Positions 1-54,685 of a stretch of DNA of 54,685 bases are shown here, one piece after another. A program made the position numbers and the translations under genes. Source of the stretch: Nitratireductor pacificus pht-3B (GTDB taxonomy: Bacteria; Pseudomonadota; Alphaproteobacteria; Rhizobiales; Rhizobiaceae); the NCBI RefSeq assembly GCF_000300335.1, contig NZ_AMRM01000027.1, positions 1 to 54,685 on the forward strand, given 5' to 3'. The notes below the pieces were generated by a model. It did not search any database, was not told where the DNA came from, and saw only the letters and a list, made by a program, of their open reading frames with translations. The first letter of the stretch is position 1, and every line of letters begins with the position of its first letter.

Positions 1-1962
1 CGGGCGGCGGCGCAGGCGTCCGCCGAGCCACAGCACCGCCAGCGTGTCGAGCGCGAGCAGGGCAAGTGCGGCGGCGAAGAGCGGTCCCTTCAGCGGCTGT
101 TGCTCGTCAAAGCCGTAGCGCAGCGCGGTCAGCGGGGCAGGGGCTTCGGGGCGGGCGAGCGGGGTGAGTTCGGCATCGGGCGGCAAGAGATTATGCGCCA
201 CCACGCCTTCCTCGCTGCCATAGAGGCCGGGCGGGTTCTTCAGCGTCACCGCGCCGCCGCCGGCCAGCGGCTCAGCCTCGGGGGAGGGGGGCACCAGCAG
301 GCCGTCCGCCGAGACCATGCGGTAGGGCGCCAGCGCCTTGCCGCCCTCCGCGTTCGCCTCGCCCAGCGCGCCCTGATTGCGCGAGAGCTGCACGACCCGG
401 CGCAGCATCTCGACGAAGCTGCCGGAGATCGGCAGGTTCGACCAGGTTGCTTCTGGCGTGACATGGAACAGGACGATCTGGCCCTCGCCGCGCTTGACGC
501 CGGTGACCAGCGGCGTGCCGTCGGCCAGGTTCGCCCAGCTCCGCTCGACGATGTCGGGCGAGGGTTCGGCCAGCACCTGCCGGTTCACCACCACGTCGCG
601 CGGCGGCGCGAGGTCTGAGAAGGGGCCGCTGGCGGGGAACTCGGCCACCGGCTGCGGCTCCGTCCAGGACAGCGCGCCGCCTAGCGAGCGCTCGCCGAGC
701 CTCAGCCGCACCGGCAGGAGATCCTCGTCATTGTCCGCCGCCGCCAGGCGCGGGCCGGCAAAGCGCAGCAGCGTGCCGCCGCCGTCGACCCAGTCGATCA
801 CCGCGCGGCGCGCCGCCTCGGGCAGGGTGCCGACATCGGCCATGACGATGACGGCGGGCTTCTGTTCGAGCAGTTCGGGGATCGCCTCGGTCAGTTCCGC
901 GCTCGACGGCTCCACCAGGTCGGCGAAGGGCGAAAGCGCCCGCTCGATGTAGTAGAGCGGCGAGAGCAGCGGCTGCGCCTGGTCGGCCTCGCTCTGCGAC
1001 AGGAGGCCGATGCGCCGGCGCCTGGTGTTCTCGTCGAGCACGCGCAGGCCGGCGGCCTGGTTCTCGCCCTCGATGCCGACCGAAACGAAATCGTTGCGCA
1101 GTTCGAACGGCACCGGCATCCGGCCGGTCGTCTTGGTGGCACCCGCCGTGAAGGTGAGCACCGCCTCGGCCAGCCGCCGGCCCTTGTCGTCGCTCGCATA
1201 GGCCACCACCTGGCGCGGCGCGGCGTCGCCGCCGGCCCGCGTCGCGGTCACCTCGAAGGCTTCCGCCGTGTTCTGCGCGTCGGTTGCGGCCGTCAGCGTC
1301 AGGCGCTCGGGCGCCGCCCACAGGATCTGGCCCGGACCGCCGGCGAAGAGCTGGCGGAAGGCGGCCTCGTCGCCGGTCGCGGCCAGCCCGTCCGAAAGGA
1401 CGGCGACCGCCGCGCCGGGCATATCCTCCAGCGCCGCCGCGACGCGGCCGTAGATCGCCGGGCGGTTGACCGGCACGGGGCGCGGGCGCGCGGCGTTCAG
1501 GCGCTCCAGCGCCGTGTCAGCGTCGAACGGGCCGATTTCCTGGTTCTGCTCCTCCGCCGTCAGCGCCAGCACCACCGGCTGGCCTTCGGAGCGCGCGTCG
1601 CCGATCAGCCGCGCGGCGGTGGCGACGCGCTCGTCCCAGTCGGGCGCGCCCGCCCAACCATTGTCCATCACGACGGCCAGCGCGGCATTGCCGCCGGCGG
1701 CCTTCTCGCGCGGGTTCAGCACCGGCTCGGCGAGCGCCAGGATCACCAGCGCCGCCAGCAGGAGGCGCAGCAGCGTCAGCCACCAGGGGCTCTTGTGCGG
1801 CGTCTCCTCGCGCTTCACGACCCGGGCGAGGATCTTCAGCGGCGGAAAGGTCTCCGTCTGCGGGCGCGGCGGGGTCAGCCGCAGCAGCCACCAGATCACC
1901 GGCAGGGCGATCAGGCCCCAGAGCAGGAACGGTTGGGCAAAGGAGAGGGAGAGCCAGTTCAC
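1..1962 (-). CDS. BatA/VWA-type membrane protein (DUF4159 family), 3' end outside window
   Basis: The reading frame is open from a GTG at 1962 to the left edge (654 codons), so the C-terminus is missing. The N-terminus has two membrane helices (about residues 8-27 and 62-79), as in the BatA aerotolerance-regulator domain. A von Willebrand A-like segment follows, in which the usual metal-binding DxSxS is degenerate (D100-N-G-W). A further helix lies near the window edge. In this family a DUF4159 domain usually follows; it would lie outside. The start overlaps the DUF58 stop codon, so the two genes are translationally coupled. The MoxR-DUF58-BatA order is a recurrent cluster linked to envelope and cofactor-protein maturation. 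The exact function is unknown. Confidence 0.8.
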   Translation of the reverse strand, partial: MNWLSLSFAQPFLLWGLIALPVIWWLLRLTPPRPQTETFPPLKILARVVKREETPHKSPWWLTLLRLLLAALVILALAEPVLNPREKAAGGNAALAVVMDNGWAGAPDWDERVATAARLIGDARSEGQPVVLALTAEEQNQEIGPFDADTALERLNAARPRPVPVNRPAIYGRVAAALEDMPGAAVAVLSDGLAATGDEAAFRQLFAGGPGQILWAAPERLTLTAATDAQNTAEAFEVTATRAGGDAAPRQVVAYASDDKGRRLAEAVLTFTAGATKTTGRMPVPFELRNDFVSVGIEGENQAAGLRVLDENTRRRRIGLLSQSEADQAQPLLSPLYYIERALSPFADLVEPSSAELTEAIPELLEQKPAVIVMADVGTLPEAARRAVIDWVDGGGTLLRFAGPRLAAADNDEDLLPVRLRLGERSLGGALSWTEPQPVAEFPASGPFSDLAPPRDVVVNRQVLAEPSPDIVERSWANLADGTPLVTGVKRGEGQIVLFHVTPEATWSNLPISGSFVEMLRRVVQLSRNQGALGEANAEGGKALAPYRMVSADGLLVPPSPEAEPLAGGGAVTLKNPPGLYGSEEGVVAHNLLPPDAELTPLARPEAPAPLTALRYGFDEQQPLKGPLFAAALALLALDTLAVLWLGGRLRRRP

Positions 1963-2876
1963 AGGCTGCCCTCCATGGCGTAGCCGGCTTCGGCGCTCAT
2001 CGCCAGATGCACGGCGACCAGCGCCTGCGCGGCCGGCCGGTCGGTGTGGTGCACCGTGTAGCTCCAGCCCAGCCTCTTGCACCAGGCGGAAAGTTCCTCG
2101 CGGCGGGCGATGTAGAGCCGCCGGTAATCGTCAGCCAGCGTCTCGGCGCGGCCGGCGGTCAGCTTGTCGCCCGTCTCCGGGTCGGAGAACTCGGTGCGGC
2201 CGGTATAGGGGAAGGCCTCCTCCGCCGGGTCGGCGATCTCGATCAGATGCGCGCGTGCGCCATGCCGCGCCAGCTGGTCGAGCCAGGCGATGGTCTCCTC
2301 CACAGGGTCGAGGAAGTCACTCGCCAGCACCACGTCGGAGAAGCGCCGGATCGGCATCAGGTCGGGCCTGGCGGGCAGGGCGGGCGCATGCAGAAGCTGT
2401 GCTGCCAGCCGCTCGGCGCCGTTGCGGGCGGAGAAGGGGTCGGTTACGCCGGGCCAGGCGATGCGCTCGCCGCTGCGCGACAGAAGCTCGGCCAGCGCCA
2501 GCGTCAGCACCAGCGCACGGGCCTCCTTCGAGGTTGGGGCGAGTTGCGACTTGTAGAGCATGGAGGGCGAGGGATCGGACCACAGCCAGACGGTGTGGGC
2601 GGCCTCCCATTCGCGGTCGCGGACATAGAGATGCTCGTCGCGCGCCGAACGCCGCCAGTCGATCCGCGAAACGGCCTCGCCGTCCACATAGGGCCGGAAC
2701 TGCCAGAAATTCTCGCCGATGCCGCGCTTGCGGCGGCCGTGCCAGCCGGCGATGACGTTGTTGGCCACGCGGCTTGCCTCGACCAGAAGGTCGGGCAGGA
2801 GGGCCGCACGCGCCCGCGCGCGGACCAGCACGTCGCCCGAGGCGGCAGGGGCGGGGACCTCGCCGATCCTGGCCAT
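1959..2876 (-). CDS. DUF58 domain-containing protein
   Basis: This 305-residue protein carries the DUF58 signature: RRKRGIGENFWQFRPY (residues 48-63) followed by RIDWRRSAR (71-79). After these comes a VWA-like D-P-S-P-S metal-site motif near residue 101. DUF58 proteins pair with MoxR ATPases, and the gene lies 28 bp downstream of one. I chose the ATG at 2876 because a GGACGG Shine-Dalgarno-like stretch lies 8 nt upstream. A TTG two codons earlier (2882) is possible but too close to that site. The stop overlaps the GTG of the next gene. The biochemical role is not established; partnership with the MoxR and BatA/VWA products is inferred from context. Confidence 0.9.
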   Translation of the reverse strand: MARIGEVPAPAASGDVLVRARARAALLPDLLVEASRVANNVIAGWHGRRKRGIGENFWQFRPYVDGEAVSRIDWRRSARDEHLYVRDREWEAAHTVWLWSDPSPSMLYKSQLAPTSKEARALVLTLALAELLSRSGERIAWPGVTDPFSARNGAERLAAQLLHAPALPARPDLMPIRRFSDVVLASDFLDPVEETIAWLDQLARHGARAHLIEIADPAEEAFPYTGRTEFSDPETGDKLTAGRAETLADDYRRLYIARREELSAWCKRLGWSYTVHHTDRPAAQALVAVHLAMSAEAGYAMEGSL

Positions 2877-2904
2877 CAGCAATCCGTCCGGCCGCGCCCG
2901 TCCA

Positions 2905-3927
2905 TCAGTCGAGCGCCTTGACCAGGCGGCGGATGACGTCGCGCACGCTCATGCCTTCGGCGCGCGCGGCGAAGGTCAGCGCCATGCGGTGCTGCAGGAC
3001 CGGTTCGGCCAGCGCGCGGATGTCGTCGACCGACGGGGCGAGCCTGCCGTCGTAGAGGGCGCGGGCGCGGGCGCAGAGCGTCAGCGCCTGGCTGGCGCGG
3101 GGCCCGGGACCCCAGGCGACATGCCGGTCGGTGTCCGGGTTGCCGACGCCGGGCCGCGCCATGCGCACGAGCTGCAGGATCGCCTCGACGACGCTTTCGG
3201 GCACCGGCATGCGGCGGATCAGCATCTGGATTTCCTTCAGCCGCTCCGCCGTCAGCACGTCGCGCGCCTCGGCCTCGTCGATGCCTGTCGTCTCCAGCAG
3301 GATGCGGCGCTCCGCCTCGAGCTCGGGATAGAGGATGTCGACCTGCATCAGAAAGCGGTCGAGCTGCGCCTCGGGCAGGGGGTAGGTGCCTTCCTGCTCC
3401 AGCGGGTTCTGCGTCGCCAGCACATGGAAGGGCGAGGGCAGGTCGTGGCGGTGGCCGGCCACCGTGACGTGGTATTCCTGCATCGACTGGAGCAGCGCCG
3501 ACTGGGTGCGCGGGCTGGCGCGGTTGATCTCGTCGGCCATCAGGAGCTGCGAGAAGACCGGGCCGGGCAGGAAGCGGAACGAGCGCTTGCCCTTCGCGTC
3601 CTGCTCCATCACCTCGGAGCCGAGGATGTCGGACGGCATGAGGTCGGGGGTGAACTGGATGCGGCGGGCGTCGAGGCCGAGCACCACGCCCAGCGTCTCC
3701 ACCAGCTTGGTCTTGGCGAGGCCCGGAACGCCGACCAAGAGCGCGTGGCCGCCGGCCAGGATGGCGATCAGCGCGCGCTCGACCACGGCTTCCTGGCCGA
3801 AGATGACGCGCCCGACGCCCTCGCGCACGCTGGCGATGTCGGAGAGCGCGCGTTCGGCCTCGGCGATCATCTCCTTGTCGCTCATGGCCTTCTGGCCGGG
3901 CAGTCTGTCCTTGGAAACGATGCTCAT
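2905..3927 (-). CDS. MoxR-family AAA+ ATPase
   Basis: This 340-residue cytoplasmic ATPase has Walker A GVPGLAKT (66-73), Walker B LLMADEIN (128-135) and the MoxR-typical TPDLMPSDILG just after the Walker A helix. MoxR proteins act as chaperone-like remodelers with VWA-domain partners, and both downstream genes supply DUF58/VWA-like domains. The ATG at 3927 is preferred. An in-frame upstream extension of 15 codons lacks family-like sequence, and an internal ATG at residue 15 is the other candidate. It is divergent from the DUF1285 gene at 4066, so the promoters of both should lie in 3928-4065. Confidence 0.93.
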   Translation of the reverse strand: MSIVSKDRLPGQKAMSDKEMIAEAERALSDIASVREGVGRVIFGQEAVVERALIAILAGGHALLVGVPGLAKTKLVETLGVVLGLDARRIQFTPDLMPSDILGSEVMEQDAKGKRSFRFLPGPVFSQLLMADEINRASPRTQSALLQSMQEYHVTVAGHRHDLPSPFHVLATQNPLEQEGTYPLPEAQLDRFLMQVDILYPELEAERRILLETTGIDEAEARDVLTAERLKEIQMLIRRMPVPESVVEAILQLVRMARPGVGNPDTDRHVAWGPGPRASQALTLCARARALYDGRLAPSVDDIRALAEPVLQHRMALTFAARAEGMSVRDVIRRLVKALD

Positions 3928-4065
3928 GCCGTCTCGATCCTCGCTTGCGGTCGGGACGGACCCTGGCGGCACGTGTATGAAACGAATCGCACCGTCACGT
4001 CCCTGATCGAATTTAAAACACTGAACAAGGCTGACAAGCGAAACAACAGTGACTATTTCGTGACC

Positions 4066-4695
4066 ATGAGCCAGGAAAACACTTCACGGGCCGAAACGCT
4101 CTCCGGGGCCGGCGACGCGGCGGGCCTCGAGGCGTTGATCGCAAGGGCCGCGCGCTCTGGCAAGGGCGCACCGCCGGTCGAGCGCTGGAACCCGCCCTTT
4201 TGCGGCGATCTGGACATGGAGATCAGGGCGGACGGCACCTGGTTCTATCTCGGCACGCCGATCGGCCGGCCGGCGCTGGTGCGGCTGTTCTCCTCCGTTC
4301 TACGGAAAGACGAGGACGGAAAGACCTATCTGGTCACGCCGGTGGAGAAAGTGGGCATCCGCGTGGAGGACGCGCCTTTCCTCGCCGTCGAGATGGCGCT
4401 GACGGGTTCGGGCACTGAGCGGGCGCTGACTTTCCGCACCAATGTCGGCGACGTGGTGGAGGCCGGGCCGGACCATCCCCTGCGCTTCGTGGTCGATGCA
4501 CGGACCGGCGGCCTGAAACCCTATCTCCACGTGCGCGGCCGGCTGGAAGCGCTGGTGGCGCGCCCGGTCATGTACGATCTGGTCGAGGCGGGCGAGGAGG
4601 CGGAGATCGACGGCCGCACCATGTTCGTCCTGCGCTCGCGCGGCGCGGTGTTCCCGGTCATGCCGGCCGACGAGCTGCAAAGGCTGTCGCAATGA
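4066..4695 (+). CDS. DUF1285 domain-containing protein
   Basis: A 209-residue protein containing the DUF1285 core: ERWNPPFCGDLDMEI (about 41-55), then TWFYLGTPIGRPALVRLFSSVL, then an acidic beta-rich half. Family function is unknown. The ATG at 4066 is used because the open frame upstream only mirrors the antisense moxR gene. The stop codon overlaps the start of the Nudix gene (ATGA), and that gene in turn overlaps cca. The conserved order DUF1285-CoA pyrophosphatase-cca suggests a single transcript. There is no signal peptide or membrane helix, so the protein is probably cytoplasmic. Confidence 0.9.
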   Translation: MSQENTSRAETLSGAGDAAGLEALIARAARSGKGAPPVERWNPPFCGDLDMEIRADGTWFYLGTPIGRPALVRLFSSVLRKDEDGKTYLVTPVEKVGIRVEDAPFLAVEMALTGSGTERALTFRTNVGDVVEAGPDHPLRFVVDARTGGLKPYLHVRGRLEALVARPVMYDLVEAGEEAEIDGRTMFVLRSRGAVFPVMPADELQRLSQ

Positions 4696-5330
4696 TCGTC
4701 GGCACCGCAGCGCCCAAGCTGTTTTCGGCGGAGGAATTCCGCCGCCGCGCCGCCCGCCAGAGCGGGCCGCACGGGCCGGAGGACTATGGCGATCACGGGC
4801 TGAACCCGGACATGAAGAGCCTGATCATGCGGCCCGGCCTGCGCGATGCCGCCGTGCTGATCCCGGTGGTCGATCACGCCGATGGCGCTTCGGTGATCCT
4901 CACCCAGCGGGCCGCCGCGCTGCGCAACCATTCGGGGCAGGTCGCCTTTCCGGGCGGCCGCATCGACCCGGAGGACGCCTCGCCCGAGGCGGCGGCGCTG
5001 CGCGAGGCGGACGAGGAGATCGGCCTTGCGCCGGGCATCGTCGACGTGGTCGGCCGCATGCCCGACTATTCCACCGGCAGCGGCTACCGCATCGCGCCGG
5101 TGCTGGCGATCGTCCGCCCCGGCTTCGCCCTGACGATCAATCCCGACGAGGTGGACGCCGCCTTCGAGGTGCCGCTTTCCTTCCTCATGGATCCCGCCAA
5201 TCACCGGCGCGAGAGCCGCATCTGGAACGACCGCGAGCGCTATTACTACACCATGCCGTTCGGCGATCGCTTCATCTGGGGCGTCACGGCGGGCATCATC
5301 CGCACGCTTTACGAAAGACTTTATGCTTGA
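4692..5330 (+). CDS. Nudix hydrolase, CoA pyrophosphatase type
   Basis: This 212-residue enzyme has the motif LTQRAAALRNHSGQVAFPGG (70-89), which marks the CoA-pyrophosphatase branch of Nudix hydrolases. The Nudix box follows directly, ending READEEIGL (104-112) with the metal-binding glutamates. Relatives hydrolyse CoA or its derivatives to 3',5'-ADP and phosphopantetheine, with Mg or Mn. The start ATG overlaps the upstream stop as ATGA, and the stop shares its last base with the cca ATG, so all three genes are coupled. Substrate preference cannot be read from sequence; general nucleotide housekeeping is the alternative. Confidence 0.92.
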   Translation: MIVGTAAPKLFSAEEFRRRAARQSGPHGPEDYGDHGLNPDMKSLIMRPGLRDAAVLIPVVDHADGASVILTQRAAALRNHSGQVAFPGGRIDPEDASPEAAALREADEEIGLAPGIVDVVGRMPDYSTGSGYRIAPVLAIVRPGFALTINPDEVDAAFEVPLSFLMDPANHRRESRIWNDRERYYYTMPFGDRFIWGVTAGIIRTLYERLYA

Positions 5331-6598
5331 TGGACAAGCGCTTGATTTCGGATTCACAATGGCTGTCGAACGAGAGCCTGCAGAAACTGCTGGCGGTCCT
5401 GTCGGCGGATGGCGAGCAGGCGCGCGTCGTCGGCGGCGCCGTGCGCAACACGCTGCTCGGCCAGGCCGTCAGCGACATCGACATCGCCACCACCACCCTG
5501 CCGCAGGAGACCGTGCGGCGCGCCCGCCGGGCGGGCTTCCGCACCGCGCCCACCGGCATCGACCACGGCACGGTCACGGTCATCGCCGACGACCGCGCCT
5601 ATGAGGTGACGACGCTGCGCTCTGACATCGAGACCGATGGCCGCCGCGCCAGCGTCACCTTCGGCCGCGACTGGCAGCGCGATGCCGAGCGGCGCGACTT
5701 CACCATCAACGCGCTCTATGCGGAGGCGGATGGCGCGGTGGTCGATCTGGTCGGCGGCATCGCCGACCTGGAGAGCCGCACGCTGCGGTTCATCGGCGAT
5801 CCGGACCTGCGCATCCGCGAGGATTATCTGCGCATCTTGCGCTTCTTCCGCTTCTTCGCCTGGTACGGCGCCGGCCGACCCGACGCCGAGGGCCTGAAGG
5901 CCTGCGCGCGACTGAAGGACGGGCTCGGGCAATTGTCCGCCGAACGCGTCTGGGCGGAATTGAAGAAGCTGCTCGCCGCCACCGATCCCTCGCGCGCGCT
6001 CCTGTGGATGCGCCAGACGGGCGTCCTGACAAGGATCGTTCCGGAATCGGAGAAATGGGGCATCGACCTGATCGGCCCGCTGATGGAAACCGAACGGGCG
6101 CTCGGCTGGACGCCCGATCCGCTCGTGCGGCTGGCGGCGATGATCCCGCCGCAGCAGGAGCGGATCGACACGCTGGCGGAACGGCTGAAGCTTTCGCGTG
6201 CCGAGCGGGCCTCGCTGGAGGGCTGGGCGGAGGCGAATCTTCCGCCCGCGTCGCTCGACGAGGCGCGATTCAGGAAACTCGCCTATCGTGCTGACACGAA
6301 AGGCCTTTCGCTCCGGCTGAAGCTGGCGCTCGCTGGCGCCCGGGGGCGGGCGGTCGAGGACGACAAGGCGCTCGCCGAGGCGGCGGGATTTGCCCGTCTC
6401 CTCAAGCTGCTCGACGGGTGGAAGCGCCCCTCCTTTCCGCTCAACGGCAACGATCTGGCTGGCCTTGGCCTGAAACCGGGCAAGGACCTTGGCGCGCTGC
6501 TGGCGACGCTCGAGGACGCTTGGATCGAATCTGGTTTTACACTGAACCACGACGCGCTTTTGCAGCGCGCGCGAGCAAGGCTCGAGAGCGGGCGTTAG
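5330..6598 (+). CDS. cca: CCA tRNA nucleotidyltransferase / poly(A) polymerase-like protein
   Basis: A 422-residue class II nucleotidyltransferase. The head domain shows GGAVRN (35-40), the catalytic DID (49-51), RRDFTINALY, and the poly(A)-polymerase/CCA motif EDYLRILRFFRF. The role is adding or repairing the 3' CCA of tRNA from CTP and ATP. I chose the ATG at 5330, which overlaps the Nudix stop by one base; a TTG immediately before it is in frame but less likely. It is the last gene of the three-gene run and is followed by a palindromic repeat element rather than a poly-U terminator. Confidence 0.94.
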   Translation: MDKRLISDSQWLSNESLQKLLAVLSADGEQARVVGGAVRNTLLGQAVSDIDIATTTLPQETVRRARRAGFRTAPTGIDHGTVTVIADDRAYEVTTLRSDIETDGRRASVTFGRDWQRDAERRDFTINALYAEADGAVVDLVGGIADLESRTLRFIGDPDLRIREDYLRILRFFRFFAWYGAGRPDAEGLKACARLKDGLGQLSAERVWAELKKLLAATDPSRALLWMRQTGVLTRIVPESEKWGIDLIGPLMETERALGWTPDPLVRLAAMIPPQQERIDTLAERLKLSRAERASLEGWAEANLPPASLDEARFRKLAYRADTKGLSLRLKLALAGARGRAVEDDKALAEAAGFARLLKLLDGWKRPSFPLNGNDLAGLGLKPGKDLGALLATLEDAWIESGFTLNHDALLQRARARLESGR

Positions 6599-6617
6599 AT
6601 CATTCCGGGTGGTGCTT

Positions 6618-6765
6618 GCCCCTCACCCTTACCCTCTCCCCGCAAGCAGGGAGAGGGGGGACATAGGCGTTGCGTCAATCTGCAGAGGGTGTTGCGATCA
6701 TCCGCCTTCTCCCCGCGAGCGGGGAGAAGGGTGCGCAGCACGCAGGGGGATGAGGGGCGGGCGCT
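6618..6765. repeat. Dispersed palindromic element, family B (copy 1)
   Basis: This 150-bp intergenic element starts with GCCCCTCACCCTTACC and ends with ATGAGGGGCGGGC, so its ends form short inverted repeats (CCCCTCA/TGAGGGG). It contains a small hairpin (CTCTCCCCGC..GGGAGAG) and a larger one (CCTTCTCCCCGC..GCGGGGAGAAGG). After the second comes a run identical to one in 47588-47748. It lies between cca and the DUF1059 gene and codes for nothing convincing. A non-autonomous miniature element is the simplest reading. Confidence 0.8.
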
Positions 6766-6871
6766 TCCGCTTCTTGGAAATGTTCCAAGCTTTTGCGCGA
6801 TTACAGAAGCTTGTCGAACCACGCACCACGCACCAAGCACCCAAAAAGCTGCAAAGGCGCTGCAACCGCTC

Positions 6872-7057
6872 CTATGCGGCGTTCTTGGCCTGGGTGACGC
6901 GCGAGCGGATGGCTTCGACCATGCTTTCCCGGATGACGCTCTCGCCATGGGTTTCGCGCATGTGCTCGGCGGCGCGGCGGATTACCTCCGCCTCTTCGTC
7001 ATGGCGGGTGTGCCAATTGCAGCCGGGAACGAGCGAACCGCAATGAAACTCCTTCAT
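6872..7057 (-). CDS. DUF1059 domain-containing small protein
   Basis: A 61-residue protein that matches DUF1059: it begins MKEFHCGSLVPGCNW with the paired cysteines (C6, C13) and continues with HDEEAEVIRRAAEHMRETHG, which gives several histidines. Its size equals the family norm. The conserved Cys and His residues suggest metal binding, but no function is established. The gene stands alone between two repeat elements (6618-6765 and 7091-7143). Confidence 0.88.
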   Translation of the reverse strand: MKEFHCGSLVPGCNWHTRHDEEAEVIRRAAEHMRETHGESVIRESMVEAIRSRVTQAKNAA

Positions 7058-7090
7058 GGGACTGTCCTCCTGTTCGCAGTTGAAACGGGC

Positions 7091-7143
7091 TTAGAGCATC
7101 CGGCCGGAAAGTGGAATCCGATTTTTGGCTCTTCCGATGCTCC
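7091..7143. repeat. Short palindromic repeat, family C (copy 1)
   Basis: An imperfect palindrome of about 52 bp running from TTAGAGCATC to CCGATGCTC, with the internal stretch CCGGAAAGTGGAATCCG. The same pattern recurs at 43383-43434 between other genes. It is 34 bp upstream of the DUF1059 start and could contribute a hairpin to its mRNA leader. Confidence 0.7.
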
Positions 7144-7218
7144 CTACGATCCGCACTATAACACGAAACGGGGCGAGAGGTTGCCCGTGCGGGGAAATGT
7201 GATCGCGCCGGACGATCC

Positions 7219-8109
7219 TCAGCCCCTGACGGTCGCCTCGATCTCGCTGCGCAGCCACGCCTTGAAGGCCCGCACCTTGGTGGGTTCGGGGCGCGTCGCC
7301 GAGGTGATCAGCCAGTAGCTGTAGCGCGTCGTAGCGCGCTCCCTGAAGGGGGCGACCAGCCGACCGGCCGCCAGCGCGTCATGGGCGAGCGTGTGCCAGG
7401 CGAGCATCACCCCCTGTCCGGCGATCGCCGCGTCGAGGCACAGCGCCGCGTCGGTGAAGGTGTCGCCTTCGGCGAGATGCGCCTGATCGAGGCCGAACTG
7501 CTTCAGCCATATGTTCCACTCGATGTTGGAGTTGGCGTCGCGGATGATCGGCGCGGCCATGATGTCCGCCGGCGATGCCAGCGTTTCCGCCAGCGCGGGC
7601 GCGCAGACCGGGAACACTTCCTGCGCCAGAAGATGCTCGGCCTTCACCTCCGGCCAGTTTCCCTCGCCGACACGGATCGCCAGATCGATGTCGGAGCTGT
7701 CGGGATTGACGAGGCCGATGGAGGCGTCGAGGCGCAGCTTCGTGTCCGGATGCGCGCGGGCGTAGCGGGCGAGCCGCGGCACCAGCCATTTCGAGGCGAA
7801 GACCGGCGCGACGGAGATCGTCAGCACCGCATCGCTGTCGTGCCGCGTCATGGCGATGGCGGTGTCGAGCGTCTGGAAGCCGGTGGTCAGCCGGTCGAGG
7901 AATTGCCGCCCGAGCGGCGTGGGACGGATGCCGCGTCCGGTGCGCTCGAAGATCGCGGCGCCGAGCTGCGACTCGCTCTTGATCACCTGCTGGCTGACCG
8001 CTCCGATCGAGACACCCAGTTCCTCGGCGGCGGCGCGCAGCGAGCCGAGCCGCCCCACGGTTTCCAGGGCGCGCAGGCCGTTCAGATGGACGCGCTGCAG
8101 GTTTTTCAT
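7219..8109 (-). CDS. LysR-family transcriptional regulator (GcvA-like)
   Basis: A 296-residue LysR protein. It has an N-terminal winged HTH (LNGLRALETVGRLGSLRAAA, then VSQQVIKSESQLG and GRGIRPTPLGRQF) and a C-terminal periplasmic-binding-like effector domain with typical SVAPVFASKWLVPRL. The pattern is closest to the GcvA-like group. The ATG at 8109 is 102 bp from a small ORF reading the other way (8212), the usual LysR arrangement. A TTTTCTA/TAGAAAA palindrome sits between them and could be the operator. The effector and true targets are unknown. Confidence 0.93.
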   Translation of the reverse strand: MKNLQRVHLNGLRALETVGRLGSLRAAAEELGVSIGAVSQQVIKSESQLGAAIFERTGRGIRPTPLGRQFLDRLTTGFQTLDTAIAMTRHDSDAVLTISVAPVFASKWLVPRLARYARAHPDTKLRLDASIGLVNPDSSDIDLAIRVGEGNWPEVKAEHLLAQEVFPVCAPALAETLASPADIMAAPIIRDANSNIEWNIWLKQFGLDQAHLAEGDTFTDAALCLDAAIAGQGVMLAWHTLAHDALAAGRLVAPFRERATTRYSYWLITSATRPEPTKVRAFKAWLRSEIEATVRG

Positions 8110-8114
8110 ATAGT

Positions 8115-8128
8115 TTTTCTATAGAAAA
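8115..8128. promoter_or_regulatory. Candidate LysR operator palindrome
   Basis: A perfect 14-bp palindrome, TTTTCTATAGAAAA, lies 6 bp from the LysR start codon and 84 bp from the divergent small ORF. LysR proteins often bind T-N11-A palindromes in such divergent spacers. Regulatory function is inferred from position and symmetry only. Confidence 0.45.
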
Positions 8129-8422
8129 TCTCAGGCAATCTCCATTGAAAATCGCTCTAGTTAGGAAGATTGTGCCGCTCATTCCACTGTCGCATGAAAG
8201 GAGCAGAGATCATGTTGCAGATTTTCTGGAAGATGGTTCGATCCTTCAGGGACAGCTATCGGCAGGCGGTCGCGCAGAATGACGAGGAGCGCTGGCGGCA
8301 GGATCCGCTGTCGCATCCGGCCCTTGCGGCCATGTCGCTGCGCGAACTCGCGGACCTGCCGATGCGCCATCCGGCCGAAACCGAAACACATGAAACGGCG
8401 CGCGTGCCCGTCAAGCGGCTGG

Positions 8423-10305
<1,883 letters not shown>

Positions 10306-10309
<4 letters not shown>

Positions 10310-12153
10310 TCCGCAGCCTCGCCGACCTCCAGATCCAGGAACCCGCCCGACTGGCGCTGCCAGAGGCTGGCGTAGAGACCGCCCCTGGCCACCAGTTCGT
10401 CATGGGTGCCTTCCTCGACCACGCGGCCCCCGTCCATCACCACCAGCCGGTCCATGGCGGCGATGGTCGAAAGCCGGTGGGCGATGGCGATCACGGTCTT
10501 GCCCTCCATCAGGCGATAGAGGTTTTCCTGGATCGCCGCCTCCACCTCCGAATCGAGCGCCGACGTGGCCTCGTCGAGAATGAGGATCGGCGCATCCTTC
10601 AGCATCACGCGGGCGATGGCAATGCGCTGGCGCTGGCCGCCGGACAATTTTACGCCGCGCTCGCCCACATGGGCGTCGAAGCCCTTCCTTTCCTTCGGGT
10701 CGGTCAGGCCGCCGATGAAGGACAGCGCCTCGGCGCGCCGCGCCGCCTCGATCATCATCTCCTCCGTCGCGTCGGGGCGGCCGTAGAGGATGTTGTCGCG
10801 CACGGAGCGGTGCAGGAGCGAGGTGTCCTGCGTCACCATGCCGATCTGTTCGCGCAGGCTGTCCTGAGTCACGGCGGCGATGTCCTGCCCGTCGATGGTG
10901 ATGCGGCCGCGCTCCAGGTCGTAGAAGCGGAGCAGCAGGTTGACCAGCGTCGACTTGCCGGCGCCCGAGCGGCCGACCAGACCGACCTTCTCGCCGGGTC
11001 TGATCGTCAGCGACAGGTTCTCGATCACGCCACCCTTCTTGCCGTAGTGGAAGCCCACCGCCTCGAAGGCGATGTTGCCCTCGGGCACGGTCAGCGGCGT
11101 CGCGTCCGGCCGGTCGTCGACGACGCGCGGCAGGGAGATCGAGCTGATGCCGTCCTGCACCGTGCCGATGTTCTCGAACAGCGCGGAAAGCTCCCACATG
11201 ATCCATTGCGACATGCCCCACAGGCGCAGCACCAGGCCCAGCGCCACCGCCACGGCCCCGACCGACACCGCGTCGGCGAGCCAAAGCCGGATGCCGAGCA
11301 CGCCCACCAGGAACAGGCAGGTCGAGTTCAGCACGTAGAGGAAGCCGTAGAGGCTGGTGACGAGCCGCATCTGCTGGTGGACGGTGCCGAGAAAGCCGCT
11401 CATGCCCTCCTTGGCGAAGGAGGCCTCGCGGCGCGCATGCGAGAACAGCTTGACCGTCTGGATGTTGGTGTAGCTGTCGACGACGCGGCCGGTCATGATC
11501 GATCGCGCATCGGCCTGGCGCTCGGCGACCTTGCCCAGCCTCGGCACGAAATAGCGCATCAGGAGCACGTAGCAGACCAGCCAGCCGACGAGCGGCAGCG
11601 CGAGCCGCCAGTCGGCGGCGGCGACGATGAACAGCATGCCGGTGAAATAGACGATCACGTAGTTCAGCACGTCGAACAGCTTGATCACGCATTCGCGCAC
11701 CGCGAGCGCCGTCTGCATCAGCTTGGTGGCGATGCGGCCGGCGAACTCGTCCTGGTAGAAGCTCATCGACTGCTTCAGCAGGTAGCGGTGTACCTGCCAG
11801 CGGATGCGCATCGGGTAGTTGCCCATCAGCGTCTGCTGCGAGAGCAACGAGTGGAACCACACCATCAGCGGCAGGCCGATCATCACCAGGAACGACATGG
11901 CCGCCAGCTTCCAGCCCTCCGTCTCCAGGAAGGTCGCGCGGTCGCTCTGCGACAGCCAGTCTACGATGTTGCCGAGGAAGGAGAACATCCACACCTCGGC
12001 GATGGCGATGCACGCCATCAGGATCGCCGCCGGGACCAGATAGGGCCACGCGCCCTTCGTATAATGCAGGCAGAAGGCCACCAGCGTCCGCGGCGGCTCC
12101 TGCGGTTCCTCGCTCGGGAAAGGGTCGAGCCTTCGTTCAAACCATTGGAACAT
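10306..12153 (-). CDS. ABC exporter, fused permease-ATPase (first gene of pair)
   Basis: A 615-residue half-transporter paralogous to the next gene. It has a membrane domain (about 35-320), Walker A GRSGAGKS (about 393-400), Q-loop VTQDT, signature LSGGQRQ (about 501), Walker B ILILDEATSALD (about 522) and AHRLST. Both ATPase sites of a putative heterodimer therefore look canonical rather than one being degenerate. The ATG at 12153 has GAAGGA 11 nt upstream. It follows the unusual leader-unit region on the same strand, separated by a strong stem-loop (12234-12263), so read-through from that region is possible but not shown. Confidence 0.92.
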
Positions 12154-12233
12154 TGTCGCGTGCGTCCTTCGTCCGCCTCCGCCGCCCGTCGCGTTTCCGC
12201 GCGACCATCGGCCGGAGGCCTGTTTCTAGAGGG

Positions 12234-12263
12234 CCTTTGCGGGCGCATTGCGGCCCGCAAAGG
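12234..12263. other. Strong stem-loop between leader-unit region and ABC genes
   Basis: Perfect 11-bp arms, CCTTTGCGGGC and GCCCGCAAAGG, flank an 8-nt loop. No run of T follows on either strand, so intrinsic termination is uncertain. The hairpin sits 75 nt beyond the stop of the 97-codon ORF and 81 bp before the ABC gene start. Confidence 0.5.
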
Positions 12264-12337
12264 TTGTTTCAGCGCTGCCCCCGGGCAGCGTCAGGAGCGG
12301 GATCGCCGGGCCTGCGTCCGAATGGATGCAGCGCGGT

Positions 12338-12631
12338 CTAGCGGTGTCCCTTGCGCGGCCCGGCCGGGGTCGGGCTGTGCGAAGCCTGCCGTCCCTGGCC
12401 GTGGACTGGTCCGGGGTTGGCGGCGGATTTGAGTCCCTTGTCGCCCTTCCATATAGGAGCGGCGGCGGGCGTCTGTACGGGCTTGCCGAGGGCGGTCCTG
12501 AAGGCTCCTGACAGGGTGCTGGCGGGAGCGGGTTCCTGGTGCCGCCCGGATGCTGGCGTCGTCGCCGTCGGGGTTGCGTCGTTGTGCGGGTTTTCGGACG
12601 CCGCGCGTCCGTTGCGATTGCGAGCAGTCAT
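12338..12631 (-). CDS. Hypothetical 97-residue protein, downstream ORF of leader unit 2
   Basis: An ORF of 97 codons begins MTARNRNGRAASENPHNDA. It is rich in Ala, Pro, Gly, Thr and Lys with no hydrophobic core, so it would be a disordered, basic protein. There is only a weak Shine-Dalgarno (GGA about 9 nt before the ATG). Its main support is position: the ATG is exactly 98 nt after the stop of a tiny ORF, as in the neighbouring unit. I recognise no family. It may be a real small protein, or the transcript may act as RNA. Confidence 0.4.
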   Translation of the reverse strand: MTARNRNGRAASENPHNDATPTATTPASGRHQEPAPASTLSGAFRTALGKPVQTPAAAPIWKGDKGLKSAANPGPVHGQGRQASHSPTPAGPRKGHR

Positions 12632-12729
12632 GATGCGAATCCAAAAAGTGTTCCGGAAGGATGTGTCCGGCGGATTCGCTCGCGTCCTGCTTCAGCAGGC
12701 GGTGAAGAACGGGAGAACGAAAACCGCCG

Positions 12730-12798
12730 TCAGGCCTCGTGGCGCACTGCCGTCCAGGGACGCAGGCCGACGAGGGAGGTGTGCATTGAATGATCCAT
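12730..12798 (-). CDS. Tiny ORF (22 codons) of leader unit 2
   Basis: The sequence is MDHSMHTSLVGLRPWTAVRHEA, with a strong ribosome site (GGAGG, 5 nt from the ATG) and a TATAAG box 41 nt upstream of the ATG. It lies upstream of the 97-codon ORF at 98 nt distance. It resembles unit 1's tiny ORF in its Met/His-rich start rather than in detailed sequence. A regulatory leader peptide or an independent microprotein are both possible; translation is inferred from the ribosome site. Confidence 0.5.
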   Translation of the reverse strand: MDHSMHTSLVGLRPWTAVRHEA

Positions 12799-12833
12799 TG
12801 CCGCCTCCAGCGGTGTTGGTTGATGGGGCGGCT

Positions 12834-12839
12834 CTTATA
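12834..12839 (-). promoter_or_regulatory. -10-like box TATAAG of leader unit 2
   Basis: TATAAG is followed by a GC-rich discriminator (AGCCGCCCC), as at alphaproteobacterial promoters of growth-regulated genes; compare TATAGA with CCCGCC upstream of rplY. No good TTGACA-like -35 is visible at 17 bp spacing. The same box at the same distance from the ATG occurs in unit 1. Confidence 0.45.
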
Positions 12840-12934
12840 GCCGCCGCGGGGATTTTTGGACAGTGGCGCGAACGCACCGCCCGACCATGGCAGGCCGGAC
12901 GGACGGTGCGAAACGGGGGCCGGTTGCGGCGCGA

Positions 12935-13189
12935 TCATCGAAACCATCCCGCCAGCCGGTCGCGCCATGATGGACGGACGGCCGGTTCTGCGCGCGTGAG
13001 ATCGACGTCGGGCAGCTGCCCGCGATGGGGACGCCTGCGCGCGACGCCGTCAAGCGGCAGGCGCGCGCCGAGGGTCAGGGCCCAGGCGGCGAGCTTCCGG
13101 TCGTGCAGTGTCTGCCGGGTCGGGTCGAAGGCTGGAACGTCCGGACTCGGCGGTCGGCCTTTCGGCCGCTGGGGAAAACGGTTGTGCAT
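12935..13189 (-). CDS. Hypothetical 84-residue protein, downstream ORF of leader unit 1
   Basis: An 84-codon ORF with a good Shine-Dalgarno (GAGGA, 8 nt before the ATG at 13189). It starts MHNRFPQRPKGRPPSPDVP and ends RPSWRDRLAGWFR. It is basic and Pro/Arg-rich at first, with a short amphipathic segment (HDRKLAAWALTLGARL) in the middle. I recognise no family. The start lies exactly 98 nt after the stop of the 17-codon ORF, the same geometry as unit 2, although the two downstream proteins are not clearly alike. Confidence 0.5.
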   Translation of the reverse strand: MHNRFPQRPKGRPPSPDVPAFDPTRQTLHDRKLAAWALTLGARLPLDGVARRRPHRGQLPDVDLTRAEPAVRPSWRDRLAGWFR

Positions 13190-13287
13190 CGAAACAGTCC
13201 TCGGGAAACGGAAGGCGGCTTCCGGCGGAACTCGAGACGATGCTTCAGCGTGTGTGGGAAACTGTGCTGTTCGAACCGAGACCGCCG

Positions 13288-13341
13288 CTAGGCGGAATGC
13301 CCGTTGGCGTGGAGCCAGGTCATATGCGTCATCATGTTCAT
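13288..13341 (-). CDS. Tiny ORF (17 codons) of leader unit 1
   Basis: The sequence is MNMMTHMTWLHANGHSA, preceded by AAGGAG at good spacing (6-7 nt). Four of the first six residues are Met, and three His occur in 17 positions. It lies 41 nt downstream of a TATAAG box. The codon bias toward Met and His could suit a leader peptide sensing an amino acid or metal, but no terminator/antiterminator pair is evident in the following 98 nt. It could equally be a stand-alone microprotein. Confidence 0.5.
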   Translation of the reverse strand: MNMMTHMTWLHANGHSA

Positions 13342-13376
13342 GCCTTTCTCCTTCGGTTCGCGTTGACAGTGGGGCG

Positions 13377-13382
13377 CTTATA
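13377..13382 (-). promoter_or_regulatory. -10-like box TATAAG of leader unit 1
   Basis: TATAAG followed by CGCCCCACTGTCAAC lies 41 nt (counted from its first base) before the tiny-ORF ATG, the same as in unit 2. A convincing -35 is not visible at 17 bp. Confidence 0.45.
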
Positions 13383-13498
13383 CCGGCAGTTGCGGCCAGT
13401 GGCCAGAGCGGTTCACGCTTTCCGTGCATCCCGCAGGCGAGTGTGTCCCGGCAGCCACACCCAGCCACGTCGCCAGCCATGTCGAAAGACACAGCCAG

Positions 13499-13945
13499 AT
13501 GCATATCGCCCTTTACCAGCCCGACATTCCCGGAAACACCGGCGCGATCCTGCGCCTTGCCGCGTGTCTCGGCCTCACCGTCGACATCATCGAGCCGGCC
13601 GGCTTCGACCTGTCCGACCGCAATCTGAAGCGCGCCGGCATGGACTATATCGAGCGGGCGACGCTGGTGCGTCACGCGTCCTGGGACGCGTTCGAGGCGT
13701 GGCGGCGGGGCGAGCGTCGGCGCCTGCTCCTGTTTTCGACGCGCGCCGCGACGGCCTACACGGATTTCGTCTTCAGGCCCGACGATGTTCTGCTGTTCGG
13801 TCGGGAATCGTCCGGGGTGCCGGAGGCCGTCCACGAGGCGGCCGACGCGCGGCTGCTGATCGCCATGCAGGAAGGCGCGCGCAGCCTCAATCTGGCGATG
13901 AGCGCGGCGATGGCCGCCGGCGAGGCGCTGCGGCAGACGCGATGA
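13499..13945 (+). CDS. trmL: tRNA (cytidine(34)-2'-O)-methyltransferase, TrmL
   Basis: A 148-residue single-domain SPOUT methyltransferase, the normal TrmL length. Visible motifs are PEIPGN-like PDIPGNTGAILRLAACLG (8-25), GRESSGVP (101-108) and SLNLAMSAAMAAGEALRQ near the C-terminus, which form the knotted SAM-binding site. TrmL methylates the ribose at the wobble position of tRNA-Leu species. The ATG at 13499 aligns with the usual MHIALYQPDIPGN start; the upstream in-frame extension is not family-like. The gene is followed by a convergent conserved hypothetical. Confidence 0.93.
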   Translation: MHIALYQPDIPGNTGAILRLAACLGLTVDIIEPAGFDLSDRNLKRAGMDYIERATLVRHASWDAFEAWRRGERRRLLLFSTRAATAYTDFVFRPDDVLLFGRESSGVPEAVHEAADARLLIAMQEGARSLNLAMSAAMAAGEALRQTR

Positions 13946-14029
13946 GCGGGCAGGGGCCAAGCGTTTCCTTCCTCCGTTGCGGAAAGGAAGGATGCATACG
14001 GCTTCAAGCTAGCTTGAGGTCAAGGGGGA

Positions 14030-14287
14030 TCAGTCGGCGCTCGGCAGGCGGCGCATGGTGAACTCGATCATGTCGCCGGGGCGCTCGCACCAGCTCTCGA
14101 TCTCGGTCCAGTAGGCCTGCTTGGGCCAGCGCTCCAGCCATTCGCGGGCCTTGGCGCGGGCCTGGGGGCGGGGCAGCGCGAAGGTCTCCCGCAAGAAACC
14201 GTCGCGCGGCATGCGGCTTGCCTTGGCGCGGTGCTTGTCGATACTGCGCTTCAGCCCTTCCAGCGGCGGTTTTGCGGGCACACGCAC
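14030..14287 (-). CDS. Conserved-looking hypothetical protein (85 aa)
   Basis: The frame from a GTG at 14287 is preceded by AAGGAG at 7 nt, a strong site that decides the start. The protein is basic with many Trp and Arg (REWLERWPKQAYWTEIESW) and ends GDMIEFTMRRLPSAD. There are no membrane segments. I recognise no named family. It is divergent from hemF (start 14408) with a 120-bp shared spacer. The coding sense is supported by the ribosome site and a balanced amino-acid composition. Confidence 0.7.
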   Translation of the reverse strand: MRVPAKPPLEGLKRSIDKHRAKASRMPRDGFLRETFALPRPQARAKAREWLERWPKQAYWTEIESWCERPGDMIEFTMRRLPSAD

Positions 14288-14407
14288 GAAAGAACTCCTT
14301 GACCCGTCTGCCAGGAAGCTTAGGCAACACGTTTGGAAATAGCGAGTCATTTGTAGGACCGCGTCGGGGCGCTTTGGCGGCGTCCGCCGGGTCCGGAAGG
14401 AAACGAG

Positions 14408-15322
14408 ATGCAGAAACCGGACATCCCGGTCGGCCTGCCTGAAGGCCTGGAAGACAAGAAGACCGCCGCGAGGGCATGGTTCGAGGAATTGCGCGACCGC
14501 CTGTGCGCCGCCTTCGAGGCGATCGAGGACGAACTCACCGGCCCGCTCTCGACGCGCACGCCCGGTCGCTTCGAGCAGACGCCCTGGCAGCGCGAGGAAG
14601 GGGCGGGCGGCGGCGGCGTCATGTCGATCATGCATGGCCGCGTGTTCGAGAAGGTCGGCATCCACGTCTCCACCGTGCATGGCGAATTCTCGCCCGAGTT
14701 CCGCCAGCAGATTCCCGGCGCCGACGAAGACCCGCGCTTCTGGGCGTCCGGCATCTCGCTGATCGCCCATCCGCAGAACCCGCATGTGCCGGCCGTTCAC
14801 ATGAACACGCGCATGGTCGTGACCACACGGCAGTGGTTCGGCGGCGGGGCCGACCTGACGCCGGTGCTCGACCGGCGGCGCAGCCAGGAGGATGCCGACG
14901 CGCAGGCCTTCCACCAGGCGATGAAGTTCGTCTGCGACCGGCACGCGGCAATCGTCGATTACGAGAAGTACAAGGCCTGGTGCGACGAGTATTTCTTCCT
15001 GCCGCACCGCAACGAGGCGCGCGGCATCGGCGGCATCTTCTACGACTGGCTGAAGACGCCGGAGGAGAACGGCGGCTGGCAGGCCGATTTCGAGTTCACC
15101 CGCGACGTGGGCCGCGCCTTCGCCATCGTCTATCCGCATCTGGTGCGCAAGAACTTCAACACCAACTGGACGGAAGCTGACCGCGAGGAACAGCTCGTGC
15201 GCCGCGGCCGCTACGTGGAGTTCAACCTGCTCTACGACCGCGGCACGATCTTCGGGCTGAAGACGGGCGGCAATGTCGATTCCATCCTGTCCAGCCTGCC
15301 GCCCGAGGTGAAGTGGCCGTAA
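14408..15322 (+). CDS. hemF: Oxygen-dependent coproporphyrinogen III oxidase
   Basis: A 304-residue enzyme of normal HemF length. Diagnostic stretches are [37 protein letters not shown], and FYDWL with the C-terminal [19 protein letters not shown]. It oxidatively decarboxylates two propionates of coproporphyrinogen III to give protoporphyrinogen IX, using O2. Heme supply fits the nearby cytochrome bc1 genes, though they are not in one operon. The ATG at 14408 has AAGGAAACGAG upstream. Confidence 0.96.
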
Positions 15323-15468
15323 TCCGGCACACGGTCCTTCAAGGTGCGGCGGGGCGCGGCTGCATGCTTCAGTTTCGCTGATCTCTGGGGCCTGCGCTTT
15401 TGATTTGAGAATCCCGGGCTTTCGGGGTTCCATGGCGCTGCCGTTGCGAAGGGCGGTGGAGCGGGGAA

Positions 15469-16365
15469 ATGCCGATGCGGTTGCCGCATTTTCTCCTGGC
15501 GCTGCTGGTGGCGGTGGTCTGGGGTTTCAATTTCGTGGTCATCGAGGTCGGCCTCGGGAGCTTCCCGCCGATCCTGTTCTCGGCGCTGCGCTTCGTTGTC
15601 GCTGCGCTGCCGCTCGCCTTTCTCCTGCCGCGGCCGAAAGTGGCCTGGCGCTACGTCTTCGGGGTCGGCATCTTCCTCGGCACCATCCAGTTCACGCTGC
15701 TGTTCATGGCGATGGATGTCGGGCTGCCGGCGGGGCTTGCCTCGCTGGTCCTCCAGGTGCAGGCGTTCTTCACGATCCTGCTCGCCGCCGCCCTTCTCGG
15801 CGAGCGGCCCGGCATGCTCCAGCTTCTCGGCACGGCGGTGGCCTTCTGCGGCATCGGCCTGATCGCCCTGACGGTCGATGGACGTTTCACTGCGCTCGGT
15901 CTGGCCCTGGCCATCGGCGCCGCGCTGTCCTGGTCCGTCTCGAACCTGATCATCCGCAGGGCGGGGAAGGTCGACATGCTGCACCTGATGGTGCATGCCA
16001 GCCTCATCCCGCCGCTGCCGTTGCTTGCCCTTTCGTTCGCCGTCGAGGGCTGGGACAGGCAGTATGCGGCCTTCGTCAATCTCGACTGGCTCGGCGTCGG
16101 CGCGCTGCTCTACATCGCCTTCGGCGCGACGATCTTCGGCTTCGCCGTCTGGGGCAAGCTGATCCGCACCTATGGGGCGGGGCAGGTGGCGCCGTTCTCG
16201 CTGCTGGTGCCGATCTTCGGCATGAGTTCTTCCGCGCTGGTGCTCGGCGAGGCGTTCGGCCCGATGCGCATCGCGGCCGCCTGCCTCGTCCTGTTCGGGC
16301 TCATGCTCACCGTGATCAGGAAGAGAGCGCCGGCCGCCATCGAGGCGGCGCCGGGCGGCGTCTGA
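15469..16365 (+). CDS. EamA/DMT-family transporter
   Basis: A 298-residue membrane protein with about ten hydrophobic helices arranged as two EamA repeats (about 8-138 and 150-285). The first opens with VVWGFNFVVIEVGL and the second with GAALSWSVSNLIIRRAG. Drug/metabolite-superfamily members export amino acids or metabolites; the substrate is not predictable. The ATG at 15469 is preceded by GCGGGGAA; a second ATG lies two codons on. The gene converges on a LysE exporter that ends 23 bp away. Confidence 0.92.
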   Translation: MPMRLPHFLLALLVAVVWGFNFVVIEVGLGSFPPILFSALRFVVAALPLAFLLPRPKVAWRYVFGVGIFLGTIQFTLLFMAMDVGLPAGLASLVLQVQAFFTILLAAALLGERPGMLQLLGTAVAFCGIGLIALTVDGRFTALGLALAIGAALSWSVSNLIIRRAGKVDMLHLMVHASLIPPLPLLALSFAVEGWDRQYAAFVNLDWLGVGALLYIAFGATIFGFAVWGKLIRTYGAGQVAPFSLLVPIFGMSSSALVLGEAFGPMRIAAACLVLFGLMLTVIRKRAPAAIEAAPGGV

Positions 16366-16387
16366 TCCCGCCTGCGTGTCGCGCGTC

Positions 16388-17020
16388 TCAGGGCCGCATC
16401 GTCGCCAGTTTCAGCCCGAAGCCGATGAACACGGCGCCGGTCGTCGCCTTCAGCCAGCGCTGCGCGGTGGCGCGGGTGCCGAAATTCTTCAGCGTCGAGA
16501 ACAGGAGCACGAGGGCCGAGAACCAGACGATGTTCAGCAGGGAGTGGATCACGACCAGCAGGAACGCCCACAGGGTCGCGTCGGCGTTGACCGGGATGAA
16601 CTGCGGAAACGCCGCCAGGTAGAACATCGAGACTTTTGGGTTCAGCGCGTTGGTCAGAAAACCCTCGGCGGCCGCCTTCGCCAGCGTGCGGCGGCGCTTG
16701 GCCGGCGCCACCGGCGGGGCGATGGAGACGCCCTTCCAGGCCTGCCACAGCGCCTTGACCCCCACATAGCAGAGATAGGCGGCACCCAGCATCTTCACGA
16801 TGAAGAAGGCGGTGGCCGACTGCACCAGGATGATCGAGATGCCGAGGATCGACAGCGCCCCGTGCAGGTAGAAGGCGGCGAAGAAGCCGGCGATGTTGGC
16901 GAAGCCGGCCGCCTTGCCGGAGGTCGGCACGGTCTTGGCGATCAGGACGCCGTTGGGGCCGGGCGACATAACGAGCAGCGCGGCGACGAGGGTGAAGGTT
17001 GCAAGTTCCACGAGGGTCAT
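16388..17020 (-). CDS. LysE-family translocator
   Basis: A 210-residue inner-membrane protein with the LysE/RhtB signature SPGPNG at 19-24, about six helices, and NALNPKVSMFYLAAFPQF in the middle (the NPK motif of the family). Such proteins export amino acids or homoserine-lactone-like compounds. The ATG at 17020 gives the usual N-terminus; the open frame upstream overlaps the DUF6665 gene on the other strand and is a shadow. It is divergent from the DUF6665 gene with 96 bp between starts. Confidence 0.92.
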   Translation of the reverse strand: MTLVELATFTLVAALLVMSPGPNGVLIAKTVPTSGKAAGFANIAGFFAAFYLHGALSILGISIILVQSATAFFIVKMLGAAYLCYVGVKALWQAWKGVSIAPPVAPAKRRRTLAKAAAEGFLTNALNPKVSMFYLAAFPQFIPVNADATLWAFLLVVIHSLLNIVWFSALVLLFSTLKNFGTRATAQRWLKATTGAVFIGFGLKLATMRP

Positions 17021-17116
17021 GGCAGCGGCGCCCGGCGGGTTGAAGAAGCGTGTCCGAAGCGGCAAGCTATGCCTGCTCGACCCTCTTGTCGAGATGTGGG
17101 ATCTGGACGACACACC

Positions 17117-17434
17117 ATGCTGAAACTGCCGAACACGATCACCGGCCTCGTCGCGCATCCGCTGAGCGGCGATGCGGTGCTGCAGCAGGAGATCGTCGCC
17201 GAGCAGGCGTCTTCGCTCGGCCATGCCGGGCGCCGCGCGGCACTGGCGCTCGAACGGTTGGCCGGCGACGACGGAACGGATGCGGAGCGCGCGCGGCGCC
17301 TGCTCCAGGCGGCGGCGGATGCGGTGCATTCCTATTTCATCCAGCGCGAGCTGTGCGGCTTTCGCGGCCATGAGGCTGTGATCCGCGATCTCGCCATCCC
17401 GGCCCGCGTGCTGGCGCGCCTCGGCGCGCGCTGA
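17117..17434 (+). CDS. DUF6665 family protein
   Basis: A 105-residue helical protein ending with the stretch ADAVHSYFIQRELCGFRGHE and the closing IPARVLARLGA, which I recognise from the DUF6665 family of Hyphomicrobiales. It has no signal peptide and no enzyme motif. The family's function is unknown. The ATG at 17117 is chosen because upstream in-frame sequence is antisense to the LysE gene. Confidence 0.82.
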   Translation: MLKLPNTITGLVAHPLSGDAVLQQEIVAEQASSLGHAGRRAALALERLAGDDGTDAERARRLLQAAADAVHSYFIQRELCGFRGHEAVIRDLAIPARVLARLGAR

Positions 17435-17552
17435 GGCAGTCCGCGCCTGGATCAACGAATTGTGCGGCTTGAAGGCCTTGCCGTTCCGCCCGTGCGCTGG
17501 CACTTGCGTCCGCATGCGCTTGGGCGCTCCCATCCGCGCGAAAGGTTGCATC

Positions 17553-18314
17553 ATGGAAAACCGCTACGGCTCGCTTGCCGCCTGGGTCTATCATCTGGAC
17601 AAGCCGATCGGCCGCTCCTTCGGCGACATCGCCTTCTACACGGAAAGGCTGTCGGGCTGCGATGGCCCCGTGCTCGAGCCGGCGGTCGGCAATGGCCGCA
17701 TCTTCATCCCGCTGCTGGAAGCGGGCATCGACATGCGCGGCTTCGACGCCTCGCCGGAGATGATCGCCCATTGCCGGAAGGAATGCGCCCTTCGCGGGCT
17801 GCCCGCACCCGTCGATCTCCAGCGGTTCGAGACCTTCTCCTATGCCGAGCGCTTCGCGGCGGTGATCGTCCCGGCGGGCTCGTTCCAGCTTGTGACCGAT
17901 CCGGAGACTGCATGCGCCGTGCTGCGGCGGTTCCACGAGGCGCTCCGGCCGGGAGGGCGGCTGATCGTCGATCTCGATCCCCTGTCTTCCCTGGCCGCAG
18001 CACCCGGCGCGGCGCGGCAGTGGCGCGATGGCGACGATCTCCTGACCCTGCGGGAGGATCCCGTCGCGCGCAGCTTCTCCCGGCAGACCGTCCTGTCGCA
18101 GCTGCGCTACGAGCACTGGCGCGACGGAGCGCTTGTCGCCACCGAGCTCGATCTCTTCCATCTGCGTTTCTGGGGGCTTCTCGAGTTCCGGCTGGCGTTG
18201 CGGGAGGCAGGCTTCACGGACATCGTGGTCTGCGGCGACTACCGCCCCGGCACGCCGCCCGAAGAGGACGCCGCGACCTTCACGTTCGAGGCGGTTGCCG
18301 CCGGGTCGGAATGA
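17553..18314 (+). CDS. Class I SAM-dependent methyltransferase
   Basis: A 253-residue Rossmann-fold methyltransferase. Motif I reads VLEPAVGNGRIFIPLLEAG (about 39-57), followed by the acidic D of GFDASPEMI, with LRPGGRLIVDLDP as the post-motif strand. No substrate-specific domain is obvious. The ATG at 17553 (MENRYGS) has GAAAGG upstream; the in-frame extension before it is not family-like. It may be co-transcribed with the DUF6665 gene 118 bp upstream, but nothing fixes its substrate. Confidence 0.9.
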   Translation: MENRYGSLAAWVYHLDKPIGRSFGDIAFYTERLSGCDGPVLEPAVGNGRIFIPLLEAGIDMRGFDASPEMIAHCRKECALRGLPAPVDLQRFETFSYAERFAAVIVPAGSFQLVTDPETACAVLRRFHEALRPGGRLIVDLDPLSSLAAAPGAARQWRDGDDLLTLREDPVARSFSRQTVLSQLRYEHWRDGALVATELDLFHLRFWGLLEFRLALREAGFTDIVVCGDYRPGTPPEEDAATFTFEAVAAGSE

Positions 18315-18603
18315 CCGTCGGCGCCGGGGCTTGTGCGGCCCGGCCGGCCGGGCGACAATTCACGGCGACAAGCCGGCCAATAATAGGAGTTTATCACTCA
18401 TCTTTGTTCGTCGCGTTTTCCCCGCGACAATCTGCCCTGTCCCGGTTCGGGCGTCTGGACAAGTGTCGGCATGGCGCATAGAAACCTTCGAAAAATGCCG
18501 GGGGCAGGGCCGGGCATTTGTTGCCATGGGCAGCGGATTCCCGGGTTTGACGTGCAATAGGGCTTCCTGACCGGCCGAACTGAGGTGAAAGGATCGCAGT
18601 CCC
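18315..18603. other. petABC upstream region, no gene seen
   Basis: The 289 bp between the methyltransferase and petA carry AT-richer stretches (TAATAGGAGTTTATCAC near 18380) and a small hairpin GTCGCG/CGCGAC. I cannot define a clear -35/-10 pair. The bc1 operon promoter is expected here. Confidence 0.4.
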
Positions 18604-19167
18604 GTGAGCGCTACCGATTCGACCGAACATACTAGGCGTGATTTTCTCTACGTCGCGACAGGCGTTGCCGGGGCCATTGGCGCGGCCGGCGTGGCCTGGC
18701 CGTTCATCGACCAGATGCGGCCGGATGCTTCCACCCGCGCTCTTGCTTCGATCCAGGTGGATGTCTCCGGTGTCGAGCCGGGCATGTCGCTGACCGTCAA
18801 GTGGCGCGGCCGTCCGGTCTTCATCCGCAACCGCACGGATGCGGAGATCGAGGAGGCGAAGGCCGTGGCGCTCGAGGATCTCAAGGATCCGGTCGCCCGC
18901 AACGCCAACATCGCTGCCGATGCGCCGGCCACCGACCTCGACCGCTCCGCCGGCGAGGGCAAGGAGAACTGGCTGGTGATGGTCGGCGTTTGCACGCATC
19001 TCGGCTGTGTTCCGCTCGGCCAGGCCGGCGATTTCGGCGGCTGGTTCTGCCCGTGCCATGGTTCGCACTACGACACCGCCGGCCGCATCCGCAAAGGCCC
19101 GGCACCGACGAACCTCGAGGTTCCGACGTTTGAATTCGTGTCCGACACCGTCATTCAGGTCGGCTAA
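18604..19167 (+). CDS. petA: Ubiquinol-cytochrome c reductase iron-sulfur subunit (Rieske)
   Basis: A 187-residue membrane-anchored Rieske protein. The N-terminus has the twin-arginine motif [11 protein letters not shown] (10-20) followed by one hydrophobic helix, which serves as anchor. The 2Fe-2S ligands are C130-T-H-L-G-C and C149-P-C-H-G-S-H, with Cys and His of each box placed canonically. It transfers electrons from ubiquinol to cytochrome c1 on the periplasmic side. The start codon is a GTG with AGGTGAAAGGA upstream. It is the first gene of petABC, 23 bp before petB. Confidence 0.97.
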
Positions 19168-19190
19168 GGCTCGGCGAGAGGGGATTTTCT

Positions 19191-20474
19191 ATGAGCGCTG
19201 GACATTCGACCTATACGCCCAAGACCGGCCTCGGCCGCTGGATGGATGCGCGTTTGCCGCTTCCGCGTCTGGTCTATGATTCTTTCGTGGCCTATCCGGT
19301 GCCGCGCAATCTGAACTATGCCTACACCTTCGGCGGAATCCTGTCGCTGATGCTCGTGGCGCAGATCGTGACCGGCATCGTGCTCGCCATGCATTATGCG
19401 GCAAGCACCGAGGTGGCCTTCAATTCCGTCGAGAAGATCATGCGCGACGTCAACTCCGGTTGGCTGATCCGCTATCTGCACTCGAACGGCGCGTCGATGT
19501 TCTTCATCGCCGTCTATGTCCACATCTTCCGCGGTCTCTACTACGGTTCCTACAAGGCGCCGCGCGAGATGCTGTGGATCCTCGGCTGCATCATCTATCT
19601 CCTGATGATGGCGACGGCCTTTATGGGCTATGTCCTTCCCTGGGGCCAGATGAGCTTCTGGGGCGCCACCGTCATCACCGGCTTCTTCACCGCCATCCCG
19701 CTGGTCGGCGAGTGGATCCAGCAGCTCCTGCTCGGCGGCTTCGCCGTCGACAACCCGACGCTGAACCGCTTCTTCTCGCTGCACTACCTGCTGCCGTTCA
19801 TGATCGCCGGCGTCGTCGTCCTGCACGTCTGGGCGCTGCACGTCACCGGCCAGACCAACCCGACCGGCATCGAGGTGAAGCAGAAGACCGACACCGTGGC
19901 CTTCACGCCCTATGCGACCATCAAGGATGCGTTCGCCATGATCGTGTTCCTGGCCGTGTTCGCCTATTTCGTCTTCTACATCCCGAACTTCCTCGGCCAC
20001 CCCGACAACTACATCGAGGCGGACGCGCTGAAGACGCCGGCCCACATCGTGCCCGAATGGTACTTCCTGCCGTTCTACGCGGTGCTGCGCGCCATCACCT
20101 TCAACATCGGCCCGATCGACTCGAAGCTCGGCGGCGTGCTGGCCATGTTCGGCGCCATCGCGGTCCTGTTCGTGGTTCCCTGGCTCGACACGTCGAAGGT
20201 CCGCTCGGCGGTCTACCGCCCGTGGTTCAAGCTGTTCTTCTGGCTGTTCGTGGTCAACGCCATCTTCCTCGGCTGGCTCGGCTCGCGCCCGGCGGAAGGC
20301 GTCTACGTGGCCATGGCCCAGGCGGCGACGCTGTACTACTTCGCCTTCTTCCTCGTCATCATGCCGGTCCTCGGCCTGATCGAGACCCCGCGCAAGCTTC
20401 CCAATTCCATCACGGAAGCGGTGCTGGAGAAGAAGTCCGCCGGTGCGCCGGCCACCGAACAGGCAAAGGGCTGA
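19191..20474 (+). CDS. petB: Cytochrome b of the bc1 complex
   Basis: A 427-residue integral membrane subunit with eight predicted helices. The four heme-ligand histidines occur at H97, H111, H198 and H212, and the quinol-site PEWY is at 287-290. Together with PetA and PetC it carries out the Q-cycle. The extra C-terminal hydrophilic tail ends in an Ala/Glu-rich stretch. It sits 23 bp after petA and 8 bp before petC, so the three form an operon. Confidence 0.97.
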
Positions 20475-20482
20475 GCGAGAGA

Positions 20483-21328
20483 ATGCGTAAAGGGATTTTC
20501 GCCATGAAGAACGTCCTCCACGGATTGGCCGCGCTCGGCCTCGGCCTGACCGTCGCCACGGCGGCCAATGCGGCGGAGTTTCCGATCAAGAAGCCGGTCG
20601 AGCAGGACTGGTCGTTCGCCGGCCCGTTCGGCACCTACGACAAGGGCCAGCTGCAGCGCGGCTTCAAGGTCTACCGCGAGGTCTGCGCCGCCTGCCATTC
20701 GCTCGACCTGGTCGCCTTCCGCAACTTCGAGGATCTCGGCTACTTGGACGCCCAGGTACGGGCGATCGCGGCCGAGTACGAGGTCGAGGACGGTCCGGAC
20801 GATGCGGGCGACATGTTCATGCGCGCCGCCACGCCGTCGGACCATTTCCCGTCGCCCTTCGCCAATCCGCAGCAGGCGGCTGCTTCCAACAATGGCGCCG
20901 CCCCGCCGGACTTCTCGCTGATCGCCAAGGCGCGCGCCGTCGAGCGCGGCTTCCCGACCTTCGTGTTCGACGTGTTCACGCAGTATGCGGAAGCCGGCCC
21001 GGACTATATCTACGCGCTGCTGACCGGCTACGGCCAGGATCCGGGCGAGCATGCGGTTCCGGAAGGGACCTATTACAACCCCTATTTCCTCGGCTCCGCC
21101 TCGCTCGCCATGGCCGAGCCGATCAGCGACGGCCAGGTCACCTATGACGACGGTTCGCCGGAGACGGTCGACCAGTATGCCCGCGACATCTCCGCCTTCC
21201 TGATGTGGGCCGCCGAGCCGCATCTGGAAGCGCGTAAGTCGACCGGCTTCACGGTGATGATCTTCCTCGTCCTGTTCGCCGGGCTGGTCTATCTCACCAA
21301 GCGCAAGGTCTGGTCGGCGGTGCACTGA
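20483..21328 (+). CDS. petC: Cytochrome c1
   Basis: A 281-residue c-type cytochrome with a cleavable signal peptide (about 1-31, ending ANA-A), the heme motif C68-A-A-C-H72 and a C-terminal anchor helix (FTVMIFLVLFAGLVYL) followed by KRK. It is exported and accepts electrons from the Rieske centre. Two starts are possible: ATG at 20483 (used here) and ATG at 20504, which has AAGGGA 8 nt upstream and would give a shorter signal peptide. A clear intrinsic terminator follows at 21356. Confidence 0.96.
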   Translation: MRKGIFAMKNVLHGLAALGLGLTVATAANAAEFPIKKPVEQDWSFAGPFGTYDKGQLQRGFKVYREVCAACHSLDLVAFRNFEDLGYLDAQVRAIAAEYEVEDGPDDAGDMFMRAATPSDHFPSPFANPQQAAASNNGAAPPDFSLIAKARAVERGFPTFVFDVFTQYAEAGPDYIYALLTGYGQDPGEHAVPEGTYYNPYFLGSASLAMAEPISDGQVTYDDGSPETVDQYARDISAFLMWAAEPHLEARKSTGFTVMIFLVLFAGLVYLTKRKVWSAVH

Positions 21329-21355
21329 GCGCTGCGGCCACCAGATGAAATCCCG

Positions 21356-21385
21356 AAAGGGCGCCGCAAAGCGCCCTTTTCTTTT
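21356..21385 (+). terminator. Intrinsic terminator of petABC
   Basis: A 9-bp perfect stem, AAAGGGCGC with GCGCCCTTT and a 6-nt loop, runs into TTTTCTTTT. It begins 28 nt after the petC stop. Confidence 0.9.
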
Positions 21386-21439
21386 GCGCCGCGACACGGC
21401 ACAACGGGGGCAACCGGGGCAGGGACAGGCGACAGGCAC

Positions 21440-21991
21440 ATGGCAGCTTCACAGACGCTTCAGGACACGCTTCTTTCGGCGATCCGCACCATTCCCGACT
21501 ATCCCAAGCCGGGCATCCTGTTCCGCGACATCACCACGCTGCTCGGCGATGCCCGCGCCTTCCGCCGCGCCGTGGACGAGCTGGTGCAGCCCTATGCCGG
21601 GGCCAAGATCGACAAGATCGCCGGCATCGAGGCGCGCGGCTTCATCCTCGGCGGGGCCATCGCCCACCAGCTCTCCTCCGGCTTCATCCCGATCCGCAAG
21701 AAGGGCAAGCTGCCGCACGACACGGTGCGCGTCGCCTACAGCCTCGAATACGGCATCGACGAGATGGAGATGCATCGCGACGCGGTACAGCCGGGCGAGA
21801 AGGTCATCCTGGTCGACGATCTGATCGCCACCGGCGGCACCGCCGAAGGGGCGGTCAAGCTGCTTGGGCAGATGGGCACGGAGATCGTCGCCGCCTGCTT
21901 CGTCATCGACCTGCCGGATCTCGGCGGCCGCGCCAGGCTCGAGGCGTTGGGCGTCGATGTCCACACGCTGATCGCCTTCGAGGGCGACTGA
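21440..21991 (+). CDS. apt: Adenine phosphoribosyltransferase
   Basis: A 183-residue purine-salvage enzyme that makes AMP from adenine and PRPP. The PRPP loop [14 protein letters not shown] is at 122-135, and the family stretches [15 protein letters not shown] (18-32) and [14 protein letters not shown] are present. Its length is typical. The gene has its own terminator (22027) and is separated from petC by another, so it is probably a single-gene unit. Confidence 0.97.
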
Positions 21992-22026
21992 CGGTTTTTC
22001 TTTACCGAATTGTCAAACGACTGGTG

Positions 22027-22052
22027 GGGTGCTGAATTTCGGCGCCCTTTTT
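22027..22052 (+). terminator. Intrinsic terminator of apt
   Basis: GGGTGC pairs with GCGCCC (one G-U pair) around a 9-nt loop and is followed by TTTTT, 36 nt after the apt stop. Confidence 0.8.
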
Positions 22053-22090
22053 GTGCTTCATGATCGTATTGTTGATAACATGGAGCGGAT

Positions 22091-22237
22091 ATGACAGTAA
22101 AAATCATTCCGCTGATCTTGCTGGCACTTCTGTTGCCGGAACTCTTCTTCGCCAGGCTGGTTGCCATGTCGAGTGCGGGCCTGAGCTGTTTTCGCCAGAA
22201 GCACCGCCTCCAGCTCGGCCTGTCCCTGGCGTGCTGA
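22091..22237 (+). CDS. Small hydrophobic protein (48 aa)
   Basis: An ORF of 48 codons begins MTVKIIPLILLALLLPELFF, a single hydrophobic segment, and ends with a basic tail containing two cysteines. GGAG lies 7 nt upstream of the ATG. The start follows the apt terminator by 38 nt, and the stop directly abuts the stop of the convergent MaoC gene. It looks like a single-pass small membrane protein or a signal-peptide-like microprotein. I recognise no family, and coding is supported only by the ribosome site and hydrophobicity pattern. Confidence 0.5.
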   Translation: MTVKIIPLILLALLLPELFFARLVAMSSAGLSCFRQKHRLQLGLSLAC

Positions 22238-22705
22238 TCAGGTCCTGAGCAGCACGCCGTTCACCATGGAGAGCACCGGCTGGCCGTCCTGGTTCTCCGC
22301 CGCCGCGTGCAGCGTCACCAGGTGCCAGCCCGGCCGCGAGGCGAGCGGGCGGTGCGAGACCACCGCGCGGTAAAAGGTGATGGCGTCGCCGGCATAGACG
22401 GGCTTTGGCCATTTCAGGTCCGAGAAGCCGGGCGAGGGGCCGAATTCCGGCGCTTCTCCCGGCCCGTCCCATGGGCCGGGGCCCAAGCGGGCAAGGCCCT
22501 TGAGGTTGTACCTCATCCACATGGCGCAGGTGTGCCAGCCCGAAGCGCAGAGCGCGCCGAACACGCTCCTGCGCGCCTCTTCCTCGTCGACATGAAAGGG
22601 CTGCGGGTCGAAGGCGCGGGCGAAGGTCTTGATCTCGTCGGCGGTGAAGCGGTGCGTGCCGAGCGTGATGGTCTCGCCGAGGCGCAGGAAGGCATCGAGG
22701 CTCAT
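22238..22705 (-). CDS. MaoC-like hot-dog hydratase (second of pair)
   Basis: A 155-residue MaoC-fold protein with the hydratase motif ARAFDPQPFHVDEE (about 28-41), in which the D-P-Q-P-x-H-x-D catalytic pattern is intact. Relatives hydrate enoyl-CoA thioesters, though the single-domain forms are often of unknown substrate. Its ATG overlaps the stop of the upstream MaoC gene (ATGA), so the two are co-translated and may form a heterodimer. The stop is adjacent to that of a convergent small ORF. Confidence 0.9.
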   Translation of the reverse strand: MSLDAFLRLGETITLGTHRFTADEIKTFARAFDPQPFHVDEEEARRSVFGALCASGWHTCAMWMRYNLKGLARLGPGPWDGPGEAPEFGPSPGFSDLKWPKPVYAGDAITFYRAVVSHRPLASRPGWHLVTLHAAAENQDGQPVLSMVNGVLLRT

Positions 22706-23220
22706 GCCGCGCCTCCGGCGGTCTCGGCCGCGCCTCCGGCTGTCTCCGGCGCGGCGCGCATGCGGAACATGATCGGGTTCTCCATTTCCATCACCGTCTC
22801 GCCGCGCTGGTTCACCACCAGGTGGCGGAATGTGACCATGCCGATGCCCGGCCGCGACCGCAGCGCCCGTCGGGCGATCACGGTCGTGGTGCCCGTCAGC
22901 GTGTCGCCAGCGATCACCGGCCGCTTCCAGCGCGCGTCGTCGATGCCGGGCGAACCCTGCGAAGTGGAATCGGCGAGAAGGGCGTCGTAGAGCATGCGCA
23001 TGAAGATGGCGCAGCTGTGCCAGCCGGAGGCGGCCAGCCCGCCGAGCAGGCTCTCCCTGCCCACCGCCTCGTCCAGATGCATGGGCTGCGGGTCGAATTC
23101 TCTGGCGAAGGCGATGATCTCGTCGGCACCGACGGTCTTTCGCCCCAGGGCGATGGTCGTTCCTTCCGTCAGTTCCTCGAAGGCCCATTTCTTGCGGGTG
23201 GCCGGCATGGTGTCGGTCAT
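22702..23220 (-). CDS. MaoC-like hot-dog hydratase (first of pair)
   Basis: A 172-residue paralogue of the next gene, with the motif AREFDPQPMHLDEA and a conserved LLGGLAASGWHSCAI. The C-terminus carries an exact duplication of the heptapeptide ETAGGAA, encoded by a short tandem DNA repeat (near 22706-22745), which looks like slippage in a disordered tail. The ATG at 23220 (MTDTMPATRKK) is chosen; the in-frame extension upstream has no support. Function as an enoyl-CoA hydratase-like enzyme is known for the family, not for this pair. Confidence 0.9.
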   Translation of the reverse strand: MTDTMPATRKKWAFEELTEGTTIALGRKTVGADEIIAFAREFDPQPMHLDEAVGRESLLGGLAASGWHSCAIFMRMLYDALLADSTSQGSPGIDDARWKRPVIAGDTLTGTTTVIARRALRSRPGIGMVTFRHLVVNQRGETVMEMENPIMFRMRAAPETAGGAAETAGGAA

Positions 23221-23295
23221 GATTGAATCCTGTTCAGGCTTGAACCTTATGGCCGGAAGGCGGGCGTTCCGCAAGGACAGGATCGGTCCGATGCT

Positions 23296-24264
23296 TTAGA
23301 GCCAGCCGCGCCGCTTGAAGTAAAGGAAGGGCAGGATAGCCGACAGCACCATGACGATGATCGCCAGCGGGTAGCCGAAGCTCCATTTCAGCTCCGGCAT
23401 CAGGTCGAAGTTCATGCCGTAGATGGAGGCGACGAGCGTCGGCGGCAGGAACACCACGGCGACCACCGAGAAGATCTTGATGATGGCGCTCTGCTCGATG
23501 TTGATCATGCCGAGCGTCGCGTCGAGCAGGAAGTTGATCTTCTGCGACAGGCCGTCGGCATGGTCGGCGAGCGAGGCCACGTCGCGGGCCAGCGTCTTCA
23601 GCCGGGTGCGGGTCTCCCTGCCGCTGTTCATGGGAACGGCGCCGAGGAAGCCCGTCAGGCGCTGCAGCGTCAGAAGGCTGTCCTGCAGGTTCGAGAGGAG
23701 ATGCTCCTTGCGACCGATCTTGCGCAGGATGATCTGGAAGCCGCGGTCGCGCTTCGAGGCCTTGGTCTCGGCGGGGTGGAAGATGCCCTGAGCAATCTCG
23801 CCGATCTCGCGCCCGGCGCGCTCCAGTATGTCGGCCAGCCGGTCGACGATCACCTCGAGCAGGTTGATCAGCACGGTCTCGCCGCTGGTGCAGCCGAGCG
23901 CCGCCTTCTCTGCGCGCTGCGGAAAGGTCTGGAAGGCGCGCGGCTCGTGAAAGCGCACGGTCACCAGCCGGCCATGTGCCAGGACGAAGGCGACGGGCGA
24001 CATGACGGGCCGGTCGCCGTCTGCCTGGGCCGGCAGGGTGGCGGTCATGAAATGGGCGTCGTTCTCCGAATAGAGCCGGCTGGAGATCTCGATCTCCTCC
24101 ATCTCCTCGCGCGTCGGAACAGCGACGCCGAGCCAGTCCCCGATCGCCTGCTTTTCCTCCGGCGTCGGAGACAGGAGATCGGCCCAGACGATCGCCCCGG
24201 CATGGGCGGCGACGTCGTCCACGGGACGCAGGCGCTCGTTCTCGACGATGTAGGCCTTGATCAT
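23296..24264 (-). CDS. corA: CorA-type magnesium/divalent cation transporter
   Basis: A 322-residue CorA protein: a large soluble N-terminal domain, a long helix, and two C-terminal membrane helices. The first helix ends in the Y-G-M-N-F selectivity motif (GMN at 283-285), and the second runs to the basic C-terminus FKRRGWL. It forms a homopentameric channel for Mg2+, possibly also Co2+ or Ni2+. The ATG at 24264 has GGGAGGGAA just upstream. It is divergent from the padR gene. No Mg-sensing riboswitch structure was recognised in the 225-bp spacer. Confidence 0.94.
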   Translation of the reverse strand: MIKAYIVENERLRPVDDVAAHAGAIVWADLLSPTPEEKQAIGDWLGVAVPTREEMEEIEISSRLYSENDAHFMTATLPAQADGDRPVMSPVAFVLAHGRLVTVRFHEPRAFQTFPQRAEKAALGCTSGETVLINLLEVIVDRLADILERAGREIGEIAQGIFHPAETKASKRDRGFQIILRKIGRKEHLLSNLQDSLLTLQRLTGFLGAVPMNSGRETRTRLKTLARDVASLADHADGLSQKINFLLDATLGMINIEQSAIIKIFSVVAVVFLPPTLVASIYGMNFDLMPELKWSFGYPLAIIVMVLSAILPFLYFKRRGWL

Positions 24265-24473
24265 GGCATTCCCTCCCGAGCATCTGGTCGTCTGGTGGCT
24301 CACCCGGCGCCCGCTAGAACGCGGAAAACAAGAAAAGAGCATCCGAAAGGGCGCAGGGGGTTCCAGCCCCGGCTTCGAAGCCGTTCACCATTCGGGCCTG
24401 ATGCGGGTTGCGTCAAGCCCGGGAGCAGACGCTTTCCATGGCGCATCGGAGGTCGCTTCAAGGGATCCGATGT

Positions 24474-24510
24474 TTGACATCCGGGATAGTATATTCTAGC
24501 GCTAGAATAT
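24474..24510 (+). promoter_or_regulatory. padR promoter with palindromic operator over the start codon
   Basis: A TTGACA -35 box (24474-24479) is followed, 17 nt later, by TAGCGC (24497-24502) as the best-placed though poor -10. A perfect 20-bp palindrome, two 10-nt arms ATATTCTAGC and GCTAGAATAT, covers 24491-24510 and includes the first two bases of the padR ATG. A PadR dimer bound here would block both the promoter and translation start. Autoregulation is known for the family; this site is inferred. Confidence 0.7.
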
Positions 24511-25045
24511 GCGTATGAACCTGACGGACGCTGAACTCCTTCTGCTCGGGCTGGTCGCCGAGATGTCCCGTCACGGGTATGAGCTTGAACAAGTCATCGA
24601 AGCGCGTGGCATGCGCGAGTGGACGCAGGTCGGCTTCTCTTCGATCTATTTCGTGCTCGGCAAGCTCGAGAAGTCGGGACTTGTGGCGGCCGAGCGGCCG
24701 GCCGGTGCCAAAGCCCGCAAGTCCTACGCGATCACCGCGGCGGGCAGTGAAGTCCTGCTCGAACAGACCGTTGCGGCCCTCGGCGCATATCGTCCCACCT
24801 ATTCGTCGCTCCTGCTGGGAATGCTGCACTGGCCGGCATTGTCGCGCGATGCGGCACTGAATGCCCTCGGGACGCGCCATGCCTCGCTGGCCGCAGAACT
24901 GGAGAGGCTCGAAAGCGTGCGTAGGCAAAGGCAGCCCATGCCCGATCATGTCGAAGTCCTCTTCGACTATCTGGCGGGCCAGCTGACCGCCGAGAGCAAC
25001 TGGATCGACACCACACTCGATTACATGAGGAACAAGCCATGGTAG
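24509..25045 (+). CDS. PadR-family transcriptional regulator
   Basis: A 178-residue regulator. The N-terminal winged HTH (DAELLLLGLVAEMSRHGYELEQVIEARGMREW, then SSIYFVLGKLEKSGLV) is PadR-type and is followed by a C-terminal helical dimerisation part. There is no Shine-Dalgarno before ATG 24509 or the second ATG at 24515, and the operator palindrome runs into the first ATG, so the mRNA may be leaderless. The gene overlaps the GyrI-like gene by 7 nt, which suggests that the regulator and its partner are made together and respond to the same small molecule. Confidence 0.92.
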   Translation: MRMNLTDAELLLLGLVAEMSRHGYELEQVIEARGMREWTQVGFSSIYFVLGKLEKSGLVAAERPAGAKARKSYAITAAGSEVLLEQTVAALGAYRPTYSSLLLGMLHWPALSRDAALNALGTRHASLAAELERLESVRRQRQPMPDHVEVLFDYLAGQLTAESNWIDTTLDYMRNKPW

Positions 25046-25710
25046 ACGAAGCATTGGTCGACTTGACGCAGGACAGGACCGTCCTGCGCACGCTCTACGC
25101 GCCATCGGCAGGCGCGTTCGCAATGGTCGACGTGCCCGGGCTCCCGTTCGCCATGCTGGATGGCGAGGGGCCTCCCTCGCAGTCCGCCATCGGCGCAGCC
25201 GTCAGAAACCTCTACACGGCCATCTACGTCATTCGCCGACAGGCGCGTGAACGCATGGGCAAGTCCTTTGTCGAGGCGCCGGTGGAGGTGCTCTACTGGG
25301 CCGAGGATATGCGCGATCTTGCAGCCGGCAACCGTGAGAACTGGCACTGGCGTGTGCAGATTACCCTGCCGGTCTGGAGCACCGCGCACAGCCTGCGGGA
25401 ATCGGTTGCCGAAATGCGCGGTGAGCTCGGTGCTTCCGGTGCCGTCCGATGGGAGATCTCCGTCGAAGGCAGATGCGTCCAGTATCTGCATATCGGCCAA
25501 ACGAGCGCGCTGCCCCGGATCATCGAGCGCCTCTACGGCGAACACCTGCCGAAAGAGGGGCTGGAGCCGGACGGGCCCTATCATGAGATATATCTCGATG
25601 ACTGGAACCGCGTTTCGGAAAACCGGCGCAAGATCATCCTGCGGCAGCCCGTGCGCGCGATGAAGCAGGCGGAAAGCTACAGCCTTTTGCAGTCAGGTGG
25701 AATCTCCTGA
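25039..25710 (+). CDS. GyrI-like small-molecule-binding protein
   Basis: A 223-residue protein with a GyrI-like (SOUL/effector-binding) fold. Recognisable parts are FAMVDVPGLPFAMLDGEGPP, an R-Q-A-R-E-R-MGKSFVEAPVEVLYW segment, and the C-terminal GPYHEIYLDDWNRV. Relatives bind drugs or dyes, and some hydrolyse cyclopropanoid toxins. The pairing with PadR suggests sensing or detoxification of a ligand. The last ten codons (YSLLQSGGIS) are encoded by a dispersed repeat (25678-25780), so the natural stop was probably a TAG at the repeat's first bases that is now TAC. Confidence 0.85.
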   Translation: MVDEALVDLTQDRTVLRTLYAPSAGAFAMVDVPGLPFAMLDGEGPPSQSAIGAAVRNLYTAIYVIRRQARERMGKSFVEAPVEVLYWAEDMRDLAAGNRENWHWRVQITLPVWSTAHSLRESVAEMRGELGASGAVRWEISVEGRCVQYLHIGQTSALPRIIERLYGEHLPKEGLEPDGPYHEIYLDDWNRVSENRRKIILRQPVRAMKQAESYSLLQSGGIS

Positions 25711-25780
25711 CGTCCGCGTAAACGCGGAAAGCAAGGAGATAGACCTTTTCGGCGCTTCCGTGAAACCTTGAACGGGTCTA
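25678..25780 (+). repeat. Dispersed palindromic repeat, family A (copy 1)
   Basis: It starts TACAGCCTTTTGCAGTC, then AGGTGGAATCTCCT, GACGTCCGCGTAAACGCGG and an AAGGAGATAGACC block. Other copies lie at 29590-29655, 29995-30103, 37430-37520 and 48232-48331. Hairpins AGG..CCT and CCGCG..CGCGG are preserved. It overlaps the end of the GyrI-like gene and reaches the ychF stop. Confidence 0.85.
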
Positions 25781-26881
25781 CGTGTTGAACTTGAACAGCA
25801 TCACGTCGCCGTCCGTCACCACATATTCCTTGCCCTCGTCGCGCGCCTTGCCGGCCTCGCGGGCGGCCGTCTCGCCCCCGAGAGCGACGAAATCCTGATA
25901 GCCGATGGTCTGGGCGCGGATGAAGCCGCGCTCGAAATCCGTGTGGATGACGCCGGCCGCCTGCGGCGCCTTGGCGCCCTTGTGGACGGTCCAGGCGCGC
26001 GTTTCCTTCGGCCCGGAGGTGAAGAAGGTGATCAAGTCGAGCAGTTCGTAGCCGGCGCGGATCAACCGGTCGAGGCCGGGCTCCTCCAGCCCCATCGCCT
26101 CGAGATATTCGGCGGCCTCGGCATCGGAAAGCTGCGCCACCTCGGCCTCGATGGCCGCCGAGATGACGACGCTCAGCGCGCCCTGGCCGTCGGCCATCGT
26201 CGCCACCGCCTGGCTGTGGGCGTTGCCTTCCGCCGCGTCCGCCTCGGCGACGTTGCAGACATAGAGCACGGGCTTCGAGGTGAGCAGGTTCAGGCCGCGC
26301 AGGATTTTCAGGTCCTCCGCCGCGATGCCGTCGAGCAGCAGGCGGACGGGCTTGCCGTCCTGCAGGAGCGCCAGCGCCTGCTCCATCATCGGCAGGAGCG
26401 TCATCGCTTCCTTGTCCTTGCCGGAGGCGCGCTTCTGCATCTGTGTCGTGCGCCGCTCGAGGCTTTCGAGGTCGGCGAGCATAAGCTCGGTCTCGACCGT
26501 CTCGGCGTCGGCGACCGGGTCGATGCGGCCTTCCACATGGGTGATGTCGTCATCCTCAAAGCAGCGCAGCACGTGGACGATCGCGTCCACCTCGCGGATG
26601 TTCGCGAGGAACTGGTTGCCCAGCCCTTCGCCCTTCGAGGCGCCGCGCACAAGGCCGGCGATGTCGACGAAGGAGATGCGCGTCGGGATGATCTCCTTCG
26701 ACTTGGTGATCGCGGAGATCTTCTTCAGGCGCGGGTCGGGCACGGCCACTTCGCCGGTGTTCGGCTCGATGGTGCAGAAGGGATAGTTCGCGGCCTGGGC
26801 GGCGGCCGTCTTGGTGAGCGCGTTGAAGAGCGTCGATTTGCCGACATTGGGCAGACCGACGATGCCGCATTTGAAACCCAT
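25778..26881 (-). CDS. ychF: Redox-regulated ATPase/GTPase YchF
   Basis: A 367-residue Obg-related protein, universally conserved as YchF/OLA1. G1 is GLPNVGKS (9-16), G3 is in DIAGLVRGASKGEGLGNQF, and the TGS-like C-terminal domain contains FFTSGPKETRAWT and the terminal DGDVMLFKFN. YchF prefers ATP over GTP and interacts with the ribosome and stress pathways. It is the last gene of rplY-pth-ychF, 3 bp after pth. A family A repeat touches its 3' end. Confidence 0.97.
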   Translation of the reverse strand: MGFKCGIVGLPNVGKSTLFNALTKTAAAQAANYPFCTIEPNTGEVAVPDPRLKKISAITKSKEIIPTRISFVDIAGLVRGASKGEGLGNQFLANIREVDAIVHVLRCFEDDDITHVEGRIDPVADAETVETELMLADLESLERRTTQMQKRASGKDKEAMTLLPMMEQALALLQDGKPVRLLLDGIAAEDLKILRGLNLLTSKPVLYVCNVAEADAAEGNAHSQAVATMADGQGALSVVISAAIEAEVAQLSDAEAAEYLEAMGLEEPGLDRLIRAGYELLDLITFFTSGPKETRAWTVHKGAKAPQAAGVIHTDFERGFIRAQTIGYQDFVALGGETAAREAGKARDEGKEYVVTDGDVMLFKFNT

Positions 26882-26884
26882 TTC

Positions 26885-27601
26885 CTATTCCTTCTGACCG
26901 AAGAGTTTTTTCAGCATGGCGGCCATCGGGCCGCTTTCGGGGAGGGGCGCCTGGGGCCCCGTCTGGCGTGCCTGGCGCACATGGCTCTGCTTTTTCGCGG
27001 GCTTCGGGGCTGCCGGCGCGGCTGCCGCGCCCGTGCCCTTCACCGCAAGACTGACGCGGTTCATGAAGCCCGCCTCGTCGCCTTCCGCCAGCATCGAGAT
27101 GTGGTCGGCGACGGCGTCGAGCATCGGCTCGAGCCATTCCTGGTCCGCCTTGGCGAAGTCGCCCAGCACATGGGCGTTCACCCGGGCCTTGTCGCCCGGA
27201 TGGCCGATGCCGATGCGTACGCGCCGGTAATCCTTGCCGCAATGGGCGTCGATCGACTTGATGCCGTTATGGCCGCCCGAGCCGCCGCCCGTCTTGATGC
27301 GCAGCCTGCCCGGCGCCAGATCCAGCTCGTCATAGAAGACGATCAGGTCGGCGGGCTCGATCTTGTAGAAGCGCATGGCTTCGCCGATCGCCTGGCCCGA
27401 CAGGTTCATGAAGGTCTGCGGCTTGACCAGCAGAACCTTCTCGCCGCCGATGCGCCCCTCGGCGATCAGGGCGGAGAACTTCTTCGTCCATGGCGAAAAG
27501 GAATGGCGGCGGGATATGGCATCCGCCGCCATGAAACCGACATTGTGCCGGTGTCCCGCATATTGCTGGCCGGGATTGCCGAGCCCTGCAATGAGCAGCA
27601 T
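26885..27601 (-). CDS. pth: Peptidyl-tRNA hydrolase
   Basis: A 238-residue enzyme with the N-terminal [18 protein letters not shown] (6-23, catalytic His19), the loop FMNLSGQA and the D-E-L-D-L-A-P-G-R segment. It frees tRNA from prematurely released peptidyl-tRNA. Compared with the roughly 190-residue core, it has a 40-residue basic, Ala/Lys/Pro-rich tail, a common feature in alphaproteobacteria. It sits 24 bp after rplY and 3 bp before ychF, so all three are co-transcribed. Confidence 0.97.
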
Positions 27602-27625
27602 GAGGATCCGCGGGGAAGGGGAGGA

Positions 27626-28276
27626 TTACTCCTCGCCCTCGCCCTCCTTCTCTTCCGCCTCGTCTTCCGCCTCGTCCTCGGCCGCGCCGGACTCTTCCGA
27701 CTTCAGGCCGGCGGGGGCTGCGACCGTGGCGATGGTGAAGTCGCGGTCGGTGATGGTCGGCGTCACGCCGGCCGGCAGCTTGACGGCGGAGATGTGTGCC
27801 GAATCGCCGATGTCCATGCCGGTCAGGTCGACCTCGATGAACTCGGGGATCGCCGTTGCCGGGCAGGTGAACTCCACGTCGTGGCGGACGATGTTCAGCA
27901 CGCCGCCGCGCTTGATGCCGGGGGAGGCCTCATCGTTGATGAAGTGGACCGGAACGTTCACGGTCACGACCGTGCCCTTGCCGATGCGCAGGAAGTCCAC
28001 ATGCATCAGGAAGTCGCGCACGGGATCAAGCTGGTAGTCCTTCGGCAGGACCTTGATCTTCTTGCCGTCGACCTCGATCGTCGCGATGGTGGTCTTGAAG
28101 CCGCCCGCGTGGATCTTCAGGAACACTTCCTTGTAGGGGAGCGTGATCGAGAGCGGTGCCTCGTTGTCGCCGTAGATGACGGCGGGAATCTTGCCGTTGC
28201 GCCGAATAGCCCGGGCGGACCCCTTACCGACCCGTTCGCGCGCCTCGGCCTTCAGCTCGTAAGTCTGATGGCTCAT
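27626..28276 (-). CDS. rplY: 50S ribosomal protein L25/general stress protein Ctc
   Basis: A 216-residue L25 of the long CTC type. The 5S-rRNA-binding N-terminal domain ([28 protein letters not shown], about 8-35) is followed by the TL5 C-terminal beta domain and an acidic tail of Glu, Asp and Ala (about 193-216). AAGGA lies 7 nt before the ATG at 28276; an ATG five codons upstream is in frame but has no such site. It leads the rplY-pth-ychF operon, with a recognisable promoter at 28443-28471. Confidence 0.96.
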
Positions 28277-28401
28277 GGCCTGTCCTTTCATGTTTTGGAG
28301 CGCTTCCGGGCGAACCCGGAAACGGGAAAGCCGCCGCATGGAAAAACGCCGGGTTCCGATGCCGCAGCACCGCCCAGCGTCACCGCCATGTCGGCAGACT
28401 T

Positions 28402-28438
28402 CCGTCCGCGGTGCCTCCAAGGGTGTCTACGCGGACGG
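28402..28438 (-). other. Hairpin at the start of the rplY leader
   Basis: Perfect 9-bp arms, CCGTCCGCG and CGCGGACGG, flank a 19-nt loop immediately downstream of the -10 box. The 5' leader of about 160 nt could therefore be structured. Autoregulation by L25 is conceivable but not shown. Confidence 0.45.
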
Positions 28439-28442
28439 CGGG

Positions 28443-28471
28443 TCTATAGCCGATGGTGCGCGGCTGTGCAA
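28443..28471 (-). promoter_or_regulatory. rplY-pth-ychF promoter
   Basis: The -35 TTGCAC (28471-28466) and -10 TATAGA (28448-28443) are separated by 17 nt and followed by the GC-rich CCCGCCGTCC. This fits a growth-rate-regulated housekeeping promoter. Confidence 0.65.
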
Positions 28472-28489
28472 GACGCGACGGCGGGCGCC

Positions 28490-28912
28490 TCAGTTCAGGC
28501 GGAGCGGGATCGGCTTGCGCCGCGGTTCCGCGCCTGGTGCAGGGATGTCGTGCGTCTCGTCATAGGCGGCGCGGGCGGCTTCCATCCGCGCGCCATTGAC
28601 CAGCGCGAAGCGGGTCAGCGCCAGCAGCGGCTCCCCAAGCTCGCGGCCGAAGGGCGTCAGGCGGTATTCGACGCTCGGTGGCACGGTCGGGTGCTCGATC
28701 CGCTCGACGAAGCCGTCGCGCTCCAGCGCGCGCAGCGATGCCGTCAGCACCTTCTGCGAGATGCCGTGCACGTTGCGCTTCAGCACGTTGAAGCGCATCG
28801 GCCCTTCGGTCAGCCGGGTGATGATCAGCGATGTCCATTTGTTGCCGATCAGCGAGAGGACTTCGCTGATCGGCCGGCAGCTGTCCGAGATGTGGCCGTT
28901 ACGCGGTTTCAT
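28490..28912 (-). CDS. HxlR-family transcriptional regulator
   Basis: A 140-residue winged-helix protein of the HxlR type: CRPISEVLSLIGNKWTSLII (12-31), GPMRFNVLKRNVHGISQKVL, then RALERDGFVERIEHPTVPPSVEYRLTPFG. The usual N-terminal cysteine (C12) is present, which in relatives can sense thiol-reactive compounds. It is divergent from an FMN-dependent reductase, a classical pairing for quinone or aldehyde stress. The pair lies inside the otherwise conserved prs-rplY-pth-ychF neighbourhood. Confidence 0.93.
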   Translation of the reverse strand: MKPRNGHISDSCRPISEVLSLIGNKWTSLIITRLTEGPMRFNVLKRNVHGISQKVLTASLRALERDGFVERIEHPTVPPSVEYRLTPFGRELGEPLLALTRFALVNGARMEAARAAYDETHDIPAPGAEPRRKPIPLRLN

Positions 28913-28957
28913 AAAGGTGCCTTCTTGTGCTGTGCGTTCACCTCTTCGATATAGGCC

Positions 28958-28976
28958 TGGTTACCAACGGATACCA
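28958..28976. promoter_or_regulatory. Candidate HxlR operator
   Basis: TGGTTACCAACGGATACCA is an imperfect inverted repeat in the 99-bp spacer between the divergent hxlR-type and reductase genes. The mismatches in the arms leave it a modest candidate. Confidence 0.35.
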
Positions 28977-29011
28977 CCGGGAATTTGAACCCGCTGGCAA
29001 GAGGACCTGAT

Positions 29012-29572
29012 ATGAAGAAGATCGTCGTTCTGGTTGGCTCCAATCGCAGGGAGTCCATCAATCTGAAATTCGCCCGGGCGCTCGGCAGGCTCGCTTCGGG
29101 TAGGCTGGAGTTCGACTTCGCCGATCTGTCGGCGCTGCCCATGTACAATGACGACGACCTGGCGCAGCCGCCGGCCGCCGTGCGGGCGCTGAAGGAGAAG
29201 GTGGCGGCTGCCGATGGCGTGCTGTTCGTCACGCCGGAATACAACCGCTCGATCCCCGCCCTTCTGAAAAACGCGATCGACTGGGTTTCGCGGCCCTATG
29301 GCGACAACGACTGGGCCGGCAAGGCGGCTGCGATCGTCGGCACCAGCCCGGGCGTGATCGGCACCGCCACGGCGCAGATGCATCTGCGCACGATCATGAT
29401 CAGTCTCGGCGGGACGCTGATGGGGCAGCCCGAGGTGTTCCTGCAGTACAAGGAAGGCCTGTTCGACAACGAGAATGCCGTGACCGACGAGGGCACGGAG
29501 ATGTTCCTAAACGGCTTTATCGACCGGTTCGTGGGCTGGGTCGACGTGGCACAGGAGCGGGTGGCCGCCTGA
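29012..29572 (+). CDS. NADPH-dependent FMN reductase
   Basis: A 186-residue flavodoxin-like reductase. The FMN phosphate loop is GSNRRESIN (9-17), and the second flavin motif is TPEYNRSIPALLKNAIDW (74-91). Such enzymes reduce quinones, azo compounds or chromate with NAD(P)H. GAGGA lies 6 nt before the ATG at 29012, which fixes the start; nine upstream codons are also open. The 3' 106 codons lie inside a 405-bp unit that is repeated directly downstream, so this copy is complete and a truncated copy follows. Confidence 0.94.
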   Translation: MKKIVVLVGSNRRESINLKFARALGRLASGRLEFDFADLSALPMYNDDDLAQPPAAVRALKEKVAAADGVLFVTPEYNRSIPALLKNAIDWVSRPYGDNDWAGKAAAIVGTSPGVIGTATAQMHLRTIMISLGGTLMGQPEVFLQYKEGLFDNENAVTDEGTEMFLNGFIDRFVGWVDVAQERVAA

Positions 29573-29655
29573 GGTTTCTTTGGTGCGATGCTCTAGATGT
29601 GTTCAGCGTTTCACAGAAACGCTGAACACGTCTATCTCATTGTTTTTCCGCGTTT
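29251..29655. repeat. 405-bp tandem duplication, first unit
   Basis: This unit and 29656-30060 appear identical base for base. It spans the last 107 codons of the FMN reductase gene (including stop) plus the first part of a family A palindromic repeat (29590-29655). The junction lies between CGCGTTT and GATCCCC; there is no long homology at the borders. Confidence 0.95.
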
Positions 29656-29977
29656 GATCCCCGCCCTTCTGAAAAACGCGATCGACTGGGTTTCGCGGCC
29701 CTATGGCGACAACGACTGGGCCGGCAAGGCGGCTGCGATCGTCGGCACCAGCCCGGGCGTGATCGGCACCGCCACGGCGCAGATGCATCTGCGCACGATC
29801 ATGATCAGTCTCGGCGGGACGCTGATGGGGCAGCCCGAGGTGTTCCTGCAGTACAAGGAAGGCCTGTTCGACAACGAGAATGCCGTGACCGACGAGGGCA
29901 CGGAGATGTTCCTAAACGGCTTTATCGACCGGTTCGTGGGCTGGGTCGACGTGGCACAGGAGCGGGTGGCCGCCTGA
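29656..29977 (+). pseudogene. 3' fragment of the FMN reductase gene
   Basis: It carries residues 81-186 of the intact neighbour, starting in the second flavin motif and ending with the same stop. The phosphate-binding loop and first 80 residues are missing. The frame is open upstream for 20 more codons through the repeat, with a TTG-type start near 29597 and no Shine-Dalgarno, so a functional product is unlikely. Confidence 0.9.
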
Positions 29978-30060
29978 GGTTTCTTTGGTGCGATGCTCTA
30001 GATGTGTTCAGCGTTTCACAGAAACGCTGAACACGTCTATCTCATTGTTTTTCCGCGTTT
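29656..30060. repeat. 405-bp tandem duplication, second unit
   Basis: A second, apparently perfect copy of 29251-29655 in direct orientation. After its end at 30060 the family A repeat continues to completion (ATGCGGACGTC...), so this is the unit with the native right flank and the first is the one with the native left flank. Confidence 0.95.
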
Positions 30061-30103
30061 ATGCGGACGTCACGTGATTCCACCTGACTGCAAAATGCTT
30101 TAG
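29995..30103 (-). repeat. Dispersed palindromic repeat, family A (complete copy 3; partial copy 2 at 29590-29655)
   Basis: On the minus strand it reads TAAAGCATTTTGCAGTCAGG, GACGTCCGCATAAACGCGG and ends with an inverted repeat AGCGTTT..AAACGCT near 30010-30030. The partial copy at 29590-29655 is cut by the duplication junction. It lies between the convergent reductase and prs genes and may serve as a bidirectional terminator. Confidence 0.85.
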
Positions 30104-30129
30104 CCGGCTTTTTCTTGATCGTTTTCCGT

Positions 30130-31062
<933 letters not shown>

Positions 31063-31164
31063 GGAATGTCCTCGGAGACGGCCTTGACGCTTGACCGCGC
31101 TTTTAACGGCGTGAGGCCTGATTGCAAGCGCCGGAGGCGAGATTCCCGGCGAAATCTCAAAAAT

Positions 31165-31794
31165 TCAGCCCCGGCGCCCCGCCAGCCATGTGGAAAGCTG
31201 GCTAATGGTGGCGTCGGCCACCGCCTCCATGGTCGCCGGCGTGACCGACGACCAGCCGTCGCCGCTGCCGCCGGGGGTCGCCTGCTGGCCCTGGATGCGG
31301 TGCAGGCGGTTGCCGGAGGGGTCGAGCACGTCCCAGACATAGATGACCGTCGTCTTGCCGCCGTCGGCAATGGCAGAGAAATAGCCCTTCATCACCAGCG
31401 TGGCGGTGCTTTCCTGGGTGACGATGGCGAGGCCTCTCTGCCGGGCGCTCGTTTCCAGCCGGCGCGACAGGGCCGGAACCGCCTCGGCGGTGGCGCCGAT
31501 CACCGGCGCGAACTGGATCCGCTGGCTGCCGGCGATGGCGGCGGCGAGGGGAGACGCGTCCGCCGGCTCTCCGCTGCTGGCTGCGAGCGCCGTCGCCGGT
31601 GTCTCCGTCGCCGCCGCGATCGCCACGCCGGCCGGTTGCCCGGTCGCCCCCCCCGACAAGCCCGTCGCGGGCGTCGGCCCTTCGCTCATGTCGAGTACCG
31701 AGCCCGTGTTGCAGCCGGCCAGAAGGGCGGCGGCCAGCACCAGGCCGATCCTCGCACGCCCGCCCGTGATTGGCTTCTCCTCCATCGTTCTCAT
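31165..31794 (-). CDS. Putative lipoprotein (209 aa)
   Basis: The N-terminus has a basic start, a hydrophobic stretch and the lipobox L-L-A-G-C (cysteine about 28), so it should be lipidated after processing. A long Ala/Thr/Gly-rich linker follows (about 35-85). A folded C-terminal part contains TLVMKGYFSAIADGGKTTVIYVWDV, which suggests a beta-sandwich. I recognise no named family. Starts at 31794 or three codons later are equally possible. It lies 21 bp after the M24 peptidase gene in the lgt cluster, which itself encodes the lipoprotein acyl transferase. Confidence 0.8.
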   Translation of the reverse strand: MRTMEEKPITGGRARIGLVLAAALLAGCNTGSVLDMSEGPTPATGLSGGATGQPAGVAIAAATETPATALAASSGEPADASPLAAAIAGSQRIQFAPVIGATAEAVPALSRRLETSARQRGLAIVTQESTATLVMKGYFSAIADGGKTTVIYVWDVLDPSGNRLHRIQGQQATPGGSGDGWSSVTPATMEAVADATISQLSTWLAGRRG

Positions 31795-31815
31795 GCTCCT
31801 GCCGTCCTCCCGTTT

Positions 31816-32967
31816 TCAGCGGGTTATCAGGTCCAGCCCGTAGCGCGATAGCGCCTCCGGCTCGCCTTCCGTCGTCAGATAGGTGCGGCCGAGGCACATG
31901 GCGCTGCCGGAATCCGAATCCATGATGATCATGTGCGCGAACAGCGTCATGCCGGGCGCGATCGGCTCCTCGTTGCCGGCATAGAACATCTGCGGGTCCA
32001 TCCACGAGGGTGAGAACCGCGCGCCCAGCGAATAGCCGCAGGCGTTCAGCCGGTGCTTGGTCAGGCCGTGCGCCTCCATCACCCTGGCATGCGCGTCGAA
32101 GACGTCGCCGAACGTGTTGCCCGAGACCATCACCTTCTGCACCGCACCCAGCGCGTCGCGGGCGGCCTCGAACAGTTCCTGGTGCCGCTTCGAGACCTTG
32201 CCGGTCAGCACGGTCTGCATCATGGCCGCATGGTAGTGATGGTAGACGCCGGCCCATTCGAGCGTGATCTGGTCGTTCTTGTTGAGCTTGCGGCGGCCCG
32301 CCTTGTAGCGGCACAGGAGCGCGTCCTCGCCGGAGCCGATGATGAACTCGTTGGCCGGGTAGTCGCCGCCGCCCGCGAACACCGCGCCCTGCATGGCGGC
32401 CAGGATCTTCGCCTCGTCGCCGCCCTGCTTGATCAGCGGCAGGGCCGCGTCCAGTGCTGCGTCGCCGAGCTTGGCGGCGCGCCGCGCCTTGTCGATCTCG
32501 GCCTCGCTCTTGAACAGGCGCAACCGGCTGACGAGGTTTGAGGCGTCCTCGATCTTGCCGAAGGTCTGCAACTGCTCATCCAGGAGGCGCGTGTTGCGGC
32601 CGGTCAGCCCGTGCGTGTCGTATTCGACGCCGATGCGCGCGCCGAGCAGGTCGAGGTCGTTCAGAAGGTTGCGCAGGTCGACCGCCGGGTTGGCGTCGTG
32701 GCGGTCCGTCCACAGCACGATGTTCTCGATGGTCGAGGTGTGGCGCGCCTGTCGCAGGTCGGCGGAGCGGGTCAGGAGCACCATCGAGCCGTCGGCCTTC
32801 ACCACGAGGCACTGGAAGAAGCAGTAGCCGAACGTGTCGTAGCCGGTCAGCCAGTACATGCTCTCCTGCGCGAAGAGCAGCATCGCGTCGAGCTTGCGGT
32901 CGGCCATCTCGATCACGAGACGGTCGCGCCTGGAATCGAACTCCGAACGGTCGAAATGCAGGGCCAT
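31816..32967 (-). CDS. M24-family metallopeptidase (Xaa-Pro aminopeptidase/creatinase fold)
   Basis: A 383-residue two-domain protein. The N-terminal creatinase-like domain (about 1-150) includes SMYWLTGYDTFGY. The C-terminal pita-bread domain shows GAEDALLCRYKAG-like context, TLEWAGVYHHYHAAMMQTV and PGMTLFAHMIIMDSDS, although some metal ligands of true aminopeptidase P are replaced. It may therefore act on other dipeptides or be a creatinase-like hydrolase. The ATG at 32967 overlaps the pgeF stop by one base, indicating translational coupling. Confidence 0.88.
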   Translation of the reverse strand: MALHFDRSEFDSRRDRLVIEMADRKLDAMLLFAQESMYWLTGYDTFGYCFFQCLVVKADGSMVLLTRSADLRQARHTSTIENIVLWTDRHDANPAVDLRNLLNDLDLLGARIGVEYDTHGLTGRNTRLLDEQLQTFGKIEDASNLVSRLRLFKSEAEIDKARRAAKLGDAALDAALPLIKQGGDEAKILAAMQGAVFAGGGDYPANEFIIGSGEDALLCRYKAGRRKLNKNDQITLEWAGVYHHYHAAMMQTVLTGKVSKRHQELFEAARDALGAVQKVMVSGNTFGDVFDAHARVMEAHGLTKHRLNACGYSLGARFSPSWMDPQMFYAGNEEPIAPGMTLFAHMIIMDSDSGSAMCLGRTYLTTEGEPEALSRYGLDLITR

Positions 32968-33761
32968 CAAATGTTCTCCAGGACAATCGCTGAAATCTGC
33001 CGCCCGTAGTCGGCCTCGCCGCGATGGGTGGTGCGGCGGTAGGAAAAGAAGAGGTCTTCGCGCGCATAGGTGCACTGGCCGAGCGCCTGCGCCGTCACGC
33101 CGGCCGCTGTCAGCCGCGCGACGGTATAGCCGTTCAGGTCGAACAGTGCATGGCCCGGCTCGCCCGAGGGGCGGAACCAGCGCCGGTTGTCCGGGTCGGC
33201 GGCGGCGAAGCGCTCGACGAATTCCGGGCCGACCTCGTAGTTCTCCTGGCTGATCGACGGCCCGAGGACGGCGACGATGCGCTGCCGCTCCGCGCCAAGG
33301 CTTTCCATCGTTGCGATCGTGTTCTCGAGGACGCCGGTCAGCGCGCCCTTCCAGCCGGCATGGGCGGCGGCGATGACGCGCGCCTCAGCGTCGGCGAACA
33401 GCACCGGGCCGCAATCGGCGGCGAGCGCACCGAGCGCCAGTCCGGGCCGGTTCGTCACCAGCGCGTCGGCGCGCGGGCGGTCCTCCGGCAGCGGGGCGTC
33501 GACGATGACGGCGTCGGGCGAATGCACCTGGTGCACGGTGAGAAGATGGTCCGGCGCGACGCCCAGCCACGCGGCGACGCGGCCGCGATTCTCTATGACA
33601 TCGCGGCGGTCGTCGTCGGATCCCAGTCCGACGTTCAGGCCCCTGTAGAGGCCGCGCGAAACGCCGCCCTCGCGCGTGAAGAAGCCGTGCCGCACCCCGC
33701 GTTCCCGCGCGGGGTCCAGGAGCGGCGACCGCAGGGGTTCCGGCCTCGTTCTGTCAAGCAT
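32967..33761 (-). CDS. pgeF: Peptidoglycan editing factor PgeF (purine nucleoside phosphorylase/laccase-domain)
   Basis: A 264-residue YfiH/DUF152 protein. The zinc/copper site residues are visible in TVHQVHS, ALAADCGPVLFAD and AAAHAGWKGAL (His, Cys, His). In E. coli the homologue hydrolyses misincorporated L-Ser-containing muropeptides, and related proteins show purine nucleoside phosphorylase activity. The ATG at 33761 is used. It is coupled to the M24 peptidase downstream and 59 bp after the midA-type gene. Confidence 0.93.
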   Translation of the reverse strand: MLDRTRPEPLRSPLLDPARERGVRHGFFTREGGVSRGLYRGLNVGLGSDDDRRDVIENRGRVAAWLGVAPDHLLTVHQVHSPDAVIVDAPLPEDRPRADALVTNRPGLALGALAADCGPVLFADAEARVIAAAHAGWKGALTGVLENTIATMESLGAERQRIVAVLGPSISQENYEVGPEFVERFAAADPDNRRWFRPSGEPGHALFDLNGYTVARLTAAGVTAQALGQCTYAREDLFFSYRRTTHRGEADYGRQISAIVLENI

Positions 33762-33820
33762 GCGCCGCCTTTTTCGCTGTCCTCACGCGGCGCGGATGGT
33801 GGGGCAGGGGCGGGACCAAG

Positions 33821-34909
33821 TCAATCCGACGCGGCGAATGGCGGAACCGTTGCTGTGGAAGGGAGCACCGCCAGAACCTTGAACAGCGTTCCCATCGCCT
33901 GCGGACCGGCCAGCCGCTCCACCGCGGCGCGGATGGCTTCCTGCTCCGCGGGGGACGCACCGGCGCCGAGCCTGCCGGCCCGTTCCAGAAGGCCGAGGCC
34001 CAGCAGGAACTCGCCCTGCGTCGCCAGATGTGCGGCAAGCCCCTGGCTTTCGGCCGCGCCGGCCAGCGCGGCGAAATCCACATGGGTGGTGAGGTCGGCG
34101 GCGCCCGGTTCGGCCAGCACCTCGGCATAGGCATGGCCGCGCATCGCCTGCAGCGTGTCGCCGACCGACGGCTTCGCATGGCCGTAATCGATGAACAGGC
34201 CGGCGCCGCCGCCTTCGGCGATGCGCGCGGCGATCGCCTGCATCAGCGCTATGCGCGCCGGAGCGAGCTCGGCGATGGCGCCTTCCGGGGCCGTCGCGGC
34301 ATCCGGCGGCAGAAGCGTCGGGTCGGGACTTCCCGGCCCGGCGCGAAAGGCGAGCTGTCCGCCCTCGTCGAGGCCGACGACGCGCTCGCGCCAGCCGGCG
34401 GCGGTCTTCACATACTGGCGCACCGGCAGCGCGTCGAACAGCTCGTTGCCGAGGATGAACTGCGGGCCGGCCGGCAGGGCGTCCACCGTCCGGACCCATT
34501 CGGGCGCCGGCGCTGCGCCGGCCAGCGTCGCCTTCTGCACCCCGGTCAGCCGCGGGCTCGCCTCGATCATGAAGATGCGCGCCTGCGCGCCGAAACGGGC
34601 GTCGAGCCGTGCCAGCGTGCGCAGCATGTCCTTCATCAGCGTGCCGCGCCCCGGTCCGATCTCGGCGATCACCGGCCGCTCCGGCGCGCCGACGGCCTGC
34701 CAAGCGGCATAGAGCCAGACGGCGCACAGTTCGCCGAACATCTGGCTGATCTCCGGCGCCGTGGTGAAGTCGCCTGCCGCGCCGAAGGGCTCGCGGGTCG
34801 TGTAATAGCCGTCCGCAGGGTCGAACAGGCACTGCGCCATGTAGTCGGCGATGCTGATCGGCCCCGCCGTGGTGATCTGCGCGGCGATGCGCGCGCCGAG
34901 CCGCGTCAT
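33821..34909 (-). CDS. SAM-dependent methyltransferase, MidA/NDUFAF7 family
   Basis: A 362-residue protein with the DUF185/NDUFAF7 pattern: ISIADYMAQCLFDPADGYYTTREPFGAAGDFTTAPEIS at the N-terminus (about 18-55), motif I VIAEIGPGRGTLMKDMLR, and FILGNELFDALPVRQY. The mitochondrial homologue dimethylates an arginine of complex I subunit NDUFS2; a similar role is plausible here. It starts 10 bp after lgt ends, so the two are in one operon. Confidence 0.92.
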   Translation of the reverse strand: MTRLGARIAAQITTAGPISIADYMAQCLFDPADGYYTTREPFGAAGDFTTAPEISQMFGELCAVWLYAAWQAVGAPERPVIAEIGPGRGTLMKDMLRTLARLDARFGAQARIFMIEASPRLTGVQKATLAGAAPAPEWVRTVDALPAGPQFILGNELFDALPVRQYVKTAAGWRERVVGLDEGGQLAFRAGPGSPDPTLLPPDAATAPEGAIAELAPARIALMQAIAARIAEGGGAGLFIDYGHAKPSVGDTLQAMRGHAYAEVLAEPGAADLTTHVDFAALAGAAESQGLAAHLATQGEFLLGLGLLERAGRLGAGASPAEQEAIRAAVERLAGPQAMGTLFKVLAVLPSTATVPPFAASD

Positions 34910-34919
34910 CGGAACACTG

Positions 34920-35774
34920 CTAACCGGCCTTGGCCGGCGCCGCCTTGCGGGTGGCGCGCAGCATCGCCCAGACGCCGATCAGCACCATCGGGGTGGACAG
35001 GATCATGCCCATGGTCAGCCAGCCGCCGGCCAGATAGCCGATATGAGCGTCCGGTTCGCGGAAGAATTCGGCGAAGATGCGCGACAGGCCGTAGCCGCAG
35101 ATGAAGGCGCCGGCGACGAAGCCCGGCGTCGTGAGGCGCAGCGCCCGGTGGGTGAGAAGGCGCAGCACGGCGAAGAGGACCAGCCCCTCCAGCGCTGCCT
35201 CGTAGAGCTGGCTCGGGTGGCGCGGCTCCGGCCCGCCATTGGGGAAGACGAAGGCCCAGGGCACGTCTGTGACGCGGCCCCACAGCTCCGCATTGATGAA
35301 ATTGGCCACGCGCACCAGGCCGATGCCGATCGGCGCCACGATCGCGATCGTGTCGAACAGGCTCCATGGGTTGATGCCGCGCCGGATGGCGAACAGGATC
35401 ATCGCCAGCGTCACGCCGAGCAGCCCGCCATGGAACGACATGCCGCCCTGCCAGACGGCCAGGATGTCGAGCGGGTTGGCCAGGTAGCGCGGCAGGTCGT
35501 AGAACAGGATGTAGCCGATGCGTCCGCCGGCGACGATGCCGACCGCGGCCCAGAGCACGAAATCGTCGAGATCGGCCACCGTCATGGGCGGCTTGCCGCC
35601 GGCCCACAGCCGTTCGTTGCCGACCAGCCGGCGCGCATACCACCAGCCGAGAAGGATGCCGACCACGTAGCCCAGCCCGTACCAGTGGATGGCGAGCGGG
35701 CCGAGTTGCACGGCCACCGGATCGATCTCCGGGAAGGAGAGGGCACCAAACGATACGGTCAACAGGTCGGACAA
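34920..35774 (-). CDS. lgt: Prolipoprotein diacylglyceryl transferase
   Basis: A 284-residue membrane enzyme with about seven helices. Family motifs are SFHGGLLGV (His of HGG), [19 protein letters not shown] (Lgt signature) and RHPSQLYEA. It transfers diacylglycerol from phosphatidylglycerol to the lipobox cysteine. I prefer the TTG at 35774 because GGGAGG lies 6-7 nt upstream; an ATG at 35792 is also in frame but lacks a good site. Divergent from ubiK, it leads the minus-strand cluster down to the lipoprotein gene. Confidence 0.94.
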
Positions 35775-35924
35775 GACGGCCTCCCGAGGCATGGAATCGC
35801 TTCGAGATAGGCTGAGCAATCGGGCGAGGTCAAGGCGGGTGTTCACGGTGCCGGCCCTGCGGTTCAGCCTTGCATTCGCCGTTCTTGGCCACTACGTCAG
35901 GTTCTGCAACGCGAGAGACGAGCC

Positions 35925-36239
35925 ATGACCAACGGAAGCAACCGAATCCTCGACGAATTCGCCAAACTCATGACCGACGCGGCCGGCGCCGCGCAGGGCG
36001 TGCGCCGCGAAGTGGAGACGGCGTTCCAGGCGCAGGCCGAGCGGCTGATCCATTCCATGGACCTGGTGCAGCGCGAGGACTTCGAGGCCCTGCGCGAGAT
36101 CGCGCTGAAGGCACGCGAGGAAAACGCCGCGCTCACCGCCCGCGTCGAGGCGCTCGAGGCGGAGCTTTCCGCGCGGACGCCGCAGAAGCGTGCCGCGGGC
36201 GATTCGAAGCCGGCTTCGACGGCCCGGACGAAAAAATAA
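35925..36239 (+). CDS. ubiK: Accessory factor UbiK family protein (BMFP domain)
   Basis: A 104-residue coiled-coil protein. The region RILDEFAKLMTDAAGAAQGVRREVE (7-31), the amphipathic ERLIHSMDLVQREDFE (39-54) and a C-terminal coiled coil with EENAALTARVEALEAEL match the YqiC/BMFP family. UbiK assists ubiquinone biosynthesis and binds membrane lipids. The basic Ala/Lys tail is lineage-specific. The gene is divergent from lgt with a 150-bp spacer. Confidence 0.88.
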   Translation: MTNGSNRILDEFAKLMTDAAGAAQGVRREVETAFQAQAERLIHSMDLVQREDFEALREIALKAREENAALTARVEALEAELSARTPQKRAAGDSKPASTARTKK

Positions 36240-36570
36240 TTTTCCGTTACCGGTGCCTGTGCATGGCGTCGAAAAAGCCTTGTCCGTGAATCCCTTAGGC
36301 AGCGTCCCTCCGCGCCGCGCCGTCGATCTATCCACACGCAAATTGGAGCGGTTCAAAAAAGCTCTGGTCACGCGACTCTGCATCAATACACTGAATTTAC
36401 AGCGTGATTCGAAACTGGTCATGCGGTCGGGCAGGGGCGGGCCCATTGAGTTCCATGCGTTTCGTTATCGCTCCACACAGTGTTTCTGATCTGAAACGTC
36501 TCGCGGGGATCCTCCCTGCTGTGGATATTCGAGGAGCGTGCGGCGCTCCGTGATACGGGAAAGCAGATAG
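36240..36570. other. Intergenic region, no gene seen
   Basis: These 331 bp between ubiK and the YbjN gene hold no convincing ORF or repeat. The region is AT-richer than its surroundings (36350-36410). The YbjN promoter should lie here, but I cannot point to defined boxes. Confidence 0.4.
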
Positions 36571-37071
36571 ATGAGCCTTCTTGAATTCGACATGACACGC
36601 GATGCGCATCCAGTCGATGTCATCGAGCATGTCGCGAACACCAATGACTGGAGCTTCGAGCGCAATAGCGATGACGAGATCGCCATTGCCGTGGCCGGCA
36701 CATGGACCGACTACAACGTCTCCTTTTCTTGGATGGAAGAGTTCGAGGCGCTGCATGTGGCGTGCGCCTTTGATCTGAAAGTCCCCGAGAAGCGCACCCT
36801 TGAAGTGATGCGGCTCCTGTCGCTCATCAACGAGCAGATGCTGTTCGGCCATTTCGACCTGTGGGAGCGCGAGAACGTGGTGATGTTCCGCCAGGCGCTG
36901 GTGCTCGCCGGCGGCGTCGAGCCGACGGGCCTGCAGGTGGAAACCATGCTGAACAGCGCGCTGGAAGCCTGCGAATGCTATTACCAGGCCTTCCAGTACG
37001 TCATCTGGTCGGGCAGCACCGCGCAGGATGCGCTGAACAGCGTCCTGTTCGAGACCTACGGCAACGCCTGA
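36571..37071 (+). CDS. YbjN domain-containing protein
   Basis: A 166-residue protein with the YbjN fold: [29 protein letters not shown] (10-38) followed by [23 protein letters not shown] and [21 protein letters not shown]. YbjN proteins resemble type III secretion chaperones and affect motility and stress in E. coli; their biochemical role is unclear. The gene is 7 bp upstream of the CsaA-like gene, so the two may be co-transcribed. Confidence 0.92.
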
Positions 37072-37078
37072 GGCCGCC

Positions 37079-37432
37079 ATGTCTTCGGAAAAGAGCGCGG
37101 AGATCGGCTATGACGATTTCCTCAAGGTGGACATCCGCGTCGGCACCGTGATCGAGGCGGAGCCCTTTCCGGAAGCGCGCAAGCCGGCGATCAAGATGAA
37201 GATCGATTTCGGCCCCGGGATCGGCGTCAGGAAATCCTCGGCGCAGGTCACGGTGCACTACACGCCGGACGAGATCGTCGGCCGCCAGGTGGCCGCCGTC
37301 GTCAATTTCCCGCCGCGCCAGATCGGCAAGTTCATGTCGGAGGTGCTGGTGCTCGGCTTCTCCGACGCGGCCGGCGCCATCGTGCTCGCCGCCACGGACA
37401 AGCCCGTCCCGAACGGCAGCCGCCTGCATTAG
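37079..37432 (+). CDS. csaA: CsaA-type tRNA-binding chaperone
   Basis: A 117-residue single-domain OB-fold protein, containing [35 protein letters not shown] (10-44), [33 protein letters not shown] and the end VPNGSRLH. CsaA is a tRNA-binding dimer with chaperone activity. Its stop codon TAG coincides with the first bases of a family A repeat (TAGAGCATTTTGC), an arrangement repeated at other genes in this window. Confidence 0.92.
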
Positions 37433-37520
37433 AGCATTTTGCAGTCAGGTGGAATCACCTGACGTCCGCATAAATGCGGAAAAACAAGAAGATAGACCCG
37501 TTCGGGTTTCGCATGGCGCT
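37430..37520 (+). repeat. Dispersed palindromic repeat, family A (copy 4)
   Basis: TAGAGCATTTTGCAGTCAGG, then an AGGTGGAATCACCT hairpin and GACGTCCGCATAAATGCGG, followed by AAACAAGAAGATAGACCCG. Its initial TAG is the stop codon of the CsaA-like gene. Confidence 0.85.
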
Positions 37521-37612
37521 CTCTCCCATCCCTTCGTATGGAGTGAGGGGCGCAGGCTGATGGGGAAGAGCCGACCAGGCCGGATCATTCCAGCACGGGC
37601 GACGAGGCGATC

Positions 37613-38917
37613 ATGCGCATACTGGTTCTCGGGGGTTACGGTTTCATCGGCCGCGCCGTCATGCGCCGGTTGGCTGCCGACGGCCATGCGCCCGTCGGGC
37701 TGGGACGCAGCGCCGCAGCCGGCCGCCACCGCGCCCCGCAGTTCGACTGGATCGGCGCCGACATCGCCGGGCTGCTGTCGCCCGCCGACTGGCTTCCCCA
37801 TCTCTCCGGCGTCGATGCCGTGGTCAATTGCTCGGGCGCTTTGCAGTCGGGCGGGCGCGACCGGCTGAAACCCCTGCAGCACGACGCGATGGTGGCGTTG
37901 TTTCAGGCGTGCGGGGAGGCGGGCGTCCGCCGTTTCGTGCAGATTTCCGCGCCCGGCGCGGCGCCGTCCGCGGCCACCGAGTTCCTCGCCACCAAGGGAA
38001 TGGCGGACGCCGCCCTGCGGGCAAGCAGTCTCGACTGGATCGTTCTGAAGCCGGCGCTGGTCATCGATGGCAATGCCTATGGCGGCACGGCGTTGCTGCG
38101 CATGCTGGCGGCGTTTCCGCTTGTCCTGCCGCTGGTCCATGCCGGCGCGCGGGTCGGCACGGTCTCGATGGACGACCTGACCGGGCTGGTGGCCCGCGCC
38201 GTCCTGCCTGCATTCCCCGCCCGGCAGGAGATCGACCTGGTTGAAGCCGAACCCGGCACGCTGCGCGAGGTCGTGCTCTCCGTCCGGCTATGGCTGGGCT
38301 ACCCGCCGCCGCGCGCCGTCCTCTCACTGCCGGGCTGGGCGGGTTCCGCGGTCGGGCGCATCGCCGACCTGCTGGCCTGGTTCGGCTGGCGCTCGCCGCT
38401 GCGCTCGACGGCGCTGCGCATCATAGCGGAGGAGGGCGTCGGCGGCGATCCGCAGGCCTTCGCGGCGCTCAATGGTGGTGCTCCGCCGCGCGCCCTCGGC
38501 GAAACGCTGGCTGGCCTGCCGGCAACGGTTCAGGAGCGCTGGTTCGCAAGGCTGTTCCTGGCGCTGCCGCTGATGGTCGCCGTGCTCGCCCTGTTCTGGC
38601 TGCTGTCCGGGGCAATCGGCATGGCGCGGTCGGGGGCGGCCAGCGCCTTGCTGGCCGATGCCGGTTTCACGCCGCTCGTCGCGATGATCGCCGTTGTCGG
38701 CGGCTCGCTCGCCGATCTGGCGCTGGGGGCGGCGGTTCTTTTCCGTCCGCTGGCGCGGCGCGCCTGCTGGGGCATGGTCGGCGTATCCCTGTTCTACCTG
38801 CTCGCCGGCACGCTGTTCCTGCCGCACCTGTGGCTCGATCCACTCGGTCCTTTCCTCAAGGTGCTGCCTGGCCTGGTCCTGGCCTGGGTGCTGTCCCTGA
38901 TGCTGGAGGAACGCTGA
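37613..38917 (+). CDS. SDR/NAD(P)-binding domain fused to a DoxX-like membrane domain
   Basis: A 434-residue fusion. The N-terminus is an atypical short-chain dehydrogenase: LVLGGYGFIGRAVMRRLAADGH (4-25, G-x-x-G-x-x-G), then ISAPGAAPS and LKPALVIDG. The C-terminal 130 residues form four hydrophobic helices of the DoxX/YphA type. The SDR catalytic YxxxK is not evident. Such NmrA-like/DoxX fusions occur beside DUF2269 genes, and here the next gene is one, overlapping as TGATG. A redox or lipid-linked role in the membrane is inferred. Confidence 0.9.
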   Translation: MRILVLGGYGFIGRAVMRRLAADGHAPVGLGRSAAAGRHRAPQFDWIGADIAGLLSPADWLPHLSGVDAVVNCSGALQSGGRDRLKPLQHDAMVALFQACGEAGVRRFVQISAPGAAPSAATEFLATKGMADAALRASSLDWIVLKPALVIDGNAYGGTALLRMLAAFPLVLPLVHAGARVGTVSMDDLTGLVARAVLPAFPARQEIDLVEAEPGTLREVVLSVRLWLGYPPPRAVLSLPGWAGSAVGRIADLLAWFGWRSPLRSTALRIIAEEGVGGDPQAFAALNGGAPPRALGETLAGLPATVQERWFARLFLALPLMVAVLALFWLLSGAIGMARSGAASALLADAGFTPLVAMIAVVGGSLADLALGAAVLFRPLARRACWGMVGVSLFYLLAGTLFLPHLWLDPLGPFLKVLPGLVLAWVLSLMLEER

Positions 38918-39387
38918 TGCTGCTCGACATCGCGCTGCGCTGGCTGCACGTGATCGGCGCCTGCGTGCTTCTGGGCACCGGCGCCGGCATCGCCTTCTTC
39001 ATGGTGATGGCGCATCGAACGCGCGATCCGGCGTTGATCGCGCATGTGGCGGGGACCGTCGTCATCGCGGACGTCCTGTTCACCGCCACTGCCGTCGTGG
39101 TTCAGCCCGTCACCGGCGTCTGGCTGGCCTTCCGCCTCGGCTGGGACCTTGGCGAGCCATGGCTTGTCCTGTCCATTGCGCTCTATGTCTTCGTGGGCCT
39201 CTTCTGGCTGCCCGTGGTGTGGATCCAGTTGCAGCTGCGCGCCATGGCGCGGCAGGCCGCCGAGCGGCGGACCCCGATGCCAGACCGGTATTTCCGGCTC
39301 TATCGCATCTGGTTCGCCTGCGGCTTCCCTGCTTTCTTGGCCGTTCTCGCCATCGTCTGGCTGATGCTGGCGCGGCCGTCGCTCTGA
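38917..39387 (+). CDS. DUF2269 family membrane protein
   Basis: A 156-residue protein with four helices and conserved ALRWLHVIGACVLLGTGAGIAFFM (6-29) and RIWFACGFPAFLAVLAIVWLML at the end. Its ATG shares one base with the upstream stop, so it is coupled to the SDR-DoxX fusion. Family function is unknown; the partnership suggests a small membrane complex. Confidence 0.9.
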   Translation: MLLDIALRWLHVIGACVLLGTGAGIAFFMVMAHRTRDPALIAHVAGTVVIADVLFTATAVVVQPVTGVWLAFRLGWDLGEPWLVLSIALYVFVGLFWLPVVWIQLQLRAMARQAAERRTPMPDRYFRLYRIWFACGFPAFLAVLAIVWLMLARPSL

Positions 39388-39485
39388 AACTTGTGGATCG
39401 CCTCGCACCTTCACAAAAAGCCCGCAGCCGCATTGCACGATGCGGATTGCCCTATCCCCGCCAACGGTCCGGAAGGAATTGCCGC

Positions 39486-40391
39486 TTGTTCCAGAACCTG
39501 ATCAGGCCGCGCCATGCGCTTGGCGCTGTGTTCATGCTGCTCACGGGCCTTTTTCTCACCCCGTCGCTCGCCGAACCTGCGCGGACGGGCGCCGGGGACG
39601 CCCTGCTGAAGCGCATGGATGAGGTCGAGAAACGCGTTGGCGGGCGTCTCGGCGCTGTGATCGTCGACCTCGAGACCGGCCGCCGCTGGAGCCGCCGCGC
39701 CGACGAGCGTTTTCCGATGAACAGCACCTTCAAGGCCTTCGCCTGCGCCGGCGTTCTCGCCCGGGTCGATGCCGGAGAGGAAGATCTCGGCCGGAGGATC
39801 GCCTTCGGCATGCGTGACCTGATCCACCACTCGCCGGTGACGGAGAAGCGGGCCGGCACGCGGGGCCTGACACTCGCGGAACTCTGCGAGGCGACCATCG
39901 GCTGGAGCGACAACACCGCCGGCAATCTCGTGCTCGACGCGATTGGCGGGCCGCCGGGCTTCACCGCCTTCATGCGGTCGCTGGGCGACACGCGGACGCG
40001 CATCGACCGGAGGGAGCCGGAGCTGACACAGAACACGCCCGGCGATCCGCGCGACACGACGACGCCGAACGCCATCGTTGCCACCCTGCAGGCGCTCCTT
40101 CTCGGCGACGCCCTGTCGTCCGCATCACGCGGCCGGCTGGAGCGCTGGATGGTGGAAGGCAAGGTCACCGGCCCGCTGCTGCGCTCGGGGCTGCCGGAGG
40201 GCTGGCGCATCGCCGACAAGAGCGGGGCGGGCCGGCGCGGCTCGCGGGGCATCGTCGCGGTGATCTGGCCGCCGGAGCGCCAGCCGGTCGTCGCAGCCAT
40301 CTACATGGCCGAATGTGCCTGCTCGATGGCGCAGCGCAACGCCGCCATCGCCGCCATCGCGCCGGCCCTGTTCGCCGCCATCGGGGAGTGA
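39486..40391 (+). CDS. bla: Class A beta-lactamase
   Basis: A 301-residue periplasmic serine hydrolase. A signal peptide (about 1-29, ending SLA) precedes the core. Catalytic elements are S80-T-F-K83, S141-D-N143, E177-P-E-L (omega loop) and K245-S-G. Directly after the omega-loop E-P-E-L is Thr, where most class A enzymes have Asn170 (which helps position the deacylation water). The omega-loop end GDPRDTTTP is typical. The TTG at 39486 is chosen because GAAGGA lies about 9 nt upstream; an ATG at 39534 would cut the signal peptide short. There is no linked mobile element, so it looks intrinsic. Confidence 0.93.
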   Translation: MFQNLIRPRHALGAVFMLLTGLFLTPSLAEPARTGAGDALLKRMDEVEKRVGGRLGAVIVDLETGRRWSRRADERFPMNSTFKAFACAGVLARVDAGEEDLGRRIAFGMRDLIHHSPVTEKRAGTRGLTLAELCEATIGWSDNTAGNLVLDAIGGPPGFTAFMRSLGDTRTRIDRREPELTQNTPGDPRDTTTPNAIVATLQALLLGDALSSASRGRLERWMVEGKVTGPLLRSGLPEGWRIADKSGAGRRGSRGIVAVIWPPERQPVVAAIYMAECACSMAQRNAAIAAIAPALFAAIGE

Positions 40392-40407
40392 AGGGGCCGG
40401 GTCGCCC

Positions 40408-40764
40408 TCAGTCGAGAAAGTCGAAACTGTCGGCGCCGTCGAAGCGGCGGATGCGCAGGCCGGCGATGGCTTGCGGATCGATCAGCCGGGCGTTGACGGC
40501 CATCCGCTGGCCGGCGGGGTCCGCCGGGCTCCAGTGGGTGGTGCAGCCGCAGGTCGGGCAATGATGCATTGCGAGCGTCCGGTCGCCCTGCAGATATTCC
40601 GCCGTGCTTCCGGCTCCGGCGGTGAAGGTCACCTCCGCCGGGTGGCAGTGCAGCCACAGCGCGCCGCGCCGGCGGCAGAGCGAGCAGTTGCACTCCGTAA
40701 GCCAAAGGGGCCGCGCGGCGATTTCCAGCCGCACGGCCCCGCAATGGCAGGAGGCTTCGAGCAT
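40408..40764 (-). CDS. GFA family protein
   Basis: A 118-residue zinc-site protein with the GFA pattern: C6-H-C8 G-A-V-R near the start, C25-N-C-S-L-C30 in the middle and CPTCGCTTHW further on. The family was named for glutathione-dependent formaldehyde-activating enzyme, but most members have no proven reaction. The stop is 17 bp from that of the convergent beta-lactamase. A DUF2165 gene ends 5 bp upstream, so the two may be co-transcribed. Confidence 0.92.
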   Translation of the reverse strand: MLEASCHCGAVRLEIAARPLWLTECNCSLCRRRGALWLHCHPAEVTFTAGAGSTAEYLQGDRTLAMHHCPTCGCTTHWSPADPAGQRMAVNARLIDPQAIAGLRIRRFDGADSFDFLD

Positions 40765-40769
40765 CGCCG

Positions 40770-41264
40770 TCAGGCGACGTCCTCGTCGCGCTGGTTGACG
40801 AAGATCAGCACGCCGAGGATCGCCACGTAGAACTTGAACGCCGCGTCCTGGCCGTTCCAGGTGTCGGACTGCCACATCAGGAACCATTCGCCGCCGACGA
40901 CCATGAAGCCGAAGAACCAGACCAGGAAGCCGGTGGCGGCGCCGGCGATCATCATGCCCTTCGCGGCCTGGAACTGCGAAGCACTGGCCCGGCGCGCGCC
41001 GAGCATCCTGAGGCCGCCGACGAGCAGGAGCAGGAACGTCAGGCCCTCGCCGGCGATGATCAGCCAGTAGCCTGCGTGCCACAGCGTCGGGGTGGTGATC
41101 GCGCGGTACATGGCGCTGTTGCCGGGGAACGTCGTGTCCATGCTCAGGACATGCTGCACGAAGGCGAAGTTCGAGCCGTAGTCGGTGATGTTGTTGAACG
41201 TGACCATGAACGCGAAGGCGGCGAGCGCCAGCGTCATGACGATTTTTGCATAGCGGGAGGTCAT
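40770..41264 (-). CDS. DUF2165 family membrane protein
   Basis: A 164-residue protein with four predicted helices. Family hallmarks are MVTFNNITDYGSNFAFVQHVLSMDTTFPGN (20-49) and the WHAGYWLIIAGEGLTFLLLL helix. The function is unknown. It lies 5 bp upstream of the GFA gene and diverges from a small ORF at 41436 across a 171-bp spacer containing an inverted repeat (41349-41377). Confidence 0.92.
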   Translation of the reverse strand: MTSRYAKIVMTLALAAFAFMVTFNNITDYGSNFAFVQHVLSMDTTFPGNSAMYRAITTPTLWHAGYWLIIAGEGLTFLLLLVGGLRMLGARRASASQFQAAKGMMIAGAATGFLVWFFGFMVVGGEWFLMWQSDTWNGQDAAFKFYVAILGVLIFVNQRDEDVA

Positions 41265-41348
41265 TGCCTCTTCCTTCCTCTTTGCGAGCGGGCGAATGTA
41301 GCGAACATTGCCGGACCGCGACTCAGCGTCTACGACGAAAGGCTAATC

Positions 41349-41377
41349 CGGAACCGGTCCCGGTTGAAACGGTTCCG
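41349..41377. promoter_or_regulatory. Inverted repeat in a divergent spacer
   Basis: CGGAACCG and CGGTTCCG, perfect 8-nt arms 13 nt apart, with a nested AACCGG..CCGGTT. It may be an operator shared by the two divergent genes or an RNA hairpin; no regulator gene is next to it. Confidence 0.4.
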
Positions 41378-41435
41378 ACGGTGCGTTTCCCGTTATGCCG
41401 GGATTATTTTCCTGAGATCACCGCGGAGGGCTGCG

Positions 41436-41687
41436 ATGGCCACGATGAAAACCTCGATCGAACTGACAGCCAGTGCCCGGCGCAAGGCGGAGACGGCGAG
41501 CGTCGCCGGCCTGCTCGCCGGTCTCGCCATCGGCGAATGGGCACGCAAGGGCGATTTCGTCGAGCTTGCGGGGGAACGGGAGGCCGTGACCTTCCTCATC
41601 CGCGCCCGGCGCATCCGCGTGGCGGCCGATGGCGGCCAGACGCTCGTCTTCGAACTCGACCACCCGCCGCGCCCCGCGGTGCGCTGA
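41436..41687 (+). CDS. Small hypothetical protein (83 aa)
   Basis: An 83-codon ORF with GGAGG 7 nt before the ATG. The sequence is basic at the N-terminus (MATMKTSIELTASARRKAET), followed by a short hydrophobic segment VAGLLAGLAIGEW and a beta-rich end. I recognise no family. A strong ribosome site and even composition support coding. It faces a repeat-bearing gap before the sensor kinase gene. Confidence 0.65.
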   Translation: MATMKTSIELTASARRKAETASVAGLLAGLAIGEWARKGDFVELAGEREAVTFLIRARRIRVAADGGQTLVFELDHPPRPAVR

Positions 41688-41743
41688 GGGCGCGTGCAAG
41701 GCAAAGGCATGCCGGTGCGCGGGGATCGCCTGTTCAGGCATGG

Positions 41744-41860
41744 ATGCCCGGCTCGGGGGCCGGGCATGACGAATTGTCGGGACGCGCGATGCGGGTCGCC
41801 GGCGTTCGCAACTGACAGGACCGCTCCTGCCAATCGTCATCCTCGGGCTCGACCCGAGGA
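41744..41860. repeat. Palindromic repeat region with two hairpins
   Basis: ATGCCCGGC/GCCGGGCAT (arms of 9, loop 6; 41744-41767) and TCCTCGGG/CCCGAGGA (arms of 8, loop 5; 41840-41860). Such CCGGGC palindromes are common intergenic repeats in rhizobial genomes. There is no ORF of note between 41688 and 41918. Confidence 0.6.
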
Positions 41861-41918
41861 ACCATGCCGAAACGGGCAATCATGGTCCCGCCTGCCGCGT
41901 TCTGCAGTCATATCCCGT

Positions 41919-43331
41919 TCAGGACGGCACACGGATGATGGCGCGCAGGCCGCCGAGCGGGCTTTCCTCCAGCATCACGTCGCCGCCATGCCCGCGGGCG
42001 ATGTCGCGGGCGATGGAAAGGCCGAGGCCGGTGCCGCTTTCGTCCTGGTTGCGCGCCTCGTCGAGGCGGAAGAAGGGCTTGAACACATCCTCGCGCATGT
42101 CGGGCGGGATGCCGGGGCCGTCGTCGTCGACAGTGATGGTCAGCGTGCCGTCCGCGTTGCGGGCCGCGACCTCCACATGCCGGGCATAGCGGAAGGCGTT
42201 GCCGATGACATTGCTCAGGAGGCGGCCGAAGGCGTTGGGCCGCACATGCAGGATCGCCTCGCCGGCAATCGAGGTCTTCAGCTTCGAGTCGCGTAGGGCT
42301 GCTTCTTCCGCGGCGCGGTCGAAGAAGGAGGCGAGGTTGAAGGCACCGGGATCCTCGGCGGCGTCGCCGCGGGCGAAGGCCAGATAGCCCTCCAGCATCG
42401 AGCGCATGTCCTCGATGTCCTGGTCGAGCGCCTCGATGTCGTCCTTCGAATGGGCGAGCGCCAGCTGCAGCTTGAAGCGGGTCAGGATGGTCCGCAAATC
42501 GTGGCTGACGCCCGTCAGCATGGCCGTGCGCTGTTCGATCTGCCGCTCGATGCGCTCGCGCATGACGAGGAAGGCGCTGCCGGCGCGCCGCACCTCCTCG
42601 GCGCCGCGCGGGCGGAAGTCGCTCGGCGTCGGACGTCCCTTGCCAAAACTGTCGGCGGCTTCGGCCAGCTGCAGGATCGGCCGGATCTGGTTGCGCAGGA
42701 AGGCGACCGAGATGGCGATCAGCACCAGCGAGGTGCCGACCATCCACAACAGGAAGATATGGGTGTTGGAGGCATAGGCCTGGCTGCGCCGGGCGAAGAC
42801 GCGCAGCACCCGGCCGTCCATCTGGACGCGGATCTCCACGATGTTGGAATTGCCGACCGTGTCGAGCCAGAAGGGCCGGTTGATCTGCTTGGTGATCTCC
42901 TCGCTCAGCGTCTGGTCGAGGATCGAGAAGAACGGTTTTGGCCCCGGCGCGGGCAGGGGGTCGGGCGGCAGGAGGTCGATCTTCAGCGCCAGCCGCTCCT
43001 GGGCGATGCGCACCACCTGCGCGTAGTCGTTGTCGTCCGGATAGGTCTCGATCATGTCGATGATCGCGGCGATGTCGCGCGTCACGGCCTGGCTGAGGCG
43101 CTGGGTCACCGTCTGCCAGTGGCGCTCCATGAAGACGAAGGCGATCACCGACTGCAGGAGCAGCATCGGCGCGATGACGATGATCAGCGAGCGCGCGTAG
43201 AGCCGCTTCGGCATGTAGCGCGAAACGACGCGCCAGAAGCGCCGCCATGGCCGGCGCATGGCGGCCGCCGTCCGCCGGATGCGCATCGCCGACGTCTGCC
43301 TGTCCTGCGAGGTCACTTGCAAATTCGCCAT
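41919..43331 (-). CDS. Sensor histidine kinase (EnvZ/OmpB-like)
   Basis: A 470-residue membrane kinase with two membrane helices (about 48-68 and 188-208), a HAMP-like linker, the H-box GVSHDLRT with H277, N-box NAFGRLLSNVIGNAFRYA, and ATP-site motifs DDDGPGIPP and GTGLGLSIA. The order is complete. The cytoplasmic end closes with GGLRAIIRVPS. The ATG at 43331 is chosen; several in-frame ATGs follow. Its likely partner is the OmpR-type regulator at 43968-44714, although an unrelated monooxygenase gene on the other strand lies between them. Confidence 0.93.
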   Translation of the reverse strand: MANLQVTSQDRQTSAMRIRRTAAAMRRPWRRFWRVVSRYMPKRLYARSLIIVIAPMLLLQSVIAFVFMERHWQTVTQRLSQAVTRDIAAIIDMIETYPDDNDYAQVVRIAQERLALKIDLLPPDPLPAPGPKPFFSILDQTLSEEITKQINRPFWLDTVGNSNIVEIRVQMDGRVLRVFARRSQAYASNTHIFLLWMVGTSLVLIAISVAFLRNQIRPILQLAEAADSFGKGRPTPSDFRPRGAEEVRRAGSAFLVMRERIERQIEQRTAMLTGVSHDLRTILTRFKLQLALAHSKDDIEALDQDIEDMRSMLEGYLAFARGDAAEDPGAFNLASFFDRAAEEAALRDSKLKTSIAGEAILHVRPNAFGRLLSNVIGNAFRYARHVEVAARNADGTLTITVDDDGPGIPPDMREDVFKPFFRLDEARNQDESGTGLGLSIARDIARGHGGDVMLEESPLGGLRAIIRVPS

Positions 43332-43382
43332 CTCGCCCGTGTTGCGGCGCCTGATTTCCGTGGCAGCCTGTCGCTGCGATCC

Positions 43383-43434
43383 TAGAGCATCGAACCGAAA
43401 AGTGGACTCCGGTTTTCGGTTATCCCGATGCTCC
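43383..43434. repeat. Short palindromic repeat, family C (copy 2)
   Basis: TAGAGCATCGAACCG, AAAGTGGACTCCGG and CCGATGCTC match the element at 7091-7143 in order and spacing. It lies upstream of the kinase gene. Confidence 0.7.
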
Positions 43435-43549
43435 GTCGACATTCCAAAGACCGTTTTTCACCCTTGACTTCAACCATGCTTGAAGTTCGATGGTGCCGCT
43501 CCAAACCGTCATGCACCCCCGCGCATGCGCAACCTCCGGAGCCATACAG

Positions 43550-43894
43550 ATGCCTTCAGCCGCAAGCCAGAACCCTTCTTCGCCCCATTACCGCGTCGAC
43601 AAGTTCGTCGTCCCCGCAGCCGCGCGCGACGAGTTCCTCGGTCGGGTCGTCGCCACCCATGCGACGCTGAGGACGCAGCCGGGTTTCCTCAGGGACGTGA
43701 TCCTCGAACAGGTGTCCGGACCCGGCAGCTTCAACTTCGTGACGATGGTCGAATGGGAAAGCGAGGCGGATGTGGTGCAGGCCTCCGAGGCGGTGCTGGC
43801 AATGCATGCGCAGACCGGCTTCGACCGCCACGAGATGATCACTCGGCTCGGCATCCGCCCGGACATCGCCAATTACCGGGCGCTCGTGGTCTGA
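43550..43894 (+). CDS. Antibiotic biosynthesis monooxygenase (ABM) domain protein
   Basis: A 114-residue ABM-fold protein: HYRVDKFVVPAAARDEFLGRV (13-33), LRTQPGFLRDVILEQVSGPGSFNFVTMVEWES and an aromatic-poor end. Members are small oxygenases or heme-degrading-like proteins; without partner genes the substrate is unknown. GGAG is 8 nt before the ATG at 43550. It lies between the kinase and regulator genes on the opposite strand and ends against a strong hairpin. Confidence 0.88.
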   Translation: MPSAASQNPSSPHYRVDKFVVPAAARDEFLGRVVATHATLRTQPGFLRDVILEQVSGPGSFNFVTMVEWESEADVVQASEAVLAMHAQTGFDRHEMITRLGIRPDIANYRALVV

Positions 43895-43895
43895 C

Positions 43896-43922
43896 CGAAA
43901 CAGATGGTCCCCATCTGTTTCG
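43896..43922. terminator. Hairpin between convergent genes
   Basis: Perfect 12-bp arms, CGAAACAGATGG and CCATCTGTTTCG, with a 3-nt loop. It lies right after the ABM stop and 46 bp from the response-regulator stop. No T-run follows, so it is a candidate bidirectional terminator or mRNA stabiliser. Confidence 0.55.
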
Positions 43923-43967
43923 ACAAGTCAGCCCACAAGCTGTTGATCTGACGGGGCGTGCCGGGGT

Positions 43968-44714
43968 CTATTCGACGCTCAGCCGGTAGCCGATGCCGCG
44001 CACGGTCTGCAGGTAGACGGGGTTCGATGGGTCGCGCTCGATCTTGCGGCGCAGGCGGTTGATCTGCACGTCGATGGTGCGCTCGCCGACCTCGGAATCC
44101 TCGCCCACCAGCTCGTGGCGCGGCACGGTCTCGCCGGCGCGCTCGGCGAAGATCACCATGATCTCGCGCTCGCGGTCGGTCAGCTTCACCAGCTTGCCGG
44201 AATGTTTTAGCTCGCGCCGCGCGATCTGGAACGTATAGGGGCCGAACACCACCTGCTCCACCTTCAGCGTGGTCTGCGGGCCGCTGCGGCGCAGGATGTT
44301 GTTGATGCGCAGCACCAGCTCGCGCGGGTCGAAGGGCTTCGGCAGGTAGTCGTCGGCGCCGGCTTCCAGGCCGACGACGCGGCTCTCCGTCTCCGATAGC
44401 GCCGTCAGCATCAGGATCGGCATGTCCTTGTCGGCGCGCAGGGCGCGCGTCAGGGAGACGCCGTCCTCGCCGGGCATCATCACGTCGAGAATCGCCAGGT
44501 CGAAGTCGAGGCCGTTGAGCTTGCGCCGCGCCTCGGCGGCATTGCCGGCGATGGTCACGCGAAAGCCGTTCTCGCGCAGGAAGCGGTTCAGCAGGCCGCG
44601 GATGCGCGTGTCGTCGTCGACGACGAGCAGATGCGGGGCGTCGTCGCTGAGGATCGCGGCTTCCTTGGCCTCATTGCCGGTGTCGCTCATGGTCACGGTC
44701 TCCACGGCTGCCAT
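43968..44714 (-). CDS. OmpR/PhoB-family response regulator (PetR-like)
   Basis: A 248-residue regulator: receiver domain with acidic pocket DDD (33-35), phospho-acceptor D77 in LDVMMPGEDG, K-P-F-D, and a C-terminal winged helix with TDREREIMV, TIDVQINRLRRKIERDPSNP and VRGIGYRL. It follows the MarR gene by 23 bp, and the EnvZ-type kinase lies 640 bp further on. In Rhodobacter the PetP-PetR pair has the same MarR-OmpR order, next to petABC; here petABC is about 23 kb away. The start at 44714 is used, with an ATG eight codons later as alternative. Confidence 0.93.
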   Translation of the reverse strand: MAAVETVTMSDTGNEAKEAAILSDDAPHLLVVDDDTRIRGLLNRFLRENGFRVTIAGNAAEARRKLNGLDFDLAILDVMMPGEDGVSLTRALRADKDMPILMLTALSETESRVVGLEAGADDYLPKPFDPRELVLRINNILRRSGPQTTLKVEQVVFGPYTFQIARRELKHSGKLVKLTDREREIMVIFAERAGETVPRHELVGEDSEVGERTIDVQINRLRRKIERDPSNPVYLQTVRGIGYRLSVE

Positions 44715-44737
44715 GCTCCCCTCATCATAGTGCCTAG

Positions 44738-45244
44738 TTATCGCGAGCGTCCATTCGGCAGTTTGTCCATCTGGGCGCGCAGCTCCGGATCGACCATGGC
44801 GCGCAGGAACCGTTCCACGACGGCGCTGTCGTCGAGCTGCGCTTCCTCAAGTGCCGCACGGATGCGGCGGGACTGTGGCAGGGCGAGCGCCAGCGCCAGG
44901 TCGCGCCCCTTCTGGGTCGGGTAGAGCTCGCGCTGGCGTCGGTCGCGCGGCCCCTGCACCTGCACGATGTACTGGTCGTCGATCAGCTGCTTCAGGACGC
45001 GCGCCAGGCTCTGCTTGGTGATCCGCAGCACGTCGAGCAGCTCGGCGACCGTCAGGCCCGGGCGACGGTTGACGAAATGCAGCACCCGGTGATGCGCGCG
45101 GCCGAAGCCATACTGCGCCAGGATGGCGTCGGGGTCCGAGGTGAAGTCGCGATAGGCGAAGAACAGATGCTCTATGATCGCGAAGTCGACGCCGTCTTTC
45201 AGCGTCAGCGGGGCTTTGATGGGCGGGGCGTCTTGATGGCTCAT
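44738..45244 (-). CDS. MarR-family transcriptional regulator (PetP-like)
   Basis: A 168-residue MarR protein with the winged helix LTVAELLDVLRITKQSLARVLKQLIDDQYIVQVQGPRDRRQRELYPTQKG (about 64-113) and helical dimerisation ends. Its 5' spacer to ilvE contains a 12-nt-arm palindrome over the -35 of a rightward promoter, a likely operator. It is co-transcribed with the OmpR-type gene 23 bp downstream. Confidence 0.93.
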   Translation of the reverse strand: MSHQDAPPIKAPLTLKDGVDFAIIEHLFFAYRDFTSDPDAILAQYGFGRAHHRVLHFVNRRPGLTVAELLDVLRITKQSLARVLKQLIDDQYIVQVQGPRDRRQRELYPTQKGRDLALALALPQSRRIRAALEEAQLDDSAVVERFLRAMVDPELRAQMDKLPNGRSR

Positions 45245-45280
45245 GGGGCGCTTGTAATCGCTTTGGTCTCACATGGCGAA

Positions 45281-45311
45281 GAAATTATGTCAGCCTTATT
45301 GACATAATTTC
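45281..45311. promoter_or_regulatory. Palindromic operator between marR and ilvE
   Basis: GAAATTATGTCA and TGACATAATTTC are perfect 12-nt arms around a 7-nt spacer (45293-45299), typical of MarR sites. It lies 37 bp upstream of the marR ATG, so autoregulation and control of the divergent ilvE promoter are both plausible. Confidence 0.75.
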
Positions 45312-45327
45312 GGCGCATTGATAATTT
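45299..45327 (+). promoter_or_regulatory. Promoter directed toward ilvE
   Basis: TTGACA (45299-45304) and TAATTT (45322-45327) are separated by 17 nt. The -35 lies inside the right arm of the palindrome. The transcript would have a leader of about 170 nt before ilvE. Confidence 0.75.
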
Positions 45328-45503
45328 TTGACAATGTTTTCGGCCTGACGCGAACAAAAAGGTTTCCTTGAAGCCGTTTTTGGGAACATCCTTCAAGATC
45401 GTCCCGTTGCGCAGAGGCTGAATCCGTTGAAGGCGTTGTCCGCGGCGGGCGGCGTTTCGGTTTTGTCCGGGCCTGGACGGCAGGCGCCGGCAGGAGAGGT
45501 TAC

Positions 45504-46397
45504 ATGGCAGCGGTTCCTTTCGATCAGCTCGAAGGCTTTATCTGGCTCAACGGCGAATTCGTCAAATGGGCGGACGCCAAGATTCACGTCCTGACCCACG
45601 GCCTGCACTATGCGAGCGCCGTATTCGAGGGCGAGCGCGCCTATGACGGTGAGATCTTCAAGCTCAACGAGCACACGGAGCGCCTGCATGAATCGGCGCG
45701 CATCCTCGGTTTCCGCATCCCGTGGTCGGTCGAGGAGATCAACGAGGCCTGCACCGCACTGCTCGCCAAGCAGGGCTTCGTCGATGCCTATGTGCGGCCG
45801 ATCGCCTGGCGCGGCAGCGAGATGATGGGCGTTTCGGCGCAGAACAACCGCATCAACCTCGCCATCGCCATCTGGCAGTGGCCGAGCTATTTCGATCCGG
45901 AGCAGCGGCTGAAGGGCATCCGTCTCGACATCGCCGAATATTGCCGGCCCGACCCGCGCACCGCACCGTCGAAGTCGAAGGCAGCCGGTCTCTACATGAT
46001 CTGCACCCTGTCGAAGCACGCGGCGGAGGCGAAGGGCTATGCCGATGCGATGATGCTCGACTGGCGCGGCCAGGTGGCCGAGGCGACCGGTGCGAACATC
46101 TTTTTCGTCAAGGACGGCGTCATCCACACGCCGACGCCGGACTGCTTCCTGGATGGAATCACCCGGCGCACGGTGATCGATCTGGCGCGTCGGCGCGGCA
46201 TCGAAGTGGTCGAACGGGCGATCATGCCGGACGAACTGACCGGCTTCGAACAGTGCTTCCTCTGCGGCACCGCGGCCGAGGTCACGCCGGTTTCGGAAAT
46301 CGGCCCATACCGCTTCGAAGTGGGAGAAATCACGCGTTTGCTGATGAACGACTATGCAAACGAGGTCCGTCCGGGGCTGCGCGCCGCGGCGCAATAG
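45504..46397 (+). CDS. ilvE: Branched-chain amino acid aminotransferase
   Basis: A 297-residue class IV PLP enzyme. The Schiff-base lysine is K159 in PSKSKAAGLYM, and the family motif EATGANIFFV (193-202) and the TPTPDCFLDGITRRTVIDLA segment are present. It converts branched-chain 2-oxo acids to Leu, Ile and Val. GGAGAGG lies 5 nt before the ATG. The gene is a single unit transcribed away from marR. The long leader and shared operator suggest that the MarR protein could affect it. Confidence 0.95.
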   Translation: MAAVPFDQLEGFIWLNGEFVKWADAKIHVLTHGLHYASAVFEGERAYDGEIFKLNEHTERLHESARILGFRIPWSVEEINEACTALLAKQGFVDAYVRPIAWRGSEMMGVSAQNNRINLAIAIWQWPSYFDPEQRLKGIRLDIAEYCRPDPRTAPSKSKAAGLYMICTLSKHAAEAKGYADAMMLDWRGQVAEATGANIFFVKDGVIHTPTPDCFLDGITRRTVIDLARRRGIEVVERAIMPDELTGFEQCFLCGTAAEVTPVSEIGPYRFEVGEITRLLMNDYANEVRPGLRAAAQ

Positions 46398-46516
46398 TGT
46401 TTCGCCGGCTTCACGCAGCGCCGGACTTTTCACAGCCTCGTATTTGACTTTGCGTCAATTCGCGCTTTCATGTGCGCGCCGGCCCCCGAAGGCCGGCGTC
46501 AAACGAGGGACCAGAC

Positions 46517-46795
46517 ATGGAAGCGCTTCTCCCGATTGTCATTCAGGTGATCAGCGGTGTTGTCGGTGGCCAGGCTATCGGCGCCGTCCTGAAAAATGCC
46601 GCTATGGGGCAGGTTGCCAAGATCGTGGCGGGCGCCGTCGGCGGTGTCGGCGGTGGTGCTCTTCTTTCCGGCATGGGTGGTGATGCCGGTGCGATGAGCG
46701 GCATACTTGGCGACGTCATTGGCGGCGGTGCCGGTGGCGCCGTTTTGACGGGGCTTGTGGGTGCCGTCATGGGAGCCATGGGTAAAAAAGGCTGA
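46517..46795 (+). CDS. Gly-rich small membrane protein (92 aa)
   Basis: A 92-residue hydrophobic protein with many glycines: MEALLPIVIQVISGVVGGQAIG and GGVGGGALLSGMGG, plus further GxxxG-like patterns. Two or three membrane-spanning stretches are predicted. I recognise no named family. AGGGA lies 7 nt before the ATG at 46517, and a terminator follows 22 nt after the stop, so it is probably a single-gene unit. Confidence 0.75.
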   Translation: MEALLPIVIQVISGVVGGQAIGAVLKNAAMGQVAKIVAGAVGGVGGGALLSGMGGDAGAMSGILGDVIGGGAGGAVLTGLVGAVMGAMGKKG

Positions 46796-46817
46796 GACGC
46801 TTTGTAGAGAGTTGAAG

Positions 46818-46850
46818 AAGCGGGCGGCGCAAAACCGCCCGCTTCTTGTT
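46818..46850 (+). terminator. Intrinsic terminator
   Basis: A 10-bp stem, AAGCGGGCGG and CCGCCCGCTT with a 7-nt loop, is followed by CTTGTT. The T-tract is weak. Confidence 0.7.
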
Positions 46851-46922
46851 GTGCGGTCATGCGGTGCGGCTGTTCCGTAGCGCCGGCGACCGGGGTTTCA
46901 GGTTCCAGTCAGGGAGTTGCTT

Positions 46923-47564
46923 ATGGGCGCGTTGCGCGCCGGGATCATTCCGGTCACGCCGTTCCAGCAGAATTGCGCCATCCTGTTCGACGAGACGGAC
47001 AAGCGCGGCGTCGTCGTCGATCCGGGCGGCGAGGTGGAGCGCATTCTCTCGGCCATCGAGGACAACGGCATCGCCATCGAGGCGATCTGGCTCACCCACG
47101 GGCATATCGACCACGCCGGCGGCGCGATGGACCTGAAGGAGGTGCTCGGCGTCGACCTGATCGGCCCGCACGAGGCGGATCGCGACCTGCTCGGCAATCT
47201 CGAGAGCCAGGCGCGCATGTTCGGCCTCGAGGGGGCGGTGCGCAATGCGGTGCCCGACCGTTTCCTGACCGAGGGCGAGATCCTGTCCTTCGGCGATCAC
47301 CGTTTCGAGGTCTTGCACTGCCCCGGTCATGCGCCGGGCCATGTGGTCTTCTTCAATCGGGACGCCCGCTTCGCCCATGTGGGCGACGTGCTGTTCAGCG
47401 GCTCCATCGGGCGCACGGACCTGCCCGGCGGCGATCACGACACGCTGATCCGTTCGATCAAGGAAAAACTGCTGCCGCTTGGCGACGAAGTCGGCTTCCT
47501 CTGCGGCCACGGCCCCGGCGGCCGTTTCGGCGAGGAACGACGCGGCAATCCGTTTCTTGTTTAG
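46923..47564 (+). CDS. MBL-fold metallo-hydrolase (glyoxalase II-like)
   Basis: A 213-residue metallo-beta-lactamase-fold protein with THGHIDH (58-64), the D of HVGDVLFSGSIGRTDLPGG and the later histidine motif FLCGHGPGG. A GVVVDPGGE segment precedes the zinc motif. This short type is often called hydroxyacylglutathione hydrolase-like, but the substrate is uncertain. GGGAG lies 6 nt before the ATG at 46923. It is followed by a family B repeat. Confidence 0.92.
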   Translation: MGALRAGIIPVTPFQQNCAILFDETDKRGVVVDPGGEVERILSAIEDNGIAIEAIWLTHGHIDHAGGAMDLKEVLGVDLIGPHEADRDLLGNLESQARMFGLEGAVRNAVPDRFLTEGEILSFGDHRFEVLHCPGHAPGHVVFFNRDARFAHVGDVLFSGSIGRTDLPGGDHDTLIRSIKEKLLPLGDEVGFLCGHGPGGRFGEERRGNPFLV

Positions 47565-47587
47565 GGATCGAGGGGCGGTCAACGCTC

Positions 47588-47748
47588 GCCCCTCACCCTT
47601 ACCTGACCGGGGTCGAGCCACGGGTCTCGTCCCGTCCTTCGGACCCCCGTGAACGGGGAGAGGGGGCGTCCACGTTGCGGCCATCCTCCTTCTCCCCGCT
47701 TGCGGGGAGAAGGGTGCGCAGCACGCAGGGGGATGAGGGGCGGGCGCT
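47588..47748. repeat. Dispersed palindromic element, family B (copy 2)
   Basis: The same ends as at 6618-6765: GCCCCTCACCCTTACC at the left, CCTTCTCCCCGC..GCGGGGAGAAGG hairpin, and an identical GTGCGCAGCACGCAGGGGG run ending TGAGGGGCGGGCGCT. The left half differs: it carries a second GGGTCGAGCC-type insert. It fills the gap between the MBL gene and a DUF1801 gene. Confidence 0.8.
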
Positions 47749-47775
47749 ACCGCGCAATCCTCGCCACTCTTCCCG

Positions 47776-48195
47776 CTATCTCCGCTTCTTCCCGGCCTTC
47801 TGCGCCAGGTTCAGCCGCACCGCGGCGCGGATGAGCGCCTTCAGCGCGGCCTCGTCCACCGCGTCGTCCTCGTGGAAGTCGATCGCGCGCCGGACATTGC
47901 CCTCGAGGCTGGCGTTGAACAGGCCGGTCGGATCGTCCAGCGCCGCGCCCTTGGCGAACGTCATCTTCACCGCCTTCTTGTAGGTCTCGCCGGTGCAGAT
48001 GATGCCGGCATGCGACCAGACCGGCACGCCGCGCCATTTCCACTCCTCCGTCACCTCGGGATCGGCCTCCCTGATCAGCGCCCGCAGCTTGGCGAGCAGC
48101 GCGCCCCGCCAGTCGCCCAGCTCGGTGATCCGGGCGTCGATCAGCTCCGTCGGGGAGGGCGCTGTTCCGTTCGCGCCGTCTTGTGCTTCGTTCAT
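47776..48195 (-). CDS. DUF1801 domain-containing protein (139 aa)
   Basis: A 139-residue YdhG-like protein: a stretch EEWKWRGVPVWSHAGIICTG (50-69) and KAVKMTFAKGAALDDPTGLFN, then a basic C-terminal tail QKAGKKRR. Such proteins are small, soluble, of unknown function and often occur in pairs. A second DUF1801-like gene lies upstream, separated by a family A repeat. Confidence 0.85.
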   Translation of the reverse strand: MNEAQDGANGTAPSPTELIDARITELGDWRGALLAKLRALIREADPEVTEEWKWRGVPVWSHAGIICTGETYKKAVKMTFAKGAALDDPTGLFNASLEGNVRRAIDFHEDDAVDEAALKALIRAAVRLNLAQKAGKKRR

Positions 48196-48231
48196 CGCTT
48201 TGTCGTCTCCTTCGTGCCGCCGCTGCCCTGG

Positions 48232-48331
48232 ACCCGTTCATCGTTTCACAGAAACGCTGACCCGTTCCAACTCCTTGTTTCTCCGCGTTTATGCGGGCGT
48301 CGGGTGAACCCCCCGACCTCAAAACGCCCTA
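48232..48331 (-). repeat. Dispersed palindromic repeat, family A (copy 5)
   Basis: On the minus strand it starts TAGGGCGTTTTGAGGTC, then GGGGGGTTCACCC, GACGCCCGCATAAACGCGG and the AGCGTTT..AAACGAT arm. Its initial TAG is the stop codon of the DUF1801-like gene at 48329. Confidence 0.8.
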
Positions 48332-48763
48332 CAGGCGTTCACCGGGTAGCCGGCTTGCCTGCTTCACCCAGCCGGTGAAAAGCGCCTCGTCGATCTCTTC
48401 ACCTTCATGGACATGAAAATAGCGGGTCTCGGGCGTTTTCGAGGCGACGGGCGGGACGGGATCGAGCGACGTTCCGCGGAAGAAGGTGACCTTCACATAG
48501 CGGTCGAAGCAGTGAAAGCCGAGGAACCAGCCTTCGCCCTCGAGACCATAGAAGGGCGTGTTCCACTTGATCGCCTTGAACACGCCGGGCACCGCCTCCT
48601 CGATGAGCGCGTCGAGGCGGCGGCCCACAACCTGCTTCCAGCCCGGCATGGCGGCGAGATAGGCCTCGACCGGCGCGTCGCCATAGCCCTTGGCGATCTG
48701 CGGATTGCCGCCCGACAGCAGCACCGGCTTCCCGGGGGTTCCGGTGTCGTTCTTCCCGGCCAT
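48329..48763 (-). CDS. DUF1801 domain-containing protein (144 aa)
   Basis: A 144-residue YdhG-like protein that includes KAIKWNTPFYGLEGEGWFLGFHCFDRYVKVTFFRG, the DUF1801 core, and ends SRLPGERL. Its stop codon TAG is the first triplet of a family A repeat. It is followed after 132 bp by another DUF1801 gene on the same strand, so it is probably a tandem paralogue pair that has diverged and been separated by the repeat. Confidence 0.87.
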   Translation of the reverse strand: MAGKNDTGTPGKPVLLSGGNPQIAKGYGDAPVEAYLAAMPGWKQVVGRRLDALIEEAVPGVFKAIKWNTPFYGLEGEGWFLGFHCFDRYVKVTFFRGTSLDPVPPVASKTPETRYFHVHEGEEIDEALFTGWVKQASRLPGERL

Positions 48764-48772
48764 CCCGGCCTC

Positions 48773-48994
48773 CTATCCGGTGGTCCGCTCGCGTCGCCAG
48801 CCTTCGGCATAGGGCAGGGCGAACATGTAGAGCCCCGTGAAGAGCAGCAGGGCGAGCGGCGCGAGGGGCAGGAAATACACCCATTCGGCCGGTTCCCTTC
48901 CCATGCCCAGGAGCAGGAAGATGAAGGCGACGATCAATGTGAAGATGATGGAAAGCCAGCGGTGGACCTGCCGCACCCATTTGCTCCAGTTCAA
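48773..48994 (-). CDS. Small membrane protein (73 aa)
   Basis: A 73-residue protein with two helices (WLSIIFTLIVAFIFLLLG and FLPLAPLALLLFTGLYMF), an N-terminal amphipathic basic start (MNWSKWVRQVHR) and a basic end. The pattern recalls PepSY-TM-like or cytochrome-type fragments, but no family is clear. GGAGAA lies upstream of the ATG. It is 9 bp before the DUF1801-like gene in the same transcript. Confidence 0.75.
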   Translation of the reverse strand: MNWSKWVRQVHRWLSIIFTLIVAFIFLLLGMGREPAEWVYFLPLAPLALLLFTGLYMFALPYAEGWRRERTTG

Positions 48995-49050
48995 GGGATT
49001 CTCCTTCCGTGGTGTCGATGTCGGTGATCGGCGCGCAGCGCCTGCCGTCT

Positions 49051-49461
49051 TCAGTCCAGTCCGGCGAGGACGTTCTCAAGCCCGGCGAGGAAGCGCGGCC
49101 ATGCGGCCTGCGCACCCTGATAATAGGGCTGCTGGTGGGCGCGGAAGCCTTCCTGCTCCATGCGCAGGAGCGTTCCGCCGGCGGTCGGCGTCAGCGTCCA
49201 GGTGACCGTGCTCCTGAGATCCTTGGTGTCCCAGCTGTAGGACAGCATCCGCGTCGGCTCGGACGTCCGCACTTCGCAGTCGACCGTTCCCCAGTCCGCG
49301 TCGAGATTGAAGCGGTGGTTCACCGCCGGCTTGAACGTGTTCTTCATCAGCCAGGCCTCGATCAGATGCGGCTGCGTCAGCGCGCGCCAGACCTTCTCCG
49401 GCGGATGGGGCATTTCCCGCTCGACGATGACGGAAAGCGTGTCGGTAGAGGTGTCGTTCAT
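49051..49461 (-). CDS. SRPBCC/AHSA1-family protein
   Basis: A 136-residue START-like (SRPBCC) protein: EREMPHPPEKVWRALTQPHLIEAWLMKN (14-41), RMLSYSWD and the C-terminal GAQAAWPRFLAGLENVLA. The fold binds hydrophobic ligands. Its ATG overlaps the arsR stop as ATGA, the usual pairing of ArsR regulators with AHSA1 proteins; joint expression is therefore expected. Confidence 0.92.
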   Translation of the reverse strand: MNDTSTDTLSVIVEREMPHPPEKVWRALTQPHLIEAWLMKNTFKPAVNHRFNLDADWGTVDCEVRTSEPTRMLSYSWDTKDLRSTVTWTLTPTAGGTLLRMEQEGFRAHQQPYYQGAQAAWPRFLAGLENVLAGLD

Positions 49462-49781
49462 TGATCCATCCTTCTCAGAACGTCTTCGAGGTCGTCGAAC
49501 CGCGCCTCCCAGAAGCCCTGCATCCGCGCGGTCCAGTCGGCCAGCGGGGCGAGGGCGGAGAGTTCGGCGCTGTAGTGGGTCTGGCGCCCGTCCTGCCGGT
49601 CGCGCACGAGGCCCGCCCGCTTGAGCACGCCCAAATGTTTCGACACGGCGGGCTGCGAGACGCCGGCCATGGCCGTCAGGGCGGCCACCGTCTGGTCGCC
49701 GTCGCGGCACAGGCGCTCGAACAGTCCCCGTCGCGTCGGGTCGGCGAGCGTCTTGAACAGGAGATGATGCGCTTCGGACAT
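49458..49781 (-). CDS. ArsR-family transcriptional regulator
   Basis: A 107-residue winged-helix protein with LFKTLADPTRRGLFERLCRDGDQTVAAL, the recognition part SQPAVSKHLGVLKRAGLV and DGRQTHYS. Metal-ligand cysteines of ArsR-proper are absent, so it belongs to the non-metal group paired with SRPBCC proteins. No Shine-Dalgarno is visible before the ATG. A -35/-10 pair and two AATCGATAACC repeats lie just upstream. Confidence 0.93.
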   Translation of the reverse strand: MSEAHHLLFKTLADPTRRGLFERLCRDGDQTVAALTAMAGVSQPAVSKHLGVLKRAGLVRDRQDGRQTHYSAELSALAPLADWTARMQGFWEARFDDLEDVLRRMDQ

Positions 49782-49799
49782 GGTGATTGATAGCTGGTT

Positions 49800-49841
49800 G
49801 GTTATCGATTTTCCATAGCCGACGGGTTATCGATTAGTCAA
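49800..49841 (-). promoter_or_regulatory. arsR promoter with direct-repeat operator
   Basis: The -35 TTGACT (49841-49836) and -10 TATGGA (49817-49812) are 18 nt apart. The direct repeats AATCGATAACC occur at 49835-49825 and 49810-49800, one inside the promoter spacer and one after the -10, 25 nt centre to centre. ATCGAT is itself palindromic, so two dimer sites are possible. Confidence 0.65.
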
Positions 49842-49935
49842 GCCGGCGGCGGCGCGCGGTGGTCGCGGACGGAAAAAGGCCGGGTCGCGAGACCCGGCCT
49901 CCGGATGGGATTCAGGCGCTGAAGCCGGTAGCGGC

Positions 49936-50370
49936 TCAGTTCGGCTGGCAGAAGTGCCGGCGGCCGTCATAGCCCATGAAGGTGCCGCTGCGGGCGTCGA
50001 AGCTGCGGTAGCGGTTCGAGCAGTAGCGGTACCATTCGCGCGACCACGGCTCCATCGCGTCGCGATAATAGGTCGGCCGCACGCGGGGCCTGTAGTAGCG
50101 GGGTTCTTCATAGTAGTCGCGCTGGACCCGGTAGTGGTCCGGGTAGGCACGGTACGGCGGATCGATGTAGACGCGGCCGCCACTGCGCGATTCCGACAGC
50201 AGTCCGCCGACGATCGCGCCAGCCGCCAGGCCGATCACGCCGGCGGCGACGGCGTCGCTGTTGCCTCTGTGGTGCCGGTGCCGGTGGCCGGCGTCGGCGG
50301 TCGAGATCGCGCCGAGCGTCATCGCGGCCACGGCCATCGAGAGTATGCTCGTCTTCAGGATGCTCTTCAT
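49936..50370 (-). CDS. BA14K family protein
   Basis: A 144-residue secreted protein with a signal peptide (about 1-27, ending ADA-G), a His/Arg-rich stretch HRHRHHRG, a glycine-rich hydrophobic segment GVIGLAAGAIVGGLL, and the C-terminal BA14K signature EWYRYCSNRYRSFDARSGTFMGYDG with two cysteines. BA14K of Brucella is a surface/periplasmic immunoreactive protein with lectin-like reports. GAGG lies 7 nt before the ATG at 50370; a GTG one codon earlier is possible. Confidence 0.92.
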   Translation of the reverse strand: MKSILKTSILSMAVAAMTLGAISTADAGHRHRHHRGNSDAVAAGVIGLAAGAIVGGLLSESRSGGRVYIDPPYRAYPDHYRVQRDYYEEPRYYRPRVRPTYYRDAMEPWSREWYRYCSNRYRSFDARSGTFMGYDGRRHFCQPN

Positions 50371-50373
50371 CAC

Positions 50374-51033
50374 TCTACCTCTTGGTCATGCGCTGCCGGT
50401 CGGGGGGGCAAGGGCAGCAGCTTCCTGCAGCAAATAGGCCTTCCTGCCTGAATGCCAGCTGAACGAGGCGCCCATATGGCGTTCACGGGCCCATATGGCG
50501 TTCACGGATGGAGTCGCGCCGATATCGAACGTCAACCCGCTCCATCGGCAGGCCGGTCGTCGGGCGCTTCCAGGGCGTGTCGCAATCTTCCGGATGCGCT
50601 GGACACGCTTCAAGTCCCTGTTTCATCGCATGTCGTTGTCCTGGAATTCGTTCCCGCTTCCGGGCGACATCCTTCAACGCGCGGGCAGGGCAGGCGGTTC
50701 CCCGCAACCCCTCGCGACCCGGCGTCCCGGTGGATAGGGCGAAGCGGCGGCAGGCTCGTCAGCGCGTTCCTCGATATCTGGCTGTCTGTCCGGGCGGTGT
50801 CGCGACGCTTGCGCGCCCGTTCCCTGGGGGGAGCACCCCGTCTGCCACACGGCGCTCCGGCATGCGCGGGAGGGCGTCGGCAGTTGCGCGGTATACGCGG
50901 CGGCCGTGGCCGCTTGGCACCCTCTGGGCGCTAAAGTTCAGGCTCCGGCCCCAGAAGCAGGGCCGGTTCCCCTCGCTGTACTCTTCTCGCCTTCCGCCGG
51001 GGCGTGCCGTTCACCGGGCGCCCGGCGGGCAGG
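50374..51033. other. 660-bp gap without a convincing gene
   Basis: Several frames are open over 150-180 codons on the plus strand, but none has a ribosome site or protein-like composition (Arg/Ser/Gly-rich shadows). The region is downstream of the csp gene and upstream of BA14K on the minus strand, so it could hold the BA14K promoter or an RNA. It includes a 19-bp tandem repeat at 50470-50507. Confidence 0.5.
50470..50507. repeat. 19-bp perfect tandem duplication
   Basis: GCCCATATGGCGTTCACGG occurs twice with no spacer (50470-50488 and 50489-50507). The unit contains CCATATGG, a palindrome. Confidence 0.9.
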
Positions 51034-51249
51034 CTATTGCGAAATCGTCAGGTTGACGGCTTTCGGTCCCTTGCCGCGCTTGTCCGGCTCGGTCTCGAAG
51101 CTCACCTTCTGTCCGTCTTCGAGGCCGGGCAGGCCCGATGCCTGGACGGCGGAGATATGAACGAACACATCGGCTCCGCCGGCATCCGGGGTGATGAACC
51201 CGAACCCCTTGGAGTTGTTGAAGAACTTAACGGTACCACTCTGCGACAT
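51034..51249 (-). CDS. Cold-shock protein (CspA family)
   Basis: A 71-residue OB-fold RNA-binding protein with RNP1 KGFGFI (14-19) and RNP2 VFVHIS (28-33), ending [10 protein letters not shown]. Acting as an RNA chaperone is the family role. AAAGGACTCC precedes the ATG. A second csp gene lies about 410 bp upstream with 75% or more matching residues, so the two arose by duplication. Different leaders suggest separate regulation. Confidence 0.96.
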
Positions 51250-51600
51250 CGGAAGGAGTCCTTTCTCCCTTCATGCTGGTCTCTGGAGGCCAACCTCTTG
51301 CTGGGTTTCGCCCATGGCGTCATCGGTCGTTTACTGGGGGAGAAGAAACAGTCAGCTTCGTGCCTCGCTTGCTCGGACATGGGGTGCGGGGGAAGTCCCC
51401 GGCAGGCATGTTTTCTCCATAAGCATCAGCACAACTTCCCGGAGGGCCAAAAGTCCCTCATCAGGGCATGCCATTCCAGTCTCCGGGCCGGCAAATGCCC
51501 GAACGGACGGGAGCTTCCCCGATTTTTCTGGTACGGGCAAGCGAAACTTTTGTGAATCGCAGCGGGCGCCAAGGTGATCGCGCCTCTCCATTGCCGCAGG
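51250..51600. other. Intergenic leader between the two csp genes
   Basis: These 350 bp hold no supported gene. They probably contain the promoter and long 5' leader of the downstream csp gene, since cold-shock mRNAs often have structured leaders. Open frames here have no ribosome site in a sensible place. Confidence 0.45.
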
Positions 51601-51632
51601 CAAAGAAAAAGCGCGGCGGAAACCCGCCGCGC
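51601..51632 (-). terminator. Intrinsic terminator of the upstream csp gene
   Basis: Minus-strand stem GCGCGGCGG and CCGCCGCGC with a 4-nt loop, followed by TTTTTCTTTG. It begins 32 nt after the csp stop at 51664. Confidence 0.92.
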
Positions 51633-51663
51633 TCATAACAGAACTCTGTATCCGCTTGTCGGA

Positions 51664-51876
51664 TCAGGCCAGCGACAGATTAACTGCCTTCGGGCCCTTG
51701 CCCATGCGGTCCGGCTCGGTTTCGAAGTTGACCTTCTGGCCGTCGGCGAGAGTGCGGATCCCCGAAGCTTCGAGCGCGGAGATGTGGACGAACACGTCCT
51801 TCGCGCCATCATCCGGCGTGATAAAGCCGAAGCCTTTGGTTTCATTGAAGAATTTAACGGTGCCGGTCTGGGCCAT
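51664..51876 (-). CDS. Cold-shock protein (CspA family)
   Basis: A 70-residue paralogue of the csp gene at 51034, with RNP1 KGFGFI (14-19) and VFVHIS (28-33). Differences lie mainly in residues 34-48. TAGGAG lies 6 nt before the ATG, and a strong terminator follows, so it is transcribed alone. The two csp genes are consecutive and in the same orientation. Confidence 0.96.
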
Positions 51877-52251
51877 GGGAAACTCCTATTCCCTTTGAGA
51901 AGTCGCGTCTGTGCAACGTGCGCAGGTTCACGGTCGTCGAGAGTTTAACAAGGTCGGGGAAAGGGGTCGTCCTTCAAAACGCGTCCAGTCTCCGGGTCTG
52001 CAATCACCCGAGCGCGCGGCATTTATGACATGAAAGGGGGTGCGACACAAGATACCGGGCGCGCGTCGCGGGGCCGTTTCGACGGTCGGCCGGGCGCCCC
52101 GGCGCTTGTCCGCGCCCGCGCTTCCGCCCCGGTTTCGCGCGGCGGCGCGCGGCTTTCCCCGGCATGTCCCGCTGCATGTCCTGCAGGCCGGACCGTTCGT
52201 CGCGGCCTGCGGAGGCGCGATCGCGATGCGACGCGGGCCAGGAACAGGGGC
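51877..52251. other. Intergenic region upstream of the XRE-cupin gene
   Basis: There is no convincing gene. The plus frames that run into the XRE ORF are open but Arg/Ala-rich and lack a ribosome site. The csp promoter should lie in the left part of this stretch. Confidence 0.4.
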
Positions 52252-52280
52252 TTGCGGGTCATCCATATTCGGAATAATTT
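52252..52280 (+). promoter_or_regulatory. Promoter of the XRE-cupin gene, possibly leaderless
   Basis: TTGCGG (52252-52257) and TAATTT (52275-52280) are spaced by 17 nt, and the ATG is at 52288. The expected transcription start, about 7 nt after the -10, then coincides with the start codon. There is no Shine-Dalgarno, so translation from a leaderless mRNA is likely. Confidence 0.6.
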
Positions 52281-52287
52281 CCCGTTT

Positions 52288-52860
52288 ATGGAAGATGCTC
52301 CCTCCGACGACGCCGCCTTCGACGACCGCATCGCCCGGCGGCTGCGCGCCCTGCGTGGCGAGCGGGGCTGGTCGCTCGACGCGCTTGCCGCGCGCAGCAA
52401 GGTCAGCCGCGCCACCCTGTCGCGCCTGGAGAACGCGGAGGTCAGCCCGACGGCCAGCGTCTTGGGCCGGCTCTGCGCGGCCTACGACATCACCGTCTCA
52501 CGGCTGATGTATCTGGTCGAGGAGGATTTCTCGCCGCTCGTGCAGCGCGGCGCTCAGGCGGTCTGGGTGGATCCGCGGCACGATTTTCACCGCCGGCTCG
52601 TCTCGCCGCCGGCGCGGGCGCTGGGCGGGGAGGTGCTGGAATGCCGACTCGGCCCCGGCACGCGGATCGCCTATGACGCGCCGCCGCGCAGCGGCCTCGA
52701 GCATCATCTCGTCCTTGTCGAGGGCGGTCTCGCCGTGACGGTCGACGGGCGGGAGCACATTCTCGCGCCGGGCGATTGCCTGCGCTACCAGCTGCGTGGC
52801 CCGAGCGTCTTCGCGACGCCGGAGACGGTCGCCGCGCGCTATCTTCTGTTCATCCTGTAG
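52288..52860 (+). CDS. XRE-family regulator with C-terminal cupin
   Basis: A 190-residue protein: HTH_3-type DNA-binding domain (RIARRLRALRGERGWSLDALAARSKVSRATLSRLENAEVSPT, about 14-56) and a cupin domain (about 110-188) with LEHHLVLVEGGLAVTVDGREHILAPGDCLRYQ. Such proteins control small-molecule stress or transport operons. The start at 52288 has no ribosome site and sits 7 nt after a -10 box. The gene is followed 19 bp later by a GNAT gene that it may regulate and be co-transcribed with. Confidence 0.92.
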   Translation: MEDAPSDDAAFDDRIARRLRALRGERGWSLDALAARSKVSRATLSRLENAEVSPTASVLGRLCAAYDITVSRLMYLVEEDFSPLVQRGAQAVWVDPRHDFHRRLVSPPARALGGEVLECRLGPGTRIAYDAPPRSGLEHHLVLVEGGLAVTVDGREHILAPGDCLRYQLRGPSVFATPETVAARYLLFIL

Positions 52861-52879
52861 GGAACATCTGCGAGGGATC

Positions 52880-53467
52880 ATGACCCATGAGCCGGTGAGG
52901 ATCGTCTCACTTTCCGCCGACGAGGCGGCCCGCCATCTGCCCGCGCTCGCCGTGCTGCTGCATGCCTGCGTGCATGACGGCGCGAGCGTCGGCTTCGTCC
53001 TGCCCTTCCCGCCGGCCGAGGCGGAGGCCTTCTGGCGTGACAAGGTGTTGCCGCCGCTGCGTGCCGGAGGCCGGGTCCTGCTGGTCGCCAGGCAGGGCGA
53101 GCGGCTTGCCGGCACGGTCCAGCTCGTCATCGACACGCCGCCGAACCAGCCGCACCGGGCGGAAGCGGCGAAACTGCTGGTCGATCCGGCCTTGCGGCGG
53201 CGGGGCATCGGCCGTGCGCTGATGGCGGCGCTGGAGGAGCGGGCGCGCGCCGCCGGGCGTAGCCTGATCACGCTCGATACCCGCACGGGCGACAGGGCCG
53301 AGCCGCTCTATGTCGCGCTCGGCTACGCCACGGCCGGCGTGATACCCGGCTATTGCCGCGATCCGTTCACCGACCGGCTCGAGGCGACGACGATCATGTT
53401 CAAGGCGTTGCCGGAGATGCTTCAGGCCGAGCCGCTTCAGGTCATATCGAGCAGCAGCGCACGGTGA
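52880..53467 (+). CDS. GNAT-family N-acetyltransferase
   Basis: A 195-residue protein with the acetyl-CoA loop RRRGIG (106-111) in LVDPALRRRGIGRALMAALEERAR, and a GYATAGVIPGYCRDP C-terminal part. Family members acetylate amines of small molecules or proteins; the substrate is unknown. GAGGGA lies 3-4 nt before the ATG at 52880. Its last 31 bp overlap the convergent endonuclease-fold gene. Confidence 0.93.
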   Translation: MTHEPVRIVSLSADEAARHLPALAVLLHACVHDGASVGFVLPFPPAEAEAFWRDKVLPPLRAGGRVLLVARQGERLAGTVQLVIDTPPNQPHRAEAAKLLVDPALRRRGIGRALMAALEERARAAGRSLITLDTRTGDRAEPLYVALGYATAGVIPGYCRDPFTDRLEATTIMFKALPEMLQAEPLQVISSSSAR

Positions 53468-54249
53468 TCGGAAACCTCCGGCCGCGCGACGACGGAAAAG
53501 TCGACGACTTCCACCTCGGGCGTGACCAGCAGATAGTCGGCGAAGCGCTGTGACTTGCGGTAATGCGACGTGCGCGTGTCCACGTGACCGCGCCCGGTCA
53601 CCAGATCGCTCAGCCCGTGCGCGCCCAGCGCCGCGAAGGTGACGCTTGACGGCAGCACGTTGAAATCGCCGCACACCACCAGCCGGTCGCCCGTGCGGCG
53701 CAGCCGTTCGATCAGCCGGACCAGCGCCTCGGCCTGCAGCCGGCGCGCCGGCGTGTCCTGCTTGCCCTCGGGGTCGCGCAGCCCGTGCATCTGAACGATC
53801 GCGACGGCGGTGCCGGTCCGTTGGTCGAACAGCCGCACGCCATGGGCGTTGCGCGCCCGTGGATGCGGGCCCCAGCCATCGGCGGAAAAGGCGCCATGAA
53901 CGAAGTCGAGGGCCTGGCCGATCACCGGATAGGATTTGCGAACCAGTGTCGCGAGGCCGAATTCGGAGGCAAAACCATTGCCCTCGTCGTCGTGCAGCAG
54001 GCCGCCGCCGGCTGGCGAGAAGAATGCGTCGTGATCCGGAAAGGCGGCGCGGATCTCGTCGAACAGATGGGCCCGCTGCGGCAGGCGCGTGTCGCCGTCG
54101 ACATAGGTCAGCCAGGCGGCTTGTGCCGACGGCGTGCGCACAACCTCCTGCAGGCACAGCACATCGGGGGCCGCCTGCACCAGGTAAGGCATCAGCCTGT
54201 CATGCAGGCGTCCGCCCCACGCGTTCAACGACAATATGCGCAATGCCAT
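53437..54249 (-). CDS. Endonuclease/exonuclease/phosphatase family protein
   Basis: A 270-residue EEP-fold hydrolase: RILSLNAWGG (4-13), VLCLQEVVRTP with the metal-binding Glu, VVCGDFNVLPSS and the end SDHRALLLDM. Substrates in the family range from DNA to phosphoinositides and sphingomyelin, so specificity is unknown. The ATG at 54249 is preferred over a GTG one codon before. Its 3' end overlaps that of the GNAT gene by 31 bp. Confidence 0.92.
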   Translation of the reverse strand: MALRILSLNAWGGRLHDRLMPYLVQAAPDVLCLQEVVRTPSAQAAWLTYVDGDTRLPQRAHLFDEIRAAFPDHDAFFSPAGGGLLHDDEGNGFASEFGLATLVRKSYPVIGQALDFVHGAFSADGWGPHPRARNAHGVRLFDQRTGTAVAIVQMHGLRDPEGKQDTPARRLQAEALVRLIERLRRTGDRLVVCGDFNVLPSSVTFAALGAHGLSDLVTGRGHVDTRTSHYRKSQRFADYLLVTPEVEVVDFSVVARPEVSDHRALLLDMT

Positions 54250-54378
54250 CACCCATTCGGAGCGTCGATTTCACCGACGACGGAGCGTCGACTCTACTGA
54301 CGTGCATTGTAGCCGCCGACGGGGCGGAAGGGCGCGGCATGCTGGCGATTTCCCCAGTTTGCCGCGCCGTCCCTGCCT

Positions 54379-54415
54379 GCGGCCGAACCCGGCGCTTTCA
54401 GCTGGGTTCGGCCGC
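54379..54415. other. Large hairpin over the DUF2239 3' end
   Basis: Perfect 12-bp arms, GCGGCCGAACCC and GGGTTCGGCCGC, flank a 13-nt loop containing the stop codon. It is not followed by a T-run, so intrinsic termination is uncertain. Confidence 0.5.
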
Positions 54416-54685
54416 ATCGCCGAAGGCGGGCGCCGCCAGTTGCTCCACATGCGCCCTGAGATCGGCCGGCCAGGTGGCGATGCGGCCGTGGAAGCCCTTT
54501 GCATCGCCGGCATAGAGCGCGCGCGCCGCCTCCTCATAGCCGGGCTGGTCGCCCAGCATGGCCAGCATGAAGCGGTCGGCGGCGGCCTGCGCCTGCCTGG
54601 CGCGTTCGCGCGGCGCGCCGGTGTTGCGGGCGGCATCGACCAGACGCCGCAGGGCGGCCGACGCCCCGCCGGGCTGGGCGGCCAG
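54398..54685 (-). CDS. DUF2239 family protein, C-terminal part
   Basis: The minus-strand frame enters at the right edge and runs 95 codons to TGA (54400-54398). The visible sequence, LAAQPGGASAALRRLVDAAR then RFMLAMLGDQPGYEEAARALYAGD and ATWPADLRAHVEQLA, resembles the DUF2239 C-terminal region. The N-terminus lies outside the window. The function of the family is unknown. A hairpin at 54379-54415 overlaps its 3' end. Confidence 0.8.
   Translation of the reverse strand: MAAQPGGASAALRRLVDAARNTGAPRERARQAQAAADRFMLAMLGDQPGYEEAARALYAGDAKGFHGRIATWPADLRAHVEQLAAPAFGDAAEPS

Follow-up and report, generated by a model that had tools for sequence, protein, structure and literature searches.

A conserved leader with a short upstream reading frame precedes small-protein and ABC exporter genes in Rhizobiaceae and is probably a translational attenuator

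Two short units on the minus strand of Nitratireductor pacificus pht-3B contig NZ_AMRM01000027.1 (positions 1–54,685; this whole stretch of 54,685 nt is referred to below as the window) raise the question of what keeps their spacing equal when the parts that they encode are different. Each unit has a TATAAG box, a tiny upstream open reading frame (uORF) and a second small ORF, and both lie between a divergent SpoU-family methylase gene and two adjacent genes for ABC half-transporters (Table 1). A preliminary description, made from the letters of the window, had placed the two units on the minus strand, and its positions and spacings were found to be correct on recheck; the sequence blocks that it saw shared between the flanks are also present in our leader alignments. 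It had read the arrangement as a duplicated RNA-based regulatory leader or a two-peptide system, and the first of these readings has gained support from conservation across the family, from synteny with the ABC genes and from covariation of the paired segments. We propose here that each unit is probably a translational attenuator controlled by the ribosomes that translate the uORF.

Table 1. Features of the two leader units and of the neighbouring genes in the window
Feature	Position	Strand	Remarks
Unit 1 TATAAG box, possible -10 element	13377..13382	-	41 nt before uORF1 ATG
Unit 1 region 1 (CGAACCGA)	13353..13360	-	touches the uORF Shine-Dalgarno site; pairs with region 2 (swap tests, predicted fold)
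uORF1, 17 codons, MNMMTHMTWLHANGHSA	13288..13341	-	strong ribosome site
Unit 1 region 2 (CGGCGGTCTCGGTTCG)	13272..13287	-	immediately 3' of the uORF stop; can pair with region 1 or region 3 (alignment A1)
Unit 1 region 3, 5' arm of the sequestering hairpin	13222..13243	-	folding, swap tests
Unit 1 region 4, sORF1 ribosome-binding site and AUG	13186..13208	-	predicted folds, swap test
sORF1, 84 aa, type A small protein, HRGxLPDVD core	12935..13189	-	start (13189) 98 nt 3' of the uORF1 stop; alignment, codon-position bias
Unit 2 TATAAG box	12834..12839	-	41 nt before uORF2 ATG
Unit 2 region 1	12810..12821	-	predicted folds
uORF2, 22 codons, MDHSMHTSLVGLRPWTAVRHEA	12730..12798	-	strong ribosome site
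Unit 2 region 2 (CGGCGGTTTTCGTT)	12716..12729	-	folding, alignment A1
Unit 2 region 3 (GCGAATCCGCCGGA)	12666..12679	-	folding, swap test
Unit 2 region 4 (GGATTCGCATCATG), sORF2 ribosome site and AUG	12629..12642	-	predicted folds
sORF2, 97 aa, type B small protein, LSxAFxxALG core, RxGH[RK] C-terminus	12338..12631	-	start (12631) 98 nt 3' of the uORF2 stop; alignment
ABC exporter half-transporter 1, 615 aa	10306..12153	-	184 nt after sORF2; domains; its orthologues are the ABC genes behind the leader in the 69 family loci
ABC exporter half-transporter 2, 628 aa	8423..10309	-	domains
Divergent SpoU-family RNA methylase, presumably TrmL by name	13448..13945	+	Pfam

All nine same-genus genomes that were searched match the region at the DNA level. 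When both units were sought by pattern in ten genomes of the genus (these nine and the window), 18 of the 20 expected units were recovered, and in every one of the 18 the TATAAG box stands 41 nt before the uORF ATG and the small ORF starts 95–98 nt past the uORF stop, which is in agreement with the 41 and 98 nt geometry first noticed in the window; a second, overlapping start at 82–84 nt is also listed in five of the unit 2 rows. The pattern missed unit 1 of one genome (G004), in which the box and the ribosome site are degraded as judged by eye, and unit 2 of another (G005), a draft assembly with the uORF out of frame. A simple promoter scan found no full sigma-70-type site, and it is therefore the conservation of the TATAAG box that points to a -10 element.

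The distribution of the leader was then followed across the family with a covariance model, R1, built from the 27 leaders of alignment A1, which come from the genus, three other genera and a further group whose genomes measure 6 Mb (unit 1 of L033 was left out). At E values up to 0.01, R1 matches 79 of 199 Rhizobiaceae genomes, and these cover 44 of the 108 genera sampled. The loci of 69 matching genomes were examined, the remainder being the window's own, one genome whose leader had already been included (G024, leader L042) and eight weak matches, in one of which (G012) the coordinates put the leader some 180 nt ahead of the ABC gene. Each of the 69 loci has a same-strand orthologue of the same ABC gene behind the leader; 62 of them come from genomes not represented in the model and seven from genomes that are. 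Upstream, on the opposite strand, an orthologue of the SpoU methylase is found in 29 of the 29 loci for which 1.5 kb of upstream sequence was at hand (about 100 nt for the other 40). Loss of the spacing and blocks in related genomes would have spoken against the preliminary description, which had also looked for copies at other loci. Spacing and blocks recur in the matching genomes. Other copies do not appear in the genome of the window, where R1 recovers just the two units (E = 2.3e-29 and 1.5e-27) and the best match after them has an E value of 0.598.

A second survey, of 80 named ABC loci, placed a leader in 40 of them (E up to 2e-6), with a total of 45 copies and with records of Mesorhizobium, Aminobacter, Aliihoeflea, Chelativorans and Aquamicrobium among the carriers. 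Five of these loci have two leaders, namely four Nitratireductor records and a Rhizobiaceae metagenome bin (L226). The ABC loci of Phyllobacterium, Brucella and gammaproteobacteria gave no leader match at E values up to 1, and the one R1 match from outside the family, where 287 genomes drawn from the class were searched, lies inside a 627-codon open frame and was judged spurious.

Some further observations were made along the way. The leader match in two loci (L162, L167) measures 285 nt, about 100 nt beyond the usual length, and the extra stretch lies between regions 2 and 3. Twelve ABC loci (from L049 to L098) gave no strong model match, two of them (L059, L060) matching weakly; by eye, a short ORF with a ribosome site often stands shortly before the ABC gene there, and these ORFs are perhaps diverged relatives of the leader. 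Several gammaproteobacterial records (for instance of Modicisalibacter, Salinicola, Halopseudomonas and Aliidiomarina) carry the ABC gene at about 70–76 % identity with no leader match, which suggests past transfer of the gene. One record titled Bacillus subtilis SK6B4 (L237) encodes the ABC transporter at 68 % identity, which suggests that the assembly is mislabelled or contaminated.

For each of the 69 family loci we could assign a uORF and its ribosome site, in four of them with other limits after the automatic search had missed it. According to raw counts, 35 of the 69 uORFs have 18 codons, 63 stop at UGA, 57 have the stop context UGAC and 55 end in alanine. The box is present with at least five of six matches in 31 loci and lies at 40–42 nt in 27 of these. 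Peptide patterns such as MEFMMTVDIHRP are kept in other genera. Third-position bias is slight in the uORFs of the genus itself, and selection on the peptide is consequently not clear there. In several loci (L109, L112, L120, L125 and Mesorhizobium loci such as L182, L187 and L190) the usual stop has been lost and the ORF is several codons longer with the RNA block kept, which points to selection on the RNA. Such extended uORFs, seen in Mesorhizobium and a few other groups, mean that the stop codon does not have a universal role.

Four segments of the RNA can be named. Region 1 lies before the uORF, at its ribosome site, and region 2 at the uORF stop; region 3 is the 5' arm of a hairpin, and region 4 includes the start signals of the following ORF, its ribosome site and its AUG. 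In the four-segment model of the ermC type, pairing of 1 with 2 and of 3 with 4 hides the next ribosome site, and pairing of 2 with 3 opens it. Covariation was assessed by exchanging partner segments between leaders in 20000 permutations, a test that is not fully corrected for kinship. One set consisted of 37 leaders less than 72 % alike: 27 of the 69 loci were omitted for want of a clear motif or small ORF, and the 42 kept were combined with five earlier leaders and cleared of near-identical ones. Permutations as good as the real pairing numbered 17 for 1:2, with region 1 misplaced in a few rows (e.g. L110, L159), and none for 2:3 or 3:4. The controls of the same set were equalled by 9290 (1:3), 5375 (2:4) and 17897 (ribosome site with region 3) permutations; control 1:4 was unexpectedly low at 291 and stood at 18902 in a repeat with 18 named leaders. 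This second set, which was reduced from 41 leaders and partly repeats genomes of earlier sets, gave 26 permutations for 1:2, none for 2:3 and 3:4, and 11897 and 15388 for controls 1:3 and 2:4. The first swap test, at group level, had given 12 for 2:3, 2 for 3:4 and a non-significant 1352 for 1:2, and the second 0, 0 and a non-significant 1030, with region 1 poorly placed in several rows. A candidate pairing of the uORF ribosome site with the uORF's own codons was weak (496 in the 37-leader test) and is not relied on.

Covariation is thus strong for helices 2:3 and 3:4 and weaker for 1:2, and the compensatory base-paired columns that the preliminary description had looked for have statistical support in the same order. 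RNAalifold, when run unconstrained, chose six pairs, all of which belong to helix 2:3, and one of them shows a double change from G-C to U-A in two sequences. Region 3 has therefore been selected to pair with two different partners, which is the signature of a switch, and the covarying helices indicate that 2:3 competes with 1:2 and 3:4, as in an attenuator of the ermC type.

Predicted folds of 46 full leaders, many of which are close kin, are mostly in the right direction for such a switch. The free RNA is predicted to contain on average 8.0 pairs of helix 1:2 and 14.1 of helix 3:4, the latter enclosing the start codon and ribosome site of the following ORF, and both helices are also predicted for the two window leaders. 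With a ribosome over the start region the averages become 6.2 pairs for 2:3 and 10.3 for 3:4, and opening of the site is predicted to cost 7.1 kcal/mol, as against 9.5 with a ribosome at the stop (cheaper in 42 of 46 leaders). A ribosome in mid-uORF brings little shift in the full leaders (4.2 pairs of 2:3, 12.5 of 3:4), the window leaders with an early ribosome still have 16.3 and 15.6 predicted pairs of 3:4, and the equilibrium accessibility of full leaders is 0.30 when free and 0.34 with an early ribosome, the two window rows being one base off in this calculation. As the leaders would be mostly closed at equilibrium and those of the window would hardly switch, the switch is expected to need co-transcriptional folding. 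This would be consistent with the folds predicted for nascent RNA that lacks region 4, in which helix 2:3 has 13.2 pairs with a mid-uORF ribosome (13.3 and 12.9 in the window leaders) and 4.1 with a ribosome at the stop (1.5 and 0.0). Nascent RNA free of ribosomes is predicted to form 11.4 pairs of 2:3 versus 1.8 of 1:2 (2:3 in the window leaders, 0.3 and 13.1); it already favours 2:3, which makes the off state in the absence of uORF translation uncertain.

From the conservation, the synteny and the pairing covariation computed here, we infer ribosome stalling, an inducer, coupling to the exporter, a role for the two small-protein families and a class of substrate, which may fit together as follows. 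In the resting RNA, helices 1:2 and 3:4 would both be formed, the second of them making the small ORF's ribosome site and AUG inaccessible. After complete translation of the uORF, the ribosome would sit at the stop and cover region 2; helix 3:4 could still form, and the small ORF would remain silent. If, by contrast, the ribosome stalled within the uORF, it would remove region 1 and leave region 2 free, and helix 2:3 could form during transcription; region 4 would then be open, and the small ORF would be translated and with it the downstream ABC exporter operon. Induction would most likely come from a slowing of translation, as caused for instance by drugs that act on the ribosome and that the exporter itself may remove. 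In Nitratireductor two such units would operate, with a different small protein behind each. The presence of the same leader in the same place in many relatives suggests that translation of the uORF probably decides when the pump is made. If this is true, the status of the ribosome controls an ABC exporter pair in bacteria that are mostly associated with soil and plants, and sharp predictions follow for compensatory mutants and for induction by drugs.

A broader version of this mechanism, to which we give a minor but real chance, is that the leader senses slow translation in general and that the decision falls at the uORF stop. Termination at Ala-UGA-C, the widespread end of the uORF, would place the ribosome over region 2 and keep the operon off, and it would follow that any stall before the stop turns the operon on. 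The two small proteins would in that case be new partners of the exporter, and type B, whose R-x-G-H-[RK] end hardly varies, may act as a further arrest or regulatory peptide that is coupled to the ABC gene.

A transcription attenuator would likewise consist of a uORF and of helices that exclude each other; translation of the uORF would then choose between a terminator and an antiterminator, in a manner similar to bmrB-bmrCD, or would control the access of Rho. One terminator-like site is indeed present in unit 2 (12670-12653). However, there are two such sites in 1.4 kb, where 1.6 are expected, and none in unit 1, and helix 3:4 includes the ribosome site and the AUG, which fits better with control of translation. 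We therefore regard transcription attenuation as rather unlikely to be the main mechanism; secondary Rho termination at the leader could nevertheless accompany the translational attenuator that we favour.

Two conserved small-protein families, to which no names have been given, are attached to the leader. Type A, represented by sORF1, has the core HRGxLPDVD (alignment A2). Type B, represented by sORF2, has the core LSxAFxxALG and ends in R-x-G-H-[RK] in 10 of 10 aligned members (A3; in the window at 12341-12355, just before the stop); exceptions are one protein that ends in GHI (G007) and two without the motif (L135, L203). This end may serve as an arrest peptide, a contact with a partner or a degradation signal. 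Third codon positions vary most in both types, as expected for coding genes. Neither sORF1 nor sORF2 matches Pfam or NCBIfam at or near the cut-off, and there was no match of value for the type A set in Pfam, for the type B set in NCBIfam or for type A among solved structures (best E 0.88). Homology between sORF1 and sORF2 was not supported by profile comparison (probability 0.4), and an AlphaFold model of sORF1 was set aside for its low confidence (mean pLDDT 67.7, pTM 0.27). The earlier remark that the peptides and downstream proteins of the two units barely match needs qualification in that the uORF peptides are patterned in other genera and each small protein is conserved in its own right.

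Both adjacent ABC genes encode transmembrane and ATPase domains (Pfam), and none of the best 25 NCBIfam models listed per protein reached its cut-off. Judged by its sequence, the pair is a candidate multidrug exporter. Between the last small ORF and the start of the ABC gene there are often only 2–57 nt, though 184 nt in the window, and translational coupling is plausible. This position directly before exporter genes, occupied by two conserved families, could also mean that the small ORFs are themselves the products that matter, as substrates or partners of the ABC proteins, and that the leaders merely regulate them. We consider such a two-peptide or secreted-peptide system improbable as the explanation of the locus: the members scanned have no Pfam or NCBIfam match, and six loci from several genera have no small ORF at all, the uORF stop lying 153–163 nt before the ABC gene. 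In addition, the proposal concerns the small proteins only and is compatible with an attenuator. In one genus (locus L126), small ORFs of both types, A and B, follow the same leader and no second leader is matched, so that the layout in Nitratireductor may have arisen by placement of a second copy before type B or, alternatively, by loss elsewhere.

That RNA blocks are conserved outside the coding parts would also be expected of a small-molecule riboswitch or the target of a small RNA, in which the uORF is incidental. This is very improbable in view of a uORF with a ribosome site in each of the 69 leaders, about half of them of one and the same length, and of the simple long pairing that RNAalifold returned as the only consensus helix. 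Moreover, Rfam gave no match at the gathering score in the whole window, and at a relaxed threshold the sole match in the stretch 12300-13500 was a snoRNA model from nematodes, on the opposite strand (E 0.13); a tRNA scan found none. Short blocks can recur in a GC-rich region, but a chance likeness of two unrelated leaders has next to no probability given their recurrence across the family, the same downstream gene in every locus examined and the covariation.

The translational attenuator that we propose can be compared with several known systems. The preliminary description could not match the units to a known class; this remains correct in so far as no Rfam family matches, but the architecture works like that of the uORF attenuators of ermC, toiL-topAI and bmrB-bmrCD. 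The leader itself was not found described among the matches listed in a search of open-access literature, which left subscription papers largely outside. With the erm attenuators, the scheme of which is mentioned in PMC10314930, it shares a short leader ORF and the logic of 1:2 and 3:4 versus 2:3. It differs in the placing of regions 1 and 2, at the ribosome site of the uORF itself and at the uORF stop respectively, in its target, a small ORF with ABC exporters in Alphaproteobacteria, and in that the response to drugs is here a prediction. In the toiL-topAI system of Escherichia coli (PMC12121999), a structure hides the topAI ribosome site and drugs that stall ribosomes in the uORF relieve the hiding, tetracycline and retapamulin stalling at the start codon. 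The two systems share a Gram-negative uORF and a next ribosome site hidden by structure, whereas in toiL the pairing with the topAI site extends along the uORF and in our leader the pairing segments flank it. For bmrB-bmrCD of Bacillus subtilis, PMC4191407 reports a leader ORF that is translated, followed by stem-loops in alternative forms, ahead of a multidrug ABC transporter pair that is induced by protein-synthesis antibiotics. The likeness lies in a leader ORF and alternative helices before an ABC transporter pair; bmrB uses an intrinsic terminator, whereas none is seen above chance here and the hairpin covers a ribosome site. A leader peptide has also been tied to a multidrug resistance operon in Sinorhizobium meliloti (peTrpL/rnTrpL; PMC7298713, PMC10117765); it is reported to derive from the trp attenuator and to act post-transcriptionally on another operon, and it belongs to a different locus. 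The small-protein study in Sinorhizobium mentions small ORFs in ABC-transporter operons in general (PMC10117765). The leader would belong to a known kind, that of the uORF-controlled attenuators, and what seems new is this particular leader together with the two unnamed small-protein families attached to it.
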